Shown one piece after another: positions 1-64,000 of a stretch of DNA of 64,000 nt; positions within the stretch are counted from its first letter, which is position 1, and each line of letters opens with the position of its first letter. The DNA is from Armatimonadota bacterium. GTDB taxonomy: Bacteria; Armatimonadota; HRBIN16. The notes under the pieces were generated by a model. That model had not been told where the DNA came from. It saw nothing but the letters and a program-made list of their open reading frames with translations, and ran no database searches. The translations under genes and the position numbers were made by a program. The stretch covers positions 62,001 through 126,000 of the forward strand of contig BPGT01000001.1 in NCBI GenBank assembly GCA_026003175.1, given 5' to 3'.

Positions 1-108
1 GTAGGTTACGGTATCCGTCGATGCGCCAATACCGTATATCGCTGTTGCCCAGCTCAGCACAGCCATAGTAACAACGCAACTCATGGCAACCACCAAACGC
101 CTGTTCAT
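1..108 (-). CDS. Secreted protein, N-terminal fragment (runs off window)
   Basis: The gene starts at ATG 108 on the minus strand and continues past the window edge; only 36 residues are visible. They form a signal peptide: MNRR, then a hydrophobic stretch to about residue 26, then polar GASTDTVTY. The start overlaps the permease stop as ATGA, and AGGAGGGCAGGGC precedes it, so translation is probably coupled to the permease. A second ABC permease would be expected here, but the visible part turns polar at about residue 29, which fits an exported enzyme or surface protein better. The function cannot be assigned. Confidence 0.6.
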   Translation of the reverse strand, partial: MNRRLVVAMSCVVTMAVLSWATAIYGIGASTDTVTY

Positions 109-992
109 GCCCTGCCCTCCTGCGGGTTATGACGCAGCAGCGCGAGAATCGCCCCACTTAGCGTCATCACCAGCACGAAGTTTAGCACCGCCAGCGCGGT
201 GGCGTAGCCGAAGTCGCTATGCTTGAAAGCCTGCTCGTAAAGGTAGGTGAGCATCACTTCGGTAGCGCGGTCGGGACCGCCCTGTGTCATCAGGAACACC
301 AGCGAGAAGATGTTCATCGTGCCTATCGCCATGTATACCAGCGCAATGCGCAAAACCGCCCACAGCATCGGCAGAGTCACATAGCGCAAACGGGTCAGCC
401 CCATGGCTCCGTCCAGTGTTGCCGCTTCCATCACATCAGGTGGGATAGTGCGCAGGGCAGCGGCAAACAGCATAATATAAAACCCCAGCGCGTGCCAGAC
501 GTGCGCTACACCGATAGAGGCTAAGGCAGTAGACCTCTCGCCCAGCCAAGCAATCGCCCACTTCTCCAGCCCTACCGCTTTCAGGGTGGCGTTGAGGATC
601 CCAAAAGAGGGGTTGAGGATGAACATCCACAGGATAGCGACCACCACCAGCGAAATCACCTGCGGGAACAGGTATACCGAGCGCAGAAAACGCGCTGTGC
701 TCGTGTCATGCCCGATGGCGTGTGCCAGCGCGATCGCCAGTGACAGGATGACGACACTCGTGCCCACGAACAGCAACAGGTTGTGACGAATTGCCAGCCA
801 CACGATAGGGTCGGCGAAAAGCTGACGAAAGTTCTCCAGACCAACGAAGGTCCGATTGGCGGAAATACCCCGCCAGCGGTATAGCGAAAAGACAAACGCC
901 TGCACCACTGGCAACACCACGAACAACACATACAGCACCGTTGCCGGCAGAAGGAAACCGGTTACGAATATACCTCGTTCGCGACCTCTCAC
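105..992 (-). CDS. Carbohydrate ABC transporter permease (CUT1, MalF/UgpA-like)
   Basis: This is an inner-membrane permease of about 295 residues, the usual length for a CUT1 sugar permease. The GTG start at 992 overlaps the stop of the binding-protein gene (GTGA), which supports a short form rather than an upstream extension. There are about six hydrophobic segments. The cytoplasmic EAA loop is clear near the C-terminus (PPDVMEAATLDGAMGLTRLR, then YVTLPML) and would contact the ATPase. It lies between the binding lipoprotein and a secreted protein. No ATPase is nearby; CUT1 systems often share an MsmK-type ATPase encoded elsewhere. Confidence 0.88.
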   Translation of the reverse strand: MRGRERGIFVTGFLLPATVLYVLFVVLPVVQAFVFSLYRWRGISANRTFVGLENFRQLFADPIVWLAIRHNLLLFVGTSVVILSLAIALAHAIGHDTSTARFLRSVYLFPQVISLVVVAILWMFILNPSFGILNATLKAVGLEKWAIAWLGERSTALASIGVAHVWHALGFYIMLFAAALRTIPPDVMEAATLDGAMGLTRLRYVTLPMLWAVLRIALVYMAIGTMNIFSLVFLMTQGGPDRATEVMLTYLYEQAFKHSDFGYATALAVLNFVLVMTLSGAILALLRHNPQEGRA

Positions 993-2323
993 CGTGTCTG
1001 TCCGCGTTTGTAGGTGTGCTTGGGCAGGCTCTGATCCTGCCTCGTAGCCTCTGCTGCTGCCTCCAGGCGCTCTACAAACTGCTCCGGCGTAATATTGCCT
1101 GCCAGCAGGGCTGCTGTGGCATCCTCTACCTCTTTGCCCAGCTTGGGGTACCACTGCCGATACTCTACCGACCACACCGTCTTCGCGCGACGGAAGACCT
1201 CTACTGGCTCTTTCAGGTGTTCGGGGAAGTTCGCCTGGTCGCTGCCGCGAACGGACATCAGCGTCCCTTTTTGCTCCACAAACTGCTTCGCCTTCTCCAG
1301 CGAGGTTATGTACTTGTAGAAATCGATCGCCAGCTCGCGGTTTTTGCCTTTGGTGGGCACCATCCACGGTTCGATACCGATGCCAACGGCAGTAGGGTCG
1401 CCCTTGCCGTCGTCTAAAACAGGGGGAAGGAAGAAGCCCATGCGAAAGCCCTTGGGCATCACGTTACGCATCTCGGAATGCAGCCACGTGCCACAGGGTA
1501 TCATCGCTGCGCGCCCAGAGAGAAACTCCATCTGCGCTCCCGTGTGGTCCATCGCGTTCGCGCCCTTCTGGAAGTAACCACGTCGGCGCAACTCATCCAT
1601 CATCTGCGCTGCCTTCAGGAAAGCGGGGGACTTCCACGCACCCGGCACCAGGTTCTGTGCGTCGTCGAAGGCTTCAATTCCCCCTGCGCTGATGACCCAG
1701 GGGATGAGGAAGCCGCTGACTGCATAGGCGGGATAGATGCCTTGATAGGTAATCGGCGCAATACCTTTTGCTTTAATCTTCTCGCACAGGTCGAGCAACT
1801 CGCTCCACGTGCGAGGTGGCTTCCAGCCGTTCTTCTCGAACATGTCCTTGTTGTACCACCAGCCCAACATGCTGAAGAAGTAGGGAAGCATGTAGGTCTT
1901 GCCCTGATACTGACACAGCTCCAGCAAGGACGGCTCGAAGGTATCGCGCCATTTACCTTCCTTCTTGCCGTAAGGTGGCGAGTCCAGATACTCGTCCAAC
2001 GGGATAACCTGTCCCTCGTATACCAGCGCCCAGTGGTCCATGCCCCAGCCCGGGTAGGTCAGGTCGGGCGGATTGCCAGCAATGAAGCGCGGGCGTAACT
2101 GTTCCCACACGCGCGGGTTGCCCCACACCTTGATTTTGACGCCGGGGTGCGCCTGCTCGTACTCGCGCGCCGCCTGTTCAAAGAAGTCGATGCCATAGCC
2201 TCCTTTGAAGCAGGCGACCTCCAGCTCTTTCGTGGCAGTAGATGATTGCTTACCGCAAGAGACGACCATTGCAGCAGCCAGTGCAGCAGCTGCCACAAGC
2301 AGCGCGTATGTCGTTCGTTTCAT
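989..2323 (-). CDS. Extracellular sugar-binding lipoprotein of ABC transporter
   Basis: This is a solute-binding protein of the CUT1 family (SBP_bac_1), about 444 residues. The ATG at 2323 is preferred over an upstream in-frame start because it opens a lipoprotein signal: MKRTT, a hydrophobic Ala-rich core, then VVSCGK with the lipobox cysteine. Mature sequence has family features such as LEVACFKGG, EYEQAHPGVKIKV, and PDLTYPGWG near the ligand cleft. It would sit on the cell surface and hand oligosaccharides to the permease. Its stop overlaps the permease start by 4 bases, so the genes form one operon. The substrate cannot be told from the sequence. Confidence 0.88.
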   Translation of the reverse strand: MKRTTYALLVAAAALAAAMVVSCGKQSSTATKELEVACFKGGYGIDFFEQAAREYEQAHPGVKIKVWGNPRVWEQLRPRFIAGNPPDLTYPGWGMDHWALVYEGQVIPLDEYLDSPPYGKKEGKWRDTFEPSLLELCQYQGKTYMLPYFFSMLGWWYNKDMFEKNGWKPPRTWSELLDLCEKIKAKGIAPITYQGIYPAYAVSGFLIPWVISAGGIEAFDDAQNLVPGAWKSPAFLKAAQMMDELRRRGYFQKGANAMDHTGAQMEFLSGRAAMIPCGTWLHSEMRNVMPKGFRMGFFLPPVLDDGKGDPTAVGIGIEPWMVPTKGKNRELAIDFYKYITSLEKAKQFVEQKGTLMSVRGSDQANFPEHLKEPVEVFRRAKTVWSVEYRQWYPKLGKEVEDATAALLAGNITPEQFVERLEAAAEATRQDQSLPKHTYKRGQTR

Positions 2324-2438
2324 TTTGCTATCACCCTTGTTGCGAATAACGTGGCTCGGTCTGTTTGTGCAGCTTCGCCGGAGGAAACAAGTGTTCCTGC
2401 AGGGGACAGGGCACGCCGCTCCTGCCACGACACGGTAG

Positions 2439-3623
2439 CTACCTGCTCATCTGCTGCGCCCGCACGGCGTCGCCAAACGCCCAGCCGCACAACACCCCGA
2501 ACCACAGCAGATTGGGCGCAAAAAGCACCACCTGTTCACGCCCAGGTGCGTAGCTAAGCAGGAAACCCAGCGTCAAGCCCACCACCACCCCCACCGCCCG
2601 ATTCAACGTGCGATGGAACGCGCTCTGAGTGGAAGCAATCAGCAGATACAAAAACGCCGCCGCATAGAAAGCAAACAGTGCCAGCACACCCAGCAGTCCC
2701 GCTACCGCCAGACGAGCCTGTGGCATCCCCTGCCGATGGGGCCACCATACCACCTGCGCTATCGGCTCCACTGCCCCACCTAACGCCATCAGCGCACCCG
2801 AAAGCATCCCCGCCGTCAACATCAACAACACCAACGCCGCGCTCCATCGGTTCACGAAACCGATGCCCTGAAACACACCATCTGCCTCCAGCCCCAAATA
2901 CCAGGGAGCCAGCACGAGCATCATCACCACAGCCCAGCCCAACACCAGTCCATGCCGCCCCCACCACATTCTGGTAGGTAAAGTTGTTGCAGTATCTGCA
3001 CGGGCGAAATAGCGCTGACGCAGTAACGCATCCAGTTTGGACTGTGCACTGGCGGAGCGCGGGTTGCACTGCAATGCGCAGGTGAACATGGCGATGGCTT
3101 CCTCGATGCGCCGCTCCTGTCGGTACACATCGCCCAGAATCTCGTACGCTTGCGCGTTGTGACGCTGCAGCCGCAGCACCCGTTTTGCCAGCGAGGCGGC
3201 TTCGCGCAGGTTGCCGCGTGCGTACGCTAGCATCGCGCTCTGCAGCAGTTGTTGCGCCTCAATCTCTGCACTGCGGGCAGAGGCGTACGCCGATGAAGAA
3301 CCGGATGGGTGTTGCTGACGCTCGCGCGAATGTGTGGTCGGGCGTGAGCGAGGCGGTGGAGTAGTACCCGCGCCGCTTGTGCCCGTCCGTGCCTGCTGGG
3401 CGCTGCGCCGCATCAGGTCATAATCCGCACGCAGAGAGGGGCTGGACAGCACACGATACGCTTCCGTAATCTGCTTGAAACGAAGTTCGGCATCGGGCGA
3501 GCGGTTCACGTCGGGATGATACTGGCGCGCCAGCTCGCGAAACCGCCTGCGAATCTGCTCATCGGTGGCGTTTGGAGGAACGCCTAACACCTCGTAATAG
3601 TCTCGCTCGGGCATCCGCAACAT
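2439..3623 (-). CDS. J-domain protein with TPR-like segment and C-terminal membrane helices
   Basis: The 394-residue protein has an N-terminal J domain (about residues 7-70: [11 protein letters not shown] at 36-38, [10 protein letters not shown]). A polar Ser/Thr/Pro linker follows, then a TPR-like helical stretch (about 130-205, including [20 protein letters not shown]), then about four hydrophobic helices. The HPD motif is the DnaK-stimulating signature, so it probably recruits Hsp70 to the membrane. It lacks the Gly/Phe and zinc-finger regions of true DnaJ. It starts 3 bp after a GspF/PilC gene, which suggests a link to pilus or secretion assembly (inference). A second ATG three codons in is also possible. 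Confidence 0.82.
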
Positions 3624-3625
3624 GC

Positions 3626-4822
3626 TTATTCCCCCAGAAGCGCACCGCTACCCCCGGCGTATCCTTGCCAAAAGCCAATAATCATGCTGGCAATCCATAG
3701 CGCAATCAGCAGGTACACCCCTACGCTCAGCACCACCACTGCCTGACCGCTTTTCACATCGGTCTCCTGTTCATAATATTCGGCAACTTTATCCATCATC
3801 GTATCCACATTGCCCGTGCTCTCACCCGTGTGCAGCATATCCAGCACCAGTGGAGGCACTACTCCCGTACGCCGAAAAGCCTCTGAGATAGACTGCCCGT
3901 GTTCTACCTCCGCGACGGCTCCGCGCAGGCGTTTGGTCAGGTAGTAGTTATCGGCGGCGAGCGCGGAAACGGCTATCGCGCGGGGCAGAGGCACGCCTGC
4001 CGAATAGAGCGCAGCCATCGCCCGACTGAACCGCGCCATCGCCAGCTGGCGCACCAGCCCACCGATGCCCGGTACCATCAGCTTGAGCGAGTCGTAAGCC
4101 TCTCGCAGCGGTTCGATCTGCAACAGGATGCGCACCACAGCCACTACCGCCAGCACCGCCAGCAGTATCGGTCCCGCCCAGCCAACGGTCTCGCGCAAAT
4201 AGGGTATCACCCCTCCGCCAATCACCAGAATCGGGATTTTGGGGATGAAGATACCCGCCAGCAACAGCACTTTGGGGTAAAACGTGCCCGCGCGGATTTT
4301 GAGGCGAAGCTTATAGTCGCGCTCCAGGTAGTCGGCCAGGCGTTCCAGCATGTTCTCCAGCAAGCCACCTTCCTCACCAGCCTGAACCAGTGCGATCTGC
4401 AGCTCGTCGAAAACGTGCGGATGGCGTGCCATCGCGCGAGAAAGCGGCTTGCCCTGCATCAGGTCGTTCACCACCGCCTGCACCACCCGTCTCAAACGCG
4501 GTTTGCCTGTGTTCTCCGCCACCGAGACGAGCGCACGGTGGATGGGGATTCCCGCCCGCACCGCGGTGGCAAGCTGCCGATAGAAAATAGCGAGGTCACG
4601 CACGGAGACGCCCGAGTAAACGGGGTACACCACCTTCTGCATGACCACCTGTTCCGCTTGCCGCGCGTTCATCGTTCGCTCAGGGCGCACATCCAACAAT
4701 AATAGCCCCATCTCCCGCACGATTCCAGCGGCGCGACGGGTATCTTCCGCCTCTACCAACCCGGTGACCGTGCCGCCCTGCTGATTCTTCGCCGTGTAGC
4801 GATACACTGGCATTATCATCAC
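3626..4822 (-). CDS. Type II secretion/type IV pilus inner-membrane platform protein (GspF/PilC), copy 2
   Basis: The 398-residue length matches the family. It begins [14 protein letters not shown], the usual N-terminus, and has two T2SF repeats ([21 protein letters not shown] and [20 protein letters not shown]) separated by membrane segments. These proteins form the platform that GspE/PilB-type ATPases drive. It lies directly downstream of a second, more divergent GspF-like gene, so the two may form a heteromeric platform. Several ATGs cluster at the start (MMIMPVYR); the fourth residue could be the true one. The insertion [12 protein letters not shown] between membrane segments is unusual for the family as I know it. 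Confidence 0.87.
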
Positions 4823-4824
4823 TC

Positions 4825-6054
4825 CTACGGTGTGCCGAAAAACTCGTCCACGAAACGGAACATGCCGTTAAAGTAGGTATACACCATCCATATCAGCGCT
4901 GCGCCACCTAGAATCAACATACTCAGGCAGCCCAACCGAATCAACGCTAACGACGCCCGCTGGTAACGCTCACGCAACATCTCCTCGTGGTAACTGGCTG
5001 CGCGGTCTAGCATACCAGCGAGTTCACCGCTTTGCTGACCAGCTGCAACAAGGCTAATCGTCTCCCAGTCAAATAACCCTGTTGCCTGCAGCGCACGGTC
5101 TATGCCCTGGCCGTCGCGGATTACTGACACTGCCTCTATCAGCTTCTCCCGCACAAAGACGTTACCTGCAGAGGGCGCCGCCGCTTCCCATGCGCTGATG
5201 GCGGGCACTCCAGCCGCAAACATGCGGTGCAGGGTGCGCAGGAAGGCGGTGAGCGCGCGTTGGCGGTTAAGCGCACCGAACACCGGCAATCGCATGACAA
5301 CAGCATCCTTCCAGCGACGGTTTGCCGGAAGGTCTAAAAACCACCACACTCCCCACATCAGCAGCATCGTCACAGCAAACACAGGCAAGGAATAGGTAAG
5401 CAGCAGTTGTACGTATCGTCTGTAGAACAAGGAGGCATCGCCTCGCGCCATGCCGGTGTAGAAAGCGGGGAACAGAGGCAGTACCAGCATCAACATCCCG
5501 ATGCCGTTGAGTATTAACAAGCGCGGTATCCACAGTTTGCGCCACAGAGCGTGCTCCTGCTCGTAGTGAGCGGCGATTTCGTCGCAGATAACGTCCAGCG
5601 AGCCGCCCAGCTCCCCTGCGCGAAACATACCCACCACATGTGGAGCGAACAAGCGCGGAAACATCTCCAGAGCCTGCGAGAGCGGTTGCCCCAGATGGGC
5701 GTTCGCCAGCATCGCACGCGCCGCCGCCTGTAACGATTCGGGCATGGAGGGCTGGTCGGCAATCTGGTTCAGCGCGCTGACGGGGTTATTGCCCGCCCGA
5801 AGCAGCGACGCCAGCTGTCGGAAAAACACCGCCCGCGCATGCAGGCTGGCGGTCGCGCGCTCGGCACGTCGGTCGGTCCGCTGCAGCGGCACTCGCGCCT
5901 GTACGGGATCTTCCACAGCGGAAAGGATGCGTTTAACCGCGAACCCTCGCGATTGCAGAATCTTCTGCAGGCTCTGCTCATCGCTCGCCCGCAAAGTGCC
6001 CCTCACCGGACGTCCGGTGCTCTCGTCAACCGCTTCAAAACGATAGGTCGGCAT
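4825..6054 (-). CDS. Type II secretion/type IV pilus inner-membrane platform protein (GspF/PilC), copy 1
   Basis: The protein has 409 residues and starts MPTYRFEAVDESTGRPVRG, the typical GspF/PilC opening with an RGTL-type turn. Both T2SF halves are present (VFFRQLASLLRAGNNPVSAL and TAFLRTLHRMFAAGVPAISA), each followed by hydrophobic segments. It is the inner-membrane platform partner of a secretion or pilus ATPase; one such ATPase is at 23918-25645. Its first 20 bp overlap the end of folK, so the two are probably co-transcribed and coupled. The gene directly downstream is a paralogue. Confidence 0.87.
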   Translation of the reverse strand: MPTYRFEAVDESTGRPVRGTLRASDEQSLQKILQSRGFAVKRILSAVEDPVQARVPLQRTDRRAERATASLHARAVFFRQLASLLRAGNNPVSALNQIADQPSMPESLQAAARAMLANAHLGQPLSQALEMFPRLFAPHVVGMFRAGELGGSLDVICDEIAAHYEQEHALWRKLWIPRLLILNGIGMLMLVLPLFPAFYTGMARGDASLFYRRYVQLLLTYSLPVFAVTMLLMWGVWWFLDLPANRRWKDAVVMRLPVFGALNRQRALTAFLRTLHRMFAAGVPAISAWEAAAPSAGNVFVREKLIEAVSVIRDGQGIDRALQATGLFDWETISLVAAGQQSGELAGMLDRAASYHEEMLRERYQRASLALIRLGCLSMLILGGAALIWMVYTYFNGMFRFVDEFFGTP

Positions 6055-6541
6055 GGTCCAGCTTCCACAACTTCTGCGCCTGCACTACAGGCTGTTCCAC
6101 CAAATCACGAATGGGCGTGCCGTCAGGCAGGGCGAGGTCAGGCGCGATTTCCAGCAAAGGAACCAGTACAAAGGCACGTTCATGCATGCGGGGATGGGGC
6201 AAGGTGAGCTTTTCCGTTCGCATCTGCACCCCTTCATACAGCACGATATCGATATCGATAGTGCGTGGGTTGCCGTAGTGTGTACGCACCCGTCCGCCTG
6301 CCTGCTCTACCGCCATCACGTGCTCCAGGAGGTCAACAGGCTCTAGCGTCGTCCGCACCTGTACTACCGTGTTGAGGTACAACGGCTGTGGTGTGTCATA
6401 GCCTACCGGCTCGGTCTCGTACACGCTGGCGCAACGCACCACTTCCACTTGCGGCGCGCGAAGCCTCTGTATCGCCTCGCGCAGGTTGCTCAGGCGGTCG
6501 CCCTGATTGGAGCCAAGACTCAGCCACGCATTCGCACTCAT
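6035..6541 (-). CDS. folK: 2-amino-4-hydroxy-6-hydroxymethyldihydropteridine pyrophosphokinase
   Basis: HPPK transfers pyrophosphate from ATP to 6-hydroxymethyl-dihydropterin in folate synthesis in the cytosol. The length (168 aa) is typical. Family motifs are visible: AWLSLGSNQGDR at the N-terminus, SVYETEPVGY, YLNTVVQV, the signature RTIDIDIVLY with the metal-binding aspartates, and LPHPRMHERAFVLVPL. It overlaps the downstream GspF/PilC gene by 20 bp. No other folate gene is in the window, so it seems to have joined a secretion operon. Confidence 0.94.
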   Translation of the reverse strand: MSANAWLSLGSNQGDRLSNLREAIQRLRAPQVEVVRCASVYETEPVGYDTPQPLYLNTVVQVRTTLEPVDLLEHVMAVEQAGGRVRTHYGNPRTIDIDIVLYEGVQMRTEKLTLPHPRMHERAFVLVPLLEIAPDLALPDGTPIRDLVEQPVVQAQKLWKLDHADLSF

Positions 6542-6556
6542 CGTATCTTTAGCGTA

Positions 6557-7057
6557 TCAGAAACCGGAGAAAGGTGGCACCCTCTTGCGCAGCAGACTGA
6601 ATAACGAAGCGAGCATATTCGCCCGCTCTACCCGCTCTTGATTTCCTATCTCGTATTGCGCCACAGCCAGACGATGTCGCTCCAGTTCGGACGGGCTTTG
6701 CTGCGCGAGCAACACCGCGTGCATCTTGTGCAGCTCGCTGTCCTCCACCCAGATACCATGACACTGAGGACACCGGTCAAGTTCCACCGGGGAGTCGTAG
6801 AGGTAGCGGTACGGCTGTAGCAATACTGCGCATCGCGGACAGCGGCGGTTGACGGTCTCTTCAGGGGTGTACTGCACGTCGGGTAGAGCACGGTCGTCGA
6901 TGGTCAACAGGATAAGCGGGTCTATCTCCATCAGTAACCGCAGCTCGCTGTCGTCGAACCAGATGCCTGCGCACGCCGGACAAATGTCCACAGTGACCCC
7001 ATAGTAACGCTGCGTCTGCATTTCGATACGGCAGTCAGGGCACAACAACACGCTCAT
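6557..7057 (-). CDS. Tandem zf-TFIIB zinc-ribbon protein
   Basis: This is a small cytosolic protein of about 166 residues with two zf-TFIIB-like ribbons. The first is CPDC followed by CPACAGIWFDDSEL; the second is CPRC followed by CPQCHGIWVEDSELHKM. Each should bind one zinc ion. The ATG at 7057 is preferred to an upstream start because GGAGGCTTGCC lies just before it and the protein then begins MSVLLCPDC. The C-terminal third is helical. Proteins of this kind are widespread and mostly uncharacterised, so no specific function is claimed. Confidence 0.8.
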   Translation of the reverse strand: MSVLLCPDCRIEMQTQRYYGVTVDICPACAGIWFDDSELRLLMEIDPLILLTIDDRALPDVQYTPEETVNRRCPRCAVLLQPYRYLYDSPVELDRCPQCHGIWVEDSELHKMHAVLLAQQSPSELERHRLAVAQYEIGNQERVERANMLASLFSLLRKRVPPFSGF

Positions 7058-7099
7058 GGCAAGCCTCCGCACGAAGTGTACACAACCCATTGTACCCCA

Positions 7100-7870
7100 C
7101 TACTCGTGCTGACAGAACCAGCTGTATCGGCTCGACTCGGCGTCGGAAATGGGTATCTTCCAGCAGAACACCTCATCAGGCACACTCTGGGGACAGTTCC
7201 ACAGCACGGGCGGTTTGGACGCTTTGAACCACTTCGCATGACCGTCAAAGAACAAAAGCACCGCTCCGCCGTGGTGCACGATAGAGGGACAGTCGGCGTT
7301 GACGGGGTGGTACGCGCCGTCGTTCAGCGTGATTTGTTCATCGATAAGCAGGGCAAGCCGCGCGGGGCGTTCCACTGCCGTTTCTGGAATGAAAGCGAGA
7401 CCAGCGTTCATCGAGTAGCTCAGCAGTTTCTCTTCGCGCGGGTCGGATGGACAGATGTACAGCCTGGCGTTTTTCACATAGGGATATAGAACACCACTGA
7501 CGGGTCCCCTTGCAGCAAGCCATTCAGGGTTGACCGGCGCGATAGTCTCCTGCCCAACGGGCACCGCATAGATACAGGGTACCCACTGCGCCCCCGAGTT
7601 CCACCAGAAGCCTCGCATCCATGCGGGCCACTCGTTGCCCACCCAGCCGCCCATGCAGTTGCCATCGCCGTTGCCAGCGTTGCGCCCGTCGTAGTCCGTG
7701 CGATACATCACCAGCGCCAAGCCCAGCTGACGCAGATGCGCCAGGCAGGTGGTTTGCCTCGCTTTCTCACGAGCCTGTGCGAACACGGGGAATAGAATGG
7801 CTGCGAGAATGGCGATGATGGCGATAACCACGAGCAGCTCGATCAGAGTGAAAGCGTGTGAACGAGACAT
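7100..7870 (-). CDS. DUF1559-type prepilin-like protein
   Basis: The 256-residue protein has a type IV pilin-like N-terminus ([20 protein letters not shown], then [18 protein letters not shown]), with a cleavage site before FTLIELL for a prepilin peptidase. The rest is the secreted DUF1559 head with [10 protein letters not shown] and the C-terminal [16 protein letters not shown] signature. Such proteins are very numerous in Planctomycetes and Armatimonadota and are thought to be exported surface pseudopilins; their exact role is unknown. It is near a second prepilin gene and a small membrane protein gene on the same strand. Confidence 0.88.
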
Positions 7871-8045
7871 AATGGGATACCTCCCCTCTGGGCAATACTA
7901 TCCTAATTATAGCAAATCTCTGCGAAGAAGTCAGCAAGGCAAGCGGGTGTTGGAAAAACCGTAGCAGGGTCACGACGAAGCGCACCCCTCCGCGCTGGCT
8001 TCCTGGAGGAATGCGCTCCATCGCTTTCACCCGGTGGACCTGATG

Positions 8046-8252
8046 CTATCGTCCGTACCCGGGCGAGGGCGGCGGTGCCATCGGCATACGAGACTGCCCC
8101 GGCGGTGGCGGAGCCAGGTTGATACCGGGCGGCGGAGTGCCAGAAATCCGCTTCGGTCCCGAGAACCAGTGGCGGGCGTACAAGAAGCCTGCAATCACCA
8201 GCACGATGACAATTACCGCTATCGCCAGCCCAGGCGGTATCTCGCGTTTCAT
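8046..8252 (-). CDS. Small single-helix membrane protein with proline-rich tail
   Basis: The 68-residue protein begins MKREIPPGLA, has one hydrophobic helix (about residues 9-25), then a Pro-rich tail (TPPPGI, APPPPG, APPPSPGYGR). GGAGGTGTTCG before the ATG is a good ribosome binding site. The same plan (K-R/K-E/D-I-P, one helix, Pro/Gly tail ending in R) occurs at 38151-38363 and 42795-42959, each time next to a DUF1559 prepilin. This points to a real small-protein family tied to these prepilins. I know of no name for it. Confidence 0.72.
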   Translation of the reverse strand: MKREIPPGLAIAVIVIVLVIAGFLYARHWFSGPKRISGTPPPGINLAPPPPGQSRMPMAPPPSPGYGR

Positions 8253-8271
8253 CGAACACCTCCAGAGGAAA

Positions 8272-8295
8272 GCCCTCCGGTATAGACCGGAGGGC
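8272..8295 (-). terminator. Stem-loop between prepilin and small membrane protein genes
   Basis: A perfect 10-bp stem (GCCCTCCGGT, loop ATAG, ACCGGAGGGC) sits between the stop of the prepilin gene (8308) and the start of the small gene (8252). On the plus strand it is followed by GAATTTTTT; on the minus strand it is followed only by TTTCC. It is therefore a good terminator for plus-strand transcripts and a possible attenuator for the minus-strand operon. Confidence 0.6.
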
Positions 8296-8307
8296 GAATT
8301 TTTTATG

Positions 8308-9090
8308 CTAGGGGTTCAACACAGGGTCTGCCTCGCGGTCTGCCTGCACCGTCCACTCGTGTGGGTAGGTGTGCCCCCACTTGCGGGTGGAGACGTGACC
8401 GTCTGTCCAGATGATGTTCTGCATACTGTTGAAGAAGCCCTGGATGTTGGGGTCGCGCGAACTCCAATCGGTGCCGGTGCAGGTCCAGTTGTTCCATCCG
8501 ATACGTAGCGGATAGTCCAGGTGCCCATCTTGCCACGAGTCGGGGCAGTGTCCGTTCACCACGTAGATGGTTCCCGCCGGCTCCTGTAGCACCCCCTGAC
8601 TGGGATAGCGCCACCACACGATGCCCCAGTGCGCGCCCGGGTTGTTATCCTTCCAGGGTGTGAAGTTCCATACCTCTACCCCGTTTAGCATGTAAGAGAA
8701 GTACAGGGTGTTGCCATCGGGGCTGAGGTTAATGTTCAACGCCTTGCAAACCCAGGGCTGGTTGGCGTCGTACGCTGCCTCCAGCTGAGGTGAGAGGAAG
8801 ATGCGCGTGTTCTTCACGTACGGCTGCAACAGGGCGGGCCAGTATACCCAGGGACCGGGCGAGCAACGGGGATCGCCTTCGTACGGAAGCCCAAAGCCAA
8901 GCAGTTTTTCGTCATAGTCCTGCGAGTACATCATCAGCGCCAGCCCCTGCTGCTTCATGTTGCTGATGTCAGACGCCTGACGCGCCTTCGTGCGCGCCTG
9001 CGAGAACACGGGGAACAGAATCGCCGCCAGTATCGCGATGATGGCGATCACGACGAGCAACTCGATGAGCGTAAAGCCGTTCCGTTTCAT
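8308..9090 (-). CDS. DUF1559-type prepilin-like protein
   Basis: The 260-residue protein has the full prepilin leader (MKRNG, then [33 protein letters not shown]) and a DUF1559-like head: [28 protein letters not shown], and a C-terminal [21 protein letters not shown]. It is exported, processed by a prepilin peptidase and probably displayed at the surface. The leader and the general plan closely resemble the protein at 41967-42788 (shared TWTDGHVS/WVDGHVS and TYPxEW motifs), so these two are close paralogues. Confidence 0.88.
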
Positions 9091-9390
9091 CTTGGGAGAC
9101 CTCCTTTTGCTACGGGCAATTCCTGTACTGCCACTATTATAACCTGGAAGCCCGAAGCTGTCGAGTGGTTTTTGCTCACTGGGGAGGCTAGTGGTTTGTC
9201 AAGCCTCAATCTTGTCAACGTCGTGCTCCATCACGACCTGCGTGTCATTGCGAGCCGCGAAGCGGCGAAGCCATCTCCTGCGCCTACGAGAGGGATTGCT
9301 TCGGGTGCTGGCGCACCCTCAAAAGGACACAGACGGCTCGGCAGGAGCCTCGCCCTCCACGGGGCGGAGGCAAGAATCATGCTTGACAAA
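9091..9390. repeat. Intergenic spacer with degenerate interspersed repeats
   Basis: No gene is apparent. The stretch holds GTCATTGCGAGCCGCGAAGC (about 9244-9263), similar to dispersed repeats common in many bacterial genomes, and a solo end of the 138-bp repeat at 9338-9359 (TCGGCAGGAGCCTCGCCCTC). A pair of short complementary segments flanks it: TAGTGGTTTGTCAAGC (about 9189) and GCTTGACAAACTACT (about 9379), forming inverted ends. The whole looks like a decayed mobile repeat. Confidence 0.5.
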
Positions 9391-11412
9391 CTACTGGTGG
9401 AAAGAGAGCGCTGCCAGTTCATATTCTCCCTGAGGTGTGATCAGCATGAAGCGCACGTACTGAGTGATCTGGGTTCGTGCCAGCTGCCGGCGCACCGATT
9501 CGGGCTGCCGTTGAAGCCATTCCTCAGGGGATTCGTGACGCAGGGAACGCAGCAAGTCCTCCGAAAAGCGTGACATATCTGGCTCTTCCTGCACCCGCTG
9601 CTCCGAACGCACGGCGAAAGACCACTGTGCAGGGCTACCCTGTACCGGCACCCCTGTTGCCCAACGGATGGCGTACAGCAGATACCGTTGTGCTTGGGGT
9701 GTGAGCAGAGGAAAAGGTATGGGCGTTCCTTTCCACGCACTCTCTCTCTGAGCTGGTGACGCACTGCGCAAGGCAAGCAAAACCGCCTGCAGAGTAGGGT
9801 TGTGGGCGAGGCTGGTCAAGGTGGTAAAGTCTCTGTTCGCCTGGCGGAGGTTTTGTCGCTTGATTTCCACGCGCTCTATCTGTTCAGGCAGCAGAGCAGC
9901 GATATCCACAAGATCGTTCACAGCAGGCACGCCCTGTCGCCCGGGTTGCAGGAACCACTCTCGAATGCTGGATTCAGGTATCTCATAGTGCCGGCACAGA
10001 GCACGCAACTGCTGGGTAACCACCACCCAGCGCTCGGAGTCGTGGAGGAGATAGCGGTTTTGACGCAGGTTCTTCTGCACCGTGCGCCAGTCCAGTGCTG
10101 TAGCCAGTATCTTCACCGAGCCGAAAGTGACTTCGCCCGCTTCGAGGTCGCGCGACGGCGCACTAATACGCATGCCTTCCCCCATTCCGACAACGGGGAT
10201 AGTCTCCGTTCGGGCTTCTCCTGCATCACCTTCCTCGCGCGGCAGATACGGATACCACTCCGCCACCAGGTCTACCCCGTTTTCACGGGCGTACAGGGCG
10301 AGCACATTGCCCGTGACATCCATCGCCGCCGAAGGTTCCAGCGGTACAGCACGAGGCGGTTTCGCCGACAACTTTTTCACCAGACCCTCATCGTATGGCG
10401 GCAGAGAATCTCCGCCCGCGGGGAAGTCGTGCAGCGCACACACCACTTCCCACAGGTGGGGTGTCACCACCTTGCCTCCATCGCTGAGCACCTGGTTGTC
10501 TGCAAACACCGCCGTAGAATAGTATAGCCTTCCGGATACAGGATGCAGGGCAAATTGGAGTAACACCCGGTCCGCCGCACGGTATCGCTCCATCTGCTCA
10601 TGACGAAACCGTTCCGCCTCTTCACTGCTGAACATCTTCAGCTGCCGCTCAAGCACCGCTTCGTGCTCACTTCGGAACAGGTGCAGCACTTCTGGGGGCA
10701 ACTGAGCGTCGGCACGTCCCGTTTCCAGAACGAAGACTTCTCCCCGTTCGAGAGCGTTCCATTGCTGGGCAGTGAAGCGAGCCAGCATACAGGCGACCGT
10801 CCATGTCGCCCACGATTCGGTCAAGCGCTGCTGGGTTGCCAGCCGCAACAGGCGCAGAGTTTCCCTTTCACCGAGTGGCTTCTGTGTCTCGCGATAGGTT
10901 TGAATGGCTTGCATTGCCACTGCGTTCATCTGCTCGCGCACGGCGTTCAGTTCGGTGATTTGCCGTTGTGACCATTCTCTCACTGATTCCCGGAGCAGGC
11001 GTAGAGCCGTTTGCCGAAGGCTTTGTACTTCTGCTTGCTGTTGCGCTATCACCTGCGCGGGCGGGGAGAGCATATATTCGGGCGGAGTGCCCTTCTTCTC
11101 TATCTTGCGCCACGTGTAGCCGAAAGCTTCCGCCAGCTTGTTCAGCGTTTCATGCAGGGGCTTATCGTGCACCACCAGGATTGCCCGGTGCTGTGCTACC
11201 GAACGCTCCGCGCGTAGAGAGACGCCTGTCTGTTGAGAAATCTTCTGCAGCACGTCGCCCAGCGGAGCAGGCGGGAAGAAAAAGGTACTCCTCTTCGCCA
11301 AACGAACATCCGCTTGAGGGTCTATGGGGTCGTTGGCGGCGACGATGCATCCGCACAGCGCAAGGGTAAGCCACGCCGCCCCCAGAGATAGCAGAAACGG
11401 TTTTGCGCTCAT
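9391..11412 (-). CDS. Large lipoprotein with N-terminal STN-like domain
   Basis: The protein has 673 residues. A lipoprotein signal is seen (hydrophobic core ending LALCGC). Residues about 45-100 resemble the secretin/TonB short N-terminal (STN) domain: FFFPPAPLGDVLQKISQQTG, then LHETLNKLAEAFGYTW. The next part is helical and Gln/Glu-rich (about 110-290), and the rest has no fold I recognise. STN domains occur in secretins and TonB receptors, but there is no secretin or barrel domain here. It is followed by an OB-fold secreted protein on the same strand upstream. Function unknown. Confidence 0.7.
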   Translation of the reverse strand: MSAKPFLLSLGAAWLTLALCGCIVAANDPIDPQADVRLAKRSTFFFPPAPLGDVLQKISQQTGVSLRAERSVAQHRAILVVHDKPLHETLNKLAEAFGYTWRKIEKKGTPPEYMLSPPAQVIAQQQAEVQSLRQTALRLLRESVREWSQRQITELNAVREQMNAVAMQAIQTYRETQKPLGERETLRLLRLATQQRLTESWATWTVACMLARFTAQQWNALERGEVFVLETGRADAQLPPEVLHLFRSEHEAVLERQLKMFSSEEAERFRHEQMERYRAADRVLLQFALHPVSGRLYYSTAVFADNQVLSDGGKVVTPHLWEVVCALHDFPAGGDSLPPYDEGLVKKLSAKPPRAVPLEPSAAMDVTGNVLALYARENGVDLVAEWYPYLPREEGDAGEARTETIPVVGMGEGMRISAPSRDLEAGEVTFGSVKILATALDWRTVQKNLRQNRYLLHDSERWVVVTQQLRALCRHYEIPESSIREWFLQPGRQGVPAVNDLVDIAALLPEQIERVEIKRQNLRQANRDFTTLTSLAHNPTLQAVLLALRSASPAQRESAWKGTPIPFPLLTPQAQRYLLYAIRWATGVPVQGSPAQWSFAVRSEQRVQEEPDMSRFSEDLLRSLRHESPEEWLQRQPESVRRQLARTQITQYVRFMLITPQGEYELAALSFHQ

Positions 11413-11451
11413 ATCGGTTCCCTCTCGGGAGGCAAAAGTTGTTCTGAAAAT

Positions 11452-11868
11452 TCACTTCTTGTCTGCAGAGGTGGTTTTCTCCTTCTCCGTGGGGGCAGGG
11501 GTCAGCACCTCCACTTTGCCTTTGGTCACATCGATTTCGTTGCGGTAGGTGGCGTAAGCGACGCGCTTCTCCACCGCGAACTTGCCCGTCACGCGCACCT
11601 TGTCGCCGTTCTTCACCGTCGCTTTGCCGTAGCCGAACACGCTAACCGTTTGCTTGCCCTCGCCTATCTTGAAGGTATAGTAGGGGTTGCCCTTCTTGCT
11701 CACCTTCTCCTTGAGGTCGCGCACTGTTCCTACCAGCACTACTTGCTTGCCATCGTACTTCTTGCCCTCGCCGAGCAGCAACTGCACGGTTACCTGTTCC
11801 TGGGCAGTTACTGTTGCCAGCAGCACGCACAGCAAAGCAACAGAGGGCAACGCTTTCATTGCTCGCAC
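11452..11868 (-). CDS. Secreted OB-fold (tRNA_anti-like) protein
   Basis: A small exported protein. The GTG at 11868 is chosen because AGGAGG lies 8 bp before it; ATG 11859 is the next candidate. A signal peptide is evident (MKALPSVALLCVLLATVTAQ). The body reads as one OB fold: GKQVVLVGTVRDLKEKV, YYTFKIGEGKQTVSVFGYGK, GDKVRVTGKFAVEKRV. A charged Lys/Glu tail follows. Similar OB folds in the envelope bind ligands or small oligomers, but no ligand can be named. It is encoded 40 bp upstream of the STN lipoprotein on the same strand, so they may be co-expressed. Confidence 0.7.
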   Translation of the reverse strand: MRAMKALPSVALLCVLLATVTAQEQVTVQLLLGEGKKYDGKQVVLVGTVRDLKEKVSKKGNPYYTFKIGEGKQTVSVFGYGKATVKNGDKVRVTGKFAVEKRVAYATYRNEIDVTKGKVEVLTPAPTEKEKTTSADKK

Positions 11869-12132
11869 GACACGAACCTCCTTTCCCTGATTCTGCATCG
11901 TATCCTGATTTCGAAGACATCCCATTGCTTTCCTGCGGCGTTACGGTTTTCTGAAGAACGCCTCCAGCACAGGCGGGGTCACCTTTTTGTGAGTATGAAA
12001 CTACCACAACCATGCCAATTCGGTCAACAGAAGCGAACCAGCGTGAACCCGCCCAAATGTGATGACTTGAAGCATCCCCTCTATCTCGTGCAGCCACCTG
12101 CGTGGCTCCTGGGCCGACTCGAATGCACGGTG

Positions 12133-13161
12133 CTACTGCGCCTGCACGCTCAACCCCAGCGCCTCCGCCACCTGCCTCAGCGGAACCACCAGCTCTCCCT
12201 GAAAAGGAAACACCGCGCGTTCCAGCTTCACCTTGCCCGAAGGGGTCTGCGCTTCCCAGCCGAACGCCTGCACCTGTACCCACCGGGAACCACGACGCAG
12301 CGTGACCGTCCATATCTCGGAGGTGCGGTTCGTCTGCACTTCTACCCCGAACGGCTGGAGCAGGCTCACCGGAACCACCACCACGCCGTTGAGCGAGGCG
12401 ATGAGCGGGCTGGAGAGGGGCTTTCCATCCACCAGCAACTGGGGCACGGGCATCGGCTTGACTATCCCTTTGGGATGCACGAGTAGACGATATAAAACGC
12501 TTTGCGCCAGGGCTTCAGCCGACCTCAGGTTGGGCGATTCCAGAACCACTTTTGCTCTGTCGTACCAGAACGACAAGCTACCTCCCCCTCTTGGAGCATT
12601 AAGATACCATGCTTCCTCCCCGAGCGGCTTGGTGGAGGGCGTTCCCCGCAACAGGATAGCGCTGGATGCACGCTGTACGTCCTCAAAGGTCTGTTGCACA
12701 GGACGCCCATAGACAGTTATTTCCACGCGGATCCTTTGCCTGGCAAGGTCGGTATACGTAAGGATTTGTCGTGCAAGATACGCTTGGGCTCGTTCCATAG
12801 GGAACCAACTACGAGTTATCCGACAAGCTGGTTGCTCTAGACCATGAACAGTGCTGGTGCTGAGCTCGTTCAAGGTAATGTACGTGTGTCCGAATGGTGT
12901 CCCCGAATCAAGAGTACCCGGGTCGTCTTGACCGCGGTACTCTCGCACCACTACTGTATAACCAGGTATCTCCTGCACATCCGGCAACAGGAAAAGCAAA
13001 TCGGCAGGCGTGTAACTCAAAGAGGGTACGCTCCCTCTGTTTACGATCTTGATACCACCTTCCACAGTCTGCCCTACAGGGGGAATGGTATTCAGATTAC
13101 TCTGTGCCCATGCACCAGCACATATCAGGCAGGATAGTGATAGGATCAGGCTCTTATGCAT
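12133..13161 (-). CDS. Secreted stalk-domain protein (Cu_amine_oxidN1-like), pair 1
   Basis: The protein has 342 residues with a signal peptide ending AWAQ. The C-terminal 100 residues resemble copper amine oxidase N-terminal (stalk) repeats: LVDGKPLSSPLIASLNGVVV, then VKLERAVFPF and VPLRQVAEALGLSV. The N-terminal part contains a motif shared with the protein at 15982-17049 (QEIPGY versus EEIPGW) and a GEEAWYL segment (GEESWYL there). It is the first of three related stalk proteins, each encoded just downstream of a transglutaminase-like gene. Stalk domains are usually non-catalytic cell-wall-associated modules. The role is unknown. Confidence 0.75.
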   Translation of the reverse strand: MHKSLILSLSCLICAGAWAQSNLNTIPPVGQTVEGGIKIVNRGSVPSLSYTPADLLFLLPDVQEIPGYTVVVREYRGQDDPGTLDSGTPFGHTYITLNELSTSTVHGLEQPACRITRSWFPMERAQAYLARQILTYTDLARQRIRVEITVYGRPVQQTFEDVQRASSAILLRGTPSTKPLGEEAWYLNAPRGGGSLSFWYDRAKVVLESPNLRSAEALAQSVLYRLLVHPKGIVKPMPVPQLLVDGKPLSSPLIASLNGVVVVPVSLLQPFGVEVQTNRTSEIWTVTLRRGSRWVQVQAFGWEAQTPSGKVKLERAVFPFQGELVVPLRQVAEALGLSVQAQ

Positions 13162-13204
13162 GGTGTACCCTGTACCTCCTTCCTTTTTAGCTGGTCAAAG
13201 CGAA

Positions 13205-13421
13205 CTAATTCGCTGTCACATTTGGGATGACCCCCCCAATAGGGGTAGGCACCCAGAAGAAGCTGGGATTGCTTTCAGATACCACCTGAAGAGTTGTAAG
13301 ATCCCTGAAGTAGTAAGTATCCACGAGATTATCCCGGTAGTCGGGCTCCCGCGACATACCAATAACAGCAATACGATGTGAAGGATGAAACTGCAAGCAA
13401 GCATCCCAAACGAGAGTATCT
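13205..13421 (-). pseudogene. Transglutaminase-like gene remnant (3' end only), pair 1
   Basis: About 72 codons, open from an IS junction to a stop at 13205. They align with the C-terminus of the gene at 17070-18227: LVWDACLQF against RVWDGSIAF, and SREPDYRDNLVDTYYFRDLT against AREPDYRDQLIVRYVFQDLV, ending FFWVPTPIGGVIPNV. The catalytic Cys and His regions are missing. The break coincides with GAGGGTGTTCAAAAAATCGG, the end of an IS remnant. The remnant lies 43 bp upstream of stalk gene 1, exactly where intact transglutaminase genes stand in pairs 2 and 3. Confidence 0.75.
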
Positions 13422-13800
13422 GAGGGTGTTCAAAAAATCGGTTGGTATCGGGTATACCGATTCCATGAAACGACGATACCTACCACAAAGCAGACTCACT
13501 ACCCTGTCGGTGAAGGTCATCTTCACCATCGTCCAGCGCTTCTGCCAACTCCATCCTCTGCTCCCACGCCGCGCACGACCCTACAAATACCCCGAAGCGC
13601 TCATCCTCACCCTCCTCTTGCTGGGAGTGTCCTACCGACGCCTACTGTTCGCCCTCGCCCCAGAACTGCTGCCCGACCAACCCCTGCCTGTTGCAGCATC
13701 TTGCAGACGAACGCCTGCACCAACTGCTCACTTGGCTTGCCCAGCAGGGCATATGGCGGCACAGCACGTGCCGAACCTGTTGAGGACGATAGCAAAGTAG
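13422..13800 (+). mobile_element. IS remnant with decayed transposase (copy 1)
   Basis: The element begins GAGGGTGTTCAAAAAATCGG and carries the N-terminal part of a DDE transposase: VKVIFTIVQRFCQ, RPYKYPEALILTLLLLGV, SYRRLLFALAPELLPDQPLP. Compared with the copy at 18284-18801 it has lost about 10-12 bp after LLLLGV and about 22 bp after PLP, so the frame breaks. No catalytic aspartate region remains. It truncates the transglutaminase gene of pair 1. The family may be IS4-like (inference). Confidence 0.75.
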
Positions 13801-13806
13801 CATCTC

Positions 13807-14865
13807 TTACATGCCCAGTGCCTTGCGTACCTCCTCAATCGGTGCGACCAGGTCGCCCTTGTAGGGTAAAGCGGGGCGTGATAGTTTGACCGTTTTGCCC
13901 TCCCACGTCTTCATCTCCCAGTCTAACGCGCGCAGCTCCACCCACCGCTGACCCCATATCACACGCACACGCCAGTCGGTGCAGGCACTGCCGGAAACAT
14001 CGTATGGACCGGGTTGTCGTGCCAGTGGTACTCTCACCCGTCTTACCCAAGACAAGGTTGGATGTTGACTCTCTAGTATACATCCGGCTTCTCTGAAGCG
14101 CGATAGCGGAGCAACAAGCACCCCGTTGAGGTTCGCTCTGCCGTCCATATCGATGCCAACGCTACTCTTTCCGCGCAGTACTTTATGATGTAATACACGA
14201 TATAGCAGCCCCCATGCGATGGCTTCTGTCCATTCCGGGGAAGCCTCCACATGCCCTTGTTGTTCAACTACTACCAGAGTACGCCCCTCAACGAAAGCTA
14301 CAGACGCATCATGAGATGTCTGGGAGACAAATACGCAGGCTTCACCAAGCAGGTTCCCTGACGAAAAACCATTTTTACCCTTAGCACCCTTTGCTTCATT
14401 TACCTGCGACGCACCCCGTGCGGCATACCAGATCCTTAGACGATGGTGCGCCTTTTCTGTGTCCGGAAAGACAAATATCTGCACATCCACCGTCTTTTCT
14501 GGAAGAAAAGATGTTTTGCTGCCAGCGGTGAGAGGGGACTCCGCAAGAGATACATATCGGCGCCAAAATATGCTGACGGTGTCCAGATGCAAGCCCGTAT
14601 GTATGCCACTATCTTCGCTCGGTATAGACGATAGCCCCGGGATTTCATCCTGTGCGTACAGTATATCCAGGGCAACTTGCCAATTCAATCCACTAACTGC
14701 TCGTCCTGGGAACTCGCCCCATACACAATGCTTCCAAACAGCCTCCCGATAGACAGAACCGTCGCCCTGCGCAAGTGCTTGAAACGCATCGACAGGAGGA
14801 ACTTCCTGCGCAGTGCATTGCAACGCCACGATAGCTACAAGCACAGACAGAAGCTCGCTTTTCAT
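13807..14865 (-). CDS. Secreted stalk-domain protein (divergent), pair 2
   Basis: The protein has 352 residues with a signal peptide (MKSELLSVLVAIVALQCTAQ). The C-terminal region matches the other two stalk proteins in plan: NLNGVLVAPLSRFREAGCIL, then WRVRVIWGQRWVELRALDWE and LPYKGDLVAPIEEVRKALGM. It ends right after KALGM, about 15-18 residues earlier than the 15982 paralogue. The N-terminal two thirds are much diverged. It is 15 bp downstream of the transglutaminase-like gene at 14881. Function unknown. Confidence 0.7.
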   Translation of the reverse strand: MKSELLSVLVAIVALQCTAQEVPPVDAFQALAQGDGSVYREAVWKHCVWGEFPGRAVSGLNWQVALDILYAQDEIPGLSSIPSEDSGIHTGLHLDTVSIFWRRYVSLAESPLTAGSKTSFLPEKTVDVQIFVFPDTEKAHHRLRIWYAARGASQVNEAKGAKGKNGFSSGNLLGEACVFVSQTSHDASVAFVEGRTLVVVEQQGHVEASPEWTEAIAWGLLYRVLHHKVLRGKSSVGIDMDGRANLNGVLVAPLSRFREAGCILESQHPTLSWVRRVRVPLARQPGPYDVSGSACTDWRVRVIWGQRWVELRALDWEMKTWEGKTVKLSRPALPYKGDLVAPIEEVRKALGM

Positions 14866-14880
14866 CTGTACCTCCTTTTC

Positions 14881-15942
14881 TTACCGACCGGACATCGGTT
14901 CAGTAGTAATCACGTTGGGGATGAAGCCTGCTGCTGGCATTGGGTTCCACGGTTCATCAGGGCTTCCCGGCAGCACGGGGCTACCAGCTTGTTGCCCATC
15001 CAGAAAGTCAATGTAATACCTTACCAAAGCCTGCTTATAACGATTGTCACGCTGCCAGCTCACTGCGATCTCAATACCGCCAGCCGACGATACGAAACCG
15101 TAAGAAGAGTCCCAAATCATATTGTTGTAGACCGCAAATTGATGATGCGACACCCCAAGGGACGTCAGCGGAGGCGCACCTGCCGGGTCTATTTGCTGGG
15201 TGTATATTCTCCAGCCGTTGCCGTTTGGTTCACCAGAGTAGGCTGTTCCTAAGGGGTAAGAGCGCTGCGAACGCAGGGGATAAGCTCCCACGCTGGTGAC
15301 CAAACACACAAGAAAATCTGCAAGGTCATTACACTGTCCCCTCAGAGGCAACCACCCATAACTGCCGAGGAACATCTTTAGATGAAAATCCTCTCCTTCA
15401 TCGGTGTGATTGCGTGTACACCCCTGCAATTGCTCGACAGCAGCGACAGTTATATACGTCCCTCTTATCCACAACTCTTTGGTTAATAATTCCGCAGCTC
15501 GTGCGGGAGTAACTGCTTCCCTGGCCCAAACGCAGCTATACCTGAGCACGCTCACCCATGCCGGATCCATCGGCGCCTTCGGTGCATCCAACACCACAAA
15601 CACCTCCGAACTGTATATCGGCGTCAGGTAATACACCGGACCCCAAGCACCCCAGTAGTATATCACATACGAAATCTCCAGCTGGGCGTGGTCTACATGA
15701 GCAGGAAGATCAGGCAAGGGATACGGCTGCCCGGGAGGTTTCAGGTTGCCTACGCCCGGGTCATTCACGGTGAAATAGACCGTGCCGTCCACCAGACTGC
15801 GCAGTCGCGCAGAGCTCACCTTCCAGCCCAACAGATTGCCTCCACCTTCCAGATATGCGCTCCAGCCGGTACCCATCTTCGCACACAGCGGGTTGTCCAG
15901 TGCATTCATGGGTTCCGAAGGCGAGTAGGTCCAATCCGCCAT
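14881..15942 (-). CDS. Transglutaminase-like protein lacking signal peptide, pair 2
   Basis: The protein has 353 residues. It aligns with the gene at 17070 over nearly its whole length and keeps a Cys-His-Asp arrangement as in the transglutaminase/papain-like fold: GQCNDLADFLVC (Cys204), SHHQF (His266/267), MIWDSS (Asp278). Compared with the paralogue it lacks the first about 36 residues including the signal peptide; an in-frame TGA lies six codons upstream of ATG 15942, so the 5' end is probably lost. An N-terminal patch is identical at the DNA level to the paralogue. Without a signal it may stay in the cytosol or be a decaying gene. Confidence 0.72.
   Translation of the reverse strand: MADWTYSPSEPMNALDNPLCAKMGTGWSAYLEGGGNLLGWKVSSARLRSLVDGTVYFTVNDPGVGNLKPPGQPYPLPDLPAHVDHAQLEISYVIYYWGAWGPVYYLTPIYSSEVFVVLDAPKAPMDPAWVSVLRYSCVWAREAVTPARAAELLTKELWIRGTYITVAAVEQLQGCTRNHTDEGEDFHLKMFLGSYGWLPLRGQCNDLADFLVCLVTSVGAYPLRSQRSYPLGTAYSGEPNGNGWRIYTQQIDPAGAPPLTSLGVSHHQFAVYNNMIWDSSYGFVSSAGGIEIAVSWQRDNRYKQALVRYYIDFLDGQQAGSPVLPGSPDEPWNPMPAAGFIPNVITTEPMSGR
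15551..15840. repeat. 290-bp segment identical to 17731-18020
   Basis: Every base of this stretch matches 17731-18020 in the same orientation, while sequence on both sides is clearly diverged. It lies inside the N-terminal coding part of the transglutaminase-like gene of pair 2. This is most simply recent gene conversion or a recombination tract. Confidence 0.9.
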
Positions 15943-15981
15943 CGGGTCACTACCCTGTCATTGGTGTGGAAATGCCCTGTC

Positions 15982-17049
15982 TCATTGAGGCATCAACGCA
16001 ATTGTTTGCCCCTTTTGATGGACAACCATCCCCAACGCCTCCGCAACTTGCCTTAATGGAACTATCAACTCCCCCTTGTAGGGGAAAACGGGTCTTTCTA
16101 ACCTCACCTTCCCTTTCTCCGTCTCCATCTCCCAAGAAAATGCCTTGACCCTAACCCAGTGCCCATTGTCCTTCAGTGTCACGACCCATTCCTCACGCGT
16201 TCGGTTCACGGTGGTCTCAATGCCTGCCTCCTTCAGCACAGAAACCGGCGCAACGGTCACACCTGCTAAAGATATCGCCGCTCCCTGCGCAACGGGTTGC
16301 TGGGCAACCAACACTGTCATCGCTCGCTGTGCCATGCCTAACTTCTTCGGGTGCTTTTGAATGCGGTATTCTATCCCAACCGCTAAAGCCTCAGCAAACA
16401 TTAAGTCAGGGGCATCAATAAGGACAGCACATCGGTTCAGCCTGAAAAACACCGTCGTCGGAGAAAGATACCAACTCTCTTCACCCAGAGGGAAACCCGA
16501 TGGCGTCCCTGCCTTCATCCTTATCCCAGATTGAGATTGCCACTTATACTCCGATAGGGTTTCCCCATGCTCCTCAGCAGGACGATCGTAAACATAAATG
16601 TCTATGTCAATGGCGTCCAATCTGACGAAATCTCTAAGCCCTTGTTGGTATTCGGCAACTTGCTTCAAATTGCGCCAAAGGCGGAGGATTTGGCTCCTCA
16701 TGCCTCCAGGAACTGGTTTTAGCCCGACATAACCTGCTTCATCCAAGCGGATAATCGTGTGGACTCCCTTAACCCTGAGACCTCCAATCTTCTCAAGGAC
16801 ATCCTCAGGCGGGGGGAAGGCAACCCATCCAGGGATTTCTTCAATGCCGTAAGTCAACTGCTCAAGGTCATCTGCCGTGATGTCCATCGTTCCCCTCCTC
16901 CCCCTTTCTATCAAAAATTGCCCTTCAACAAAGTTTCTCTGCCCTGGCGCTAATTTAGGGTAGGGAGGTTGGCTGAACAGCAGTCCCGAAGCTAGCAGAA
17001 TTGCTAACATGAAAGCGATACCCAATCGCATTGTCTTTCCTCTTCGCAT
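15982..17049 (-). CDS. Secreted stalk-domain protein (Cu_amine_oxidN1-like), pair 3
   Basis: The protein has 355 residues with a signal peptide (MRLGIAFMLAILLASGLLFS). ATG 17049 has GAGGTG upstream; ATG 17031, with GAGGAAAGACA, would give a cleaner signal and is also likely. The N-terminal domain has DDLEQLTYGIEEIPGW and GEESWYL. The C-terminus has stalk repeats: LAGVTVAPVSVLKEAGIETT, WVRVKAFSWEMETEKGKVRL, PYKGELIVPLRQVAEALGMV. It follows the full-length transglutaminase-like gene by 20 bp. Its codon usage looks somewhat less GC-rich than the neighbours. Confidence 0.75.
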   Translation of the reverse strand: MRRGKTMRLGIAFMLAILLASGLLFSQPPYPKLAPGQRNFVEGQFLIERGRRGTMDITADDLEQLTYGIEEIPGWVAFPPPEDVLEKIGGLRVKGVHTIIRLDEAGYVGLKPVPGGMRSQILRLWRNLKQVAEYQQGLRDFVRLDAIDIDIYVYDRPAEEHGETLSEYKWQSQSGIRMKAGTPSGFPLGEESWYLSPTTVFFRLNRCAVLIDAPDLMFAEALAVGIEYRIQKHPKKLGMAQRAMTVLVAQQPVAQGAAISLAGVTVAPVSVLKEAGIETTVNRTREEWVVTLKDNGHWVRVKAFSWEMETEKGKVRLERPVFPYKGELIVPLRQVAEALGMVVHQKGQTIALMPQ

Positions 17050-17069
17050 TGGTTATCACCTCGCTAAAG

Positions 17070-18227
17070 TTATGGTGGCAAAGGACTGGCGTAGACGTCA
17101 GGGATAAACCCTGAGGGAGACGGAGTAGGCTGCCAGAAAAAGGAGGGGTCATTCACCTCCACTATTTGCCCGGTCACGAGGTCTTGAAAAACATAGCGAA
17201 CAATCAGTTGATCTCGGTAATCAGGCTCTCTGGCTATCCCAAGCACAAAGGTTGGGCCGGGTAAAAAAGCGATACTTCCATCCCAAACCCTCATCCCCCT
17301 ATCCAAGCAAAACTGGTGATAAGACCAACTTGCTTGCTGACTGGAGCCTGTCGGAGCGGCATCTAAGGGATGGGTGTCAAATCCAAGGAGAAGTCCTTGA
17401 TTCCCATTAGGGAGGGTAGTTATGCGGCGACTGTTAACGAGGGAATGAGTCCTTTGGGCTGACCTTGGGATGCCGACAGATGTGATGAGGCAAACGAGGA
17501 AATCGGCAAAGTCATTGCATTGACCCCAATATGGTCCTCGCCTAAGGTTATCTTCTAAATAAGCCCTTAAGTAGAAATACTCACCGGTGTCGGGGTCAGG
17601 GGGGAGGCGGGTGTAAGCCCGTCGACCACCGTTGTAATTTCCATTCCGATGCAATTCCCTCGTTAACCTTCTTGCCGCCCCCTCCGGAGTGCTTTCTCCC
17701 CTTGCCCACTGACAACTCCTCCTCAAAATACTCACCCATGCCGGATCCATCGGCGCCTTCGGTGCATCCAACACCACAAACACCTCCGAACTGTATATCG
17801 GCGTCAGGTAATACACCGGACCCCAAGCACCCCAGTAGTATATCACATACGAAATCTCCAGCTGGGCGTGGTCTACATGAGCAGGAAGATCAGGCAAGGG
17901 ATACGGCTGCCCGGGAGGTTTCAGGTTGCCTACGCCCGGGTCATTCACGGTGAAATAGACCGTGCCGTCCACCAGACTGCGCAGTCGCGCAGAGCTCACC
18001 TTCCAGCCCAACAGATTGCCCCCACCTTCCAGATATGCGCTCCAGCCAGTTCCCATCTTCACACAAAGCGGGTTGCCCAGTGCGTTCATGGGTGTAATCA
18101 GGTCCTGACTGCCTTCTGTTTGCCCCCAGCGCAGCGGGTAGAAAGTCCCGTTGAACCGGTATTGCGCCCAGCACAAGTTGGACGCCAGCACCAGCAGCAG
18201 GGTTACACCCCAAAGGCGTCTGAGCAT
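17070..18227 (-). CDS. Secreted transglutaminase-like protein, pair 3 (full length)
   Basis: The ATG at 18227 is chosen because AGGAGG lies about 9 bp upstream and the protein then opens with a signal peptide (MLRRLWGVTLLLVLASNLCW). The upstream open frame is IS sequence, not part of the gene. The product has 385 residues. A candidate catalytic triad is Cys237 (YWGQCNDFADFLVC), His304 (SYHQF) and Asp316 (VWDGS), in the Cys-His-Asp order of the transglutaminase-like superfamily. It would act outside the cytoplasm. The substrate is unknown: protein crosslinking, amide hydrolysis or peptidoglycan are all possible. Confidence 0.75.
   Translation of the reverse strand: MLRRLWGVTLLLVLASNLCWAQYRFNGTFYPLRWGQTEGSQDLITPMNALGNPLCVKMGTGWSAYLEGGGNLLGWKVSSARLRSLVDGTVYFTVNDPGVGNLKPPGQPYPLPDLPAHVDHAQLEISYVIYYWGAWGPVYYLTPIYSSEVFVVLDAPKAPMDPAWVSILRRSCQWARGESTPEGAARRLTRELHRNGNYNGGRRAYTRLPPDPDTGEYFYLRAYLEDNLRRGPYWGQCNDFADFLVCLITSVGIPRSAQRTHSLVNSRRITTLPNGNQGLLLGFDTHPLDAAPTGSSQQASWSYHQFCLDRGMRVWDGSIAFLPGPTFVLGIAREPDYRDQLIVRYVFQDLVTGQIVEVNDPSFFWQPTPSPSGFIPDVYASPLPP
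17731..18020. repeat. 290-bp segment identical to 15551-15840
   Basis: This is the partner copy of the identical tract, inside the transglutaminase-like gene of pair 3. Similarity continues with scattered mismatches to about 18100 and stops sharply at the other end. Confidence 0.9.
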
Positions 18228-18273
18228 GGGTGCCATCCTCCTTCCAGTATACTTGCCTGGTGTGTCCAACTGC

Positions 18274-18301
18274 AATATACCACGTCGAAAAAAAAAGTCA
18301 A
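18274..18301 (-). promoter_or_regulatory. Candidate promoter of transglutaminase-like gene 3
   Basis: On the minus strand TTGACT (18301-18296) and TATATT (18279-18274) stand 16 bp apart, with a run of nine T after the -35. The -35 lies at the end of the transposase remnant, so the promoter may be a hybrid created by the IS insertion. The leader would be about 40 nt with AGGAGG before ATG 18227. Confidence 0.5.
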
Positions 18302-18801
18302 ACCCCATCACCCACACCCGACCCCCCTGCCAACACCCCAACGCCACCACCTTCACATGCGACCGCTGCTGACGTACCTGTGCCCCACGCAAATACTGCG
18401 CCAAAAACGGTGAGGCATACCCCACGCCCGTGCCATCCACAAACACACACGGCGTCTCACGGGTCGGCGTCTCTGACGCGATGCCCTGCTGGGCAAGCCA
18501 AGTGAGCAGTTGGTGCAGGCGTTCGTCTGCAAGATGCTGCAAGCGGTAGGCGAGCGTGCCTAAGGCAGGCAGGGGTTGGTCGGGCAGCAGTTCTGGGGCG
18601 AGGGCGAACAGTAGGCGTCGGTAGGAGGCGTTTTCGCGCACTCCCAGCAAGAGGAGGGTGAGGATGAGCGCTTCGGGGTATTTGTAGGGTCGCCCGCGGC
18701 GTGGGGGCAGAGGATGGATTTGGCAGAAGCGTTGGACGATGGTGAAGATGACCTTCACCGACAGGGTAGTGAGTCTGCTTTGTGGTAGGTATCGTCGTTT
18801 C
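18284..18801 (-). mobile_element. IS remnant with 5' part of transposase (copy 2)
   Basis: About 155 codons of a DDE transposase lie in one frame from GTG 18758 or earlier: VQRFCQIHPLPPRRGRPYKY, LLLLGVRENASYRRLLFALA, HQLLTWLAQQGI, and CVFVDGTGVGY, which carries the likely first catalytic aspartate. The frame then reads VVALGCWQGGRVWVMGFD and runs directly into the promoter of the downstream gene, so the rest of the transposase is deleted. A MITE has inserted next to its 5' end. It shares ends of the GAGGGTGTTC type with other elements here. Confidence 0.78.
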
Positions 18802-18810
18802 AGGTTTTCT

Positions 18811-18996
18811 GAGGGTGTTCGAAATTGCTGGTTGAATGGATAGATAACCTAACCCCCTTGCCCCCTTCCCTGCAAGGGAAGGGGGAACGCCCCTCTCCTC
18901 GTAGGAGAGGGGACGGGGGTGAGGTAAGGCAGGGATAGCAAGAACGCCTCTCTCCTTGCGCTACAACCAACTTCTCAACAATTCTCGAACACCCTC
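18811..18996 (+). mobile_element. MITE-1 copy A
   Basis: The element is 186 bp long with imperfect terminal inverted repeats (GAGGGTGTTCGAAATTGCTG at the left, GAGGGTGTTCGAGAATTGTT read from the right). It holds two GC-rich hairpins and no ORF of note. A 9-bp target duplication AGGTTTTCT flanks it (18802-18810 and 18997-19005). It is inserted next to the IS remnant, upstream of the glycosyltransferase gene. Confidence 0.9.
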
Positions 18997-19005
18997 AGGT
19001 TTTCT

Positions 19006-19122
19006 GAGGGTGTTCAAAAAATCGGAGCAAACGTGGTATGCTCATAAACAAAAACAGATGAAGGTGGTGAGTTATGGTTTTGTGCTTTTGTGGTATGTTC
19101 AAAGGATTTTTCGAATACCCTC
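19006..19122. mobile_element. 117-bp inverted-repeat element with IS-like ends
   Basis: It begins GAGGGTGTTCAAAAAATCGG and ends as the complement of GAGGGTATTCGAAAAATCC, an 18-bp inverted repeat with two mismatches. The left end is identical to the start of IS remnant 1 at 13422. No coding capacity is seen. It is probably an internally deleted derivative of that IS. Confidence 0.65.
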
Positions 19123-19190
19123 ACAGGCTTGACAGCCGTGCTTTCTCTAGGGCACACTATGGATAGTAAAGCAAAAGGTGAAACACTTCG

Positions 19191-19883
19191 GTGCGAGATA
19201 ACCCTGTCGTCAGCATTATCATTCCGGCTTACAACGAAGCGGACTCCATCGTGCAGGCGATTGAGCGTGTGCGTGCCGTGCCCCTGCAGAAAGAGATTAT
19301 CGTGGTGGACGACGGTTCCACCGACGAAACCCCTGCCTTGCTGGCGCAACAACCCGACGTGGTAGTGCTGCGTCACGAGCGTAACATGGGCAAGGGCATG
19401 GCGATACGCACCGCCATCGCACATGCCACAGGTGATATTATCATCATTCAGGACGCCGACCTCGAATACGACCCGATGGACATCCCCCGCGTGATTGCCC
19501 CTATCGCCGAAGGCAAGGCGCAGGTGGTTTACGGTTCGCGTTTCCTCACCGCCAAACGCCCGAAGGGAATGCGCCTGCCCAACTGGCTGGTGAACCGCCT
19601 GCTGGCGGCGATGGTGCGCTGGCTCTACTGGCATCCTCTTACCGACGAAGCCACCTGTTACAAAGCCTTCCGCGCCGACCTGCTCAAGAGCGTGCCCCTC
19701 ACCTGCCAGCGGTTCGAGTTCTGCCCGGAGGTGACCGCTAAAGTCATCCGACGCGGGGTGAAGATTGTGGAAGTGCCCATCTCCTACGAAGCACGCACCA
19801 CCCTGCAGGGCAAGAAAATCCGCTGGTGGGACGGTGTGGAGGCAATCTGGACACTGCTCAAATGGCGGTGGAAGCGGTTTTGA
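19191..19883 (+). CDS. Glycosyltransferase family 2 (dolichol-phosphate mannosyltransferase-like)
   Basis: The protein has 230 residues, cytosolic, with a GT-A fold: [52 protein letters not shown], and QDADLEYDP with the metal-binding D-x-D (Asp88, Asp90). It is like the catalytic domain of DPM/DPG synthases that load mannose or glucose on polyprenyl phosphate, and has no C-terminal membrane helices. The GTG start has AAAGGTG upstream. It stands alone between mobile debris and a large secreted protein. Confidence 0.87.
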
Positions 19884-19973
19884 TCGCCCCCTTTACCTCA
19901 TCTTAACAATCTCGGGCAGGTATATCCTCACAAGGAGCGAACTGGTTGTACTGGCTGACGAAGCGTTCCTATC

Positions 19974-20111
19974 TGGAGGGCGAGGCTCCTGCCGAGTCGT
20001 TATATCCCACCTGCAGTCCGCCCGCAGGCAGGGGGACACAATGCTCCTCCCCGCTTGCGGGGAGGTAGGGTGGGGCACGTGTTTCGGCTCACCGGGAGGT
20101 TCGCCCGCCAG
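19974..20111. repeat. 138-bp inverted-repeat element (repeat family 3), copy 1
   Basis: It starts TGGAGGGCGAGGCTCCTGCC and ends with a degenerate complement of that sequence. The interior has a CCTCCCCGCTTGCGGGGAGG hairpin. A copy of the same length is at 39292-39429. It fills most of the 309-bp gap between the glycosyltransferase and the YncE/phosphatase gene; no gene is seen there. Confidence 0.65.
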
Positions 20112-20192
20112 AGTAGCAAAGCGAAGTTTCCGTTTGACAAAGCACTACACGATGACAGAGGGTGACCCTTTGCACAAGGAGGAGCACAACTT

Positions 20193-22907
20193 ATGCGTCT
20201 GATAATTGCTCTGGCACTGGTGATAGTGACCTCTTACCGTGTCATAGCCGCCCCCACGCGGGTGGACCGTTTCATGTTGCAAACACCCGCCGGCGAACGT
20301 ACCGCACAAATCAACCCCGATGGCGTCACCATCCTGCCCAATGGACGCCTGCTCACCCCGCGCGGTAAGCAGATTCGCGTCGCCCCGCATCCATACGGCA
20401 TGACCCTGAGCGCGGACGGCAAGGTGCTGGTGACGGTGAATGGCGGTACGGCTCCGTTTTCACTCAGCATCATCCGCAATCCCGACAGCGATAATCCTCA
20501 GGTCACCCAGATACCGCCTTCGGTGAACACGGAGAAAGAGGTTCTTCCCGCCACCTTCATCGGTGCGGCAGTGGATACCGGGCGAGACCGCCTGTACGCC
20601 TCTGGAGGGAACGACGGCAGCGTCATCGTCTTTCGCCTCAGCACCGGGGAGCGGCTGGAGCGCATCGACCTGAGCACCGAAGAGCATCCCGATGCCTTCA
20701 CCACCGATATCGCCCTCTCGCCAGATGGACGCTGGCTGTACGTGCTGGACCTTGCCAATTATCGCCTGGTGGTGCTGGACACGAGCACGCTGAAGGCTGT
20801 CGCCTCGGTGGGGGTAGGACGCAACCCCTTCGCGCTGGCACTGACGGCAGACGGCTCCCGGGCGTACGTGGCGAATATCGGCACTTTCCAGTACTCGCTG
20901 ATAGAGACCCGACCGGGCGATGACCCGCGCGGCATCCCCTTCCCACCCTTCGGCTATCCCTCGCGGGAAGCGAAAGAAGGTACGGTCGTGGACGGCAGGC
21001 GCGTGCCCGGACTGGGCGACCCCAACGTGCCTGAAGCCTGCTCGGTGTGGGGGATCGATCTTTCCAACCCCACCCAGCCGCAGGTGGTGGTGAAGATAAA
21101 GACGGGTTTGCTGGTGGGCGAGTCCATCGGGGGCAGTGCACCTGCTGCGCTGGCGGTATCGCGGGATACCGTCTATGTCAGCAACTCCACGAACGACACG
21201 GTGGAGGCATACGATATCCGCACGCATCGTCGAAAGTGGCGCACTCTGCTGACGCCGGTGCCGTTCTTGCGTCACCTGCGCGGTGTTGCGCCGTTCGGGC
21301 TCGCGCTCTCACCTGATGGCAAGCGGCTGTATGTCGCGGAGTCGGGCATCAATGCGGTAGGCGTGCTGGATGCGCGCACAGGCAGGGTGCTGGGGCATAT
21401 CCCTGTGTGCTGGTATCCGTCGCGCGTGTGTGTCTCCTCCGACGGGAAGCGATTGTACGTAGCGAACGCTAAAGGCTTCGGCGCGGGACCCAATGGCGGC
21501 GTCCACTTCACGCCCGGTCCCGAAGGACGCAACATCGGCAGGCTGATGAAGGGCACCGTATCGCTGATGGATACTCCCTCCGACCGTGAATTGCGTGAAA
21601 TGACCCGTCGCGTGGTGGAGAACAACGGTTTGGTGCCCGTGAAAGTGAACCGACCAAAGGGACACCCTGTGCCCACAGTAGCTGGGGTACCCTCTGACAA
21701 GATTCGGTATGTGGTCTTCATCGCGAAGGAGAACCGCACCTTTGACGAGGTTTTCGGCGACCTTCCCGGCGTCAACGGAGAGCCCACGCTGGCGCGGTTC
21801 GGGCTCAACCGCAAAGTGGGCGAGCACGAGGGCGTAAACGTGATGCCCAACCACCGCGCTCTGGCACAACGCTTCGCCACCAGCGACAATTTCTACGTGG
21901 ATAGCGACCACTCGGCGGATGGGCATCGCTGGCTGGTAGGTGTCTACCCCAACCACTGGGTGGAGACCATCACCTCGGCAGGCTATGGTGGCGGGGCAGA
22001 TTTCCGAGAGAGCAAGGCGCCCGGACGGCTTGCGTTTTTCCAGTCGAACTCTGCCCTGACACCGGAAGACTATCTGGAGCACGGCTCGATGTGGGAGCAC
22101 CTGCACCGCAACGGCGTGACCTTCCGCAACTACGGCGAAGGCTTCGAGTTCGCTGGCAGCTCAGCAGACGAGGATACAAAACCCACAGGCATCCGCGAAA
22201 TTGTGAACATTCCGATGCCGCAGGTGCTGTACGAAAACACCTGCCGCGAATACCCCGAATACAACACCAATATCCCCGACCAGTATCGTGCCGATCAGTT
22301 CCTCAAGGAGTTTCGCGAGAAATACCTCTCTGGCAAGGAACCGTTACCCCGCTTCCTGTACATCTACCTGCCCAATGACCACGGCGGGAGGATACGTGCT
22401 GAGAAAGGCTATCCCTACCTCGAATCCTACATGGCGGACAACGACCTCGCACTGGGCAGGGTGATCGAGGCGTTATCACACAGCCCCTGGTGGAAAGAGA
22501 TGGCGATTTTCATCACCGAAGACGACGCACAAGCTGGTATTGACCATGTGGACGCGCATCGCAGCATCCTGCTGGTGGCCAGCCCCTGGGCAAAAAGGGG
22601 CTATGTCTCGCACCGGCAAAGCAGCATCGCCAGCATCATGAAGACCATGTACCTGATACTAGGCATTCCTTACCTGAATCTGTACGACGCGGCAGCGAAC
22701 GACCTGGCGGACATGTTCAGCACCGAGCCGGACTTCACACCCTATAAAGCGCTGCCGGTAGACCCGCGCATCTTTGACCCGGAGAAGGCGAAAGACCCAA
22801 GTGACCCGGACTATCGCAAGGCGCGTCTGGAACCTTCGCCCGCGTTGGATGCGCTGGAAGAGGCAATTCGGCAGCAAGAAGAGTGGGAACGAGCGCAGGG
22901 GAACTAA
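20193..22907 (+). CDS. Bifunctional YncE-type beta-propeller/alkaline phosphatase-family protein
   Basis: The 904-residue exported protein has a signal peptide (MRLIIALALVIVTSYRVIAA) and AAGGAGGAGC before the ATG. Residues about 45-440 are a beta-propeller with repeated blades (PYGMTLSADGKVLVTVNGG, IALSPDGRWLYVLD, PFALALTADGSRAYVAN, FGLALSPDGKRLYVAE, RVCVSSDGKRLYVANAK). Residues about 500-860 are a phosphoesterase domain (VVFIAKENRTFDEVFGDLPG, FITEDDAQAGIDHVDAH, IASIMKTMYLILGIP). This fusion is known from many bacteria with this two-domain name. Its substrate is not known. Confidence 0.9.
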   Translation: MRLIIALALVIVTSYRVIAAPTRVDRFMLQTPAGERTAQINPDGVTILPNGRLLTPRGKQIRVAPHPYGMTLSADGKVLVTVNGGTAPFSLSIIRNPDSDNPQVTQIPPSVNTEKEVLPATFIGAAVDTGRDRLYASGGNDGSVIVFRLSTGERLERIDLSTEEHPDAFTTDIALSPDGRWLYVLDLANYRLVVLDTSTLKAVASVGVGRNPFALALTADGSRAYVANIGTFQYSLIETRPGDDPRGIPFPPFGYPSREAKEGTVVDGRRVPGLGDPNVPEACSVWGIDLSNPTQPQVVVKIKTGLLVGESIGGSAPAALAVSRDTVYVSNSTNDTVEAYDIRTHRRKWRTLLTPVPFLRHLRGVAPFGLALSPDGKRLYVAESGINAVGVLDARTGRVLGHIPVCWYPSRVCVSSDGKRLYVANAKGFGAGPNGGVHFTPGPEGRNIGRLMKGTVSLMDTPSDRELREMTRRVVENNGLVPVKVNRPKGHPVPTVAGVPSDKIRYVVFIAKENRTFDEVFGDLPGVNGEPTLARFGLNRKVGEHEGVNVMPNHRALAQRFATSDNFYVDSDHSADGHRWLVGVYPNHWVETITSAGYGGGADFRESKAPGRLAFFQSNSALTPEDYLEHGSMWEHLHRNGVTFRNYGEGFEFAGSSADEDTKPTGIREIVNIPMPQVLYENTCREYPEYNTNIPDQYRADQFLKEFREKYLSGKEPLPRFLYIYLPNDHGGRIRAEKGYPYLESYMADNDLALGRVIEALSHSPWWKEMAIFITEDDAQAGIDHVDAHRSILLVASPWAKRGYVSHRQSSIASIMKTMYLILGIPYLNLYDAAANDLADMFSTEPDFTPYKALPVDPRIFDPEKAKDPSDPDYRKARLEPSPALDALEEAIRQQEEWERAQGN

Positions 22908-23130
22908 ACCTCTTCCGGTTCTATACCCCGTTCCCGCAGACGCTGTGCCCGCTGCTCCGCCTGCTCCATGCGCTGGCGCAACTCCACGCGGGGTGTGAAC
23001 CGTTCCCCATCGGGACGGTACAGCACCAGCTCACCCTCCTCGAGGGCAAACCGCGTGCCCAAACGAGGGCTCACCCAATCCTGCATCTCCTCTAAAAGAC
23101 ACCAGGAGGCGAAGGAATCAGCACCTTCGC
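22904..23130 (-). pseudogene. Uma2-type endonuclease C-terminal remnant
   Basis: A short open stretch on the minus strand reads LLEEMQDWVSPRLGTRF, LVLYRPDGERFTPRVELRQ and MEQAEQRAQRLRERGIEPEE. This is the tail typical of Uma2 (DUF820) proteins, where a short beta region is followed by an Ala/Glu/Gln/Arg coiled coil. The nuclease core is missing. The rest of the spacer up to 23212 shows nothing recognisable. Confidence 0.5.
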
Positions 23131-23212
23131 ATCTTGGTGTGAGTTATGCTGCATCGGCTCGGCAGAAGCTTCGTCCTTCCTGTAGCCGCAAGCTTTAGAC
23201 TGCGCCAACCCG

Positions 23213-23794
23213 TTACGGCTCTATCTTCGTGCCCAGCACCTGCAGGAACTTCGCCAGCCAGTCGGGATGTGCGGGCCACGCAGGCGCGGTGACCAGGTTA
23301 CCGTCCACCACTGCCTTATCCACCGGAATGTCCACGTATTCGCCACCCGCAGCGTTCACCTCAGGTCCCACCGCAGGATAGGCAGATGCTTTCTTGCCCT
23401 TTAATGCTCCCGCGGCGGCAAGCAGTTGCGCTCCGTGACAGATCGCGGCGATGGGCTTGCCCGACTCGGCAAAGTGCTTCACGATGTGAATCACGCGGGG
23501 GTTGAGGCGAATGTACTCCGGTGCGCGCCCACCCGGGATAACCAGCGCATCGTACTGCTCGGGGTTCACCTCGTCGAAAGCGTAGTTCAGGGTGAAGTTG
23601 TGCCCGGGTTTCTCGCTGTAGGTCTGGTCACCCTCGAAGTCGTGTACTGCGGTGCGCACCTTGTCGCCCGCCTTCTTGCCGGGGCATACCGCGTGCACCT
23701 GATGTCCCACCATCAGCAGTGCCTGAAACGGAACCATCACCTCATAGTCTTCCACATAGTCGCCGACCAGCATCAGAATGCGTTTGGCTGCCAT
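23213..23794 (-). CDS. DJ-1/PfpI family protein
   Basis: The protein has 193 residues from ATG 23794, which has AAGGAGGG upstream. The fold markers are [36 protein letters not shown] and [20 protein letters not shown], with the nucleophile Cys119 followed by His120 (nucleophile elbow). DJ-1/PfpI members include peptidases, glyoxalases and deglycases; the length and the [17 protein letters not shown] segment suit the general PfpI-like subgroup. It is cytosolic and encoded alone. Confidence 0.9.
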
Positions 23795-23832
23795 TGCCAA
23801 AACCCTCCTTCTCTCCAGAGTTGCCTAATCAC

Positions 23833-23862
23833 ATTATATCGCAAAAGGCAAAGGGGTAGTAA
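23833..23862 (-). promoter_or_regulatory. Candidate promoter of the DJ-1/PfpI gene
   Basis: A TATAAT box (minus strand, 23838-23833) stands 40 bp upstream of the start. A weak TTACTA lies 18 bp further up. No stronger -35 is seen. Confidence 0.35.
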
Positions 23863-23917
23863 ATGGTACTAAGCGAACTATCATTGGCTACCGATAATTG
23901 CGGCGGAGGTCGATACC

Positions 23918-25645
23918 ATGCACAAGGCACGTTTGCGTATAGGCGAAATCTTACTGCAAATGGGTTACATCACTCAAGAGCAGCTGCAAGAGGCTCTTGA
24001 GCTGCAGCGGAGCACCCGAGAGCTATTGGGCGAAGTCTTGATTCGACTTGGGTATATCACCAGTGAGCAGCTGGCGCAGGCACAAGCTTTCCAGTTCGGG
24101 GTAGAGTATGAACGTGTCAATCTCAACAGCATCCCCCAGGATGTCCGCAACCTGGTGCCTGCCTATCTGGCGCGACGACTGGGCGTGCTGCCTCTGCGCA
24201 AGGATAAACACCGTCTGATAGTCGCGATGCTGAACCCAGTGGACATTGTAGCACGTGACGACCTACAGCGTATCACAGGATGTTATATCAAACCTGTTTA
24301 TACTGCCCCCGAAGTGCTGCAGCAGGCGATAGACCTCTTCTACGCCTCTGACATCGTGCATGATTCTCTGCCCTCCACCCAAGAAGAGAGTGTGCAGCTG
24401 CTGCAGCCCGAGGATTACACCCTCGAGGAAATTGACCACGTAGAGCAACTGGTACAGCAGGCTCCCGTGGTGCGACTAGTGAACGAGATTCTGTTGCAGG
24501 CGGTCAAGATGGGCGCAAGCGACATTCACTTCGAACCCAAGCGCAAGGGGCTGCGCTTGCGCTATCGCATTGACGGAGAGCTTGTGGAGGTCCGCAATAT
24601 CCCTTTGTCGATGATGCAGGCAGTCATCGCACGGGTCAAGGTGCTGGCTGACCTCAACCTAACCGAACGCAGACTGCCTCAGGACGGCAGATTCTCTTTC
24701 CAGGTAGAGGCAAGGCGCATCGATGTGCGTGTTTCCACTCTGCCCAACCAGCACGGCGAGCGCGTCGTACTGCGCCTGCTCAACAATAGTCAGGTCAACT
24801 ACCGTCTGGACGCGCTGGGCTTCTCCGAGGTCAACCTGCAACGCTTCCGTTCGCTGATTCATCAGCCGTATGGGATGATACTGATTACAGGACCTACTGG
24901 TTCGGGCAAGACCACCACCCTGTACGCCACTCTGCACCAAATCTCACGTCCAGAGATTAACATCATGACTTGCGAAGATCCCATTGAGTACGAAATCGAA
25001 GAGATTAGCCAGTCTAACGTGAACGAAAAAGTGGGTTTGACCTTCGCCACCCAGCTGCGCTCTATCTTGAGGCAAGACCCCGACGTGGTGCTGGTGGGTG
25101 AGATACGCGACAGAGAAACCGCTGAGATAGCATGTCGTGCTTCTCTCACTGGACATTTGGTACTTTCCACCCTACACACCAATGATGCTGCCTCGGCGAT
25201 ACCTCGACTCATCGATATGGGGGTGGAACCGTTCCTGATCAGCTCTTCGCTCATAGGGGTCGTTGGGCAGAGACTATTGCGTCGCCTGTGTACATCCTGT
25301 CGTTATCCGGATATTCCCTCCCCAGAAGAACGTGCTATGCTGGCGGGTGACGTGCTGCAGGTGTATCGCGCTAGAGGATGTCGTGCCTGCTTGCAGCGGG
25401 GATACAGCGGCCGTATCGCAGTGCACGAGGTGCTGCTCGTTAACGAGCCGATACGCCAGCTTATCCTGCAGCGTGCGGAGGCAGGGCGCATCCTCACTGA
25501 GGCAGTGCGTGATGGCATGATAACGATGCAACAGGATGCGCTGCAGAAGGCACTGGCAGGTATAACCAGCTTGCAGGAGGTTATCAGCAAAGTGGGACTT
25601 CCAGACAGGTACACGCTGGAAGAGATACCATCGCTTGCTGCTTGA
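23918..25645 (+). CDS. Type II secretion/type IV pilus assembly ATPase (GspE/PilB)
   Basis: The 575-residue cytosolic hexameric ATPase powers assembly of pili or pseudopili. Domains in order: two N-terminal GspE/MshEN-like motifs (RIGEILLQMGYITQEQLQEA and GEVLIRLGYITSEQLAQAQA), a linker domain, and the ATPase core. Walker A is GPTGSGKTT (325-333); the Asp box, DPDVVLVGEIRDRETAEIA and the His box (GHLVLSTLHTND) follow. A zinc-binding pair CTSCRYP and CRACLQRGYSGR is present. The partner platform genes are 18 kb away (3626-6054), so the machinery is not in one operon. Confidence 0.93.
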   Translation: MHKARLRIGEILLQMGYITQEQLQEALELQRSTRELLGEVLIRLGYITSEQLAQAQAFQFGVEYERVNLNSIPQDVRNLVPAYLARRLGVLPLRKDKHRLIVAMLNPVDIVARDDLQRITGCYIKPVYTAPEVLQQAIDLFYASDIVHDSLPSTQEESVQLLQPEDYTLEEIDHVEQLVQQAPVVRLVNEILLQAVKMGASDIHFEPKRKGLRLRYRIDGELVEVRNIPLSMMQAVIARVKVLADLNLTERRLPQDGRFSFQVEARRIDVRVSTLPNQHGERVVLRLLNNSQVNYRLDALGFSEVNLQRFRSLIHQPYGMILITGPTGSGKTTTLYATLHQISRPEINIMTCEDPIEYEIEEISQSNVNEKVGLTFATQLRSILRQDPDVVLVGEIRDRETAEIACRASLTGHLVLSTLHTNDAASAIPRLIDMGVEPFLISSSLIGVVGQRLLRRLCTSCRYPDIPSPEERAMLAGDVLQVYRARGCRACLQRGYSGRIAVHEVLLVNEPIRQLILQRAEAGRILTEAVRDGMITMQQDALQKALAGITSLQEVISKVGLPDRYTLEEIPSLAA

Positions 25646-25657
25646 CACTGTCCCCCA

Positions 25658-25843
25658 CTACTACTCTGTCAAGGCTAAATGATGTTGTTATAGGCACCCG
25701 GTGACCGGAAGGTGCGGGCAACATAGGCACTTCTCCTCGGGGGTTGATAACCTGCGTGAGCAGGTTTCGTCCCCTGTTGCCCGCGATTTTCAATTGCCGG
25801 GACAACACCAACATCTTCAGGCAAAGGTCTGACAGACTACTAG
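25658..25843. mobile_element. MITE-2 copy 1
   Basis: The element is 186 bp with inverted ends (CTACTACTCTGTCAAGG at the left, CTAGTAGTCTGTCAGACC read from the right). It contains nested inverted repeats: GCGGGCAAC with GTTGCCCGC, and AACCTGCGTGAGCAGGTT. A copy in opposite orientation is at 48744-48930. It fills the gap between the GspE and DegT genes. Confidence 0.75.
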
Positions 25844-25903
25844 AGGACACCTGCTACCAGAGAGCGAAGCGTACAGGCAAAAGGTTTGCTGGAGGGATGC
25901 CCG

Positions 25904-27196
25904 ATGAGCGACCAACTCGCTCTCTTTGGGGGAAGTCCCGCTGTTTCCTCGCCCGTGCTGGACCTTTGGCAGCCGCCGAAAGAGGAGATGAAGCGCGCCG
26001 TTTGCGAACTGATTGATGCCGATTTTCTCTCCGGTTCGGGCACAGGTCTTCCCAAACAGTTCGAAGAGGAGTTCCGGCAATACGTGGGAGCACAGTATTG
26101 CCTCTCGGTGAACCACGGCTCCACTGCCCTCGCTAGCGCGTTCTTCGCACTGCGGGTGGGTCCCGGCGACGAGTTTATCACCCCCACGTTAGGCTATATC
26201 GGCACCTATGGCGGAGCCTTGCACATGGGTGCGCGACCAGTATTTTGCGATATCGATCCCCACACGCTCCTGGCAGACCCCGACGACATCGAGAAACGCA
26301 TCACACCTCGCACCAAAGCGATTGTGCCTATCCACCTCTTCGGCAACGTGTGTGAGATGGACGCCCTGCGGGACATCAGCGATCGACACGGCATCCCGAT
26401 TATCGAGGACGCGGCCCACGCGCACGGCGCAGAGTGGGATGGGGTGAAAGTGGGCAGCATCTCCGACCTCACCTGCTTCAGCCTGCAAGGTTCGCCTCCT
26501 TACGGCAAACCGATATGCGGTGGCGAAGGCGGGCTGGTCACCACCAATAACCGCGAATACTACGAGCGGATGCTGGTACATTGCCACCTGCACCGCGTCG
26601 GCATCACCGAGGAACTCACCCTGCCGGAATACCGCGAGCTGGACTCGCAAGTGTTGGGGCAGAAATGGCGAGCGCACCCCCTCGCGTTGGCTATCGCGCG
26701 GGTGACCATGCAGTCGCTGGACTACCGCAACGCCAAACGTGCCGAGTTCCGCCAGAAAGTGTTCGAGGCTCTGCAGGGAATGCCCGGCATCGAGCCGGTA
26801 CGCTCCTACCCCAAAGCCAAACCGGCGGGATTCTACACGGGGCATCCGCTGGTGTACCACCCCGAACAGCTGCATGGACTGCCTGCTCAGCGATTCGTAC
26901 AAGCTTTGAAAGCAGAGGGCGTGCCGGTATCCCTCTATGGCAGAAAGCTGGAGCACCAAAAGACTATCTTTCGCAAGGGTTTCGACCTGTGGGGGCACGG
27001 CAGGGGACCGCTCGGCGGTGAGTTTTTCGGTTTGCCGCCGTTCGAGGGATACAAAGACGGCGACTTCCCACAGGCGGAGAAGGTAGCGGGTAACATCCTG
27101 CATATTCGCCCGATTATCGAACCGGCGGAAGGACTGGTAGAGCAAATCGCCCAAGCGTTCGCGAAGGTGATCGCACACCACCAGGAACTGCAGTGA
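25904..27196 (+). CDS. DegT/DnrJ/EryC1/StrS-family aminotransferase
   Basis: The protein has 430 residues from ATG 25904 (GGAGG 7 bp upstream). It is a PLP enzyme of the sugar-aminotransferase family: VGAQYCLSVNHGSTALASAF, PIHLFGNVCEMDALRDI, PIIEDAAHAHGAEWDGVKVG. The Schiff-base lysine is most likely Lys202 in YGKPICGGEGG, at the usual spacing before GEGG. Five extra residues (SPPYG) stand between the CFSLQG strand and this lysine. Family members make amino sugars for surface glycans or antibiotics. No other amino-sugar gene is adjacent, so the substrate is open. Confidence 0.88.
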   Translation: MSDQLALFGGSPAVSSPVLDLWQPPKEEMKRAVCELIDADFLSGSGTGLPKQFEEEFRQYVGAQYCLSVNHGSTALASAFFALRVGPGDEFITPTLGYIGTYGGALHMGARPVFCDIDPHTLLADPDDIEKRITPRTKAIVPIHLFGNVCEMDALRDISDRHGIPIIEDAAHAHGAEWDGVKVGSISDLTCFSLQGSPPYGKPICGGEGGLVTTNNREYYERMLVHCHLHRVGITEELTLPEYRELDSQVLGQKWRAHPLALAIARVTMQSLDYRNAKRAEFRQKVFEALQGMPGIEPVRSYPKAKPAGFYTGHPLVYHPEQLHGLPAQRFVQALKAEGVPVSLYGRKLEHQKTIFRKGFDLWGHGRGPLGGEFFGLPPFEGYKDGDFPQAEKVAGNILHIRPIIEPAEGLVEQIAQAFAKVIAHHQELQ

Positions 27197-27222
27197 GCCT
27201 CTCGGCAGTCAGGCTCGTTTTT
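27195..27222 (+). terminator. Rho-independent terminator after the aminotransferase gene
   Basis: GAGCCT, a 10-base loop, AGGCTC, then GTTTTT. The stem begins in the stop codon region. The remaining spacer to 27378 holds another possible stem (CAGAAAGG with CCTCCTTTCTG) but no gene. Confidence 0.7.
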
Positions 27223-27378
27223 GCCCGCAGGGCGAAACAGAAAGGGGGGTCGGATCTGGGCAGGCTGTTGATACCCGGCGAACCTCCTTTCTGCCTGCTG
27301 TAGAAGAGAGTTCTGCCCCCCCAGCGGGGAACCGCGGGGTGGTTGTTTGGGCTGAGAAGAGGACGAACGGTGCCGAAT

Positions 27379-28758
27379 TTAAGGTTCCCATATCCACTCC
27401 TCTATCTGAGGCTCGCTCACCCAGTGTACGCTTCCATCGGCGCAGCTGAGGTTTAAACCATCCCTATGGCGCAACACAGGCTCGTCGTCCTCCGCATCGT
27501 ACAGCAGCACAGTGCGCGCAGGCAGCGCTATCATTCGGGTTTTCCAGCCCAAAAAGCCGGGGTTGAGGCTGTAGCTCGATGCACCCTGTGTGTCGTCGGA
27601 GGGACAGCCGAGCACAGACATATTCCCGCCGACATAGGGCGCTATCACCGTTTCCAGTTTCGCAGTAGGTAGTGTATCATCGTAGTCTAAAGTATACATC
27701 TGTACAGCACGGCTCAACTGCCTCAGGTTGGATAGACAGACTTTACTCCGTGCCTCCTCACGCGCCTGAGCGAAAACCGGAAACAGTATTGCTGCCAGCA
27801 AGGCAAAGAATGCCAGAGCAATTACCGAAACACTCGTTATGCCCTGTAAGCCTGCAAACGGCAACAGCATGATGGCACCCAGCGTTGTTACGGCGCTGCG
27901 TTCTACGGTAACCTGAGGTGTACCCAGCACGAACTGCCTGATTTCCGCCACACGTTTGACAAGAGGTGGATGGGTAGATATCATCTCAATGAGCCGGGCG
28001 AAGACGCTGTTTTGTGCCTCGTTCGCCTGAGCAACCAGTAGTTCTGGCTTCACATGTCTGGCTAATCGCCACCCCGCTGCCAGCGTTGCCAGTACGCGCT
28101 CATAAGCCTGTAAATCACCTGCGCAGGCTTGCCCGCAACGGTCGGCACTGTACTCACAAAGGCGTGACCACGCCAGGTACAGCAGAGGTATCCATATTGC
28201 CCCCATGACCAGCCAGCGCCAGCGGAAGTGCCCCAGCACGAAATGCGCCAGCTCATGTCCCACCAAACCACGCAGAGCCGCACTGTCCTCTTCTATTCCT
28301 TCCACCAGCTGTGAGTACAACACCATGCATCGCGTGCGCAGCATTGCTGCGACAAAGGCGTTCAGCGTGGTACCTTCCATAATGTACACTTCCAGCGGCT
28401 CACGGAAACCGAGCTTTTGGCTCGCTTCCTCCACAGCGCGATGGATATGCGGAAAATGGTCCCTGGTAACGCGCACACTGTGGATCAGCAGATGTGCCCG
28501 AAACATCTTGATGGCGACCCAGTTCAGGAACCACAGAGCCAATCCGACAGGGAGCACGATGCCCATTGTGAGAACCAGCAACACCAGCCACGATAAGCCT
28601 CCCACCACTGCCAGCAGGGTAAACACCAAGTTCTCCAAAGGATGACGGAGAGACTGCAGGGGAAGTGGCGGTGTGATGCTCAACACGGGAGCGCCGCACC
28701 GTGCACAGACAGTCGCCCCTTCAGGAATCCCTTCGCCACACTGAAGGCAGGTATTCAT
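27379..28758 (-). CDS. Zinc-ribbon M48 metallopeptidase fused to a DUF1559-like domain
   Basis: The 459-residue membrane protein has three parts. An N-terminal zinc ribbon (CLQCGEGIPEGATVCARCGA, 4-21) is followed by two membrane helices (about 45-85). An M48 peptidase domain has HELAH (168-172) and CEYSADRCGQ with Glu202 as third zinc ligand, as in HtpX-type proteases. A further hydrophobic segment (about 305-328) continues as [20 protein letters not shown] and CLSNLRQLSRAVQMYTLDYD, the N-terminal part of a DUF1559 prepilin minus the FTLIELL cleavage motif, then LGCPSDDTQGASSYSLNPGF. The fusion is unusual. The protease face is cytosolic if it behaves like HtpX. Confidence 0.85.
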   Translation of the reverse strand: MNTCLQCGEGIPEGATVCARCGAPVLSITPPLPLQSLRHPLENLVFTLLAVVGGLSWLVLLVLTMGIVLPVGLALWFLNWVAIKMFRAHLLIHSVRVTRDHFPHIHRAVEEASQKLGFREPLEVYIMEGTTLNAFVAAMLRTRCMVLYSQLVEGIEEDSAALRGLVGHELAHFVLGHFRWRWLVMGAIWIPLLYLAWSRLCEYSADRCGQACAGDLQAYERVLATLAAGWRLARHVKPELLVAQANEAQNSVFARLIEMISTHPPLVKRVAEIRQFVLGTPQVTVERSAVTTLGAIMLLPFAGLQGITSVSVIALAFFALLAAILFPVFAQAREEARSKVCLSNLRQLSRAVQMYTLDYDDTLPTAKLETVIAPYVGGNMSVLGCPSDDTQGASSYSLNPGFLGWKTRMIALPARTVLLYDAEDDEPVLRHRDGLNLSCADGSVHWVSEPQIEEWIWEP

Positions 28759-28924
28759 GGCGTTTACCTCCTTGCTGTATCATAGTGCTACCCGGGCATG
28801 CGCATTCGCATCACTCATCTTCACAGCGCAGCGTATCTGCGCTCGCATACTGCCTGACAAGGGATGGGAATGTAGACCCTACGCCCGCAACTGAGCCGGC
28901 TCAAGCCCTTCTTTCTTGCATCTA

Positions 28925-28953
28925 ATTATAACACTGTAATACTATCTCGTCAA
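28925..28953 (-). promoter_or_regulatory. Sigma70-like promoter of the M48-DUF1559 gene
   Basis: On the minus strand TTGACG (28953-28948), a 17-bp spacer and TATAAT (28930-28925). The leader to ATG 28758 would be about 160 nt. The rest of the 490-bp gap before amtB shows no gene. Confidence 0.65.
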
Positions 28954-29048
28954 AAAGACGAGTGAATGCCCTTGACGGGATGTGCCAGCCACATATCCCG
29001 TTGCATCCGGTAACAATCTTCTGGTGCGTTTATTGTCTTAATCTGCCC

Positions 29049-29078
29049 TTGACAGCAACCTTTCTCTTTTGCTAAACT
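29049..29078 (+). promoter_or_regulatory. Possible promoter upstream of amtB
   Basis: TTGACA and TAAACT stand 18 bp apart on the plus strand, about 170 bp before the start. The -10 is weak, and no other pair in the gap looks better on this strand. Confidence 0.4.
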
Positions 29079-29247
29079 AACAATGGCATAGGCAACCGCT
29101 GTTGTTTGCCTCGCTTTCTCTATGGCATTGCCGCCGCAATCAGCCACAATGAGCGTGACCCGGCGCCTCGTTCGGGCGCAGTTTCCCCAACGGAGTGGTC
29201 GCATCCCATTCGCAACACCTTATTTAACAAAACGGAGGGATCGACTC

Positions 29248-30570
29248 ATGCTAACAAAGCGACTAATGGCTCTCACGCTTGTCGGGATGGTAGCCACCGC
29301 GGGGGCAGCAGCACAGGACAACTCCGGCAAGATCGATACAGGCGACACTGCCTGGATGCTGGTCTCGTGCGCTCTGGTGATGTTGATGACGCCGGGGCTA
29401 GCTCTGTTCTACGGCGGCATGGTACGCCAGAAGAACGTGCTCAGCACCATCATGCACAGCTTCACCATCCTCGCTGTGGCGACCGTACACTGGGCAGTAA
29501 TTGGCTACGCGCTGGCTTTCGGCCCCAGTATCGGCGGGTTCATCGGCAAACCGGTGTGGGCTTTCCTAAAGGGAGTGGGGCAGGAACCGAACGCCGCCTA
29601 CGCTGCTACCATCCCCCACGCGGTGTTCATGGCTTTCCAAATGATGTTTGCCATCATCACCCCCGCGCTCATCAGCGGCGCCATCGCCGAGCGAATGAAG
29701 TTTTCCACCTTCGTGGTTTTCGTGGTGCTATGGCTGACGCTGGTGTACGCGCCTGTTGCTCACTGGGTGTGGGGCGCCGGTGGGTGGTTGCGCAATATGG
29801 GCGCGCTGGACTTCGCCGGCGGCACGGTGGTGCACATTAGCAGCGGCGTGTCAGGGCTTGTAGCGGCGCTGATGCTGCGCCCCCGGCTCGGCTACCTGCG
29901 CGAAGCGATGCTACCGAATAACCTGACGCTCACCGTGCTGGGTGCAGGGCTGCTGTGGTTCGGCTGGTTCGGCTTCAATGCGGGCAGCGCGCTCACCGCA
30001 GGTGGGCTGGCAGCGTCGGCTTTTGTGGCAACGCACATCGCTTCGGCCGCTGCCACCCTATCGTGGATTATCGTGGAGTGGCTGCATCGGCGCAAACCCA
30101 GCGCATTGGGAGCGGTATCCGGCTGCGTCGCCGGACTGGTCGCGGTAACCCCGGCTGCCGGGTTCGTCAGCCCCCAATCCGCTCTGATTATCGGGCTCAT
30201 CGCTGGTGCAGTATGCTATGGAGCGGTGATTGTGAAACCGCGCCTGCGCTACGATGACTCGCTGGACGCTTTCGGTATTCACGGCGTCGGCGGGACTACA
30301 GGCGCACTGCTTACCGGCGTGTTCGCCAGCAAGGCGATTAATCCGGCAGGGGCAAACGGGCTGATATACGGCGGTTTTCCCCTGTTCGGCGTGCAGGTTC
30401 TGGCTATCGGGGTGACCTGGTTATACGCTGCTGCAATGACCGCCGTGATACTCAAAGTACTGGACGCACTGATGGGCCTGCGCGTGAGGGAAGAAGAAGA
30501 GATAACAGGGCTCGACCTCGCTCTGCACGGCGAGAGTGGGTACCATTTCACATCGGAGGCGACAGTGTAG
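29248..30570 (+). CDS. amtB: Ammonium transporter
   Basis: This is a 440-residue inner-membrane Amt channel. ATG 29248 is chosen: CGGAGGGATCGACTC precedes it and it opens a signal peptide (MLTKRLMALTLVGMVATAGA), as in AmtB of Gram-negatives. Family motifs: DTAWMLVSCALVMLMTPGLA, LFYGGMVRQKNVLSTIMHS, VYAPVAHWVWGAGGWL, the signature DFAGGTVVHISSGVSGLVAA, WFGWFGFNAGSA, and HGVGGTTGALLTG. A GlnK/PII gene, its usual partner, is not adjacent; a NikR gene follows instead. Confidence 0.95.
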   Translation: MLTKRLMALTLVGMVATAGAAAQDNSGKIDTGDTAWMLVSCALVMLMTPGLALFYGGMVRQKNVLSTIMHSFTILAVATVHWAVIGYALAFGPSIGGFIGKPVWAFLKGVGQEPNAAYAATIPHAVFMAFQMMFAIITPALISGAIAERMKFSTFVVFVVLWLTLVYAPVAHWVWGAGGWLRNMGALDFAGGTVVHISSGVSGLVAALMLRPRLGYLREAMLPNNLTLTVLGAGLLWFGWFGFNAGSALTAGGLAASAFVATHIASAAATLSWIIVEWLHRRKPSALGAVSGCVAGLVAVTPAAGFVSPQSALIIGLIAGAVCYGAVIVKPRLRYDDSLDAFGIHGVGGTTGALLTGVFASKAINPAGANGLIYGGFPLFGVQVLAIGVTWLYAAAMTAVILKVLDALMGLRVREEEEITGLDLALHGESGYHFTSEATV

Positions 30571-30592
30571 TGCGTTCGCCGAACCGCTTCAG

Positions 30593-30621
30593 TTGACACC
30601 GACTCACGAGCGTGTTACAAT
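30593..30621 (+). promoter_or_regulatory. Sigma70 promoter of nikR
   Basis: TTGACA (30593-30598), a 17-bp spacer, TACAAT (30616-30621), near-consensus and 20 bp before the nikR start. No clear NikR operator palindrome is seen within it. Confidence 0.8.
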
Positions 30622-30641
30622 AGACGTGAAGGTGTTATGCG

Positions 30642-31061
30642 ATGGCGAAGCTGAAGCGGTTCGGAGTCTCCATACCTACAGAACTGGTGGACGCCTTCGA
30701 CCGCCTGATAGAGGCGAAAGGGTACCCAAACCGGTCGGAGGCGTTGCGCGACCTCATGCGCGACGCACTCGTGGAGAGCGAGTGGGAAAGCGATACTGGC
30801 GAGGTAGTGGGTACTGTAACCATCGTGTACAACCACGAGGCGCGAGAACTGTCGCGTAAAATGACCCATTTACAGCATCAGGCGATGGATGCAGTGGTAT
30901 GTACTACCCATGTGCATCTGGACGAGCACAACTGCATGGAGGTCGTGGTAGTGCGCGGCTCCGCCGCACAGGTCAGAGCCATCGCAGACCGGCTCATCAG
31001 CATGAAGGGGGTTAAGCACGGCAAGCTCGTGTGTACCACAACCGGCAAGTCGCTCTTCTGA
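30642..31061 (+). CDS. nikR: Nickel-responsive regulator NikR
   Basis: The 139-residue protein has a ribbon-helix-helix DNA-binding N-terminus ([32 protein letters not shown]) and a C-terminal ACT-like nickel domain. The nickel ligands known in E. coli NikR (His76, His87, His89, Cys95) are present with an offset of 3: His79, His90, His92 and Cys98 in [12 protein letters not shown]. It represses nickel uptake when nickel is plentiful. No nickel transporter is adjacent; its targets must lie elsewhere. It has its own promoter and terminator. Confidence 0.95.
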
Positions 31062-31076
31062 AAGCGACTTTCTTTG
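31047..31076 (+). terminator. Rho-independent terminator of nikR
   Basis: The stem AAGTCGCT / AGCGACTT with an 8-base loop, followed by TCTTTG. It overlaps the last codons and stop of nikR. Confidence 0.65.
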
Positions 31077-31116
31077 TGTGGGCAACGCTCATTCCCCCCA
31101 AAGAACCGCCATGCGT

Positions 31117-33969
31117 TTACCTCCTTCCAAACCGATAAGCCTGAATGGTCGCATCACTGGTGAGAATCACAAAGTCGGCGGCGCAGGCAGTGTCTTTGGG
31201 AGCCCCTATTTGCAGAATATGCATACCCTTTGCCAGCGACACCGTCTCTGTACGCAATACGTCCACCCCATCAATAGCAGGCGTACTTTCTATCTGTAGC
31301 AACTTGCCATCCAGCACCACGCGCGGGGCGACCAGATTGCCTTCCGCCACGCACCGCACGAAGAACACGTACTTGCCGGGCACCTCGATGGGGAAACGGG
31401 TGCGGATGGACTTGCCTGCAGAGATCTGTACGCAGGTATCACCGGTGCCGGGGCTGCAGTAGGGCAATGCGCGCTTCTTCTGCCCACGCAGGTCGGTGAA
31501 CCCTTCGCACTGCAGCAGCAGCTCCTTTGGTTGCTCGCTAAATGGCAACGCCACAATCCCTTTGGGGGGAACCTGTACGTGAACTGGGCTTGCAGGTGGG
31601 TTCTGCACCTGCGGATATGCAGCGAACATCTCTCTGGTAAAGCGCAGCTCGCGCGTGACGGGTTGCTCCGTGCTGTTATAGAAAAGGATGCGGTCGGTTA
31701 ACAGGGTAGTGAAAACGCCGTCCGCTACGTTATCTACAGGTGGTGCGCTGTGGTGGGTGGGGAATAGGTCAGACAGCTGATATACCAGTCGCCGCAACAC
31801 CTCCAGGTATGCCGAGATACCGTCCTGCGCTCGACGCACCGGCACGAACACGCACAACCCCTTGCCCAGCCGTTGCGTCCAGCGTGTTGCCAGTGCTTGC
31901 TGGTCAATCTGGTAAGAGTAGGTGCCCCTCGGGGCAGTGTCCAGAGGTGGCTCCGAGCTGTTGAGAGCGGTTAGTTTCACCTCCGCGATGCGCACACCCC
32001 TCCCCGGCTTACCACCTCCCTGTGATACGGCACGAATGTGCAGCACAGGAGCACTCTCCGGTTTCACCCACTCGCCGGGGATAACGAATTTATACACCGT
32101 CTCGCCAGGGCTGTCCAGATAGCCCAACAGGTTCTGCCCGAGACGTACCTCATAACGTACAGAGCCCTCTTCACGAGGCAGGAAGGCACGAAGGGTAAGG
32201 CTATACGCTTGCCCCTGCTTGAGCAACAACGCCACCTGAGCGTTTGCACCCGTCCATCGCCAGACGCGCCCGTTATCCTTTTCCGTCCGCGACCATTCGC
32301 CTTGCAGAAACTCCGTCGTAACGGGGTCATCCATGCGCAAGGTGTAGCCACCCGCAGGCACTTCTCCTTTGAAGGAGGGCTTCAGCATCTGCAGTTTGCC
32401 TGCATAGCCGAACAGGGTGCGCCAGGTAGTACCGTCCCCCTCTACATTGGTCACCTTACCGAAGTCATAGGCGACGACGACCCCGCCCGCCTGCACCCAC
32501 TCCACGATTTTGTCCAGCACATCCTGTTCCACCACCGTGCCTTCCCAGAAGACCAGCAGACGGTACCGCTGCAAAGCGCCATCGCGAATCATGCGCTCGT
32601 CTACAATGTCAAAGGCAAAGAGGTCACGCGCCCTCGCACAGCCGTCGCGCATAGCAGGAGCCTCTCCAATATCTGCCAGACGCACCGCCGTGGACGGAAA
32701 GAACATGGCGACATCCACCACCGGCTTGCCCACGGTGAGGTAGCGCAGGTTCTGTTCATATACCGTCCTGTTCGTGACAGGGTTTACCGCCCAGTCAAAG
32801 AAACCAGATGCTCCCTGTGCAGCGGCTTCAAAGAGCGCTTCCGTCTGGCGCTGAGCGTCTAGCGTACCCGGAGCCTCCAGCCACAGCGGCGTCCCATAGA
32901 AACGGCAGGCGGAGGCAATACGCGCCAGCAGGAAGCTCTCGTTCTCGGCGAGGGGCAGGTAGCCAGCATGGGTGGAACGCACTGCTACTCCATGTCGCGC
33001 TGCGACCTTCACCAGCGCGGAGATGTCCGCACCGTAGCGCACGTCCTCACAGGGGGAGCCGATGGGCAGGATGCGCAGGGTACTGGGGAAGTATCGTTGC
33101 GACAGACGACAGACCGTACTGGCGAAATAGGTCACCCCGTTCTGGTACCAGTGCACGAAATCCAACCACCATCGCCTGCCCTCGGAGGCAGAGAGGGGAT
33201 AGCGAATTTCCTCTTCCCTTGTAAACTGTGTACCCCATGCCTTGTTTAGCGCGTTCAGGTCGCCGTATTTACGAATCATCGCCCGACGGAAGCTGGTGCG
33301 TGCCTGCTCATCACCACACCAGAAGCCTTTGTGGTTGTGCGCCTTGCCAAAACGTCGCTCCCAGTCCTCACGCTGCTCGCGCGACACCATCCGCGCCCCC
33401 GAGAACAGCCCTGCCTCCCCATAGTCGCCATGGACACCCAGCACCAGCGCGTCCACGCGCGGGTTGGTTCCGCCGAACTGCTTTGTTAACGCTGCCCACT
33501 GCCTGTCTAGCCAGCTGGCGAAGCGCGGTTCCCACGGCGACAGGGCAGGTATCTCCTCGCCGTGTTCCACACAGCGGGTCAGTGCGGGTTTCTCCTTCTC
33601 GATATACCACCTCGGCGGGAAGGCATAGTGAGGGAAGATAGCGAACAGGAACCCTTCCTGCTTGGCTTGCTGATATACCTCCTCAGCCGCTGTCCAGTCC
33701 CACTGCCCCGGCTCGGTTTCGTTGCTGGCGAGGTGGTCGGTGTCGTACTGCCATACGGAGAACCCCAGCAAGCGCAGGGTGGGGAACCAGTCGGGGTCTG
33801 CCCCGCCGAAGCTGAGGGCGATGCGCGAACCGGGCTGGGCAGGTTTTGCCAGTTCGTCCGCTGAAGACGGACTGCGGTACACGCGCACAAAACGACGCAC
33901 ATCCTTCTCCGGCGCGTGTTGCCCCCCCGGCAAATGCGGTGAACAGGATAGAGAAAACAGCAGTAGCAA
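31117..33969 (-). CDS. Beta-galactosidase-like (GH42-type) exported glycosidase, frameshifted at its 5' end
   Basis: The main frame encodes about 950 residues. The first 400 resemble a GH42-type TIM barrel (RIALSFGGADPDWFPTLRLL, WDWTAAEEVYQQAKQEGFLF, HGDYGEAGLFSG, and RRAMIRKYGDLNALNKAWGT). A trimerisation/reductase-like domain follows (QAGGVVVAYDFGKVTN), then beta-sandwiches. No good start exists in this frame; TTG 33969 is the only nearby choice. ATG 33994 in another frame gives a signal peptide (MKCIGWLGIATAVFSILFTA, then FAGG) which would join the main frame if one C were removed from the seven-C run at 33922-33928. It is thus frameshifted, phase-variable or misread. Confidence 0.78.
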   Translation of the reverse strand: MLLLFSLSCSPHLPGGQHAPEKDVRRFVRVYRSPSSADELAKPAQPGSRIALSFGGADPDWFPTLRLLGFSVWQYDTDHLASNETEPGQWDWTAAEEVYQQAKQEGFLFAIFPHYAFPPRWYIEKEKPALTRCVEHGEEIPALSPWEPRFASWLDRQWAALTKQFGGTNPRVDALVLGVHGDYGEAGLFSGARMVSREQREDWERRFGKAHNHKGFWCGDEQARTSFRRAMIRKYGDLNALNKAWGTQFTREEEIRYPLSASEGRRWWLDFVHWYQNGVTYFASTVCRLSQRYFPSTLRILPIGSPCEDVRYGADISALVKVAARHGVAVRSTHAGYLPLAENESFLLARIASACRFYGTPLWLEAPGTLDAQRQTEALFEAAAQGASGFFDWAVNPVTNRTVYEQNLRYLTVGKPVVDVAMFFPSTAVRLADIGEAPAMRDGCARARDLFAFDIVDERMIRDGALQRYRLLVFWEGTVVEQDVLDKIVEWVQAGGVVVAYDFGKVTNVEGDGTTWRTLFGYAGKLQMLKPSFKGEVPAGGYTLRMDDPVTTEFLQGEWSRTEKDNGRVWRWTGANAQVALLLKQGQAYSLTLRAFLPREEGSVRYEVRLGQNLLGYLDSPGETVYKFVIPGEWVKPESAPVLHIRAVSQGGGKPGRGVRIAEVKLTALNSSEPPLDTAPRGTYSYQIDQQALATRWTQRLGKGLCVFVPVRRAQDGISAYLEVLRRLVYQLSDLFPTHHSAPPVDNVADGVFTTLLTDRILFYNSTEQPVTRELRFTREMFAAYPQVQNPPASPVHVQVPPKGIVALPFSEQPKELLLQCEGFTDLRGQKKRALPYCSPGTGDTCVQISAGKSIRTRFPIEVPGKYVFFVRCVAEGNLVAPRVVLDGKLLQIESTPAIDGVDVLRTETVSLAKGMHILQIGAPKDTACAADFVILTSDATIQAYRFGRR

Positions 33970-33994
33970 TCCCCAGCCAGCCGATGCACTTCAT
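33922..33994 (-). other. Frame-disrupted signal peptide of the GH42-like gene
   Basis: ATG 33994 opens a typical signal peptide that meets a seven-G run (minus strand) at 33928-33922. One base less in the run would fuse it to the main open frame. The run is the sole barrier. Confidence 0.6.
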
Positions 33995-34089
33995 ACTATT
34001 GCTGTTCGCCGGTCTGGGGGAAGTTCCTGCCCGGGGGTGAGATCTACGGGAAGGTGTCACGCGCAACCCCTTCTGTCAGAGGGGAAGTA

Positions 34090-34125
34090 GCGATAAAATG
34101 TCCCCTCTCCTGCAGGAGAGGGGAC
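34090..34125 (-). terminator. Rho-independent terminator of the PEP-CTERM gene
   Basis: A perfect 11-bp stem GTCCCCTCTCC / GGAGAGGGGAC with a TGCA loop (34100-34125), followed on the minus strand by ATTTTATC. It lies 17 bp past the stop of the PEP-CTERM gene. Confidence 0.7.
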
Positions 34126-34142
34126 GGAAAGGTCTCGGACCA

Positions 34143-34757
34143 CTATTTGCGCCGACGCGCCACCAGGGGTATCGCCAGCCCCATGCTGAACAGCAGTAAG
34201 GTCGTCGGCTCAGGAATCACACCGCCCTGGGGAGACAGGCTGCGGCTGACGATAGTCTGGGTGTAGGGGTGGTTCGGATTATTCTTTTCAAACAGATAGC
34301 GCGCCTGATAGGGCCACTCATCCGTCTTCAGATTTGTCCCCGTCAGGTCAACCCTGTAAGAAAAGGTGACGACAGGCTTTGTCCCCAGTACGGGAATGGC
34401 GATGTCGCTGGATTCTGGGGGCGCGTCAACAGTTGCGGATTCAAACCGTACCTTGCCCGCTTGATTTCCAACGTGCGACCAGCCGGTGGGCAAGCTGAGG
34501 TTGCTTACACTGGCCGGGTTTTGCGGGGAAACCTTCAGGCTGAACCAGTCCAGCCAGGCATTCTGCGTTCCTGTGTAGCCTGTGGTTTTGATGGTTACAG
34601 ATACGTCATAGAGATTACCGGAGACTGGCGTCACAGAAGCACTGTACTGGATGCCGTAAGTGTCGACATCCGTAAAGGTCACGGCGCGAGCTGTGCTGAA
34701 CAGCACCGTGCATGCCAGACATACCATCATAGGCACAGCCGATCTTCTCGGATTCAC
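34143..34757 (-). CDS. PEP-CTERM sorting domain protein
   Basis: The 204-residue protein has a signal peptide (about 25 residues, ending ARA) and a C-terminal sorting tail: VIPEPTT, a hydrophobic helix, then ARRRK. PEP-CTERM tails are processed by an exosortase and are tied to biofilm or exopolysaccharide in Gram-negative bacteria. The middle is a beta-rich domain, NAWLDWFSLKVSP. No exosortase gene is in the window. The gene has its own promoter and terminator. Confidence 0.87.
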   Translation of the reverse strand: MNPRRSAVPMMVCLACTVLFSTARAVTFTDVDTYGIQYSASVTPVSGNLYDVSVTIKTTGYTGTQNAWLDWFSLKVSPQNPASVSNLSLPTGWSHVGNQAGKVRFESATVDAPPESSDIAIPVLGTKPVVTFSYRVDLTGTNLKTDEWPYQARYLFEKNNPNHPYTQTIVSRSLSPQGGVIPEPTTLLLFSMGLAIPLVARRRK

Positions 34758-34803
34758 CTTCGGCTCCTCCTTTCAGATTATTTATTTGGAGTTATGGAGT
34801 TAA

Positions 34804-34832
34804 TTATACCACGTCCCTTAAGCAAACACAAT
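34804..34832 (-). promoter_or_regulatory. Promoter of the PEP-CTERM gene
   Basis: Minus strand: TTGTGT (34832-34827), a 17-bp spacer, TATAAT (34809-34804), 47 bp before the start. The upstream target-site duplication of MITE-1 copy B begins at 34832, so the element touches the -35 box. Confidence 0.65.
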
Positions 34833-34840
34833 CGGTGTTG

Positions 34841-35025
34841 AGGGTGTTCGAGAATTGTTGAGAAGTTGGTTGTAGCGCAAGGAAAGAGGCGTTCTTGCTA
34901 TCCCTGCCTTACCTCACCCCCATCCCCTCTCCTACGAGGAGAGGGGCGTTCCCCCTTCCCTTGCAGGGAAGGGGGCAGGGGGGTTAGGTTATCTATCCAT
35001 TCAACCAGCAATTTCGAACACCCTC
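34841..35025 (-). mobile_element. MITE-1 copy B
   Basis: This is a 185-bp copy in reverse orientation to the other three. Flanking sequences ATCGGTGTT (34832-34840) and ATAGGTGTT (35026-35034) form a 9-bp duplication with one mismatch. It lies just upstream of the promoter of the minus-strand PEP-CTERM gene. Sequence 35035-35204 shows nothing recognisable. Confidence 0.88.
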
Positions 35026-35204
35026 ATAGGTGTTTTATTGAGACATGCTTCGGGGATGATGCTAAGGTTGGCTCGCCTCCCTGCGAGGGAACGGCTTTAG
35101 CCGTGAGAGAGGTAAAAAGGGTAATTGCGTACGCGGCGCACAGAGCGCGAGTATACCCTTAACAAGGCAACAGCAGCATTGCGTCTATATAAACCATAGC
35201 ACAT

Positions 35205-36455
35205 CTACCATCCACGCATCACCAAGCCGCTCAGCAGTTTCGGGTAGAAGTAGGTAGATTTGGGAGGCATCTTTTCTCCAGCCAGAGCCACTTCGCGTAC
35301 CTCCTGTACCGTCGGCGGCTTCAGCAGGAAGGCGACTGCTGCTTCGCCACGCGACACCCATTGTATCGCTTCCGACTCATCGCGCGTGTAGCGGATACCC
35401 TCGGCGCGTTCCAGATGGTGCTGCGTGATGCCGAACAAAGGCTCCAGCACCAGTGCCTGCAATAGCGTCACGTCCAGGTGACGAAACGTGAGGCTACGCT
35501 CGCCGGATACAAGCGTCTCGGGCACAGCATCCTCCTTAAGCCATGCGGTAAACGCCTTGTCTGCCTGCATAACCACCGCAAAGCCTTTGCGTGACGCGCT
35601 TTTGTGCAGACAGTGCACTGCTTCTGGAGCGGCGCACGGATGTATTTCAAACCACTGCGCGAGGTAATCAGGCAGCTGATTCAGGGTCTCTTCCGATGCC
35701 TGCAGCACCGCGCGATGCGTGGGCAATATCACCACGCCCGGGTCCTCGAAAGACGTTAGTGCAATCATCAGCCAGTCGTAGGGTTGTAGCTGCTCCGGAT
35801 TTGCTTCGGCAGCACGCCGCTCACGCCGGTATTGCAGGCAAGTTTCGTAGCGGTGGTGCCCATCTGCGATCCACACCCGTGAAGGTGCTACCAGGGCGGT
35901 CAGGTGTTCCAGCGCAGAGGCCTCCTCTATTCGATACAGGCGGTGCAAACCATCGGTGTACTCCACCTCCGCCACTATGGGAGCAACATGTGCCAGATCC
36001 TCCAGCACAGGGAACAGACCGCCTTCCACCAGTCCGTAGATGGGTTCCAGATTGGCTTCAGTAGCGCGCAGCAGCTGCAGACGGTCCTCCTTCGCCCGCG
36101 CCTGCGTGTTCTCGTGGGGTAACACCACGCCCGAATCGTACTCTTCCAGTGCCATCAGGCATACGAGAGCAAGGCGCCGATGAGGTCGTCCTGTCGCAGG
36201 ATGCGAGAACTGCTGCTCCAGCAGGTACATCACCGGAGAGGGCTCTGCTCGGAGCACGCCCTGCTGTTGCCATTCGCGCCACAGTTTGGCTGCCTCCTCG
36301 TAGCTATCAGGGAGGGTGAGATGAGTGATATTGTAGGGGAACTGCCGGAGCGTAAAAAGCTCCGGCGGGGTAATCACATCGTATGGCGGCGCGACGCACT
36401 GCCGCAGTTCGGCAAGGGTGTAGCGTACGCCGTGAAAGGGGGCAATGCGCGCCAT
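35205..36455 (-). CDS. DUF1015 family protein (SerK-like)
   Basis: The protein has 416 residues from ATG 36455, 4 bp after the thioredoxin stop. DUF1015 motifs: IAPFHGVRYT, VAPPYDVITP at the N-terminus, LPHENTQARAKEDRLQLLRA, and SRVWIADGHHRYETCLQYR in the middle. Archaeal relatives include the ADP-dependent serine kinase SerK; bacterial members are mostly uncharacterised. It is cytosolic and probably cotranscribed with the upstream thioredoxin gene. Confidence 0.87.
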   Translation of the reverse strand: MARIAPFHGVRYTLAELRQCVAPPYDVITPPELFTLRQFPYNITHLTLPDSYEEAAKLWREWQQQGVLRAEPSPVMYLLEQQFSHPATGRPHRRLALVCLMALEEYDSGVVLPHENTQARAKEDRLQLLRATEANLEPIYGLVEGGLFPVLEDLAHVAPIVAEVEYTDGLHRLYRIEEASALEHLTALVAPSRVWIADGHHRYETCLQYRRERRAAEANPEQLQPYDWLMIALTSFEDPGVVILPTHRAVLQASEETLNQLPDYLAQWFEIHPCAAPEAVHCLHKSASRKGFAVVMQADKAFTAWLKEDAVPETLVSGERSLTFRHLDVTLLQALVLEPLFGITQHHLERAEGIRYTRDESEAIQWVSRGEAAVAFLLKPPTVQEVREVALAGEKMPPKSTYFYPKLLSGLVMRGW

Positions 36456-36459
36456 GAGG

Positions 36460-36780
36460 CTACAGCAACGCCTCCAGTTTTTGCACAATCGTTTGCTTGG
36501 GCACCACGCCCACTATCATATCCTGCACCTTACCGTCCTTGAAAAACAGCAGGGTGGGTATGCTCTGGATGCCATAGCGCAGTGCCAGCTCCGGTTCCTC
36601 GTCTACGTTCACTTTGACCACCTTCGCTCTGCCGGCGTACTCCTGCGAGATGGCGTCCACGTGCGGGGCGATCGCCTTGCAGGGACCGCACCACACCGCC
36701 CAGAAGTCCACCAGCACGGGCACGCTGGACTGCAGCACTTCTGCGTCAAACTGGTCTGTGGTCACATGGGTTGCGTTCAT
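36460..36780 (-). CDS. trxA: Thioredoxin
   Basis: The 106-residue protein is full length. The active site is [16 protein letters not shown] with the WCGPC redox pair (normally WCGPCK). The cis-proline loop [14 protein letters not shown] and the fold core [17 protein letters not shown] are present. It reduces disulfides in the cytosol. A GCCACC-free GGCAGGAGGCAGCA-type ribosome binding site stands before the ATG. The next gene downstream, DUF1015, is 4 bp away. Confidence 0.94.
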
Positions 36781-36849
36781 TGCTGCCTCCTGCCAAAAAA
36801 CTCACGTCCTCATTATGGGGGATAAAAGGGCGTTTTGTCAACCGATAAC

Positions 36850-37035
36850 GAGGGTGTTCGAAATTGCTGGTTGAATGGATAGATAACCTAACCCCCTTGC
36901 CCCCTTCCCTGCAAGGGAAGGGGGAACGCCCCTCTCCTCGCAGGAGAGGGGACGGGGGTGAGGTAAGGCAGGGATAGCAAGAACGCCTCTCTCCTTGCGC
37001 TACAACCAACTTCTCAACAATTCTCGAACACCCTC
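36850..37035 (+). mobile_element. MITE-1 copy C
   Basis: This 186-bp copy is flanked by the 9-bp duplication ACCGATAAC (36841-36849 and 37036-37044). It lies about 70 bp before the promoter of the ArsR-type regulator gene at 37177, in the same orientation as copies A and D. Confidence 0.9.
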
Positions 37036-37104
37036 ACCGATAACGGCTTGCAGAGCAAGTGTCCCCGTGAAAACACCGTTTTTTGGCTCCGACCGCGAAA
37101 AATC

Positions 37105-37143
37105 ATGCAAACCCTTGCATAATCATAGACAGGATGTTATAAT
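37105..37143 (+). promoter_or_regulatory. Promoter with overlapping palindrome before ArsR-type regulator 1
   Basis: TTGCAT (37115-37120), a 17-bp spacer and TATAAT (37138-37143). The -35 is one arm of a perfect palindrome ATGCAA-ACCC-TTGCAT (37105-37120). A palindrome on the -35 is a natural operator for the regulator encoded downstream. The distance to the ATG chosen is about 33 bp. Confidence 0.7.
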
Positions 37144-37176
37144 AATAGCCATCAAGTTATGTTTTTGAGGTGTGCC

Positions 37177-38154
37177 ATGCGGGCGCATATTCTGGAAGTG
37201 CACGGCTCTCAGAGCGTGGAGCTATTTAAGGCACTGGCTTCCGAAACGAGGGTGCGGATACTGGAGTTGCTCGCGCAGGGCGACATGAACATCAACGAGC
37301 TCGCTCAAGCGCTGAATACCTCTCAGCCCACCATTACCAAACATACCCAGCTGCTGGAACAAATCGGGCTGATTAAGACGGAGTACAAGCCGGGCGTACA
37401 GGGCATGCAGAAGCGTTGTCGTCTGGCATATGACCGTTTTATTGTCTCCTTCGAACCGACCAATCCCCCGGAAGACCGCGTGGAAGAGATTGAGATGCCT
37501 GTCGGCTTGTACACCCTGGTAAACCCAACCCCAACCTGCGGTCTGGCAAATCGTGAGCGGATTATCGGCTTTCTGGACGACCCGCAATCCTTTTTTGACC
37601 CCGAGCGTGCCACCGCGCAGCTGTTGTGGATGGCGGAAGGGTTTGTGGAGTACGTTTTCCCCTGCACGCTGGGAACCGGTGTGGAGATACGACGCCTCGA
37701 GCTACTGATAGAGGTCTGCTCCGAAGCGCCCAACTACGATAACGACTATCCCTCCGACATCACTGTGTGGATTAACGGGGTGGAGGTGGGAACGTGGACA
37801 TCACCGGGCGACTTCGGAGGCAGGCGAGGCAGGCTAAACCCACCCTGGTGGAACGACTATATGACGCAGTACGGCATGTTGAAAATCTGGTCTGTCGATG
37901 CAGAGGGCAGCTACGTGGACGGTACGCCTGTCTCGGAAACCACCATTGCCGACCTGATGCTGGCGCCGCACCACCCCATCATCGTACGTATCGGGGTGAA
38001 GCCCGACGCCGAACATATCGGAGGCTTTAACCTGTTCGGGCGGGGCTTCGGTAACTACGAGCAGGACCTGGTGTTGCGCCTGCATTATGTGACCAGGAGA
38101 CAGGGTAGCCGCCCGGAAGCGGTAGCGACGCGGGAAGGAGGTGAGAACAGGTGA
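37177..38154 (+). CDS. ArsR-type transcriptional regulator with large C-terminal beta domain, copy 1
   Basis: The protein has about 325 residues. ATG 37177 has GAGGTG upstream; ATG 37159 lies too close to the predicted transcription start. The N-terminus is a winged helix (LFKALASETRVRILELLAQG, INELAQALNTSQPTITKHTQ). The C-terminal 200 residues form a beta-rich domain: SEAPNYDNDYPSDITVWING, VEVGTWTSPGDFGGRRGR, FNLFGRGFGNYEQDLVLRLH. The same architecture is known in regulators from Firmicutes such as Paenibacillus. A sugar or surface-linked signal is a guess. Its stop overlaps the next start (GTGA). Confidence 0.87.
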   Translation: MRAHILEVHGSQSVELFKALASETRVRILELLAQGDMNINELAQALNTSQPTITKHTQLLEQIGLIKTEYKPGVQGMQKRCRLAYDRFIVSFEPTNPPEDRVEEIEMPVGLYTLVNPTPTCGLANRERIIGFLDDPQSFFDPERATAQLLWMAEGFVEYVFPCTLGTGVEIRRLELLIEVCSEAPNYDNDYPSDITVWINGVEVGTWTSPGDFGGRRGRLNPPWWNDYMTQYGMLKIWSVDAEGSYVDGTPVSETTIADLMLAPHHPIIVRIGVKPDAEHIGGFNLFGRGFGNYEQDLVLRLHYVTRRQGSRPEAVATREGGENR

Positions 38155-38363
38155 GTTCATCTGGCTTGAAGCGAGAAATACCCGGCTGGGTAGGGGTGGT
38201 GGTCATTGTGGTGATACTGGCGATACTGGCCATAGCTGGCTATCGCTACTTCACCGCCAGCGGGGGACGTAAGCCCGGCGAATACCCGCCAGAGGCATAT
38301 CGTCCGCCGGGGTATGTACAACCCTCACAGACGCCCGGTGCCGCAGCCGGCGGAGGGCGGTAA
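38151..38363 (+). CDS. Small single-helix membrane protein with proline-rich tail
   Basis: The 70-residue protein starts at GTG 38151, overlapping the regulator stop as GTGA, with GGAGGTGAGAACAG upstream. It begins MSSSGLKREIPGWVG, has one hydrophobic helix (about 13-30), and a Pro/Gly tail (EYPPEAYRPPGYVQPS, ending GGGR). It shares the KREIP start and the tail type with 8046-8252 and KKDIP with 42795-42959. It is the middle gene of a regulator, small protein, prepilin cassette. Function unknown. Confidence 0.75.
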   Translation: MSSSGLKREIPGWVGVVVIVVILAILAIAGYRYFTASGGRKPGEYPPEAYRPPGYVQPSQTPGAAAGGGR

Positions 38364-38448
38364 CGGTCGCACGGAGATATGGCACCAATGCGCGACCACT
38401 GCTGGTCGCGTCGACTAACACCATAAGAACCAAAGGAGGTTACCTGAA

Positions 38449-39282
38449 ATGTCCAAGCGCAAAGCGTTTACGCTGATCGAGTTGCTCGTCGTTATCGCCA
38501 TCATCGCGATACTGGCGGCGATCCTGTTCCCGGTGTTTGCCCAGGCTCGCGAGAAGGCACGAGCAGCATCCTGTCTGTCCAACATGAAGCAGCTGGGACT
38601 GGCTCTGCAGATGTTCGCCCAGGACCATGACGAGTATCTGCCCAAGGCGTGGTTCAACGACGAGCCCGACACCTCGTGCCCACAGTGCTGGGGCTACAAA
38701 GACCCGATGTGGGGCTGGGACTACGTGCTTCTGCCCTACGTCAAGAACAAGCAGATTTACCAGTGCCCATCGGATAGCGAGAGCTGGCCTCGCGGGCTGT
38801 GGAACGACACATGGAGCAACCTGCCCGACAAGCCCGATGCGGACAACATCCCCGGCTCGTATCGTATCAACATCAGCGACTACCCAAACGGACCTTGGAA
38901 CGCGCTGAAGCTGGCGGCACTGGAGAAGCCCGCAGAAGCTATCCAGATTGTGGAAAGCGTGCCGGGCATCAACAACGCGCAGTGGCACCAGGTGGCTACC
39001 TGGGAGGCTGACGAAGGCTATGTGTGCATCGACTTCACCGCCAACGTCGCCTACGGGCGCCACAACAAGACCACCGGTAACACCATTTCGCAGCGCAACC
39101 AAGGCGGTTCCAACTACGTGTTCGCCGATGGACACGCCAAGTACATGACCTGGGGGCAGACCTGGCGACGCATCGGCGACGATGTGCAGAAAGGCGGTCA
39201 AACGGTTACGCCCACCATGTGGCGACAGAACTTCAGCGGATGGAACGACCGCTGCAACTACCAGGAAGGGCAGAACCGCTAA
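38449..39282 (+). CDS. DUF1559-type prepilin-like protein
   Basis: The 277-residue protein has the prepilin leader (MSKRK, then [33 protein letters not shown]) and a DUF1559 head: [33 protein letters not shown], and the C-terminal [10 protein letters not shown] and [14 protein letters not shown] signature. It is exported and processed by a prepilin peptidase. It stands 85 bp after the small membrane protein gene, with AAAGGAGGTTACCTGAA before its ATG, and is the last gene of the first regulator cassette. Confidence 0.9.
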
Positions 39283-39291
39283 GGCACTACC

Positions 39292-39429
39292 TGGAGGGCG
39301 AGGCTCCTGCTGAACCGTTAGCCCCCCCTGTCGTCCCCCCGCAAACAGGGGGACAATGGGCGATCCTCCCCGTGTGCGGGGAGGGCTAGGGGTGAGGGTG
39401 AATCGGCTCGCCGGCAGGCTCGCCCTCCA
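39292..39429. repeat. 138-bp inverted-repeat element (repeat family 3), copy 2
   Basis: It starts TGGAGGGCGAGGCTCCTGCT and ends as the complement of TGGAGGGCGAGCCTGCCGGC. The interior has a CCTCCCCGTGTGCGGGGAGG hairpin. Same length as the copy at 19974-20111. It fills the gap before the GH43 gene. Confidence 0.65.
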
Positions 39430-39459
39430 TGTTGAACCATACTACCTGCGGAGGTGACG

Positions 39460-39711
39460 ATGGCAACCTACACCAACCCGGTCTATGCACGCGACTTCCC
39501 CGACCCACATGTGCTCTTCTACCGGGGCAAGTTCTACGCCTACGCCACACACTCGTCCGGTCACGACTTTCAGGTGATGGAATCGCCCGACCTGGTGCAC
39601 TGGACACACAAAGGTAGCGCGTTTCGTCCCCCCCTGGTCGCGCGAACACCTGTGGGCGCCGGAGGTGATAGCGTACCGTGGGCAGCTGTATATGACCTAT
39701 TCTGCCCGTAA
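39460..39711 (+). CDS. GH43-type glycosidase, N-terminal fragment (frameshifted)
   Basis: ATG 39460 has GCGGAGGTGACG upstream. Residues read TNPVYARDFPDPHVLFYRGK with the invariant aspartate of the GH43 base (FPDPHV), then SSGHDFQVMESPDLVHWTHK. After FRPP the frame is wrong (LVARTPVGAG) because of a seven-C run at 39628-39634; with one C less it reads PPWSREHLWAPEVIAYRG, which joins the next entry. The two fragments together form one GH43-like protein of about 300 residues. Confidence 0.75.
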   Translation: MATYTNPVYARDFPDPHVLFYRGKFYAYATHSSGHDFQVMESPDLVHWTHKGSAFRPPLVARTPVGAGGDSVPWAAVYDLFCP

Positions 39712-40369
39712 TCCACAGACAGGCAAGCACGATATCGGCATCGCCACCTCCACCAACCCGCTGGGACCGTTTACCCATCAGGCGATACTGGTGCGTGGAG
39801 ACGATAACCGCGTGGGCGTGATTGATGCTACCATCTTCTTCGACAGGGATCGCACCCCTTATCTCATCTATTCCGAGGAGGATCCGCGAGCCATCGTGAT
39901 GCGCCGCATGAGCGCCGACCTGCTGAGCGCGAGCGCGGAGAAAACAGTGCTGCTGCGTCCTGACCAAGACTGGGAGAAAGGCATTGTGGAAGCGCCCACC
40001 ATGCTCTATCGCAACCGCACCTATTACCTGTTCTACTCCGGCGGATGGTTCCAGAGCTACAAACGGGATGCCTGCTATGCGGTAGCGTATGCCACCGCCG
40101 CCTCACTGAAGGGACCCTACACCAAAGCCGAGCGCATCCTGCAAACCGTGCCGGGCAAGGTGTACAGTCCGGGGCACCAGTGTATCGTGAGCCTGCCGTC
40201 GGGCGAAATGTGGATGCTCTATCACGCCTGGGACGACCAGAATGAGCCGTTATATGGTTCCAACCCGCTAGGGCGCACGCTGCGGCTGGACAGGTTGCTG
40301 TGGAAGGGCGGCAAACCGTATGTCGACGGCCCCAGCACCGAACCCAAACCAGTGCCGAGAATATGGTGA
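39665..40369 (+). CDS. GH43-type glycosidase, C-terminal fragment (frameshifted)
   Basis: This is the main part of a five-bladed GH43 beta-propeller, reading IAYRGQLYMTYSARNPQTGK, then GVIDATIFFDRDRTPYLIYS with the pKa-modulating aspartate, and KGIVEAPTMLYRNRTYYLFY with the likely acid glutamate. The end is YSPGHQCIVSLPSGEMWMLY and RTLRLDRLLWKGGKPYVDGP. It acts on arabinan- or xylan-type polymers in related enzymes. No signal peptide is present in the joined protein. It is likely the same gene as 39460-39711, split by one extra C. Confidence 0.8.
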   Translation: MIAYRGQLYMTYSARNPQTGKHDIGIATSTNPLGPFTHQAILVRGDDNRVGVIDATIFFDRDRTPYLIYSEEDPRAIVMRRMSADLLSASAEKTVLLRPDQDWEKGIVEAPTMLYRNRTYYLFYSGGWFQSYKRDACYAVAYATAASLKGPYTKAERILQTVPGKVYSPGHQCIVSLPSGEMWMLYHAWDDQNEPLYGSNPLGRTLRLDRLLWKGGKPYVDGPSTEPKPVPRIW

Positions 40370-40674
40370 CTGGTGTGACCCTATTAGTACCGAGCAGTTC
40401 CGTGTGCCTGTCATTCTGAGCACAAGCGAAGAATCTCAGAGATGCTCCAGTTCAGCATGACACAATAGACTGTACTATAACTTTTGAGGCGATGAGCCAT
40501 TTTGTCCCTATCCTAGCTCTCCCCGCGAGCAGGGTGGGAGCCTTTCCCCTCCAATGGAGGGCATTCCTCTGTCCACGGGGGAGACAAAGTGAGAGATACC
40601 TCGTACGACTCGGCAGCAGCCTCGCCCCCCAAGAATGAGATTTCGACAGACCATTACCGGGCTGGGCAACCCCT
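40370..40674. repeat. Spacer of repeat remnants
   Basis: No gene is seen. It holds GTCATTCTGAGCACAAGCGA (about 40411) with GCATGACAC nearby, like interspersed repeats of many bacteria, hairpin remnants around 40515-40590, and a degenerate end of the 138-bp repeat at 40610-40631. Confidence 0.5.
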
Positions 40675-40860
40675 GAGGGTGTTCGAAATTGCTGGTTGAA
40701 TGGATAGATAACCTAACCCCCTTGCCCCCTTCCCTGCAAGGGAAGGGGGAACGCCCCTCTCCTCGCAGGAGAGGGGACGGGGGTGAGGTAAGGCAGGGAT
40801 AGCAAGAACGCCTCTCTCCTTGCGCTACAACCAACTTCTCAACAATTCTCGAACACCCTC
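40675..40860 (+). mobile_element. MITE-1 copy D
   Basis: This 186-bp copy is flanked by a 10-bp duplication GGCAACCCCT (40665-40674 and 40861-40870). The right duplication shares its last base with the -35 box of the next promoter (TTGACA, 40870-40875), so the element abuts the promoter. Confidence 0.9.
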
Positions 40861-40869
40861 GGCAACCCC

Positions 40870-40901
40870 TTGACAAAATGTTTCCATTTTGGTATTATAA
40901 T
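40870..40901 (+). promoter_or_regulatory. Promoter with overlapping palindrome before ArsR-type regulator 2
   Basis: TTGACA (40870-40875), a 17-bp spacer, TATTAT (40893-40898); TATAAT at 40896-40901 is an alternative at 20 bp. A perfect palindrome CAAAATG-TTTC-CATTTTG (40874-40891) overlaps the -35 and spacer. It has the same 4-bp gap as the palindrome before regulator 1. Confidence 0.72.
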
Positions 40902-40940
40902 TTCCGAAAAAGCAAATATATCTCTTTTTGGGGAAAGATA

Positions 40941-41924
40941 ATGGCTCAAACCATTCTGGAACGCAGTGTGTTCGCTTGTGAGGAGATATTTCGTGCCCTC
41001 GCCTCGGAAGCGCGGCTACGCATTTTGAAACTGCTGACCGAACGCGACCTCAACGTGAATGAAATCGCCCGCGCCCTGAACCTGAACTACCCCACGGTGT
41101 CCAAACATATTCAGGTGCTGGAGCAAGCAGGGTTGATCCTCTGTGAGTACATGCCCGGCAGTCAGGGAGCGCAGAAGCGATGTCGTCTGCGCTGGGACAA
41201 GCTTATCTTCTCATTGGAAACCGATAGCCTGACCGAACAGGTGGAAGAGATCGAAATGGCTATCGGTATGTATACCCTTGCCAATCCCTCGCCGACATGT
41301 GGACTCGCCAGTCGTGACGGGTATATCGGTTTGATGGACGATCCCCAATCCTTCTTGCTTCCAGAGCGAGCGAACGCGCAGTTGCTGTGGATGGGTAGCG
41401 GCTTTGTGGAGTACGTGTTCCCGAATTTTTTGCCGACCTCTGTGCAGATTACGCAGGTAGAGGTTGTGATGGAAATCTGTTCCGAGGCTCCAGACTATAA
41501 CAACGATTACCCGTCAGACATCACTCTCTGGATAAACGGTGTAGAAGTGGGTACCTGGACATGCCCAGGCGACTTTGGAGGCAAGAGGGGCAGGCTGAAC
41601 CCATCTTGGTGGAACGACCACGGTACGCAATTCGGAGTGTTGAAGGTCTGGTCGGTCGGAGAAGATGGCTCGTATATCGACGGAATGCGCCTTTCGGATG
41701 TAACCGTCAGGGACATCATGGTTGTACCTCAGCAACCAGTAACCGTGCGCATCGGAAACAAGCCGGATGCGAGACATGTTGGAGGATTCAACCTGTTTGG
41801 CAAGGGGTTCGGCAACTACGAGCAAGACCTGCTGCTGCGTTTGCACTACGCGCCTCTCCGTCATGCCGGCGAGACTGTGGAGGTGCAAGAAACTGCTCAA
41901 CACGGAACCTGGCCGGACGAGTAA
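40941..41924 (+). CDS. ArsR-type transcriptional regulator with large C-terminal beta domain, copy 2
   Basis: The protein has 327 residues from ATG 40941, after GGGGAAAGATA. It is a paralogue of 37177-38154. The winged helix reads IFRALASEARLRILKLLTER, NVNEIARALNLNYPTVSKHI. The C-terminal domain is highly alike: SEAPDYNNDYPSDITLWING, VEVGTWTCPGDFGGKRGR, FNLFGKGFGNYEQDLLLRLH. The recognition helices differ (TSQPTITKH against NYPTVSKHI), as do the palindromes upstream, so each may read its own operator. A prepilin gene starts 42 bp downstream. Confidence 0.88.
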   Translation: MAQTILERSVFACEEIFRALASEARLRILKLLTERDLNVNEIARALNLNYPTVSKHIQVLEQAGLILCEYMPGSQGAQKRCRLRWDKLIFSLETDSLTEQVEEIEMAIGMYTLANPSPTCGLASRDGYIGLMDDPQSFLLPERANAQLLWMGSGFVEYVFPNFLPTSVQITQVEVVMEICSEAPDYNNDYPSDITLWINGVEVGTWTCPGDFGGKRGRLNPSWWNDHGTQFGVLKVWSVGEDGSYIDGMRLSDVTVRDIMVVPQQPVTVRIGNKPDARHVGGFNLFGKGFGNYEQDLLLRLHYAPLRHAGETVEVQETAQHGTWPDE

Positions 41925-41966
41925 TCCGCCCGGTATACATAACAAGCAACTGAGGAGGAATGAAAG

Positions 41967-42788
41967 ATGCAGAGGTCTACAGCGTTCACACTGATCGAGT
42001 TGCTCGTCGTGATCGCGATTATCGCGATACTGGCGGCGATTCTGTTCCCCGTGTTCTCCCAGGCGAGAACCAAAGCGCGTCAGGCATCGGACATGAGCAA
42101 CCTCAAACAAATCGGGCTGGCGCTGGCGCAATACTCCCAGGACTACGACGAGACCATGACTCCCTGGGATATCATCGGCACTCCGGGCACAGGTTGCCCA
42201 AACGGAGGGCTTATCTACTGGCCCAAGCTGCTCCAGCCCTATGTCAAGAACACCCAGATTTTCCTCTCGCCGGGTTACGTGTTCGAGTATGACCTCGACG
42301 CGGAACCTAACCGCACGCCGTGGGTATGTCGTGAGCAGAACATCAACATCTTTTCCAATCGCTACATGCGTGTGTCGTACCTGATGAACAACATCGAACC
42401 GGAGATTTGGGACGGCACTCCGTGGAAAGATTCCCCGCTGAACCACTGGGGCATCCGTACCTACTGGTGCGGCAACCAGATTTGCGTTACGCACATGTCG
42501 GAGATTCAACTGCCTGCGAATACCCTGCACGTGGTCAACGGTCATTCCTACGGGGAATCGTGGGGAGCTCGCTTTACCGACTTCCTGCACGCGCGAGGGC
42601 TGTGGCCATGGACGGCGGTTGGTAAAGAGTGGTCTGGCGGCAAACCAGAGATACACGGCATCTTCAACAACAGAGTGAACATTCTGTGGGTGGATGGTCA
42701 CGTGAGCAGTCGCATCTGGGGCACCACCTATCCCTGTGAATGGTCGGTACAGGACGACTGCAACATGGACCCCTGGTGGCAAGGGTGA
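41967..42788 (+). CDS. DUF1559-type prepilin-like protein
   Basis: The 273-residue protein has a complete prepilin leader ([38 protein letters not shown]), then [20 protein letters not shown] and [11 protein letters not shown]. The end is [35 protein letters not shown] precedes the start. It is the middle gene of the second regulator cassette, 6 bp before the small membrane protein gene. Its closest relative here is 8308-9090. Confidence 0.9.
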
Positions 42789-42794
42789 TGCCCC

Positions 42795-42959
42795 ATGAAA
42801 AAAGACATTCCAACAGCATGGGTCATTGCCGCTATCGTGGTGGTGCTCGTCGCTATAGCCGCTTTCTACTATAGCCGACTAAGCGGACCGATAGTGGAAA
42901 GAACACCACCGCCGCCCGGTTACTACGGTTCCACCCCTGCACCAGCTGCGCCACGATAG
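42795..42959 (+). CDS. Small single-helix membrane protein with proline-rich tail
   Basis: The 54-residue protein starts at ATG 42795, 6 bp after the prepilin stop. It reads MKKDIPTAWV, a helix (about 8-25) ending AAFYYSR, and a tail RTPPPPGYYGSTPAPAAPR. It matches the two other small proteins (8046, 38151) in the basic-acidic-IP start, single helix and proline-rich end. The reading frame, close spacing and three-fold recurrence next to prepilins argue that it is a gene. Confidence 0.72.
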   Translation: MKKDIPTAWVIAAIVVVLVAIAAFYYSRLSGPIVERTPPPPGYYGSTPAPAAPR

Positions 42960-42998
42960 CAGGACTGGCTTGCTTGTTTGAATAAAACTACTCTGCAC

Positions 42999-43024
42999 GG
43001 GCGAGGACACTCCTCGCCCTTTAT
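42999..43024 (+). terminator. Rho-independent terminator after cassette 2
   Basis: The stem GGGCGAGGA / TCCTCGCCC with a CAC loop, followed by TTTATA. It separates the regulator cassette from the sialidase-like gene at 43040. Confidence 0.75.
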
Positions 43025-43039
43025 ACAGGACTGAGCAGC

Positions 43040-44146
43040 ATGATAGATATTCGGTGGTCCGCCGAAGTACACCCTGCTGAAGGAGCAAAAGGCTTCCTCG
43101 TGCTACCGCGTGGCGAGGTGCTTGCCACACGCACCGAAGCACGCCCTGATGGAGTGTATGTGCTCCTGTCGCGTAGCGTGGATGGCGGGCAAACCTGGCA
43201 GCGCGTCGGAACCATCGTTTCCGACCCCGACCCCGCCACCGACCTTGGCGACGGCAACCTGTGCCTGCGACGCAACGGCGAGCTGCTCTACGTATATCGC
43301 CATAACCGCTATCGTGGTGAACACGCACAAAAACCGTATTACTCTATCAAAGTGGCTGCGAGCAAAGACGGCGGCAAGTCGTGGAACGCTCATTCCACAG
43401 TGTTCGAAGTGCATCCTGCCGGAGAGGGACCCAGCCGGGGATTGTGGGCGCCGTTCCTGTTCGAGACCAGGCGCGGAGTGCTGCAATGCTACTATGACGA
43501 TGAGTATACCCCCTGGCGCGAGGGCTTCTCCGGACACCAGTGGGTGCGGATGCACACGTGGAACCCCCGAACGCACCGGTGGGAGAACCCTGTCACCGTC
43601 AGTCGCGCACACAACCCGGCACACCTCTCGCGCGACGGCATGCCCAGTGTTGTGGAACTATCCGATAGGCGATTACTCTGCGTGCTGGAGAGCGTGCAAA
43701 CCTTTCCCCCTCACGCGGGCGTAATACGCTGCGTGCAGTCGCGTGACGGCGGACGCACCTGGAGCTGGCAGCGTGAAGAGCGGCGTGTGGTGTACCAGCC
43801 TCGTGATACCCGATTTATGGCGCTGGCTCCCTGGGTGACGAAAGTGTTCGACGACCATTTACTGTGCGTCTTCATCACCGACGAGGACAGGGACACCCCC
43901 GATAAACCGGGCACCCCGCCGCCTCAGCTCAACATGGACATCAAATGCGTCTGGAGCTCCGATGGAGGCAGGACGTGGAACCTGCCTGCGCAAACCGTGT
44001 ATGCCGAAACGCACAAGTGCTATATGCCCGGTGTGGGCGTACTGAAACAGAGGGGCAGGGAGGCAGAGATTCTGGTGCTGTTTCTCGAAACGCAAAGAGG
44101 GTTTTTCAGCCGAAGAGGCGTTGTGCGGAAAGGGATCCCGAGATGA
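43040..44146 (+). CDS. Sialidase-like BNR/Asp-box protein
   Basis: The protein has 368 residues and is a six-bladed propeller of the sialidase superfamily. Four Asp boxes are visible: SRSVDGGQTW, SKDGGKSW, SRDGGRTW and SSDGGRTW. No signal peptide is seen, so it may be cytosolic. Its stop overlaps the start of the sugar-binding lipoprotein gene by ATGA, making it the first gene of a sugar-uptake operon. It may be a sialidase or another glycosidase acting on the imported sugar. Confidence 0.83.
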   Translation: MIDIRWSAEVHPAEGAKGFLVLPRGEVLATRTEARPDGVYVLLSRSVDGGQTWQRVGTIVSDPDPATDLGDGNLCLRRNGELLYVYRHNRYRGEHAQKPYYSIKVAASKDGGKSWNAHSTVFEVHPAGEGPSRGLWAPFLFETRRGVLQCYYDDEYTPWREGFSGHQWVRMHTWNPRTHRWENPVTVSRAHNPAHLSRDGMPSVVELSDRRLLCVLESVQTFPPHAGVIRCVQSRDGGRTWSWQREERRVVYQPRDTRFMALAPWVTKVFDDHLLCVFITDEDRDTPDKPGTPPPQLNMDIKCVWSSDGGRTWNLPAQTVYAETHKCYMPGVGVLKQRGREAEILVLFLETQRGFFSRRGVVRKGIPR

Positions 44147-45471
44147 AGAATAGCTCATTCCACCCCTGCGAGAAAAGCAGACGCACTGTAACCTCAGGCT
44201 TGAACCTGCGTTCGGCGGCTTTGCTGACGCTGTTCTGGGTTGCCAGCCTGCTGCTGGCAGGCTGTTCGTCTAGCGAACACTCCGGCGACGCCACCGGCGC
44301 CGAAATCCGCTTCTGGAACGGCTTCACCGGTCCCGATGGCGCGACAATGGAGAAAATCGTCAAGCAGTTCGAGCGTGAGACGGGCATCCGCGTGAAGATG
44401 CAGATTATCCCGTGGGGAACCTACTATGATAAACTGGTGCTCAGCCTTGCCTATGGCGGTGCGCCCGATGTGTTCATCTGCCATGCCAACCGCATTGCCG
44501 AGTTCGCCCGATACGGCGTCTTTCGCCCGCTGGACGACCTGATCGATGCCGATAAGGGGTTGCCTGTGCAGGACTTCCTGCCCAACATCTGGCAGGCTGG
44601 CAGATACGAGGGCAAGCAGGTGGGACTGCCTCTAGACTGTCACCCACAGGGACTGTACTATAACCCCAAACTGTTCCGCGAGGCGGGCATCGTGGACGCG
44701 CAGGGCAATCCCAAACCACCCCAAACTTGGGAAGAGTTTCTGCAAGCTGCCCGCCGCCTGACCCGAGATAAGGACGGCGATGGACGCCCCGACCAGTGGG
44801 GCTTCGCCTTCACCTGGCTGCGCACCAACTGGATTACCTTCATCAGCCAGCATGGAGGTTCTATCCTTTCTCCAGACCTGAAACGCGCCACCCTCGCCGA
44901 ACCGCCTGCGGTCAGGGCTACCCAGCAGATGTGTGACCTCATCTATAAGTATCATGCCGCCCCCAAACCCGAGGGCTTCGACTCGTGGATGGGCTTCCGG
45001 CAGGGGCGCGTGGCGATGGCGCTGGAGGGTATCTACATGCTCTCCAGTGTGGAGGAACAAAAGGGGCTGGAATACGCTGGCGCGCCTGTGCCCTCCTTTG
45101 GTCCCACACGAGCGACGTGGGGCGGTTCGCACATGCTCTGCATGCCCAAAGACCTTCCGCCCGAACGAGCGCAGCTCGTGTGGCGGTTCATGCGCTACCT
45201 TTCCGACCATAGCCTGGACTGGGCGGAGGGAGGGCAGATACCCGTGCGACGCTCGCTGCTGAAACAGCCCCGTTTCCGGCAGATGCGCGTGCAGTACCAG
45301 TTCGCGAAGCAATTGCCCTACGTGGTGTTTGAACCCGCTTCGCACAAATCCACCGAAATCATGCCCTTCTACGACGCCGCTATCGAAGCCGCCCTGCTGG
45401 GCATCAAGACGCCACAGGACGCGCTGAACGAAGCGGCACGACGCATTCAACAGGTGCTGGATAGACCATGA
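44143..45471 (+). CDS. Extracellular sugar-binding lipoprotein of ABC transporter
   Basis: The protein has 442 residues from ATG 44143, overlapping the sialidase-like stop. It has a longer N-terminal basic part, then a hydrophobic core and LLLAGCSSSE (lipobox cysteine). The mature part is SBP_bac_1-like: EIRFWNGFTGPDGATMEKIV, FERETGIRVKMQIIPWGTYY, GGAPDVFICHANRIAEFARY, and the DKDGDGRPDQWGFAFTW loop. It captures a carbohydrate and delivers it to the permeases downstream. Confidence 0.9.
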   Translation: MKNSSFHPCEKSRRTVTSGLNLRSAALLTLFWVASLLLAGCSSSEHSGDATGAEIRFWNGFTGPDGATMEKIVKQFERETGIRVKMQIIPWGTYYDKLVLSLAYGGAPDVFICHANRIAEFARYGVFRPLDDLIDADKGLPVQDFLPNIWQAGRYEGKQVGLPLDCHPQGLYYNPKLFREAGIVDAQGNPKPPQTWEEFLQAARRLTRDKDGDGRPDQWGFAFTWLRTNWITFISQHGGSILSPDLKRATLAEPPAVRATQQMCDLIYKYHAAPKPEGFDSWMGFRQGRVAMALEGIYMLSSVEEQKGLEYAGAPVPSFGPTRATWGGSHMLCMPKDLPPERAQLVWRFMRYLSDHSLDWAEGGQIPVRRSLLKQPRFRQMRVQYQFAKQLPYVVFEPASHKSTEIMPFYDAAIEAALLGIKTPQDALNEAARRIQQVLDRP

Positions 45472-46385
45472 AACTGCTGACCCTCCCCGCACATAAAAGG
45501 CACGAGGCGCTGGTGGGCTATCTGTTCATCATGCCCTATCTGGTGCTATTTGTGCTGTTTGTGCTGGTGCCGGTGGTGTGGGGCTTCTTCATCAGCCTGC
45601 ACAACTGGCACGTGCTGGGCGAGCAGAAGCCGTTCGTCGGTTTTGCCAATTACCGCGCCCTGCTCCAGGACGACCTGTTCGGCATTGCCCTGCTCAACAC
45701 GGGCTATTTCGCCCTGCTGACGGTGATACCGGGCAATGTCGTGTCGCTACTGCTCGCGCTGGGGTTGAACGCCCGCATTCGCGGAGAGGACGTATACAAA
45801 GCCGTCTTCTATCTGCCCGTCATCCTGTCGGTGGCGGTGGTGGCGATTATCTGGCGGTGGATGTACAGCACCGAGTTCGGGTTGTTGAACCACTACCTGA
45901 AGGTGTTGTGGCAGTTCTTGCATCTGCCGGGCGACTTCCAGCCCGTGCCGTGGCTCAACAGCCCCCAGACCGCTATGCCCTCGCTCGCGCTGATGAGCAT
46001 CTGGTGGGGCGCGGGGGGCAGTATGCTCATCTATCTGGCGGGTTTGCGCGCAATCCCCGAGGAGTACTACGAAGCGGCGCGCATCGATGGGGCAAGTACG
46101 TGGGGACGTTTCTGGCACATCACCCTGCCCCTGCTGAAGCCGTCGCTGCTGTTTTGCCTGGTGATGTCGCTGATTGGCTCGTCGCAGGTGTTCGGGCAGA
46201 GCTACATCCTGACGGGCGGTGGTCCGCACTACAGCACGCTGACGGTGGTGCTGTACATGTACCAGACAGGCTTCAGCCTGTATCGCATGGGTTATGCCTG
46301 CGCGGTGGCGTATGTGATGTTCGTCATCGTGCTGGGATTCACGCTGCTGCAGTTCCGACTACTCTCAGCGAGGGAGGAGGAATAG
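45468..46385 (+). CDS. Carbohydrate ABC transporter permease (MalF-like, CUT1)
   Basis: The protein has 305 residues and starts at an ATG within the binding-protein stop (ATGA). It has about six membrane segments, with FIMPYLVLFVLFVLVPVVWG at the start and the EAA loop EEYYEAARIDGASTWGRFWH, then ITLPLLKP. It pairs with the next permease to form the membrane channel. Confidence 0.92.
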   Translation: MKLLTLPAHKRHEALVGYLFIMPYLVLFVLFVLVPVVWGFFISLHNWHVLGEQKPFVGFANYRALLQDDLFGIALLNTGYFALLTVIPGNVVSLLLALGLNARIRGEDVYKAVFYLPVILSVAVVAIIWRWMYSTEFGLLNHYLKVLWQFLHLPGDFQPVPWLNSPQTAMPSLALMSIWWGAGGSMLIYLAGLRAIPEEYYEAARIDGASTWGRFWHITLPLLKPSLLFCLVMSLIGSSQVFGQSYILTGGGPHYSTLTVVLYMYQTGFSLYRMGYACAVAYVMFVIVLGFTLLQFRLLSAREEE

Positions 46386-46388
46386 GGG

Positions 46389-47219
46389 ATGCGCTTCTCG
46401 CTGGCGCGTATGGCGCTTTATCTGCTGATGACTCTGGCCGCCATCCTCTTTCTGATGCCGGTGGCGTGGATGCTGGTGATGTCCATCTTGCCAGAACACG
46501 AGATTTTCCAGCCGGTTCCGCACTGGATACCGCAGGAGCCAACTCTGCAGAACTTTCAGGAGCTGTTCAAGCGGGCAGAAGAGGCGCCAGTGATGCGCTG
46601 GTTCTGGAACAGCCTGTTCGTGGCGGGCACGGGCACCGCCGCCTATCTGCTGCTCAGCTCCATGGCAGCGTACGCCTTCTCGCGGCTGGAGTTTCCAGGC
46701 AGGAACGTGCTCTTCTTCATCGTACTCTCCACGCTCATCATCCCCGGACAGGTGACCATCATTCCCGTCTTCCTTATCCTGCAGAAATTACACTGGTTCA
46801 ACACCTACTACGCGCTGATTGTGCCCGGTCTGGCGGGGGCTTTTGGGGTGTTCCTGCTGAGGCAGTTTTTCCTCACCATCCCGCGCGAGATGGAAGAGGC
46901 GGCGTTGATTGACGGCTGCGGCAGGGCGGGCATCTACTGGCGCATTATCCTGCCGCTGAGCAAACCCGCGCTGGCAACGCTAGCTATTTTCTCCTTCCTG
47001 GGCGGATGGAACGACTTCATGCTGCCCCTCATCGCCACCAATGAGATAGAGATGCGCACCTTGCCCGTGGGATTAACCATCTTCCTGGGGCGTTACAGTA
47101 TGCAGTACGGTCTGGTGATGGCGACGGCGGTGTTGGCGACCCTGCCCGTACTGGTGATGTTCCTGCTGTTCCAGCGACATATCATCCGCGGCGTGGTGCT
47201 GGCGGGACTAAAAGGGTAA
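46389..47219 (+). CDS. Carbohydrate ABC transporter permease (MalG-like, CUT1)
   Basis: The protein has 276 residues, 3 bp after the first permease. MalG-type features: MALYLLMTLAAILFLMPVAW, the PQEPTLQNFQELF segment, AAYAFSRLEFPGRNVLFFIV, and the EAA loop PREMEEAALIDGCGRAGIYW. Its ATPase partner is not encoded here. The next gene is 58 bp downstream and may be in the same transcript. Confidence 0.92.
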   Translation: MRFSLARMALYLLMTLAAILFLMPVAWMLVMSILPEHEIFQPVPHWIPQEPTLQNFQELFKRAEEAPVMRWFWNSLFVAGTGTAAYLLLSSMAAYAFSRLEFPGRNVLFFIVLSTLIIPGQVTIIPVFLILQKLHWFNTYYALIVPGLAGAFGVFLLRQFFLTIPREMEEAALIDGCGRAGIYWRIILPLSKPALATLAIFSFLGGWNDFMLPLIATNEIEMRTLPVGLTIFLGRYSMQYGLVMATAVLATLPVLVMFLLFQRHIIRGVVLAGLKG

Positions 47220-47277
47220 ACCACCTATCCAGTCGAATCGTTAGATATTACGAGAATTTGGAGAATGGAGGTAGCTC

Positions 47278-48561
47278 ATGTTTCGCTGGTTGTGCATCTC
47301 TCTGCTGGTTGCGTTAGGAGCGTGGATGGCGTCGGCGACGCCACTAGACGACTACGTAGCTGCCGAGGATAACACCTACGGCTGGCAAATCGTGAACACT
47401 CGCGAGGTCGCTGGTATCACCGCACTGGAGGTGAGCCTTACTTCGCAGAAGTGGCATGATATCGTGTGGAAGCATCGGGTATACATCCTGAAACCCGCAC
47501 AGCTGAAAACCCCAGAGTTCGCTGTGCTCTACATCACCGGAAGCAGCGGGATGGCGGAGTTGGCAGCGTTTGGGCAGGTGGCGAATAAGGTGGGCGCCAT
47601 TTGTGTTATCCTCAACGACGTGCCCAATCAACCGCTCTTTAATGGATTGAGTGAGGATGCGCTCATCTCGTATACCTTCGTGGAGTTCGCCAAATCAGGT
47701 GATAAAACCTGGCCCGCCCTGCTGCCCATGACCAAGAGCGCAGTACGCGCCATGACCGCCGTACAGGAAATCGCCAAAAAGCAATGGGATATCGACGTGA
47801 AGGAGTTCATGGTCACGGGCGGCTCCAAGCGTGGCTGGACCACATGGCTCACGGCTGCAGTGGATAAGCGCGTGCGCGCCATCGCCCCTATGGTGTACGA
47901 CATCCTCAACTTCCCCAAGCAGCTGCCCCATCAGGTGGCTACCTGGGGCAAGTACAGCGAGATGATTGCCGATTATTCCACTAAAGGGTTGACGGAGATG
48001 CTCTCTACAGCGGAGGGGCAGACGCTCACCGCCATCGTCGACCCCTATTCCTACCGCGAGCGGTTCAAGATGCCCAAGATGATTATCAACGGCGCGAATG
48101 ACCGCTACTGGGTGATAGACGCCGCGCAGTTCTACTTCAACGATCTGCCGGGCGAGAAGTACCTGATGTACGTGCCGAACGCTGGACACAGCCTGCAGGA
48201 GGGCTTACAGCGCGTGGTCAATAACCTGACCGCGTTCTACCTGGCGGTAGCATCCAAACAACCGCTGGCGCAAATCCAGGCGGATGTCAAGCGGCAGGGT
48301 AACAAACTGCTGGCGACCGTCACGACGAAGGGCAAGGTAGAAAGCGTGCAAATTTGGACGGCGCAATCCAGCACCAAAGACCTGCGCAACTCAAGATGGG
48401 CGGCTCTGGATGCTAAGCCTGCAGGCAACGGCAAGTACACTGCCGAAATCGCCCTGCCCACCGATGCGACCGCCTTCGCGCTATTTGCAGACGCACAGGG
48501 CAGCGTCAACGGCACGGAGTATCACGTGTGCACCGTTCCGGTGGTGACAGTGGTCAAGTAG
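47278..48561 (+). CDS. PhoPQ-activated pathogenicity-related (PqaA-like) alpha/beta-hydrolase
   Basis: The 427-residue exported protein has a signal peptide (MFRWLCISLLVALGAWMASA). Residues TPLDDYVAAEDNTYGW are typical of the PhoPQ_related family. The nucleophile elbow is VTGGSKRGWTTW; the likely acid and base are in KMIINGANDRYWVIDAAQFY and YVPNAGHSL. Family members are hydrolase-like proteins of uncertain substrate. It ends the sugar-transporter operon. Confidence 0.9.
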   Translation: MFRWLCISLLVALGAWMASATPLDDYVAAEDNTYGWQIVNTREVAGITALEVSLTSQKWHDIVWKHRVYILKPAQLKTPEFAVLYITGSSGMAELAAFGQVANKVGAICVILNDVPNQPLFNGLSEDALISYTFVEFAKSGDKTWPALLPMTKSAVRAMTAVQEIAKKQWDIDVKEFMVTGGSKRGWTTWLTAAVDKRVRAIAPMVYDILNFPKQLPHQVATWGKYSEMIADYSTKGLTEMLSTAEGQTLTAIVDPYSYRERFKMPKMIINGANDRYWVIDAAQFYFNDLPGEKYLMYVPNAGHSLQEGLQRVVNNLTAFYLAVASKQPLAQIQADVKRQGNKLLATVTTKGKVESVQIWTAQSSTKDLRNSRWAALDAKPAGNGKYTAEIALPTDATAFALFADAQGSVNGTEYHVCTVPVVTVVK

Positions 48562-48572
48562 TGATTGGCACA

Positions 48573-48603
48573 GCTTACCCGCCGCTGCGTGCGGCGGGTA
48601 AGC
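48573..48603 (+). terminator. Stem-loop terminator after the PqaA-like gene
   Basis: A 13-bp stem GCTTACCCGCCGC / GCGGCGGGTAAGC with a TGCGT loop. No long T run follows (GTCATTCTCA), so the site may be weak. Confidence 0.55.
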
Positions 48604-48743
48604 GTCATTCTCATCCTGTAGCAGCCGCTGAGATAAAGGTTCTGCACTGACGAACCACCTGTTCCACCGATTGCGTCATCGCCGTTGCCACCTGATATGC
48701 TGCTGATGAGCACAAACGATCAGCAGTTTGCCGCTGCTGCAGG

Positions 48744-48930
48744 CTACTACTTTGTCAGACCTGTTTCTGAAGATGTTGGTGTTGTCCCAGCGATGGAAAA
48801 TCGCGGGCAACAGGGGACGAAACCCTGCTCACGCAGGTTGTCAACCCCCGAAGGGGGTTTTGTGCACGTTGCCCGCGACTTCCAGTCGCCGGGTGGTCTA
48901 GAACAACATGGAGCCTTGACAGAGTACTAC
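48744..48930. mobile_element. MITE-2 copy 2
   Basis: The element is 187 bp, in reverse orientation to 25658-25843, and aligned with it along its length. Ends: CTACTACTTTGTCAGACC at the left, complement of GTAGTACTCTGTCAAGG at the right. Internal hairpins include CCCCCGAAGGGGG and the GCGGGCAAC / GTTGCCCGC pair. No ORF. Confidence 0.72.
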
Positions 48931-48989
48931 GTTGACGGCTAAAGCCGTTCCCCTTCAGACGAAGCCATCCTGCAACACCACACAGTAAC

Positions 48990-49023
48990 AAGGTAACACG
49001 TTCCAGCACGCGCCGTCAAGAGA
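48990..49023. repeat. 34-bp direct repeat, left copy
   Basis: Identical to 49744-49777, in the same orientation. The pair brackets the toxin-antitoxin genes. Confidence 0.85.
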
Positions 49024-49143
49024 GGCCGCAGCAAACACCTACCCAGCCGCACGTGATGGTTTGGATGTCAGCAGAGCGGTTCCACTGTTATGTCCTGATG
49101 CAGCCGCAACCTTCAGTCCGCGTGTCTGTGGCTACAAGGGCTA

Positions 49144-49491
49144 CTAATCCTGTAGTAGCCACTGAGATAAACGCTGCTTGATGCGTCGGAGGCGTTGCGT
49201 GGAGACTTCGCCAATTGCTCCCAGCAGAATATCTTCCGACACCACTGCCAGCCGCCCGATCCTTATCACACTTTCCACCTTCAGTCCGCTGAGAACAAAA
49301 TCATCGTCCTCAGGGCGTACTATTTCGTCGAAACCGGTAATGTAATGTCGCATTTGGGACGAAACCATGCATATCAGCCAGTCTGGAAACTCGCCCGGAA
49401 CCCGACACAAAAGTAAGGCGGGGCGCAGTTTACCCTCTTCCATGTCAGCGTGTGGAAAACGCAACAGAACAACCTGGCCCGAGTGTATCAT
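49144..49491 (-). CDS. MazF/PemK-family toxin-like protein
   Basis: The protein has 115 residues. The N-terminus IHSGQVVLLRFPHADMEEGK, then LRPALLLC, is like the PemK/MazF beta-barrel ribonucleases, which cut mRNA; the charged lysine/arginine pair GKLRPAL resembles their conserved GxxRPAL. The C-terminal helix reads TQRLRRIKQRLSQWL. Its start overlaps the antitoxin stop by 4 bases, as in operonic toxin-antitoxin pairs. Confidence 0.82.
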   Translation of the reverse strand: MIHSGQVVLLRFPHADMEEGKLRPALLLCRVPGEFPDWLICMVSSQMRHYITGFDEIVRPEDDDFVLSGLKVESVIRIGRLAVVSEDILLGAIGEVSTQRLRRIKQRLSQWLLQD

Positions 49492-49700
49492 TTGAAGACA
49501 ACCTTCAGGTCAGCAGTATCGTACAACGTTTCCTCCTCTTCCATTCCGCGCATCGCGCTCTCCAGCGAAAGGTCAGACCATTCCGCCAGCTCGCGCCGTT
49601 CTGCCTTCAGGAGCAGGTAGCGGATGAAATCCAGAAGTTCTTCCTGATAGGATTCGGGTAGCCTCTGCATATAGTCAATCAGTTTCGGGTCGAGAGCCAT
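49488..49700 (-). CDS. Antitoxin of the MazF/PemK-like pair (DUF2281-like)
   Basis: This 70-residue protein precedes the toxin on the minus strand. The first half, LIDYMQRLPESYQEELLDFI and RYLLLKAERRELAEWSDLSL, is helical and like DUF2281-type antitoxins; the second half, GMEEEETLYDTADLKVVFK, would be the toxin-binding tail. It probably neutralises the toxin and represses its own operon. Confidence 0.75.
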   Translation of the reverse strand: MALDPKLIDYMQRLPESYQEELLDFIRYLLLKAERRELAEWSDLSLESAMRGMEEEETLYDTADLKVVFK

Positions 49701-49743
49701 GTGCTACACCTCTCAGGATTTTGTGGTCTCTCAGGCAAGTATA

Positions 49744-49777
49744 AAGGTAACACGTTCCAGCACGCGCCGTCAAGAGA
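49744..49777. repeat. 34-bp direct repeat, right copy
   Basis: Identical to 48990-49023 and placed just outside the toxin-antitoxin operon, before rimI. Confidence 0.85.
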
Positions 49778-49862
49778 TGCAGGTGGTGTTTCGCAAGCGG
49801 AGAAATGGGCTTGAACAGGATAGCCTCGTTTCTGCGTATAACTGAATACGCAGGTGAATGCA

Positions 49863-50393
49863 ATGGCAATCTTGATGTCCCATCTGGTCATAGAGCCGAT
49901 GCGGGCGGAGGACATTCCTGAAATCATGCAGATTGAGCGGATGTGCTTCCGCACCCCCTGGCACGAGAACGCTTTTTACAACGAGCTGTACCACGAACCC
50001 GCCTGCTATCTGGTAGCAAAGGGTAACGGTCGCGTGGTGGGCTACGGGGGTATGTGGGTGATTATGGACGAGGCGCATATCACCACACTGGCAGTGCATC
50101 CGCACTACCGCCGACAGCATATCGGGGAAAGGCTATTGCTCGCGTTGCTGGAACGCGCCATCGCCCGAAGAGCGCGTCATGCGACTCTGGAGGTGCGCGA
50201 AACCAACCTTGCTGCGCAACGGCTCTACACCAAATACGGCTTCTACACTGTAGCCATCCGCAAGGGCTACTATGCCGACACCGGTGAGAACGCGCTCATT
50301 ATGTGGACGCCAGACATGCAAACCACAGAATACCAGCAGCTGCTCAGAACAAATCGCTGGAAGCTGCTGAAAGGCGGTGAGGCAGAGTCGTGA
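49863..50393 (+). CDS. rimI: Ribosomal protein S18-alanine N-acetyltransferase
   Basis: The protein has 176 residues from ATG 49863 (AGGTG 6 bp upstream); GTG 49854 is an alternative. It is a GNAT fold: MRAEDIPEIMQIERMCFRTP, TLAVHPHYRRQHIGERLLLA, the acetyl-CoA loop RRQHIGE, and EVRETNLAAQRLYTKYGFYT. The next gene is tsaD; rimI and tsaD are frequent neighbours in bacteria. Its stop overlaps the tsaD start (GTGA). Confidence 0.9.
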   Translation: MAILMSHLVIEPMRAEDIPEIMQIERMCFRTPWHENAFYNELYHEPACYLVAKGNGRVVGYGGMWVIMDEAHITTLAVHPHYRRQHIGERLLLALLERAIARRARHATLEVRETNLAAQRLYTKYGFYTVAIRKGYYADTGENALIMWTPDMQTTEYQQLLRTNRWKLLKGGEAES

Positions 50394-51388
50394 ACGTTCT
50401 GGGTATCGAGACCAGTTGCGATGAAACATCCGTCGCGGTGGTGCGCGATGGGGTGGAGATACTGTCCAACCTCATCGCCTCGCAGGTGGACATCCATGCG
50501 CTCACAGGAGGTGTCGTGCCCGAAGTGGCGGCGCGTAAACACGTGGAGCGGTTGGGTGTGCTCATCGAGGAGGCGTTGCATCGAGCAAACGTTGGCTACG
50601 CGGATATCGACCTCATCGCGGTCACCAACCGTCCTGGGTTGGTAGGTGCGCTGATGGTGGGCGTGTCTGCAGGCAAGGCGCTGGCGTACGCACTGGGCAA
50701 ACCCATCGTGGCGGTACATCATCTGGAGGGGCACATCGCCTCCAACTTCCTCACCGCGCCCGATTTGCAGTTCCCGTTTATTTGCCTGATTGTATCGGGC
50801 GGGCACACCGACCTGCACATTGTAGAAGCGCATGGACGCCGCCGCCGACTGGGTAGCACACGCGACGACGCCGCCGGCGAAGCCTTCGACAAAGCCGCCC
50901 GCCTGCTGGGATTGGGCTATCCGGGCGGTCCCGCCATCGACCGCACCGCAAAACCGGGCAACCCACAGGCTATTCCCTTCCCACGTGCTTGGCTGGAAGA
51001 GGGCAGCTACGACTTTAGCTTCAGCGGATTGAAAACCGCTTTGCTCCGCTACGTGCAGGCCACGGGCGAGTCGCTGAACGTCGCCGACGCCGCCGCTAGC
51101 TTTCAGGAAGCGGTTGTAGACGTGCTGGTAGGCAAAACCATCCGAGCGGCTGAAGAACATGGCATCCCGCGCATCGCCGTGTGCGGAGGCGTCGCCGCCA
51201 ACTCGCGCTTGAAAGCGGTGCTGAGCGAAGAGGCTGGCAAGCGCGGCTACCAGCTGGTGGTTCCACCCCTCATCCTCTGCACCGACAACGCCGCCATGAT
51301 CGCCTCCGCGGGATACTTCCAGTACATCACCTCCGGTGCCAGCGAGATGGACTTCGACACCATTGCCAGCGAGGCGCTGGCAGGGTAG
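50390..51388 (+). CDS. tsaD: tRNA N6-adenosine threonylcarbamoyltransferase
   Basis: The 332-residue protein is of standard length. It transfers threonylcarbamoyl to A37 of ANN-decoding tRNAs. Motifs: MNVLGIETSCDETSVAVV, the metal site VAVHHLEGHIASNF (two His), SGGHTDLHIV, and VCGGVAANSRLK. It starts at GTG 50390. TsaB/TsaE partners are not in the window. Confidence 0.95.
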   Translation: MNVLGIETSCDETSVAVVRDGVEILSNLIASQVDIHALTGGVVPEVAARKHVERLGVLIEEALHRANVGYADIDLIAVTNRPGLVGALMVGVSAGKALAYALGKPIVAVHHLEGHIASNFLTAPDLQFPFICLIVSGGHTDLHIVEAHGRRRRLGSTRDDAAGEAFDKAARLLGLGYPGGPAIDRTAKPGNPQAIPFPRAWLEEGSYDFSFSGLKTALLRYVQATGESLNVADAAASFQEAVVDVLVGKTIRAAEEHGIPRIAVCGGVAANSRLKAVLSEEAGKRGYQLVVPPLILCTDNAAMIASAGYFQYITSGASEMDFDTIASEALAG

Positions 51389-51396
51389 TTGGCAAT

Positions 51397-52746
51397 ATGC
51401 GACGAGTGATTATCTTTCGACGCGAGCTGCGCCTGACCGACAACCCCCTGCTGCAAGACGCTGAACAGGGAGAAACGATACCTGCCTTCTTTTTAGATGA
51501 ATACAATCAGCAAGAGCACGGCGATAACCTGCGTGCTCTCTTTTTCTACGCTCTGCGTGAGTTGCAGACAGGGATCGAATCGCTGGGAGGCAGGCTGTAC
51601 ATCGTCCCGCTGGAGCAACAGGAACAGTTTTTCGACATCGTCCGTCCTGATGAAGTGCGATTCTGCGAGGATGTGGAACCACACTCGCGGGAGCGGGATC
51701 AGCAGCTGAAGAGGTTGCTGGAGCGCAAGGGCATCCGCTACCGCGTGCTGCGCGATAGTCTGCTCAGCCCCTTGCCCGACAGCACCTATCCCAGCTTCAC
51801 GCAGTTCTACAAGCGACACTTCACCCAGCACGTGCAGCCGGAGCCACCTGTGCCTGCTCCATCCCGACTGCATACGCCCGTTGTGGATGTGCCCACTGTC
51901 GCCATCCCCGAGGTGGATACTGAACCCGCTCGCAAATGGTATGCCACCGAGCAGGCGGTGCAGGCGCAGTGGCAGCGATTCGTCGCCACCACCCTGCCGC
52001 GCTACAGTAGTCTGCGCAACCTGCCCTCGGTGGAAGGGGTATCGCGCATGAGCCCCTACATCCGCTGCGGTATGATTTCCTTGCGCCAGATGCTGCGCGA
52101 CGCATGGGGCGTCAGCGAGCAGTTCGTGAAGGAGCTGGCTTGGCGCGACTTCTACGCGCACATCCTGTACCACCATCCCGAAACAGTCAACATGGAACTG
52201 CGCCCCGAATGGCGCGGCTTCCCCTGGAGGTATGACGAGGAGCAGTTCGAACGATGGGCGCAAGGGCGTACGGGCATCCCGCTGGTAGACGCCGGGATGC
52301 GCCAGCTGCTGTGCGAGGGCTGGATGCACAACCGCACGCGCATGGTGGTCGCCAGCTACCTGACAAAGCACCTGCTCATCGACTGGCGGTGGGGTGAGCG
52401 CTGGTTCTACCTGCATCTGGCGGACGCCGACCTGGCGCAAAACGTCGGCAACTGGCAATGGGCGGCGGGATGCGGTGCGGACGCCCTGCCCTACTTCCGC
52501 ATCTTCAACCCCATCCTGCAGGCGAAGAAGTTCGACCCGAACGCGGAGTACATCCGCCGGTACGTGCCCGAGCTGCAAGGGGCATCGGGCGAACAGCTGA
52601 ACGACCTGCACCACCTCAGCCGCGCTTGTCCCGATTACCCATCTCCTCTCGTGCATCCCGAAGAAGGGCGCAAGCGTTTCCTGCGGATAGCCCAGCAGTT
52701 CTTCGGCGAGAGTGTGCAGGGAAAGCTCTCTCTAGAACAAGAATAA
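51397..52746 (+). CDS. phrB: Deoxyribodipyrimidine photolyase
   Basis: The protein has 449 residues from ATG 51397. It repairs cyclobutane pyrimidine dimers using FAD and light. Start: RRVIIFRRELRLTDNPLLQD. The FAD-binding half has WRDFYAHILYHHPET, GRTGIPLVDAGMRQLLCEGW, MHNRTRMVVASYLTKHLLID, and WQWAAGCGADALPYFRIFNP. CPDYPSPLVHP ends the core. Presence suggests light exposure in the habitat. Confidence 0.93.
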   Translation: MRRVIIFRRELRLTDNPLLQDAEQGETIPAFFLDEYNQQEHGDNLRALFFYALRELQTGIESLGGRLYIVPLEQQEQFFDIVRPDEVRFCEDVEPHSRERDQQLKRLLERKGIRYRVLRDSLLSPLPDSTYPSFTQFYKRHFTQHVQPEPPVPAPSRLHTPVVDVPTVAIPEVDTEPARKWYATEQAVQAQWQRFVATTLPRYSSLRNLPSVEGVSRMSPYIRCGMISLRQMLRDAWGVSEQFVKELAWRDFYAHILYHHPETVNMELRPEWRGFPWRYDEEQFERWAQGRTGIPLVDAGMRQLLCEGWMHNRTRMVVASYLTKHLLIDWRWGERWFYLHLADADLAQNVGNWQWAAGCGADALPYFRIFNPILQAKKFDPNAEYIRRYVPELQGASGEQLNDLHHLSRACPDYPSPLVHPEEGRKRFLRIAQQFFGESVQGKLSLEQE

Positions 52747-52887
52747 GGGATGGAAGTGACGCAGCGAGACCTGCAGGGGGATTGCTTCGCTGCTTCGTGA
52801 TTTGTGAGGAGTTCAACCTGTCATGCAGAAGCTGAAAATACCGCAGCAATCTCCCCTGTGGATACAATCACGCAGGTGGTGAGAGAG

Positions 52888-53466
52888 ATGGCTCTGCCAG
52901 AAGCACTTCGTTCACGGCTCACATGGGAACAATATGTGCAAACGCCCGAAAGCATGAAGCGCGTGGAGATTGAAGACGGTGAGGTAAAGCCGATGGCATC
53001 ACCCACGGGAAGACATCAACTGGTTCTGGGCAATCTGCATCTCATATTGGCTGGCAATTCCTTTGTTCGGGCACAGGGCATCGTGCTCATGGCGCCGTTC
53101 GACGTGGTGATTTCCCGCCGTCCTCTTCGAGTGCGCCAGCCTGACCTGCTGTATATCAGCAAACAACGCCTGCAGGCAGATGACCTCCGACCTCTACAGC
53201 GGCTGGAGATAGCTCCCGAACTGGTCGTGGAAGTGCTTTCACCCAGCGACACCTTTGTGCATCTGTCGCGCAAGCTGGCAGACTATCACCTTATCGGCGT
53301 GCAAGAGGTGTGGCTCGTGGATGCAGAGCAGAGTCAGGTGTTCCTGTTATCTCGCGAAGAACGAGGCTGGCACTGGCAAGGACCTCTGACGGGTGAAGAG
53401 GAGATACCCTCTGTCGTGCTACCCGAAGCACGGATTGCCGTCCAGACAATCTTTGAAGGAGGATAA
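52888..53466 (+). CDS. Uma2 family endonuclease-like protein (DUF820)
   Basis: The protein has 192 residues from ATG 52888 (GGTGAGAGAG upstream). It is a PD-(D/E)XK fold of the Uma2 family: MKRVEIEDGEVKPMASPTGR, VRQPDLLYISKQRL (the D), PELVVEVLSPSDT (the E), and LADYHLIGVQEVWLVDAEQS. These are abundant proteins of unclear function in many soil and aquatic bacteria. It lies upstream of a cupin gene by 3 bp. Confidence 0.85.
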   Translation: MALPEALRSRLTWEQYVQTPESMKRVEIEDGEVKPMASPTGRHQLVLGNLHLILAGNSFVRAQGIVLMAPFDVVISRRPLRVRQPDLLYISKQRLQADDLRPLQRLEIAPELVVEVLSPSDTFVHLSRKLADYHLIGVQEVWLVDAEQSQVFLLSREERGWHWQGPLTGEEEIPSVVLPEARIAVQTIFEGG

Positions 53467-53469
53467 GCG

Positions 53470-53817
53470 ATGCAGATACGTTCTTTTGACCCCAATGCGC
53501 TCTTTCCAGCGCATGAGGGCACTATACTCGCACAGGGCGTGTTCGCCTCCGAAGAGATAGGCGCGCCGTTCGGGTGCGCCTTCGGCGTTTTGAAGCCGGG
53601 TATGGCGCAGAAGCCCGAGCGCGTGCCTGTCGCCAAGCTCTACTACGTCCGCTACGGCGAGGCTACCCTGCGCATTGAGGACGAGGAACAGGTTATCCGC
53701 GAAGGGGATGTGGTCTTCATCCCTGCCAACGCCTGGCACACCGTGCGCAATCATACTGATAAGGACTTCAGCACCTTTGCCCTGTGGTGGACTCCCGCAG
53801 GAGGTGCAGAGCCATGA
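53470..53817 (+). CDS. Cupin domain protein
   Basis: The 115-residue protein has one cupin barrel: YYVRYGEATLRIEDEEQVIR, EGDVVFIPANAWHTVRNHTD. The first metal motif has only partial ligands, the second has His in AWHTV. It may bind a sugar-like ligand. Its stop overlaps the start of the oxidoreductase gene (ATGA), which suggests coupled translation and a shared pathway. Confidence 0.83.
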   Translation: MQIRSFDPNALFPAHEGTILAQGVFASEEIGAPFGCAFGVLKPGMAQKPERVPVAKLYYVRYGEATLRIEDEEQVIREGDVVFIPANAWHTVRNHTDKDFSTFALWWTPAGGAEP

Positions 53818-54848
53818 GCCAGCCGTTGCGTATCGGATTAGTTGGCTGTGGAGGCATCTCGCGGGCGCACGTGCACGCTATGCAGGAGCTGGGGGCGGAG
53901 ACGGTGCGCGTGGTCGCTACCTGTGACGTGGAAGAGGCTCTCGCGCAGGAGCGGGCGCGCGAATCGGGTGCGCAGGTTGTGCTCACCGACTGGCGTGAGG
54001 TGCTGAAGCGAGAAGATATCGACGCGGTAGACATCTGCTTGCCACATGACCTGCACGCGGAAGTAGCCATCGCCGCCGCGCAAGCGGGCAAGCATATTCT
54101 GGTAGAGAAACCGATAGCCACCACGCTGGAGGACGGCTGGGCGATGGTGCGTGCCGCCAGGCAGGCTGGTGTGGTGCTGATGACCGCTTTCGTGGAACGT
54201 TTTGAGGCGGAAAACTGGCGTACCAAACAGCTGCTGGATGAGGGCTGGCTCGGTGTGCCCGTTCTGGCGCAGCTGGACCACCTGCAGAACGTGGTCGTTC
54301 CGCCCGGGCACTGGGTGCGCAGCCGGCAAAGGTTGGGAGGAGGCGCCATTGCCAGCGCAGGCTGCCACCGCCTGGACCTGCTCCGCTGGTTCATCGGCGA
54401 GGTGGAATGGGTTTCTGCAGAAACTTACTACGACCCCGACCGCATGGAGGGCGAAGTGGCGGGTGTGGTCAACCTGCAGTTTACCACCGGCGCGATTGCC
54501 ACCATGAGCATCAGCTGGCTATCGCCCTATCGAGCCTTCTACCGCAAGCTGTGGCTTGAGGGTACGGAAGGAGCAATACACAACTGGAACGGCTTGCACG
54601 TCTTCTCGCGCAAGAAGCCCGAGTGGTCGGAAGGCTTTGTGAGGCTGGAGCTGGAGCCAGTGAACCCCTTCGCTGCCGAGATACGCCATTTTGTGCAGTG
54701 TGTGCACGAGGGTAAAGAGCCTCTCACCAGTGGAGAAGACTCGCTGCGTTCGCAGGCGGTGGCTATCGCCGCTAATGTGTCGGAGCAAACAGGGTGTCGT
54801 GTACGCCCTGCGGAACTACTCTCACAAGCACTGGAGGATTCGGAATGA
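53814..54848 (+). CDS. Gfo/Idh/MocA-family oxidoreductase
   Basis: The protein has 344 residues from ATG 53814. NAD(P)-binding Rossmann fold: RIGLVGCGGISRAHVHAMQE. The catalytic lysine motif HILVEKPIATTLEDGWAMVR is typical (EKP). The C-terminal domain reads GGAIASAGCHRLDLLRWFIG. The family oxidises sugars, inositols and related compounds. It is coupled with a cupin and a sulfatase-like gene, so probably works on a glycan breakdown product. Confidence 0.93.
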   Translation: MSQPLRIGLVGCGGISRAHVHAMQELGAETVRVVATCDVEEALAQERARESGAQVVLTDWREVLKREDIDAVDICLPHDLHAEVAIAAAQAGKHILVEKPIATTLEDGWAMVRAARQAGVVLMTAFVERFEAENWRTKQLLDEGWLGVPVLAQLDHLQNVVVPPGHWVRSRQRLGGGAIASAGCHRLDLLRWFIGEVEWVSAETYYDPDRMEGEVAGVVNLQFTTGAIATMSISWLSPYRAFYRKLWLEGTEGAIHNWNGLHVFSRKKPEWSEGFVRLELEPVNPFAAEIRHFVQCVHEGKEPLTSGEDSLRSQAVAIAANVSEQTGCRVRPAELLSQALEDSE

Positions 54849-56269
54849 AACCACTGAATATCGTGCTTTTCATCTCGGATACCTTCCGTCGTGATAACCT
54901 CACGATCCACGGTGGTAAGCAGATACACACGCCGTATCTGGACCGCTTCGCGCAAACCGCGCAGGTGTTCGAGCGAGCGTACTGCGGTTCGTTCCCAACG
55001 GTTCCCTCGCGCACGGACCTGTTTACGGGCAAGTGGACGTTTCCCCACCGCGACTGGTCACCCCTGCCGCGCGAGGAGAGGGTGCTGGCGCAACTGCTTT
55101 CCGAAGCAGGCTACACCACGATGATGATTATCGACACCCCGCACCTGCTGAACTATGGTTACCACTTTGATCGCGGCTTCACCGCCTTCGAGTGGATACG
55201 CGGACAGGAGAACGATCGCTGGCGCACCGATCCGGTGGAGGTGGAGTACCCCTTCAACCTGAACAAATGCCGGTTGGGCGAGCGTACCCTGCGTCAATAC
55301 CTGCGCAACGTTGCGGACCGCCGAAGCGAAGAGGACTATTTCCCCGCCCGCACAGTGAAAGCCACGATGCGCTGGCTGGAACGTAATGCGAAACAGAAGC
55401 CCTTCTTCCTGTATATCGACACCTTCGACCCGCATGAACCGTGGGACCCTCCACGACACTACACCGACCTGTATGACCCCGGCTACGAAGGCGAGGAGGT
55501 CATCTACCCGCAATACTGGTACTGGCGCGAGTTCCTCACCGAGGCGGAGCTAAACCACTGCCGCGCTCTCTACCGTGGGGAAGTGACGATGGTGGACTAC
55601 TGGTTCGGCAGGCTAATGGCGCGCTTGGAGAGCCTGAACCTGCTGGAAGACACGGTGGTCATCTTCACCGCCGACCACGGTTTCTACATCGGCGAGCACG
55701 GCATCATCGGCAAGGCGCTCTTCGAAGAGCGCGACGGCAAACACATCTTCCACCGCTCGCCTATCTACGACGAGGTAGCGCGCATCCCCCTGCTCATATA
55801 CGCGCCCGGCATGAAGCCCGCCACGCACGATGCCTTCACCGGCTTTGTAGACCTGATGCCCACCTTGCTGGAGCTGGCAGGTGTGGAGATACCTGTGGAG
55901 GTGCAGGGAAAGTCGCTCGTACCACTCTTACGCGGTGAACAAACAGGATGGCGCGACTTCTTTGTGACCTCGTGGGCGATCGTGCATCAGCCGGGCGAAA
56001 CCGTTAGCCGGGCGGTAGACGGAACCGAGCGCGTGGTGCTGTCGCCGCGCCCCTCTACGGTTCACGAACGCGATTGGACGCTCATCTACAGCGTCGCCGG
56101 CGATGAGGTGGAGCTGTACCATACTGCTACCGACCCAGGGCAGACGCAAAACGTGGCGGCGGAATATCCTGACGTAGCGCGCCGCTTGCACGCTAAGTTG
56201 CTGAATTTGCTGAAGGAGTGCGGCACGCGCGAGGAATACCTGCAACCGAGAAGGGAGATACAGGTGTAG
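54845..56269 (+). CDS. Sulfatase-like protein lacking the formylglycine residue
   Basis: The protein has 474 residues from ATG 54845, overlapping the oxidoreductase stop. Alkaline phosphatase superfamily marks: NIVLFISDTFRRDNLTIHGG, FFLYIDTFDPHEPWDPPRHY, and VVIFTADHGFYIGEHGIIGK. The nucleophile site, normally C/S-x-P-x-R, reads Thr52-V-P-S-R (SFPTVPSRTDLF). Cys47 is five residues earlier and unlikely to substitute. It may be inactive, use Thr, or hydrolyse something else. No signal peptide is present. Confidence 0.85.
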   Translation: MKPLNIVLFISDTFRRDNLTIHGGKQIHTPYLDRFAQTAQVFERAYCGSFPTVPSRTDLFTGKWTFPHRDWSPLPREERVLAQLLSEAGYTTMMIIDTPHLLNYGYHFDRGFTAFEWIRGQENDRWRTDPVEVEYPFNLNKCRLGERTLRQYLRNVADRRSEEDYFPARTVKATMRWLERNAKQKPFFLYIDTFDPHEPWDPPRHYTDLYDPGYEGEEVIYPQYWYWREFLTEAELNHCRALYRGEVTMVDYWFGRLMARLESLNLLEDTVVIFTADHGFYIGEHGIIGKALFEERDGKHIFHRSPIYDEVARIPLLIYAPGMKPATHDAFTGFVDLMPTLLELAGVEIPVEVQGKSLVPLLRGEQTGWRDFFVTSWAIVHQPGETVSRAVDGTERVVLSPRPSTVHERDWTLIYSVAGDEVELYHTATDPGQTQNVAAEYPDVARRLHAKLLNLLKECGTREEYLQPRREIQV

Positions 56270-56307
56270 AGGCTCTCTATGCTATAATGAGAGCGAGGTG
56301 ATGCCCA

Positions 56308-56934
56308 ATGGCACAACAAACGCTCATACCACCCGCACGCCCGTTGCCCAGAGGCAAAGTCAGCTATGAACAGTTCCTGGAGTGGCTGGACGAAGACACC
56401 TGGGCAGAGTGGGTGGACGGCGAGGTAGAACTGATGAGTCCAATATCTTTGCTGCATCAGGAGGTTAGCAGATTCCTGATAGCCATCCTGCAGTTTTACA
56501 TTACCTACCACGACCTGGGTGGGCTTCATCACGAGCCTTTCCAGATGAAGACGGGACGCGACCTTCCCGGTCGCTCGCCAGACATCCTGTTCGTGAGCAG
56601 AGAAAACCAGCATCGCCTGAAGCCCACCTATCTGGATGGACCTGCCGACCTGGTGGTGGAAATTATCAGCCCCGATAGCGAAGAACGCGACCGCGTGCAG
56701 AAGTTTGCCGAATACCAGCAGGGCGGTGTGCGCGAATACTGGTTGATAGACCCTCAGAAGCGAGAGGCGGAGTTCTACGTGCTGGACGAAGCGGGGATGT
56801 ATGCGCTGCAGGCGAAGGGCGGTTCGGGTGAGTATCGGAGTAAGGTACTGGAAGGTTTATGGCTGAGGATAGAGTGGTTGTGGAACCCGCCGCCGGAGAT
56901 CGAGGTGCTCAAGGAGTGGGGAATGGTGTCGTAA
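56308..56934 (+). CDS. Uma2 family endonuclease-like protein (DUF820)
   Basis: The 208-residue protein is PD-(D/E)XK-like: YEQFLEWLDEDTWAEWVDGE, GRSPDILFVSREN, ADLVVEIISPDSEERDRVQK, and KFAEYQQGGVREYWLIDPQK. It is better conserved than the one at 52888. A TATAAT at 56284 may belong to its promoter. It sits between the sulfatase-like and sialidase-like genes. Confidence 0.88.
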   Translation: MAQQTLIPPARPLPRGKVSYEQFLEWLDEDTWAEWVDGEVELMSPISLLHQEVSRFLIAILQFYITYHDLGGLHHEPFQMKTGRDLPGRSPDILFVSRENQHRLKPTYLDGPADLVVEIISPDSEERDRVQKFAEYQQGGVREYWLIDPQKREAEFYVLDEAGMYALQAKGGSGEYRSKVLEGLWLRIEWLWNPPPEIEVLKEWGMVS

Positions 56935-56956
56935 GTCCGTAGGAGGTGACACCAAG

Positions 56957-58078
56957 ATGTTGCTTTTTCTGCCTTTGCTGAGCATGCACGAGACAGTTAC
57001 TGCGGATGCCCGCTGGGTGCATCCGCTCTTCCAGCCGCTGGAGGTCTCCAACAGCGGTCCGTTCGTGATTCTAGAGGATGGTAGCCTTGGCACGGTAGAC
57101 GAAAAAGGCTTCCGCATCAGCAAAGATGACGGCAAAACGTGGTCGGAACCGATTCCCGTCTGCGAAGGTATCAACCCTAAGGAGCCTGCTTCGTATTATC
57201 TGCTGCGCACGCAGAAGGGCACGCTGGTCATGATATACCTGAACTTTACAGGACGTCGCTTCGAGTGGGACGAGGCACGCAAGGAGCCGAAAGAGGGATG
57301 CCGGCTGGAGGTATGGGCAATCCGCAGCACCGACGGCGGCAAAACGTGGACGGACAACCAGTGTGTCCTGGACGGCTACAACCCCAACTTCTTCGCGCTG
57401 ATTCAGACCCGCTCAGGCAGAATCGTCGCTCCGCTGCAGCATCTCGCCAGCAACCCGGGACGCCTCATCACCTGCTCGGTGTACTCCGACGACGAAGGCA
57501 AGACGTGGCGGCGCAGCAACTGGATTGACCTCGGCGGGCATGGACACCACGACGGCGCGTTTGAACCCACCCTTGCCGAGCTGAGCGATGGACGCTTGCT
57601 CATGTTGATACGCACCAGCTTGGACCAGTTCTGGCAAGCAGTCTCTACGGATGGCGGCAGGTACTGGCGTATCATCCAGCCCAGCGGAATCGACGCCAGC
57701 AACTCGCCCGGATACCTGTTGCGCCTGCAAAGTGGTCGGCTGGTGCTGGTGTGGAACCGCTTGCACCCCGAAGGGCGAGTGTGGGAAAAGTCAGACTGGA
57801 AACAGCACACCGAGCTTCCCTCTTCGTGGCACCGCGAGGAGCTGTCTATCGCCTTCTCGGAAGATGACGGCAAGACGTGGACGAAGCCCATCACCTTCGC
57901 CAGGCAGCGCGGCGGGCAGCTGAGCTACCCGTACCTCTTCGAACGCCGTCCGGGCGAGCTGTGGGTCATCGCGGGCTTCGCCTTCCAGAAGTTCTGGGAA
58001 GAGCCTTTGCCCCTGCGTCTGAAGGTGGACGAAGAGCAGCTGGTGCGCGAGGCGAAACGGTTACAACCAGCACGTTGA
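56957..58078 (+). CDS. Sialidase-like BNR/Asp-box protein
   Basis: The 373-residue protein has Asp boxes RISKDDGKTW, RSTDGGKTW, YSDDEGKTW, STDGGRYW and FSEDDGKTW. An N-terminal MLLFLPLLSMHE gives only a weak hydrophobic start; no clear signal peptide. It differs from the 43040 protein, so the two probably act on different sugars. GGAGGTGACACCAAG precedes its ATG. A 189-bp spacer to the next gene has no further gene; 58216-58240 looks like a dispersed repeat. Confidence 0.82.
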   Translation: MLLFLPLLSMHETVTADARWVHPLFQPLEVSNSGPFVILEDGSLGTVDEKGFRISKDDGKTWSEPIPVCEGINPKEPASYYLLRTQKGTLVMIYLNFTGRRFEWDEARKEPKEGCRLEVWAIRSTDGGKTWTDNQCVLDGYNPNFFALIQTRSGRIVAPLQHLASNPGRLITCSVYSDDEGKTWRRSNWIDLGGHGHHDGAFEPTLAELSDGRLLMLIRTSLDQFWQAVSTDGGRYWRIIQPSGIDASNSPGYLLRLQSGRLVLVWNRLHPEGRVWEKSDWKQHTELPSSWHREELSIAFSEDDGKTWTKPITFARQRGGQLSYPYLFERRPGELWVIAGFAFQKFWEEPLPLRLKVDEEQLVREAKRLQPAR

Positions 58079-58267
58079 GGTGATGTCCTTTGAGAAGTGT
58101 GGTGGAAGAAACCTTCTATCCGATACCCAGCGAGCATCGTGCCCTGCCCAGCTGGCGTCTCCAGCTACCCATCCGGAAAGGAGAGTGCGCTGGGGTGTCA
58201 TAATCCACTGGTGGTCTGCTCAACCTGACATCCTGTCATCCTGAACAAGAAGAGGAGGTACACCACG

Positions 58268-61200
58268 ATGCGCTATCCCGTTCTGATAGCAGCTTTACTG
58301 GGCTGTTTGCCACTCTCCGCCCAGCAGACCGTTACCGGTCCCGTCACCATCTACGATACCACCTACGAACGTGTAGACCCCGGCTTGCCCTTCACCGAAG
58401 CACCCCGGCAGGAGGAGAACTGGCAGCCGCCTTCCCCATTGCCAGCAGAAAGCAAAGCAGGACTCATTCCCTTTTCGCGCCCTGAGCCGTTCGATATCAA
58501 ACCCTGGAGCAAGCCCAAAGACACCGAACGTCTCCGCGAACTGCGCTGCTATGCGGCACAGGGGGAAATCTCTGCAATCTGGTTTGCGGTATACGCGCTG
58601 GAGCCGTTGAGAAGCCTGCAAGTGTATGACGATGCAAGGGGTATGGCAGCTGATACCGCATCGAAGATCTCGCTGGACATTCGATATGCGCACTTCTGGG
58701 CGCAACGCACCGATTGGCGAGGGCGCACCTACTATGTCACCCCAGAACTGATACTGCCTATGCGGGATGGCAGGGCGCAGTTTCCCGCAAAAGGAGGTAC
58801 GCTGGAGTGGCGTTCACTGGACATTCCGCAAGGTGAAAGCCGCCTGTTCTGGATACAGGTGCGAGTGCTGCCAGACTGTCGCCCGGGCACATACACCAGA
58901 ACTATTGTCATCCGGTCGGAGGGCAGAGAGGCTCTCCGCTTGCCCTTGCGCATTCACGTCTACCCCTTCCGCCTGAACAAACCGCCCGACAAACGCTGGC
59001 TGCTGTACAGTGATAGCTGGTGGCTGAGCAACCTGCCTGACGACAAACTGCTCGCCTTGCTCAAGGAGATAGCCGACTACGGCATCGACGGGCTGACGGA
59101 GCTACCTTTTGGCAAGCTCGACCTTTCCGAGCTGAAGCAGGGAAGGGTGCGCTATGATCCGGCTCCCTTGCTGCGCTGGTATCGGCTGATGCGGCAAGCA
59201 GGCTTGCGTGGACCGCACACCATTGGCACGTTCATCGAGGAGCAGATACCTGCTCAGCTGGGCATCCAGGCTGATGTGAACCGCGAGTGGACACCGCCCG
59301 TGCGCGAGGCGATGCGCCAGATCGCCCGAACGGTCATCCAGACGCTTCAGCCGCACCGTATTCCCTGGATGTTCTATGGGTGGGACGAACCGGGTCCCGA
59401 GACTATCCGTGCGTTGGAACAGTACCGCACCTGGCGTGAAGCAGGCGCAGACACCTACGTCACCTTCTACCAGCGCGGCACCTACGAGGCTGCAGCGCAG
59501 TGGATGACCCACCCCTGTTTCTCCGTCGGGCTGGTCACCTCTCAGCAGACTGCACAATGGGCTCTCGAACAGTGTCAGGCGCGTGGGCAAAAGTTCTACT
59601 GGTACGGCAGCGGCTGCTATCTGGGGCAGGAAGGACGAATGTTCCCCAATCGCTTCCTGGCAGGATGGCTGTTCTGGAAGACAAAGGCGGACGGACAGGT
59701 GTCGTGGACTTTCGTGCGACCCCACGAAGACCCCTTCAACGACTTCGATGGCGCCACCGTCAACAGTGTGGAACCCAAAGACCAGTGCACCGTGTATCCC
59801 GAGCTTGCCTCGCCGAACGACCCCAAAAGCATCCAGCGCATCATTCCTACCATCCAGTGGGAGGCATTGCGCGAGGGCATCAATGACTACCGCTACCTGG
59901 CCACCCTGCGAAACACCATCGCCTATGCACGCAAAGTGGCTTCTGCCTCCAGAGCCAGCCGCTGGTCGCGAGAACTGCTCCAGTTCGCCGACGAGTGTGA
60001 AAGCATCCTGAAGGCGATGGACGCATCTGTACCCTGGTCTAATGAGGTCGCAAGAGCAGGCTTTACCAACGCCGACCTGAAGGAAGCGCGGCTCATCGTG
60101 GGCAGGTGCATCGAGAAACTGGTGCTGCTGCTGCGGGGGGAGCGCGTTGCCTCTGCCAAACAGGCGCGAGCGGTTACCCTGCGCGTGCGAGTTGTTCCGC
60201 CTGTTTCCTATCCCATCTCTTCCACATACCTGCCGGTGCTGACCCTGCCACGCTGGAGCCAGCCCCCTGTGATCGACGGCAGGCTGGATGAACCGCAGTG
60301 GGAGATTGCCGCAGTCGCCGCGCCGTTCTATGAAAGCAACAGCAGCGTGCCTATACCAAAGAACCTGAGCACGCAGGCGATGCTGGCGGTAGACCAAAAC
60401 GCACTGTACATCGGCTTCCGCTGCCGCGCCCCACGTCCCCAGTTGCTGGTAGCGGAACAAACGCGCCGCGACGCCGACGGCATCTGGCTGGACGAGAGTG
60501 TGGAGATATTCCTTGCCTCGCCCGATGCTCCCGACCGCTACGCGCACTTCATCATCAACGTGCGAGGCGCGGTCTACGACGAACTGGGCTTCGACGTAGG
60601 CTGGAACACCGAGATTCAGGCATCCGCGCACACTGACTCCGAGGGCTGGACGTTGGAAGCGGCTATCCCCTGGCGTTCTTTGCCCTTCAAGGTCAACCTG
60701 AATCAACAGGGTGAGCCGCTCCTTCGCCTGAACCTCGGACGCAACCATAAAGAGCGGGGGGCGGCGGGAACGTCCCACTGGGCATGGTCACCCACCTTCG
60801 GCTGGTTCCACAATCCGCAGCGATTCGGCATCGCCACGCCCCAGCAGGGCGATATTCTGGTCAAGGAGGTCATGCCACCTGCCTATGTGGACGACTCTCC
60901 CATACAGATCACGCTGGTCAACCTTGGGCAGCAGGCACAGTCGGTGGAGGTGAAAGGACGGCGCGTAACTGTAGCTGCCGGACAACAGATCCGGGTAATC
61001 ATCCCCTCCAGTACCGAGCCTGGTGAACACCTGGAAACCGTTCGCCTGCGCTGGCAAAATGGGCTACTGGATATACCTGTGGCGTATTCTATCCCGTATC
61101 CTGTTCAGATGATGAAACAGGTAGCTGTAGCAGCCGGATCCAAGGCTTCTCTCACCACCGCCTTCGCCGTGCGCCACACAGAGGGCAAGTGGTTGCGGGT

Positions 61201-61408
61201 TCGGGTCACCAGCGCAGGGTTCGAGAAGGAGAGCACTTTCCCAGCCTCGCGCGACTTCACCCTGCGCTTACCCGGCGTGCGCGAGGACAGGTTGAATGTC
61301 CAAATCGCCCTGGACAAATCGCCCCGGTGGGCAGGTTCTGCGGTCGTTTACATACTGCCTGAGCCTGTACAGAGGGCAAGCCTTATCCCCACGAAGAGCG
61401 GTAGATGA
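58268..61408 (+). CDS. DUF4091 glycoside hydrolase-like protein with CBM9-type C-terminal domain
   Basis: The 1046-residue secreted protein has a signal peptide (MRYPVLIAALLGCLPLSAQQ). A beta domain (about 90-230) is followed by a GH-like barrel with DUF4091 signatures: WMFYGWDEPGPETIRALEQY, HPCFSVGLVTSQQTAQWALE, WLFWKTKADGQVSWTF, and WEALREGINDYRYLATL. A CBM9-like domain (about 665-855) reads VIDGRLDEPQWEIAAVAAPF and LYIGFRCRAPRP, then SVEIFLASP. Further beta-sandwiches end it. The family relates to GH123-type hexosaminidases. Confidence 0.86.
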   Translation: MRYPVLIAALLGCLPLSAQQTVTGPVTIYDTTYERVDPGLPFTEAPRQEENWQPPSPLPAESKAGLIPFSRPEPFDIKPWSKPKDTERLRELRCYAAQGEISAIWFAVYALEPLRSLQVYDDARGMAADTASKISLDIRYAHFWAQRTDWRGRTYYVTPELILPMRDGRAQFPAKGGTLEWRSLDIPQGESRLFWIQVRVLPDCRPGTYTRTIVIRSEGREALRLPLRIHVYPFRLNKPPDKRWLLYSDSWWLSNLPDDKLLALLKEIADYGIDGLTELPFGKLDLSELKQGRVRYDPAPLLRWYRLMRQAGLRGPHTIGTFIEEQIPAQLGIQADVNREWTPPVREAMRQIARTVIQTLQPHRIPWMFYGWDEPGPETIRALEQYRTWREAGADTYVTFYQRGTYEAAAQWMTHPCFSVGLVTSQQTAQWALEQCQARGQKFYWYGSGCYLGQEGRMFPNRFLAGWLFWKTKADGQVSWTFVRPHEDPFNDFDGATVNSVEPKDQCTVYPELASPNDPKSIQRIIPTIQWEALREGINDYRYLATLRNTIAYARKVASASRASRWSRELLQFADECESILKAMDASVPWSNEVARAGFTNADLKEARLIVGRCIEKLVLLLRGERVASAKQARAVTLRVRVVPPVSYPISSTYLPVLTLPRWSQPPVIDGRLDEPQWEIAAVAAPFYESNSSVPIPKNLSTQAMLAVDQNALYIGFRCRAPRPQLLVAEQTRRDADGIWLDESVEIFLASPDAPDRYAHFIINVRGAVYDELGFDVGWNTEIQASAHTDSEGWTLEAAIPWRSLPFKVNLNQQGEPLLRLNLGRNHKERGAAGTSHWAWSPTFGWFHNPQRFGIATPQQGDILVKEVMPPAYVDDSPIQITLVNLGQQAQSVEVKGRRVTVAAGQQIRVIIPSSTEPGEHLETVRLRWQNGLLDIPVAYSIPYPVQMMKQVAVAAGSKASLTTAFAVRHTEGKWLRVRVTSAGFEKESTFPASRDFTLRLPGVREDRLNVQIALDKSPRWAGSAVVYILPEPVQRASLIPTKSGR

Positions 61409-62129
61409 CAATCAGCCAGGTGGCAAACCACAGGGAGCACACTATCTCGATAACGCCGAGCACTATCGATTTGAAACGGTGCTCCTGTGGGATTGCCATC
61501 GCGCGCAGTGTAGCGGGAAGATGCGCTACCGCCAGCAATGGCTGAAGCACTAATGCCAAAACGGCAGGGATTACCAGCGCGTAAGCTACCGCCAGCGATT
61601 TCATCAGGTGGTTGCGCCGCTCGCGGAGGAGCGATTTCACGTGCAGGGCTGTGCCGAAAAAGTATAATAAGCACACTGCCCAAAGAATCCACGCCTCGGT
61701 ATCCCAGCGTCCCTGGCCCGTCACATAGCCAGCCACTGCCGTCAGGTTCAGACCTGCCATGGCCGCCAGGTCGTTAAGCAGGTTTCGCTCATTGCGCTGC
61801 CGGGCGAACCAGGCGTTCACAACGAAAGTGGCCAGAGCCAGTGGAGCCAACCAGAGCAACAGTGGGCGCACCAGCAACAGAGGAATGCCAAGCAGAGCGG
61901 CGACCATCCCATAGCCAGCTGCCCATCTCAACCAGTACGCTCTCTGCTGTGGGTAGCGCAACGACTGCAACAGGGGATAGGAGGCGAGATAAGCAAATAG
62001 CACCGCCCCCACCAGCAGCAGCTTGGAGGGGTGCCAGGGCGTGACCGCCAGCCCTACTACCAGAGGCGCCAGCCACATCATCCATGCGCCATGCTCGTGT
62101 GGCAATACCAGCCGTTGCTGCGTTTTCAT
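61383..62129 (-). CDS. YwiC-like membrane protein
   Basis: The 248-residue protein has about seven to eight membrane helices. The start RLVLPHEHGAWMMWLAPLVV is the hallmark of YwiC-like proteins, as is SLLRERRNHL in the second half. The function of the family is unknown. Its end overlaps the end of the DUF4091 gene tail-to-tail by 26 bp. Confidence 0.88.
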   Translation of the reverse strand: MKTQQRLVLPHEHGAWMMWLAPLVVGLAVTPWHPSKLLLVGAVLFAYLASYPLLQSLRYPQQRAYWLRWAAGYGMVAALLGIPLLLVRPLLLWLAPLALATFVVNAWFARQRNERNLLNDLAAMAGLNLTAVAGYVTGQGRWDTEAWILWAVCLLYFFGTALHVKSLLRERRNHLMKSLAVAYALVIPAVLALVLQPLLAVAHLPATLRAMAIPQEHRFKSIVLGVIEIVCSLWFATWLIVIYRSSWG

Positions 62130-62235
62130 AGCTCCAATAAATTATACCCCAATATCCTGAATCAGGACGCAGGGTGAGCTTCCCGTACCGTTGCGGGTCA
62201 TGGAGCAGAGCCGTCTCACCGATAGAGTTATTGGA

Positions 62236-64000
62236 ATGAACGCGCAGACCGCATCAGAATGGAACGTAGCAACGCCCATCTGTTTGGGACGCTACAGGCT
62301 TTACCATTATAAGGACGGTACCTTCTGGATAGCCCTCGCAAGAGGCAAAGAAGAAGTACCGTTGGTGGGTGTGCGCGCACCTTCGTCCCCTATCAAACTC
62401 AAAACCGCTCACGAGCGACACCTCCTTTTTGTACGAAACTGCAGCACTCAAAAAGGGGAGGCTGCCCTGTGGGACGAGCGGCTGATAGACGATATACCGG
62501 TGCGCTGGGAAATCCTCCTGCATGAAGAGAACGAGGGCGACCTGAACCTGCAGATGCATTTCCTGAGCTACGGTTCATTGCAAGCAGAGGTTCAATTTCT
62601 GTGTAGCTTTATGGCTGAAAGTGCATATAATATAAAGAAGTTCTCATGCCCTCACGCTTCCGTGCTGCTAACCACGCCGCGCTGTGCAGCTTCGGTCATT
62701 ACTCTGCAGCCAGCACACCCCAACTGCCTGCAGCTGGAAGAAGGCGGCTATCTGGTGTGGACGCTGCCTGCTGCTAATTTGCACCAGCAGGTTCTGCACT
62801 TGCGTATCCACCCTGAGAGAGCGGCAGACGAAGAACATGTCACCGTCCAGCACATCGAGTACCGAACATGGCTGTTTCCCACAGGGGCAGAACCTTTTCC
62901 TTCACTCAAGCTTCGAGCCTCGGCGCAGAGTGCAGTGGCACTGCTACAGAACCCGGAGTGGCACTCTCACTTCGCCGAGGACCAGGTGGTGCTGCGTGTT
63001 GCTCCAAACGACCGTCGCTTCAGTGTGTTTACCCTTGCCGCAGCAAAAGCCCTGCTGGACTGGAACCGCTTCTCCGGCGACGAGTCAGCGACTTGGACGG
63101 CGCGCCTCGCTATGAACAGCGCGATGGACTTCCAGGTGATAAACACGCAGAGCAATAACAGTGGGGCGTGCTGGGATACGGTGGACGAGAAGAGGCAGGG
63201 ATGCGACATCACAGGACACCGGCGGTTCAATCTCTATCGCAACGCCCGCGTATTACAGCAAACGCTTCTGCTACATCGTGACACCGGCTCCGAGCTGTGT
63301 GTTCGCGTGGCATTGAACGGCATCTCGTGGCTCCTGTTGAAGCGCGGGGCGACAGGTACCTATGACGGCGCGACTGTGTTGTTAGACGGCACCGTGCAGG
63401 GAGGCGACGGCAAAGGCATTATGGGCGCAATCATCTCCGTAATGTGTGCCGCATACGGTCTTACCGAAACCGAGGCGTATATGCACGCGGCAAACCGACT
63501 GGCGGAACATCTCCTGCGCCACAGCTGTCTGCCTTTGTCCCCCGGCTCGGTGCTGCCCGCTGAAATTTTCCCGGCTCTGCGAGAGGATGTTTTCGCCGCC
63601 GCCAGTGCGATAGAAGGGCTGGCGCGCCTCTATCGCGCCTATCCTCACGAGCCGCTTCGGGAAGGCGCCTTGCGGATGATGCAGTGGCTGCGCCTGTGGC
63701 AGCTGAACACAGCGATGGAAGGCTTAGAATCAGGTGAGGTGCTTGCCGGGGACGGCACCTCGGAAGGCTACGTGGATATCAGCATCGAGGCAGCACGAGG
63801 CGCACTCTGGGCGTTCTCGCTACAGCGAGATGCTCACTGGTTCGCGTACGCCTCCCGCGCCCTACACGCCGCAGCAGGCTACCTGGACCCGCTGGCTGGC
63901 TTTCCGAATGCAAAACTCGCTTACCCGGACCACGTGCACGCGCTGGCAGCGTTCACACGTGCCTATATACACTGGCTGCTATCTATCCCTGCAACAGCGC
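62236..64000 (+). CDS. Large protein of unknown function, truncated by window end
   Basis: One open frame runs from ATG 62236 to the window edge without a stop, at least 588 codons. No signal peptide is present. The first 200 residues are beta-rich (ICLGRYRLYHYKDGTFW, WTLPAANLHQQVLHLRI). The later part is rich in helices with repeated aromatic positions (AIEGLARLYRAYPHEPLREG, AARGALWAFSLQRDAHWFAY), which resembles an alpha/alpha-barrel as in six-hairpin glycosidases. No known family was recognised. Confidence 0.75.
   Translation, partial: MNAQTASEWNVATPICLGRYRLYHYKDGTFWIALARGKEEVPLVGVRAPSSPIKLKTAHERHLLFVRNCSTQKGEAALWDERLIDDIPVRWEILLHEENEGDLNLQMHFLSYGSLQAEVQFLCSFMAESAYNIKKFSCPHASVLLTTPRCAASVITLQPAHPNCLQLEEGGYLVWTLPAANLHQQVLHLRIHPERAADEEHVTVQHIEYRTWLFPTGAEPFPSLKLRASAQSAVALLQNPEWHSHFAEDQVVLRVAPNDRRFSVFTLAAAKALLDWNRFSGDESATWTARLAMNSAMDFQVINTQSNNSGACWDTVDEKRQGCDITGHRRFNLYRNARVLQQTLLLHRDTGSELCVRVALNGISWLLLKRGATGTYDGATVLLDGTVQGGDGKGIMGAIISVMCAAYGLTETEAYMHAANRLAEHLLRHSCLPLSPGSVLPAEIFPALREDVFAAASAIEGLARLYRAYPHEPLREGALRMMQWLRLWQLNTAMEGLESGEVLAGDGTSEGYVDISIEAARGALWAFSLQRDAHWFAYASRALHAAAGYLDPLAGFPNAKLAYPDHVHALAAFTRAYIHWLLSIPATA

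Follow-up and report, generated by a model that had tools for sequence, protein, structure and literature searches.

The host is a little-studied hot-spring bacterium of the Armatimonadota with a genome of 4.1 Mb. Its congeners include HRbin16 (BEHS01) and Chthonomonadia bacterium Ch118 (JABUFA01). In the window, by which we mean the whole stretch of 64,000 nucleotides that was analysed (G000:C1:62001-126000; positions are counted from its first letter), the minus strand carries a transglutaminase-like (TG) gene followed by a stalk-domain (ST) gene, three times in the same order (Table 1). This order had been noticed in an earlier sequence-only reading and was confirmed from the open reading frames. 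The pairs are not alike. Both genes of pair 3 are complete, the signal peptide is missing from TG2, and of TG1 there is only a tail fragment. ST1, ST2 and ST3 are all intact open frames; each is preceded by a ribosome-binding site and has a signal-peptide-like segment at its start.

Table 1 The TG-ST cluster of the window and its parts (AF2, AlphaFold2; ORF, open reading frame).
Feature	Position	Strand	Basis
Whole island	11988..19122	.	No counterpart at the syntenic site of G004, G003, G006, G009
TG3, complete exported transglutaminase-fold enzyme, 385 aa	17070..18227	-	ORF; AF2; Foldseek; triad conservation
ST3, cognate exported partner with variable N-part and C-terminal Cu_amine_oxidN1 stalk	15982..17049	-	PF07833 E 1e-7; AF2 pLDDT 87.3
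TG2, orphan TG without signal peptide; intact catalytic half, own C-terminal class	14881..15942	-	ORF; 5' chimera
ST2, intact partner of the TG2 class	13807..14865	-	ORF; dN/dS 0.19 against L043 orthologue
TG1 remnant, last ~57 codons	13205..13376	-	Tail matches TG3 residues 311-381, 50% identity
ST1, intact partner beside the TG1 remnant	12133..13161	-	PF07833 E 1.8e-7; homologues paired with TGc-class enzymes
Degenerate transposase remnant at the place of the missing TG1 5' part	13466..13752	+	Inverted repeats with 18481-18802
Truncated transposase copy directly upstream of TG3	18308..18802	-	ORF; repeat comparison; genome copies
Constant N-domain/linker block of TG3, ending at the SEVFVVLDAPKAPMDPAWVS coding sequence	17731..18093	-	98% identical to 15551-15913
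Constant N-domain/linker block of TG2	15551..15913	-	Sequence comparison with TG3
Chimeric junction in TG2	15912..15913	-	ST/orphan-TG junction sequence upstream, TG N-domain downstream
Variable unit of pair 3 (TG3 catalytic domain and ST3 N-part)	16321..17731	-	Sliding identity, distance matrices; ST3 boundary approximate

TG3 starts with the ATG at 18227 (or 18236), and a ribosome-binding site goes with the start at 18227. A 562-aa open frame from 18758 exists because the truncated transposase frame runs into TG3, and a transposase-TG fusion was rejected, since the start at 18227, with its ribosome-binding site, agrees with that of the other copies. Besides the two transposase sequences in the window, the genome holds 11 further copies or fragments. 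A promoter scan returned 3 candidates where 4.0 were expected, which is not above chance. A hydrophobic, signal-peptide-like start is found on TG3 and on most partners; no dedicated delivery system was identified.

TG3 comprises a signal peptide, a beta-sandwich N-domain (residues 22-152) and a catalytic domain with Cys237, His304 and Asp316. These are the three residues that the sequence-only reading had singled out, and they are invariant in a profile of 33 relatives. The AlphaFold2 model is confident (pLDDT 91.9, pTM 0.89) and places Cys237 at the opening of helix 237-250 and His304 and Asp316 at the strands that come next, an arrangement like that of transglutaminases; the predicted triad geometry is drawn from this secondary structure and the fold match. 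The best Foldseek matches in the PDB are animal transglutaminases (probability 1.0, E 1e-6, with a TM score of only about 0.35). Alignment, model and Foldseek together give a transglutaminase-like core with Cys, His and Asp in that order. Against PF01841 (Transglut_core), TG3 scores 16.4 bits, below the curated cut-off of 23, and the other 32 members of the 33-sequence TG alignment have no match at E 0.1. The family is thus without a name in Pfam; an NCBIfam search returned nothing for it. The PADLOC anti-phage defence profiles gave no match, and an anti-phage defence system was rejected on that ground.

In the ST3 model, the C-terminal domain is a Cu_amine_oxidN1 stalk. The sequence-only reading had ascribed such a C-terminus to the stalk proteins in general, which holds for ST3 and ST1, both above the curated cut-off of PF07833, but ST2 gives no match by itself, although it aligns with both. 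At E 0.1, 23 of the 34 aligned partners match PF07833 and 11 do not. Some partners from distant genomes are only 185-260 aa long. Because these short partners and the 11 without a match lack a recognizable stalk, the N-part is the shared core of the partners. A PDB structure search with the ST3 N-part (alpha/beta, about residues 38-231) found no match, and a known fold was accordingly rejected for it. No Gln or Lys, as possible acyl donor or acceptor, is conserved among the partners (best column 47%), and ST as a covalent substrate was rejected for that reason.

The TG gene is present in 35 of 291 genomes of the phylum. At 27 of the 31 TG loci examined outside the genus, an ST-like gene lies directly downstream on the same strand, frequently with a 4-nt overlap, and tandem extra STs occur at L047, L086, L095, L097 and L103. 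An independent check used the 16 loci whose downstream gene had stayed out of ST profile building; 12 of these genes match the ST profile at E<=1e-3. The TG-ST operon therefore recurs across the phylum as an observation beyond chance, and the secreted two-protein system with a transglutaminase-like triad that had been suggested for the window gains support as a pair found well outside it. Relatives in a contig scan with a narrow pattern came from Armatimonadota only. Phages and plasmids yielded no tblastn match and viral contigs no relative, so a phage or plasmid origin was rejected for these collections.

The TG-ST loci form a cassette system, a point that the first reading had missed. TG2 and TG3 share 98% identity over the 363 nt that lead up to the linker SEVFVVLDAPKAPMDPAWVS, after which identity drops abruptly to background, at about 40%. 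A G004 enzyme is 93-100% identical to TG3 as far as the same linker point and thereafter unrelated at the DNA level. The ST genes are constant at the opposite end: between ST1 and the ST of cluster L011, identity stays at background for the initial ~660 nt and is 88-100% in the final ~330 nt, which encode the stalk domain, and this domain is near-constant between several ST copies. As the 5' end of TG and the 3' end of ST are both constant, the variable unit spans two genes and consists of the TG catalytic domain together with the ST N-part. The TG2 5' end is itself a recombination product: the ST/orphan-TG junction of cluster L010 recurs, at 98% identity, in the 124 nt that precede the boundary at 15913/15912. 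With 98% identity between TG2 and TG3 confined to one block, simple tandem duplication was rejected; the copies once read as an expansion by duplication are cassettes formed by recombination, variable in the middle and constant at both ends, and only one pair in three is complete.

The same N-part is joined to different C-terminal domains, N-domains of up to 99% identity being followed by catalytic domains of 22-41% identity. The TG2 catalytic class sits on N1 in the window and on N2 in L043; likewise, the b1 class is on N1 in L010 and occurs with an N2 remnant in L044. Distances between TG catalytic domains follow those between STs (Mantel r=0.84, p<=2e-4) and between ST N-parts (r=0.80), and when groups of close relatives are dropped the correlation of catalytic domain and ST N-part stays at r 0.49-0.88 (p<=0.009). 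Since TG and ST are adjacent, part of this covariation is expected from linkage alone. The TG N-domain, however, is equally adjacent but decoupled from the catalytic domain (r=0.15, p=0.11), and this contrast is the informative part of the result.

The window cluster occupies an island of 7.1 kb (~11,988-19,122) that is missing from the same site in four congeners. In G004, the flanks of the cluster are close together (88-99% protein identity) and a LolA-like gene of the lipoprotein-sorting type stands where the host has the 7.1-kb island; such a gene is also at the site in G003, and G003, G006 and G009 likewise have no cluster there. A second chromosomal site, beside tolC-macA-macB, holds differing module sets in the host (G000), G001, G002 and G004, with a remnant only in G006.

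Two more clusters with 5'-truncated copies lie in the host genome. In one, L010, a complete pair is accompanied by an intact ST whose TG is truncated and by a truncated ST next to a TG tail; the other, L011, has a frameshifted TG and an intact ST. Standalone cassettes and leftover partner genes near full-length genes are seen as TG2/ST2 and TG1/ST1 in the window and in L010, L044, L046 and L047. We tallied pairs in the genus plus G032, counting a TG as unexpressible if it has no contiguous reading frame from signal peptide through catalytic domain. Among 17 judgeable pairs, 6 are intact, 9 combine a broken TG with an intact ST, 2 are broken in both genes and none has an intact TG beside a broken ST. 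The resulting 9:0 bias (exact p=0.004) includes related loci and some fragmented MAGs. In most comparisons, dN/dS of the STs and of the TG catalytic domains is about 0.13-0.24, with 0.47 for ST1 against the L011 ST. The catalytic domain of TG2-type orphans has a value of about 0.13, so these orphans may not simply be dead toxins.

The arrangement is like the known toxin-plus-antidote arrays with which bacteria fight one another. CDI orphan modules are fragments without start signals, with a boundary marker motif, IS interruption, intact downstream genes and module exchange (PMC3150448). Shared with CDI are a constant part, a boundary motif, a variable C-terminal domain with its downstream partner, orphans without start signals, IS-disrupted orphans and exchange at one chromosomal site (PMC3150448). 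Unlike CDI, the TG system shows no CdiB partner and no haemagglutinin repeats, its enzyme carries a Sec-type signal and is only some 385 aa long, its variable domains are all of one fold, and its partner is exported and bears a constant stalk domain; ORF lists revealed no large gene of the filamentous CdiA (TPS domain) kind beside the window cluster, L010 or L011. The MafB/MafI islands of Neisseria encode an exported toxin together with silent C-terminal cassettes; an immunity gene lies behind each cassette, and the junction has a conserved motif (PMC4287609). Here, too, an exported protein with a constant N-part is accompanied by silent C-terminal cassettes, partner genes and a junction motif, but the Pfam results contain no MafB homology, no MafA-type anchor was noticed, and ST carries a signal peptide and a stalk.

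Polymorphic toxins show the order toxin then immunity, strings of immunity genes and variable domains of unrelated folds (PMC3482391). The TG-ST loci agree with them in a shared N-part with differing C-termini, a variable downstream partner and standalone cassettes. They differ from the classical systems in having one enzyme fold throughout and an exported partner with a constant outer domain; all TG C-terminal domains align as one transglutaminase-fold family, although a family-seeded search could return only that fold. Tox-TGase, which has been put forward as a toxin domain (PMC3482391), is by description likewise a transglutaminase-like enzyme with Cys, His and Asp; the TG family has no Pfam family above cut-off, and the TG-ST family is without a name in the databases searched.

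What the analysis shows is the order of the genes, their export signals, the enzyme fold with its triad, the layout of constant and variable parts, the covariation, the orphan pattern and the pairing throughout the phylum. The layout shared with CDI orphan modules, MafB cassettes and polymorphic toxins makes an effector with its inhibitor the most likely reading, and we consider it rather probable that TG is an exported Cys-His-Asp effector and ST its cognate periplasmic inhibitor, in a cassette system of the polymorphic toxin-immunity type. Action at the cell surface, as proposed in the sequence-only reading, is compatible with the data, but the evidence points rather towards an exported effector with a cognate inhibitor. 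Against a toxin-immunity system stands the single fold of all catalytic domains, where classical polymorphic toxins have unrelated ones. It counts against this reading as well that no delivery system was identified and that a literature search found no immunity protein with a Cu_amine_oxidN1 stalk.

The main rival, which we regard as unlikely though worth weighing seriously, is a cysteine peptidase that is exported and has an inhibitor or chaperone of its own. The partner would shield the producer from the enzyme, which would serve nutrition or surface remodelling and not antagonism, and the diversity would be due to paralogue shuffling. Papain-like bacterial proteases repeatedly stand beside cognate, sometimes exported, inhibitors in the excerpted account of PMC3462683: staphopain-staphostatin and Bacteroides C10 protease-Bfi/Bti share with TG-ST an exported papain-like cysteine enzyme co-transcribed with the adjacent cognate inhibitor. 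The transglutaminase-fold core with its intact triad and the tight TG/ST coupling, with its frequent overlap, also agree with such a pair. However, the proteins compared belong to different families, the same excerpt describes no cassette arrays or orphan modules, and a peptidase with its inhibitor alone does not predict arrays of 5'-truncated orphans, module exchange at one site or partners that outlive their enzymes.

It seems improbable that TG crosslinks or processes ST into a variable surface structure, with the truncated copies as silent cassettes for antigenic variation. The predicted export of both proteins and the stalk domain fit this idea, and constant flanks would suit gene conversion, but the partners evolve fast, have no conserved Gln or Lys and are retained where the enzyme is broken, and many distant loci encode short ones without a stalk match. 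Least credible, and very improbable, is a decaying multicopy family in which IS activity and recombination have shuffled the paralogues and no specific function couples TG to ST. IS remnants do adjoin TG1 and TG3, and frameshifted or truncated TGs are numerous; yet the triad is invariant, dN/dS is mostly low, pairing is kept over many families of the phylum and several genomes retain complete copies.

On the effector-inhibitor reading, the mechanism that we infer, with its enzymatic activity, toxicity, inhibition, target and delivery, would run as follows. Each complete locus would encode an exported protein in which a constant beta-sandwich N-domain precedes a variable transglutaminase-fold catalytic domain. 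The latter would target extracytoplasmic proteins, most likely those of competing relatives, working either as a cysteine peptidase or as a transamidase. The downstream gene would supply an exported partner whose variable N-part binds and blocks the cognate catalytic domain in the producer's envelope, and whose constant Cu_amine_oxidN1 stalk may serve as an anchor. Recombination in the constant flanks would swap the cassette of catalytic domain and partner to generate new variants, and displaced cassettes would persist as 5'-truncated orphans with their partner genes still intact.

More tentatively, the TG-ST pairs may represent exported transglutaminase-fold antibacterial effectors with exported stalk inhibitors, so far seen in Armatimonadota alone, in which the unit swapped between constant outer domains joins the effector's catalytic half to the inhibitor's binding half. 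If this is right, a hot-spring phylum would possess an enzyme-inhibitor system of which our literature search gave no report there, and its genomes would amount to a ready-made library in which cognate and non-cognate pairs occur naturally. The order constant-variable-stop-start-variable-constant would let a single recombination event replace effector and inhibitor while both anchors are kept. The constant/variable layout makes the specificity of the pairs directly testable, and the system offers a specific hypothesis on how an exported protein may use the stalk domain.

The island that carries the three pairs of TG (exported transglutaminase-fold enzyme) and ST (downstream stalk-domain partner) genes appears to have replaced a LolA-like, lipoprotein-sorting-type gene at the window site, since one end of that gene survives at the island's left edge. 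The LolA-like label comes from reading of the sequence, not from a profile search. Counterparts of the gene are present in two congeners, G004 (L108) and G003 (L109).

The window cluster is flanked by incomplete copies of an IS transposase gene, one of them immediately upstream of its only complete TG. In the same genome, this gene occurs at 11 further places, and ten copies, reported at 100% identity, and three diverged copies were counted.

Several cassettes of the genus are accompanied, nearby or directly downstream, by a DUF4185 gene, for which the Pfam match was checked in the L011 copy. Among the recurrent cassette sites, one adjoins, divergently, genes for an outer-membrane efflux protein, a HlyD-type adaptor and a MacB-type permease. 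In G032, a complete TG/ST pair is followed by two ST sequences that have no TG gene, one a further intact gene of a different class and the other a fragment.

Coordinates of features in and around the TG/ST loci
Feature	Position	Remark
Incomplete IS transposase copies	window 18308-18802; 13466-13752	n=2
LolA-like gene, surviving end	window 11938-11990	left edge of island
DUF4185 gene	L011 6351-7409; L046 4889-5944; L041 6363-7391; L050 22-1074	
Efflux protein, adaptor and permease genes	L011 9798-14109	counterparts in L039, L044, L046, L050
Further intact ST and ST fragment	L047 3346-4634	G032
TG deletion junction	L010 12190-12420; L045 2760-2960; L046 7400-7620	

An identical deletion junction is common to three genomes (loci L010, L045 and L046): the TG signal peptide runs directly, but in the wrong reading frame, into the linker preceding the catalytic domain, and the C-terminal classes behind it differ among the three loci. 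This junction may represent either shared ancestry of the 5′ part of TG or an off-state form of the gene.

What the first reader, a model, noticed from the sequence alone, without database searches (positions are those of the whole stretch)
54845..56269. Sulfatase-like protein with Thr in place of the catalytic Cys/Ser
The position of the formylglycine precursor reads T-V-P-S-R (Thr52). The other metal-binding parts look intact. Known: sulfatases need Cys or Ser here for conversion. Alkaline phosphatase relatives use Thr or Ser, so it may be a phosphoesterase or phosphonate hydrolase.
Basis: partly seen in the sequence, partly recalled or inferred. Interest (0 to 1): 0.5.

Follow-up and report, generated by a model that had tools for sequence, protein, structure and literature searches.

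The report
Sulfatase-fold enzyme with threonine nucleophile
This gene encodes a member of a widespread, apparently undescribed branch of sulfatase-like enzymes in bacteria and archaea whose catalytic cysteine, normally converted to formylglycine by a helper enzyme, is a plain threonine, so it is probably a phosphoester- or phosphonate-cleaving enzyme that needs no helper.

Summary
The 474-aa product of 54845-56269 (+) is a confident S1-sulfatase/PMH fold (pLDDT 93), and Thr52 (ACG, 54998-55000) aligns with the formylglycine Cys (C57 of RlPMH). It is no accident: Thr is in the slot in 78 of 80 best homologues elsewhere (2 truncated), and the gene is under strong purifying selection. The family (T-x-P-x-R, D97, FDPHEPW) spans many bacterial phyla and archaea. 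In its clade (90 rows: 75 Thr, 14 Cys, 1 Ser) the only catalytic column separating Thr from Cys is the nucleophile. The window's genome has no anSME over cut-off and no FGE-like protein seen with the FGE cysteine pair. Ten more genomes without either maturase hold 48 PF00884 proteins, none with Cys; all 12 genomes of the Cys sub-clade have a maturase. Two relatives (G029, G053) break the rule: Cys-type genes, no detected maturase. Most likely a cytoplasmic one-metal phosphodiesterase/phosphonate-type hydrolase with an encoded Thr nucleophile; reaction and substrate are inferred. A general Thr-for-Cys note exists (SulfAtlas paper); this branch was not found in print.

The parts
54845..56269 (+). 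Thr-type sulfatase-fold hydrolase, 474 aa (P0001)
54998..55012 (+). T52-V-P-S-R56: nucleophile slot; codon 52 is ACG (54998-55000)
54878..54880 (+). Asp12, predicted metal ligand (RlPMH D12)
   Evidence: 90 of 90 rows
55133..55135 (+). Asp97, in place of the catalytic Lys of GKWH (Tyr105 in RlPMH)
   Evidence: 89 of 90 rows
55424..55444 (+). F194-D-P-H-E-P-W200; His197 = RlPMH H218 (general-acid histidine)
55673..55678 (+). Asp277-His278, predicted metal ligands (RlPMH D324, H325)
   Evidence: 90 of 90 rows
55712..55714 (+). Lys290 (RlPMH K337)
   Evidence: 88 of 90 rows
53784..54848 (+). Gfo/Idh/MocA oxidoreductase; its stop overlaps the ATG of the hydrolase by four bases, so probably co-translated
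   Evidence: same neighbour in the genus loci

Best explanation
P0001 is a cytoplasmic, metal-dependent hydrolase of the S1-sulfatase/phosphonate-monoester-hydrolase fold that uses an encoded, unmodified Thr52 where its kin use formylglycine. Proposed mechanism. (1) Asp12, Asp277, His278 and Thr52 hold one divalent metal. (2) Metal-activated Thr52 attacks the phosphorus of a phosphodiester or phosphonate monoester, while His197/Lys290 protonate the leaving alcohol and Arg56 holds the nucleophile loop. (3) The phospho-Thr intermediate is hydrolysed by water at phosphorus, as in alkaline phosphatase and NPP (recalled), because Thr cannot eject the group by hemiacetal collapse as formylglycine does. 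Shown: fold, alignment of residues, conservation, lack of detected maturases in this genome. Inferred: metal, nucleophilic role, reaction, substrate (unknown; perhaps a sugar- or polyol-linked phosphoester, from the abutting Gfo/Idh gene, a weak hint).
For: Model pLDDT 93.1, pTM 0.93; top structural matches are S1 sulfatases and PMHs. hhalign to RlPMH plus 15 classical sulfatases: probability 100, E 1.8e-79. Residue map RlPMH to P0001: D12-D12, C57-T52, R61-R56, H218-H197, D324-D277, H325-H278, K337-K290. Lys at column 97: 0 of 83 Thr rows, 15 of 32 Cys rows. Window genome: the only two PF00884 rows both have Thr in the slot, no anSME over cut-off, no FGE cysteine pair seen. Ten other maturase-free genomes: 0 Cys in 48 PF00884 proteins, 45 with Thr in the slot, 3 remote NPP-like. 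Soluble: the whole chain aligns with soluble enzymes.
Against: No activity data. Cys-to-Ser variants of both sulfatases and PMHs keep about a tenth of activity on sulfates and phosphoesters alike (PMC5488252), so the nucleophile does not fix the reaction. Asp97 puts a negative charge where kin use Lys or Tyr; its role is unexplained. Within the clade, Cys enzymes have the same other catalytic residues, so the substrate class could be shared and could be sulfate. The neighbourhood gives no substrate: among 107 adjacent ORFs no family but those of sulfatase paralogues recurs in more than 3. Two related genomes break the maturase rule.
Confidence: 0.58

Rival explanations
1. A true sulfatase that works with an unmodified Thr nucleophile, slower but maturase-free.
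For: Same fold; Cys sub-clade has identical other catalytic residues; fGly-to-Ser variants lose only about tenfold on average on all substrates (PMC5488252).
Against: Catalytic Lys of GKWH is Asp97; SmCS K102L and EfAS K110A, at that Lys, abolish measurable activity (passages of PMC5870055, and PMC12421950). Metal set is PMH-like.
Confidence: 0.14
2. A phosphotransferase or mutase: phospho-Thr is passed to another alcohol, as in phosphopentomutase or the LtaS/EptA branch.
For: These Thr enzymes belong to the same superfamily (recalled; weak NCBIfam hit to LtaS, 30 bits). Strongly conserved carboxylates D97, D195, E198 could bind an acceptor.
Against: No membrane part; the chain aligns end to end with soluble hydrolases. 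Best kin are hydrolases.
Confidence: 0.12
3. A catalytically dead relative kept for binding or regulation.
For: Loss of the modifiable residue and of the catalytic Lys.
Against: Metal ligands, R56, H197 and K290 kept in 88-90 of 90 rows; Thr, Cys or Ser, never Ala or Gly, in the slot; dN/dS 0.05-0.09; up to 14-15 PF00884 rows in one maturase-free archaeal genome.
Confidence: 0.08
4. Thr52 is itself oxidised (to a ketone) by an unknown maturase and acts like formylglycine.
For: The motif keeps the P-x-R of the maturase recognition sequence.
Against: No known maturase detected in this genome or in ten others. The SulfAtlas authors note that Thr oxidation would give a ketone and that formylglycine from Thr has never been shown (PMC5066984, passage).
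Confidence: 0.03

Closest known systems
Phosphonate monoester hydrolase / PehA (RlPMH, 2vqr; SulfAtlas S1_0)
   Same: Fold, D12, R61, H218, D324, H325, K337 all matched; His as metal ligand; no GKWH Lys.
   Different: Nucleophile Cys/fGly57 is Thr52; Tyr105 is Asp97; PehA model scores 131.7 against a cut-off of 900.
Formylglycine sulfatases, family S1
   Same: Fold and PF00884 (158.6 bits); x-P-x-R after the slot; His and Lys of the leaving-group pair.
   Different: No Cys/Ser in the slot, no D-D pair, no GKWH Lys, no detected maturase in the genome.
Thr-nucleophile members of the superfamily (NPP, PPM, LtaS/EptA)
   Same: Thr as metal-bound nucleophile (their role recalled; TXNXE proteins noted in PMC5066984).
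   Different: Different motif (T-x-P-x-R with the sulfatase Arg), soluble S1/PMH architecture, one predicted metal.
S-x-P-C-M-P-A-R / FDPHEPF 'sulfatases' (e.g. on Rhizobium plasmids, WP_020053069.1)
   Same: Same clade, same catalytic columns.
   Different: Cys in the slot; all 12 genomes examined have a maturase.

Membership tests
Pfam PF00884 (Sulfatase) | Score over the gathering cut-off | tested here: met
   158.6 bits against 25
S1 formylglycine sulfatase | C/S-x-P/A-x-R | tested here: not met
   T-V-P-S-R
S1 formylglycine sulfatase | Formylglycine maturase in the genome | tested here: not met
   No TIGR03942 hit over cut-off in G000; of its two PF03781 proteins one lacks the FGE cysteine pair, the other matches only profile positions 11-141 and was not read there. 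97% complete genome.
S1 formylglycine sulfatase | Catalytic Lys of GKWH | tested here: not met
   Asp97
S1 formylglycine sulfatase | Fold | tested here: met
   (Z 31-37 for the 50 entries listed)
Phosphonate monoester hydrolase (PehA) | fGly nucleophile from Cys57 | tested here: not met
   Thr52
Phosphonate monoester hydrolase (PehA) | D12, D324, H325, R61, H218, K337 | tested here: met
   all six matched
Phosphonate monoester hydrolase (PehA) | NCBIfam equivalog cut-off | tested here: not met
   131.7 against 900 bits
Alkaline phosphatase / NPP type | Thr or Ser nucleophile | tested here: inconclusive
   Thr in the slot by alignment; role not shown
Alkaline phosphatase / NPP type | Two metal sites | not testable with these tools
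   Model coordinates and ions not available
LtaS / EptA / YejM transferases | N-terminal membrane part | tested here: not met
   Chain starts with the first strand of the fold (residue 5) and aligns to RlPMH over residues 1-470

The most novel reading that the evidence does not exclude
The FDPHEP clade is a natural nucleophile-swap series: one sulfatase-type active site, unchanged at its other catalytic residues, runs either on an encoded Thr (maturase-free genomes, archaea included) or on Cys/formylglycine (only beside a maturase), and the Cys form arose anew from Thr ancestors. That would show formylglycine being regained, and that hydroxyl and aldehyde-hydrate nucleophiles are interchangeable in evolution.
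Probability: 0.3. Interest if true: 0.72.

Novelty: new variant of a known kind. Interest (0 to 1): 0.52.

Why it matters
Databases call these proteins sulfatases. If the reading is right, a large group across bacteria and archaea is misnamed, sulfatase counts in such genomes are inflated, and there is a natural set of near-identical active sites that differ at the nucleophile. That makes the open question of what formylglycine adds over a plain hydroxyl testable with natural pairs (for example Thr-type WP_236953515.1 of Martelella mediterranea against Cys-type WP_020053069.1 of Rhizobium).

Tried and rejected
Cys47 as nucleophile: rejected, not conserved. Substrate from gene neighbours: 17 of 100 loci carry a Gfo/Idh within the stretch read, 7 of them the window and its genus copies; no other strong partner; a Pfam scan of 107 of 120 adjacent ORFs gave only sulfatase paralogues as recurrent (10 of 107). 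The largest non-sulfatase cluster (73 loci) looks like antisense ORFs over the gene itself: all 20 members printed of 102 are on the opposite strand and overlap it.

Rule 'no maturase, then no Cys': it holds in the window's genome and ten others but fails in G029 (one contig, 99% complete) and G053, which have Cys-type sulfatases with no anSME over cut-off and no FGE cysteine pair found. It is a trend, not a law. G068 has a truncated sub-cut-off radical-SAM hit (123 bits), so its lack of anSME is not sure; completeness of G061-G070 is not given.

Direction of the swap: the rooted tree nests the 14 Cys rows inside Thr, but the AU test does not reject one Thr clade (p 0.109), so it is unproven.

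Whether Asp97 sits at the Lys or the His position depends on the alignment: MAFFT puts it at the Lys/Tyr105 position, phmmer against 4uph puts it at the Asp of T-D-T. No coordinates were available to decide.

Rows left out: the tree used 116 chosen rows and dropped near copies L001-L007, L009, L018 and most rows; 30 of 78 rows were read. Neighbour scan: 20 near-duplicate loci were skipped, and 13 of its 120 ORFs were not passed. The homologue sets were found by similarity to a Thr query, and the 80 loci by the pattern FDPHEPW, so their Thr share is biased upward.

Literature: ten searches found the general Thr remark only in PMC5066984 (passages); the library is open-access only.

Full report
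What is there. The ORF 54845-56269 (+) encodes 474 aa. It scores 158.6 bits for PF00884 and 58 bits for SGSH_C. No NCBIfam equivalog cut-off is reached: PRK13759 arylsulfatase 166 of 481, PehA 131.7 of 900. AlphaFold2 on alignment A1 (26 rows) gives mean pLDDT 93.1 and pTM 0.93. Structural neighbours are S1 sulfatases and phosphonate monoester hydrolases (6hr5 Z 37.2, rmsd 2.4 over 349; PMH 4uph Z 34.1, rmsd 3.3 over 407).

The slot. RlPMH, read from plasmid record NC_008379, has D12, Q13, C57, R61, N78, Y105, T107, H218, D324, H325 and K337 where expected. Aligned with P0001 these fall on D12, T13, T52, R56, D70, D97, P99, H197, D277, H278 and K290. So the metal ligands, the Arg and the His/Lys leaving-group pair are kept. 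The Cys is Thr. The Lys of classical sulfatases (Tyr in PMHs; passage in PMC5488252) is Asp.

Conservation. In A1 Thr52 is invariant in 26 of 26 rows. Of 80 loci from named genomes, the best ORF has Thr in 78 and does not reach the slot in 2. The 7 Cys seen there belong to other, ordinary sulfatases lying nearby. The 80 include Armatimonadota, Zipacnadia, Planctomycetota, Poribacteria, Chloroflexota, Omnitrophota and Latescibacterota, and the archaeal groups Bathyarchaeota, Brockarchaeota, Caldivirga and Lokiarchaeota (record titles). One contig (66,135 bases) has the same length as G001:C71 of the window's genus and is titled Chthonomonadia, so the window probably comes from that class. dN/dS against five genus orthologues is 0.05-0.09; a sixth, more distant pair was saturated.

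Clade and swap. In a tree of 116 chosen rows the FDPHEP group is one side of a starred branch (90 rows: Thr 75, Cys 14, Ser 1). Inside it D12, R56, H197, E198, D277 and H278 are in 90 of 90 rows, D97 in 89 and K290 in 88. Column 52 is the only catalytic column that separates Thr from Cys; seven other columns differ at the 70% threshold, three of them in one helix (245, 246, 257), none a known catalytic residue. On the rooted tree the Cys rows lie inside the Thr rows, but one Thr clade is not rejected (AU p 0.109). Lys at column 97 is in 15 of 32 Cys rows and 0 of 83 Thr rows.

Maturases. In the genus (10 genomes) anSME passes its cut-off in G001, G005 and G008 only, and these are the three with Cys-type sulfatase genes. 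Full-length PF03781 proteins of the genus lack the FGE cysteine pair (13 of 18 rows, L094-L106). The other five rows (L107-L111) match only the first half of the profile and were not read at that site. Of 36 further genomes with a Thr protein (a 37th was not held), 20 have anSME over cut-off and 21 have PF03781; ten (G061-G070) have neither. All 49 PF00884 rows of those ten, 48 proteins, were read: 45 have Thr in the slot, 3 are remote NPP-like, none has Cys. As a control, five anSME-positive genomes gave 19 Cys and 11 Thr among 30 of 78 rows read. All 12 genomes that carry the Cys sub-clade have a maturase: 9 anSME, 3 FGE with the cysteine pair. Against: G029 and G053 have Cys-type sulfatases and no maturase that I could find.

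Working. The best reading is a soluble one-metal hydrolase with a Thr nucleophile acting on phosphodiester or phosphonate-type esters. Formylglycine releases sulfate by hemiacetal collapse (PMC5870055 passage); Thr cannot, so its intermediate must be hydrolysed at the central atom, which is known for phospho-Ser/Thr (recalled). That argument favours phosphorus. It is weakened by the finding that fGly-to-Ser variants of five sulfatases and four PMHs lose only about tenfold on average for sulfate and phosphate substrates alike (PMC5488252, section 8 read).

Context. The Gfo/Idh gene 53784-54848 overlaps the start by four bases. BNR-repeat (56957-58078) and CBM9 (58268-61408) proteins follow. Outside the genus this setting is not kept, so it names no substrate.

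Known or new. Thr-bearing PF00884 proteins are known in general: the SulfAtlas paper counts Thr in 30 of 59 seed proteins, speaks of TXNXE proteins and excludes them (PMC5066984, passages). Ten searches of an open-access library did not turn up a description of the T-x-P-x-R, FDPHEPW branch. A cultured Thr-type member exists on a Martelella mediterranea plasmid (WP_236953515.1).

Noticed in passing
G029 (single contig, 99% complete), L359; also G053, L356: Cys-type (and in G053 Ser-type) sulfatase genes in genomes with no anSME over cut-off and no FGE cysteine pair found: either an unknown maturase or unmodified enzymes.
   Followed up: partly
L249-L252, L254, L259-L261, L267, L268, L278 and others in G061-G070: Other Thr-type PF00884 groups in archaea, with T-x-P-x-F/Y/W/H and T-x-G-A-R motifs and mostly WDPH instead of FDPHEP; G062 has 14 and G063 15 PF00884 matches.
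   Followed up: partly
L367 and L372 (Rhizobium leguminosarum plasmids): The Cys-type relative follows a LysR regulator and a sugar ABC transporter, with genes annotated as caspase family proteins close by.
   Followed up: no
L094-L097 in the window's genus: A 242-aa FGE-like protein with GGCW in place of the FGE cysteine-pair segment; role unknown.
   Followed up: no
window 56308-56934: A Uma2-family (PF05685) gene lies between the hydrolase and the BNR-repeat gene; 52804-53466 looks similar by eye but was not scanned.
   Followed up: no
L052, slot P-S-V-P-C-R: A single Ser-type member within the Thr clade, sister to a Thr row: a possible step between Thr and Cys.
   Followed up: no
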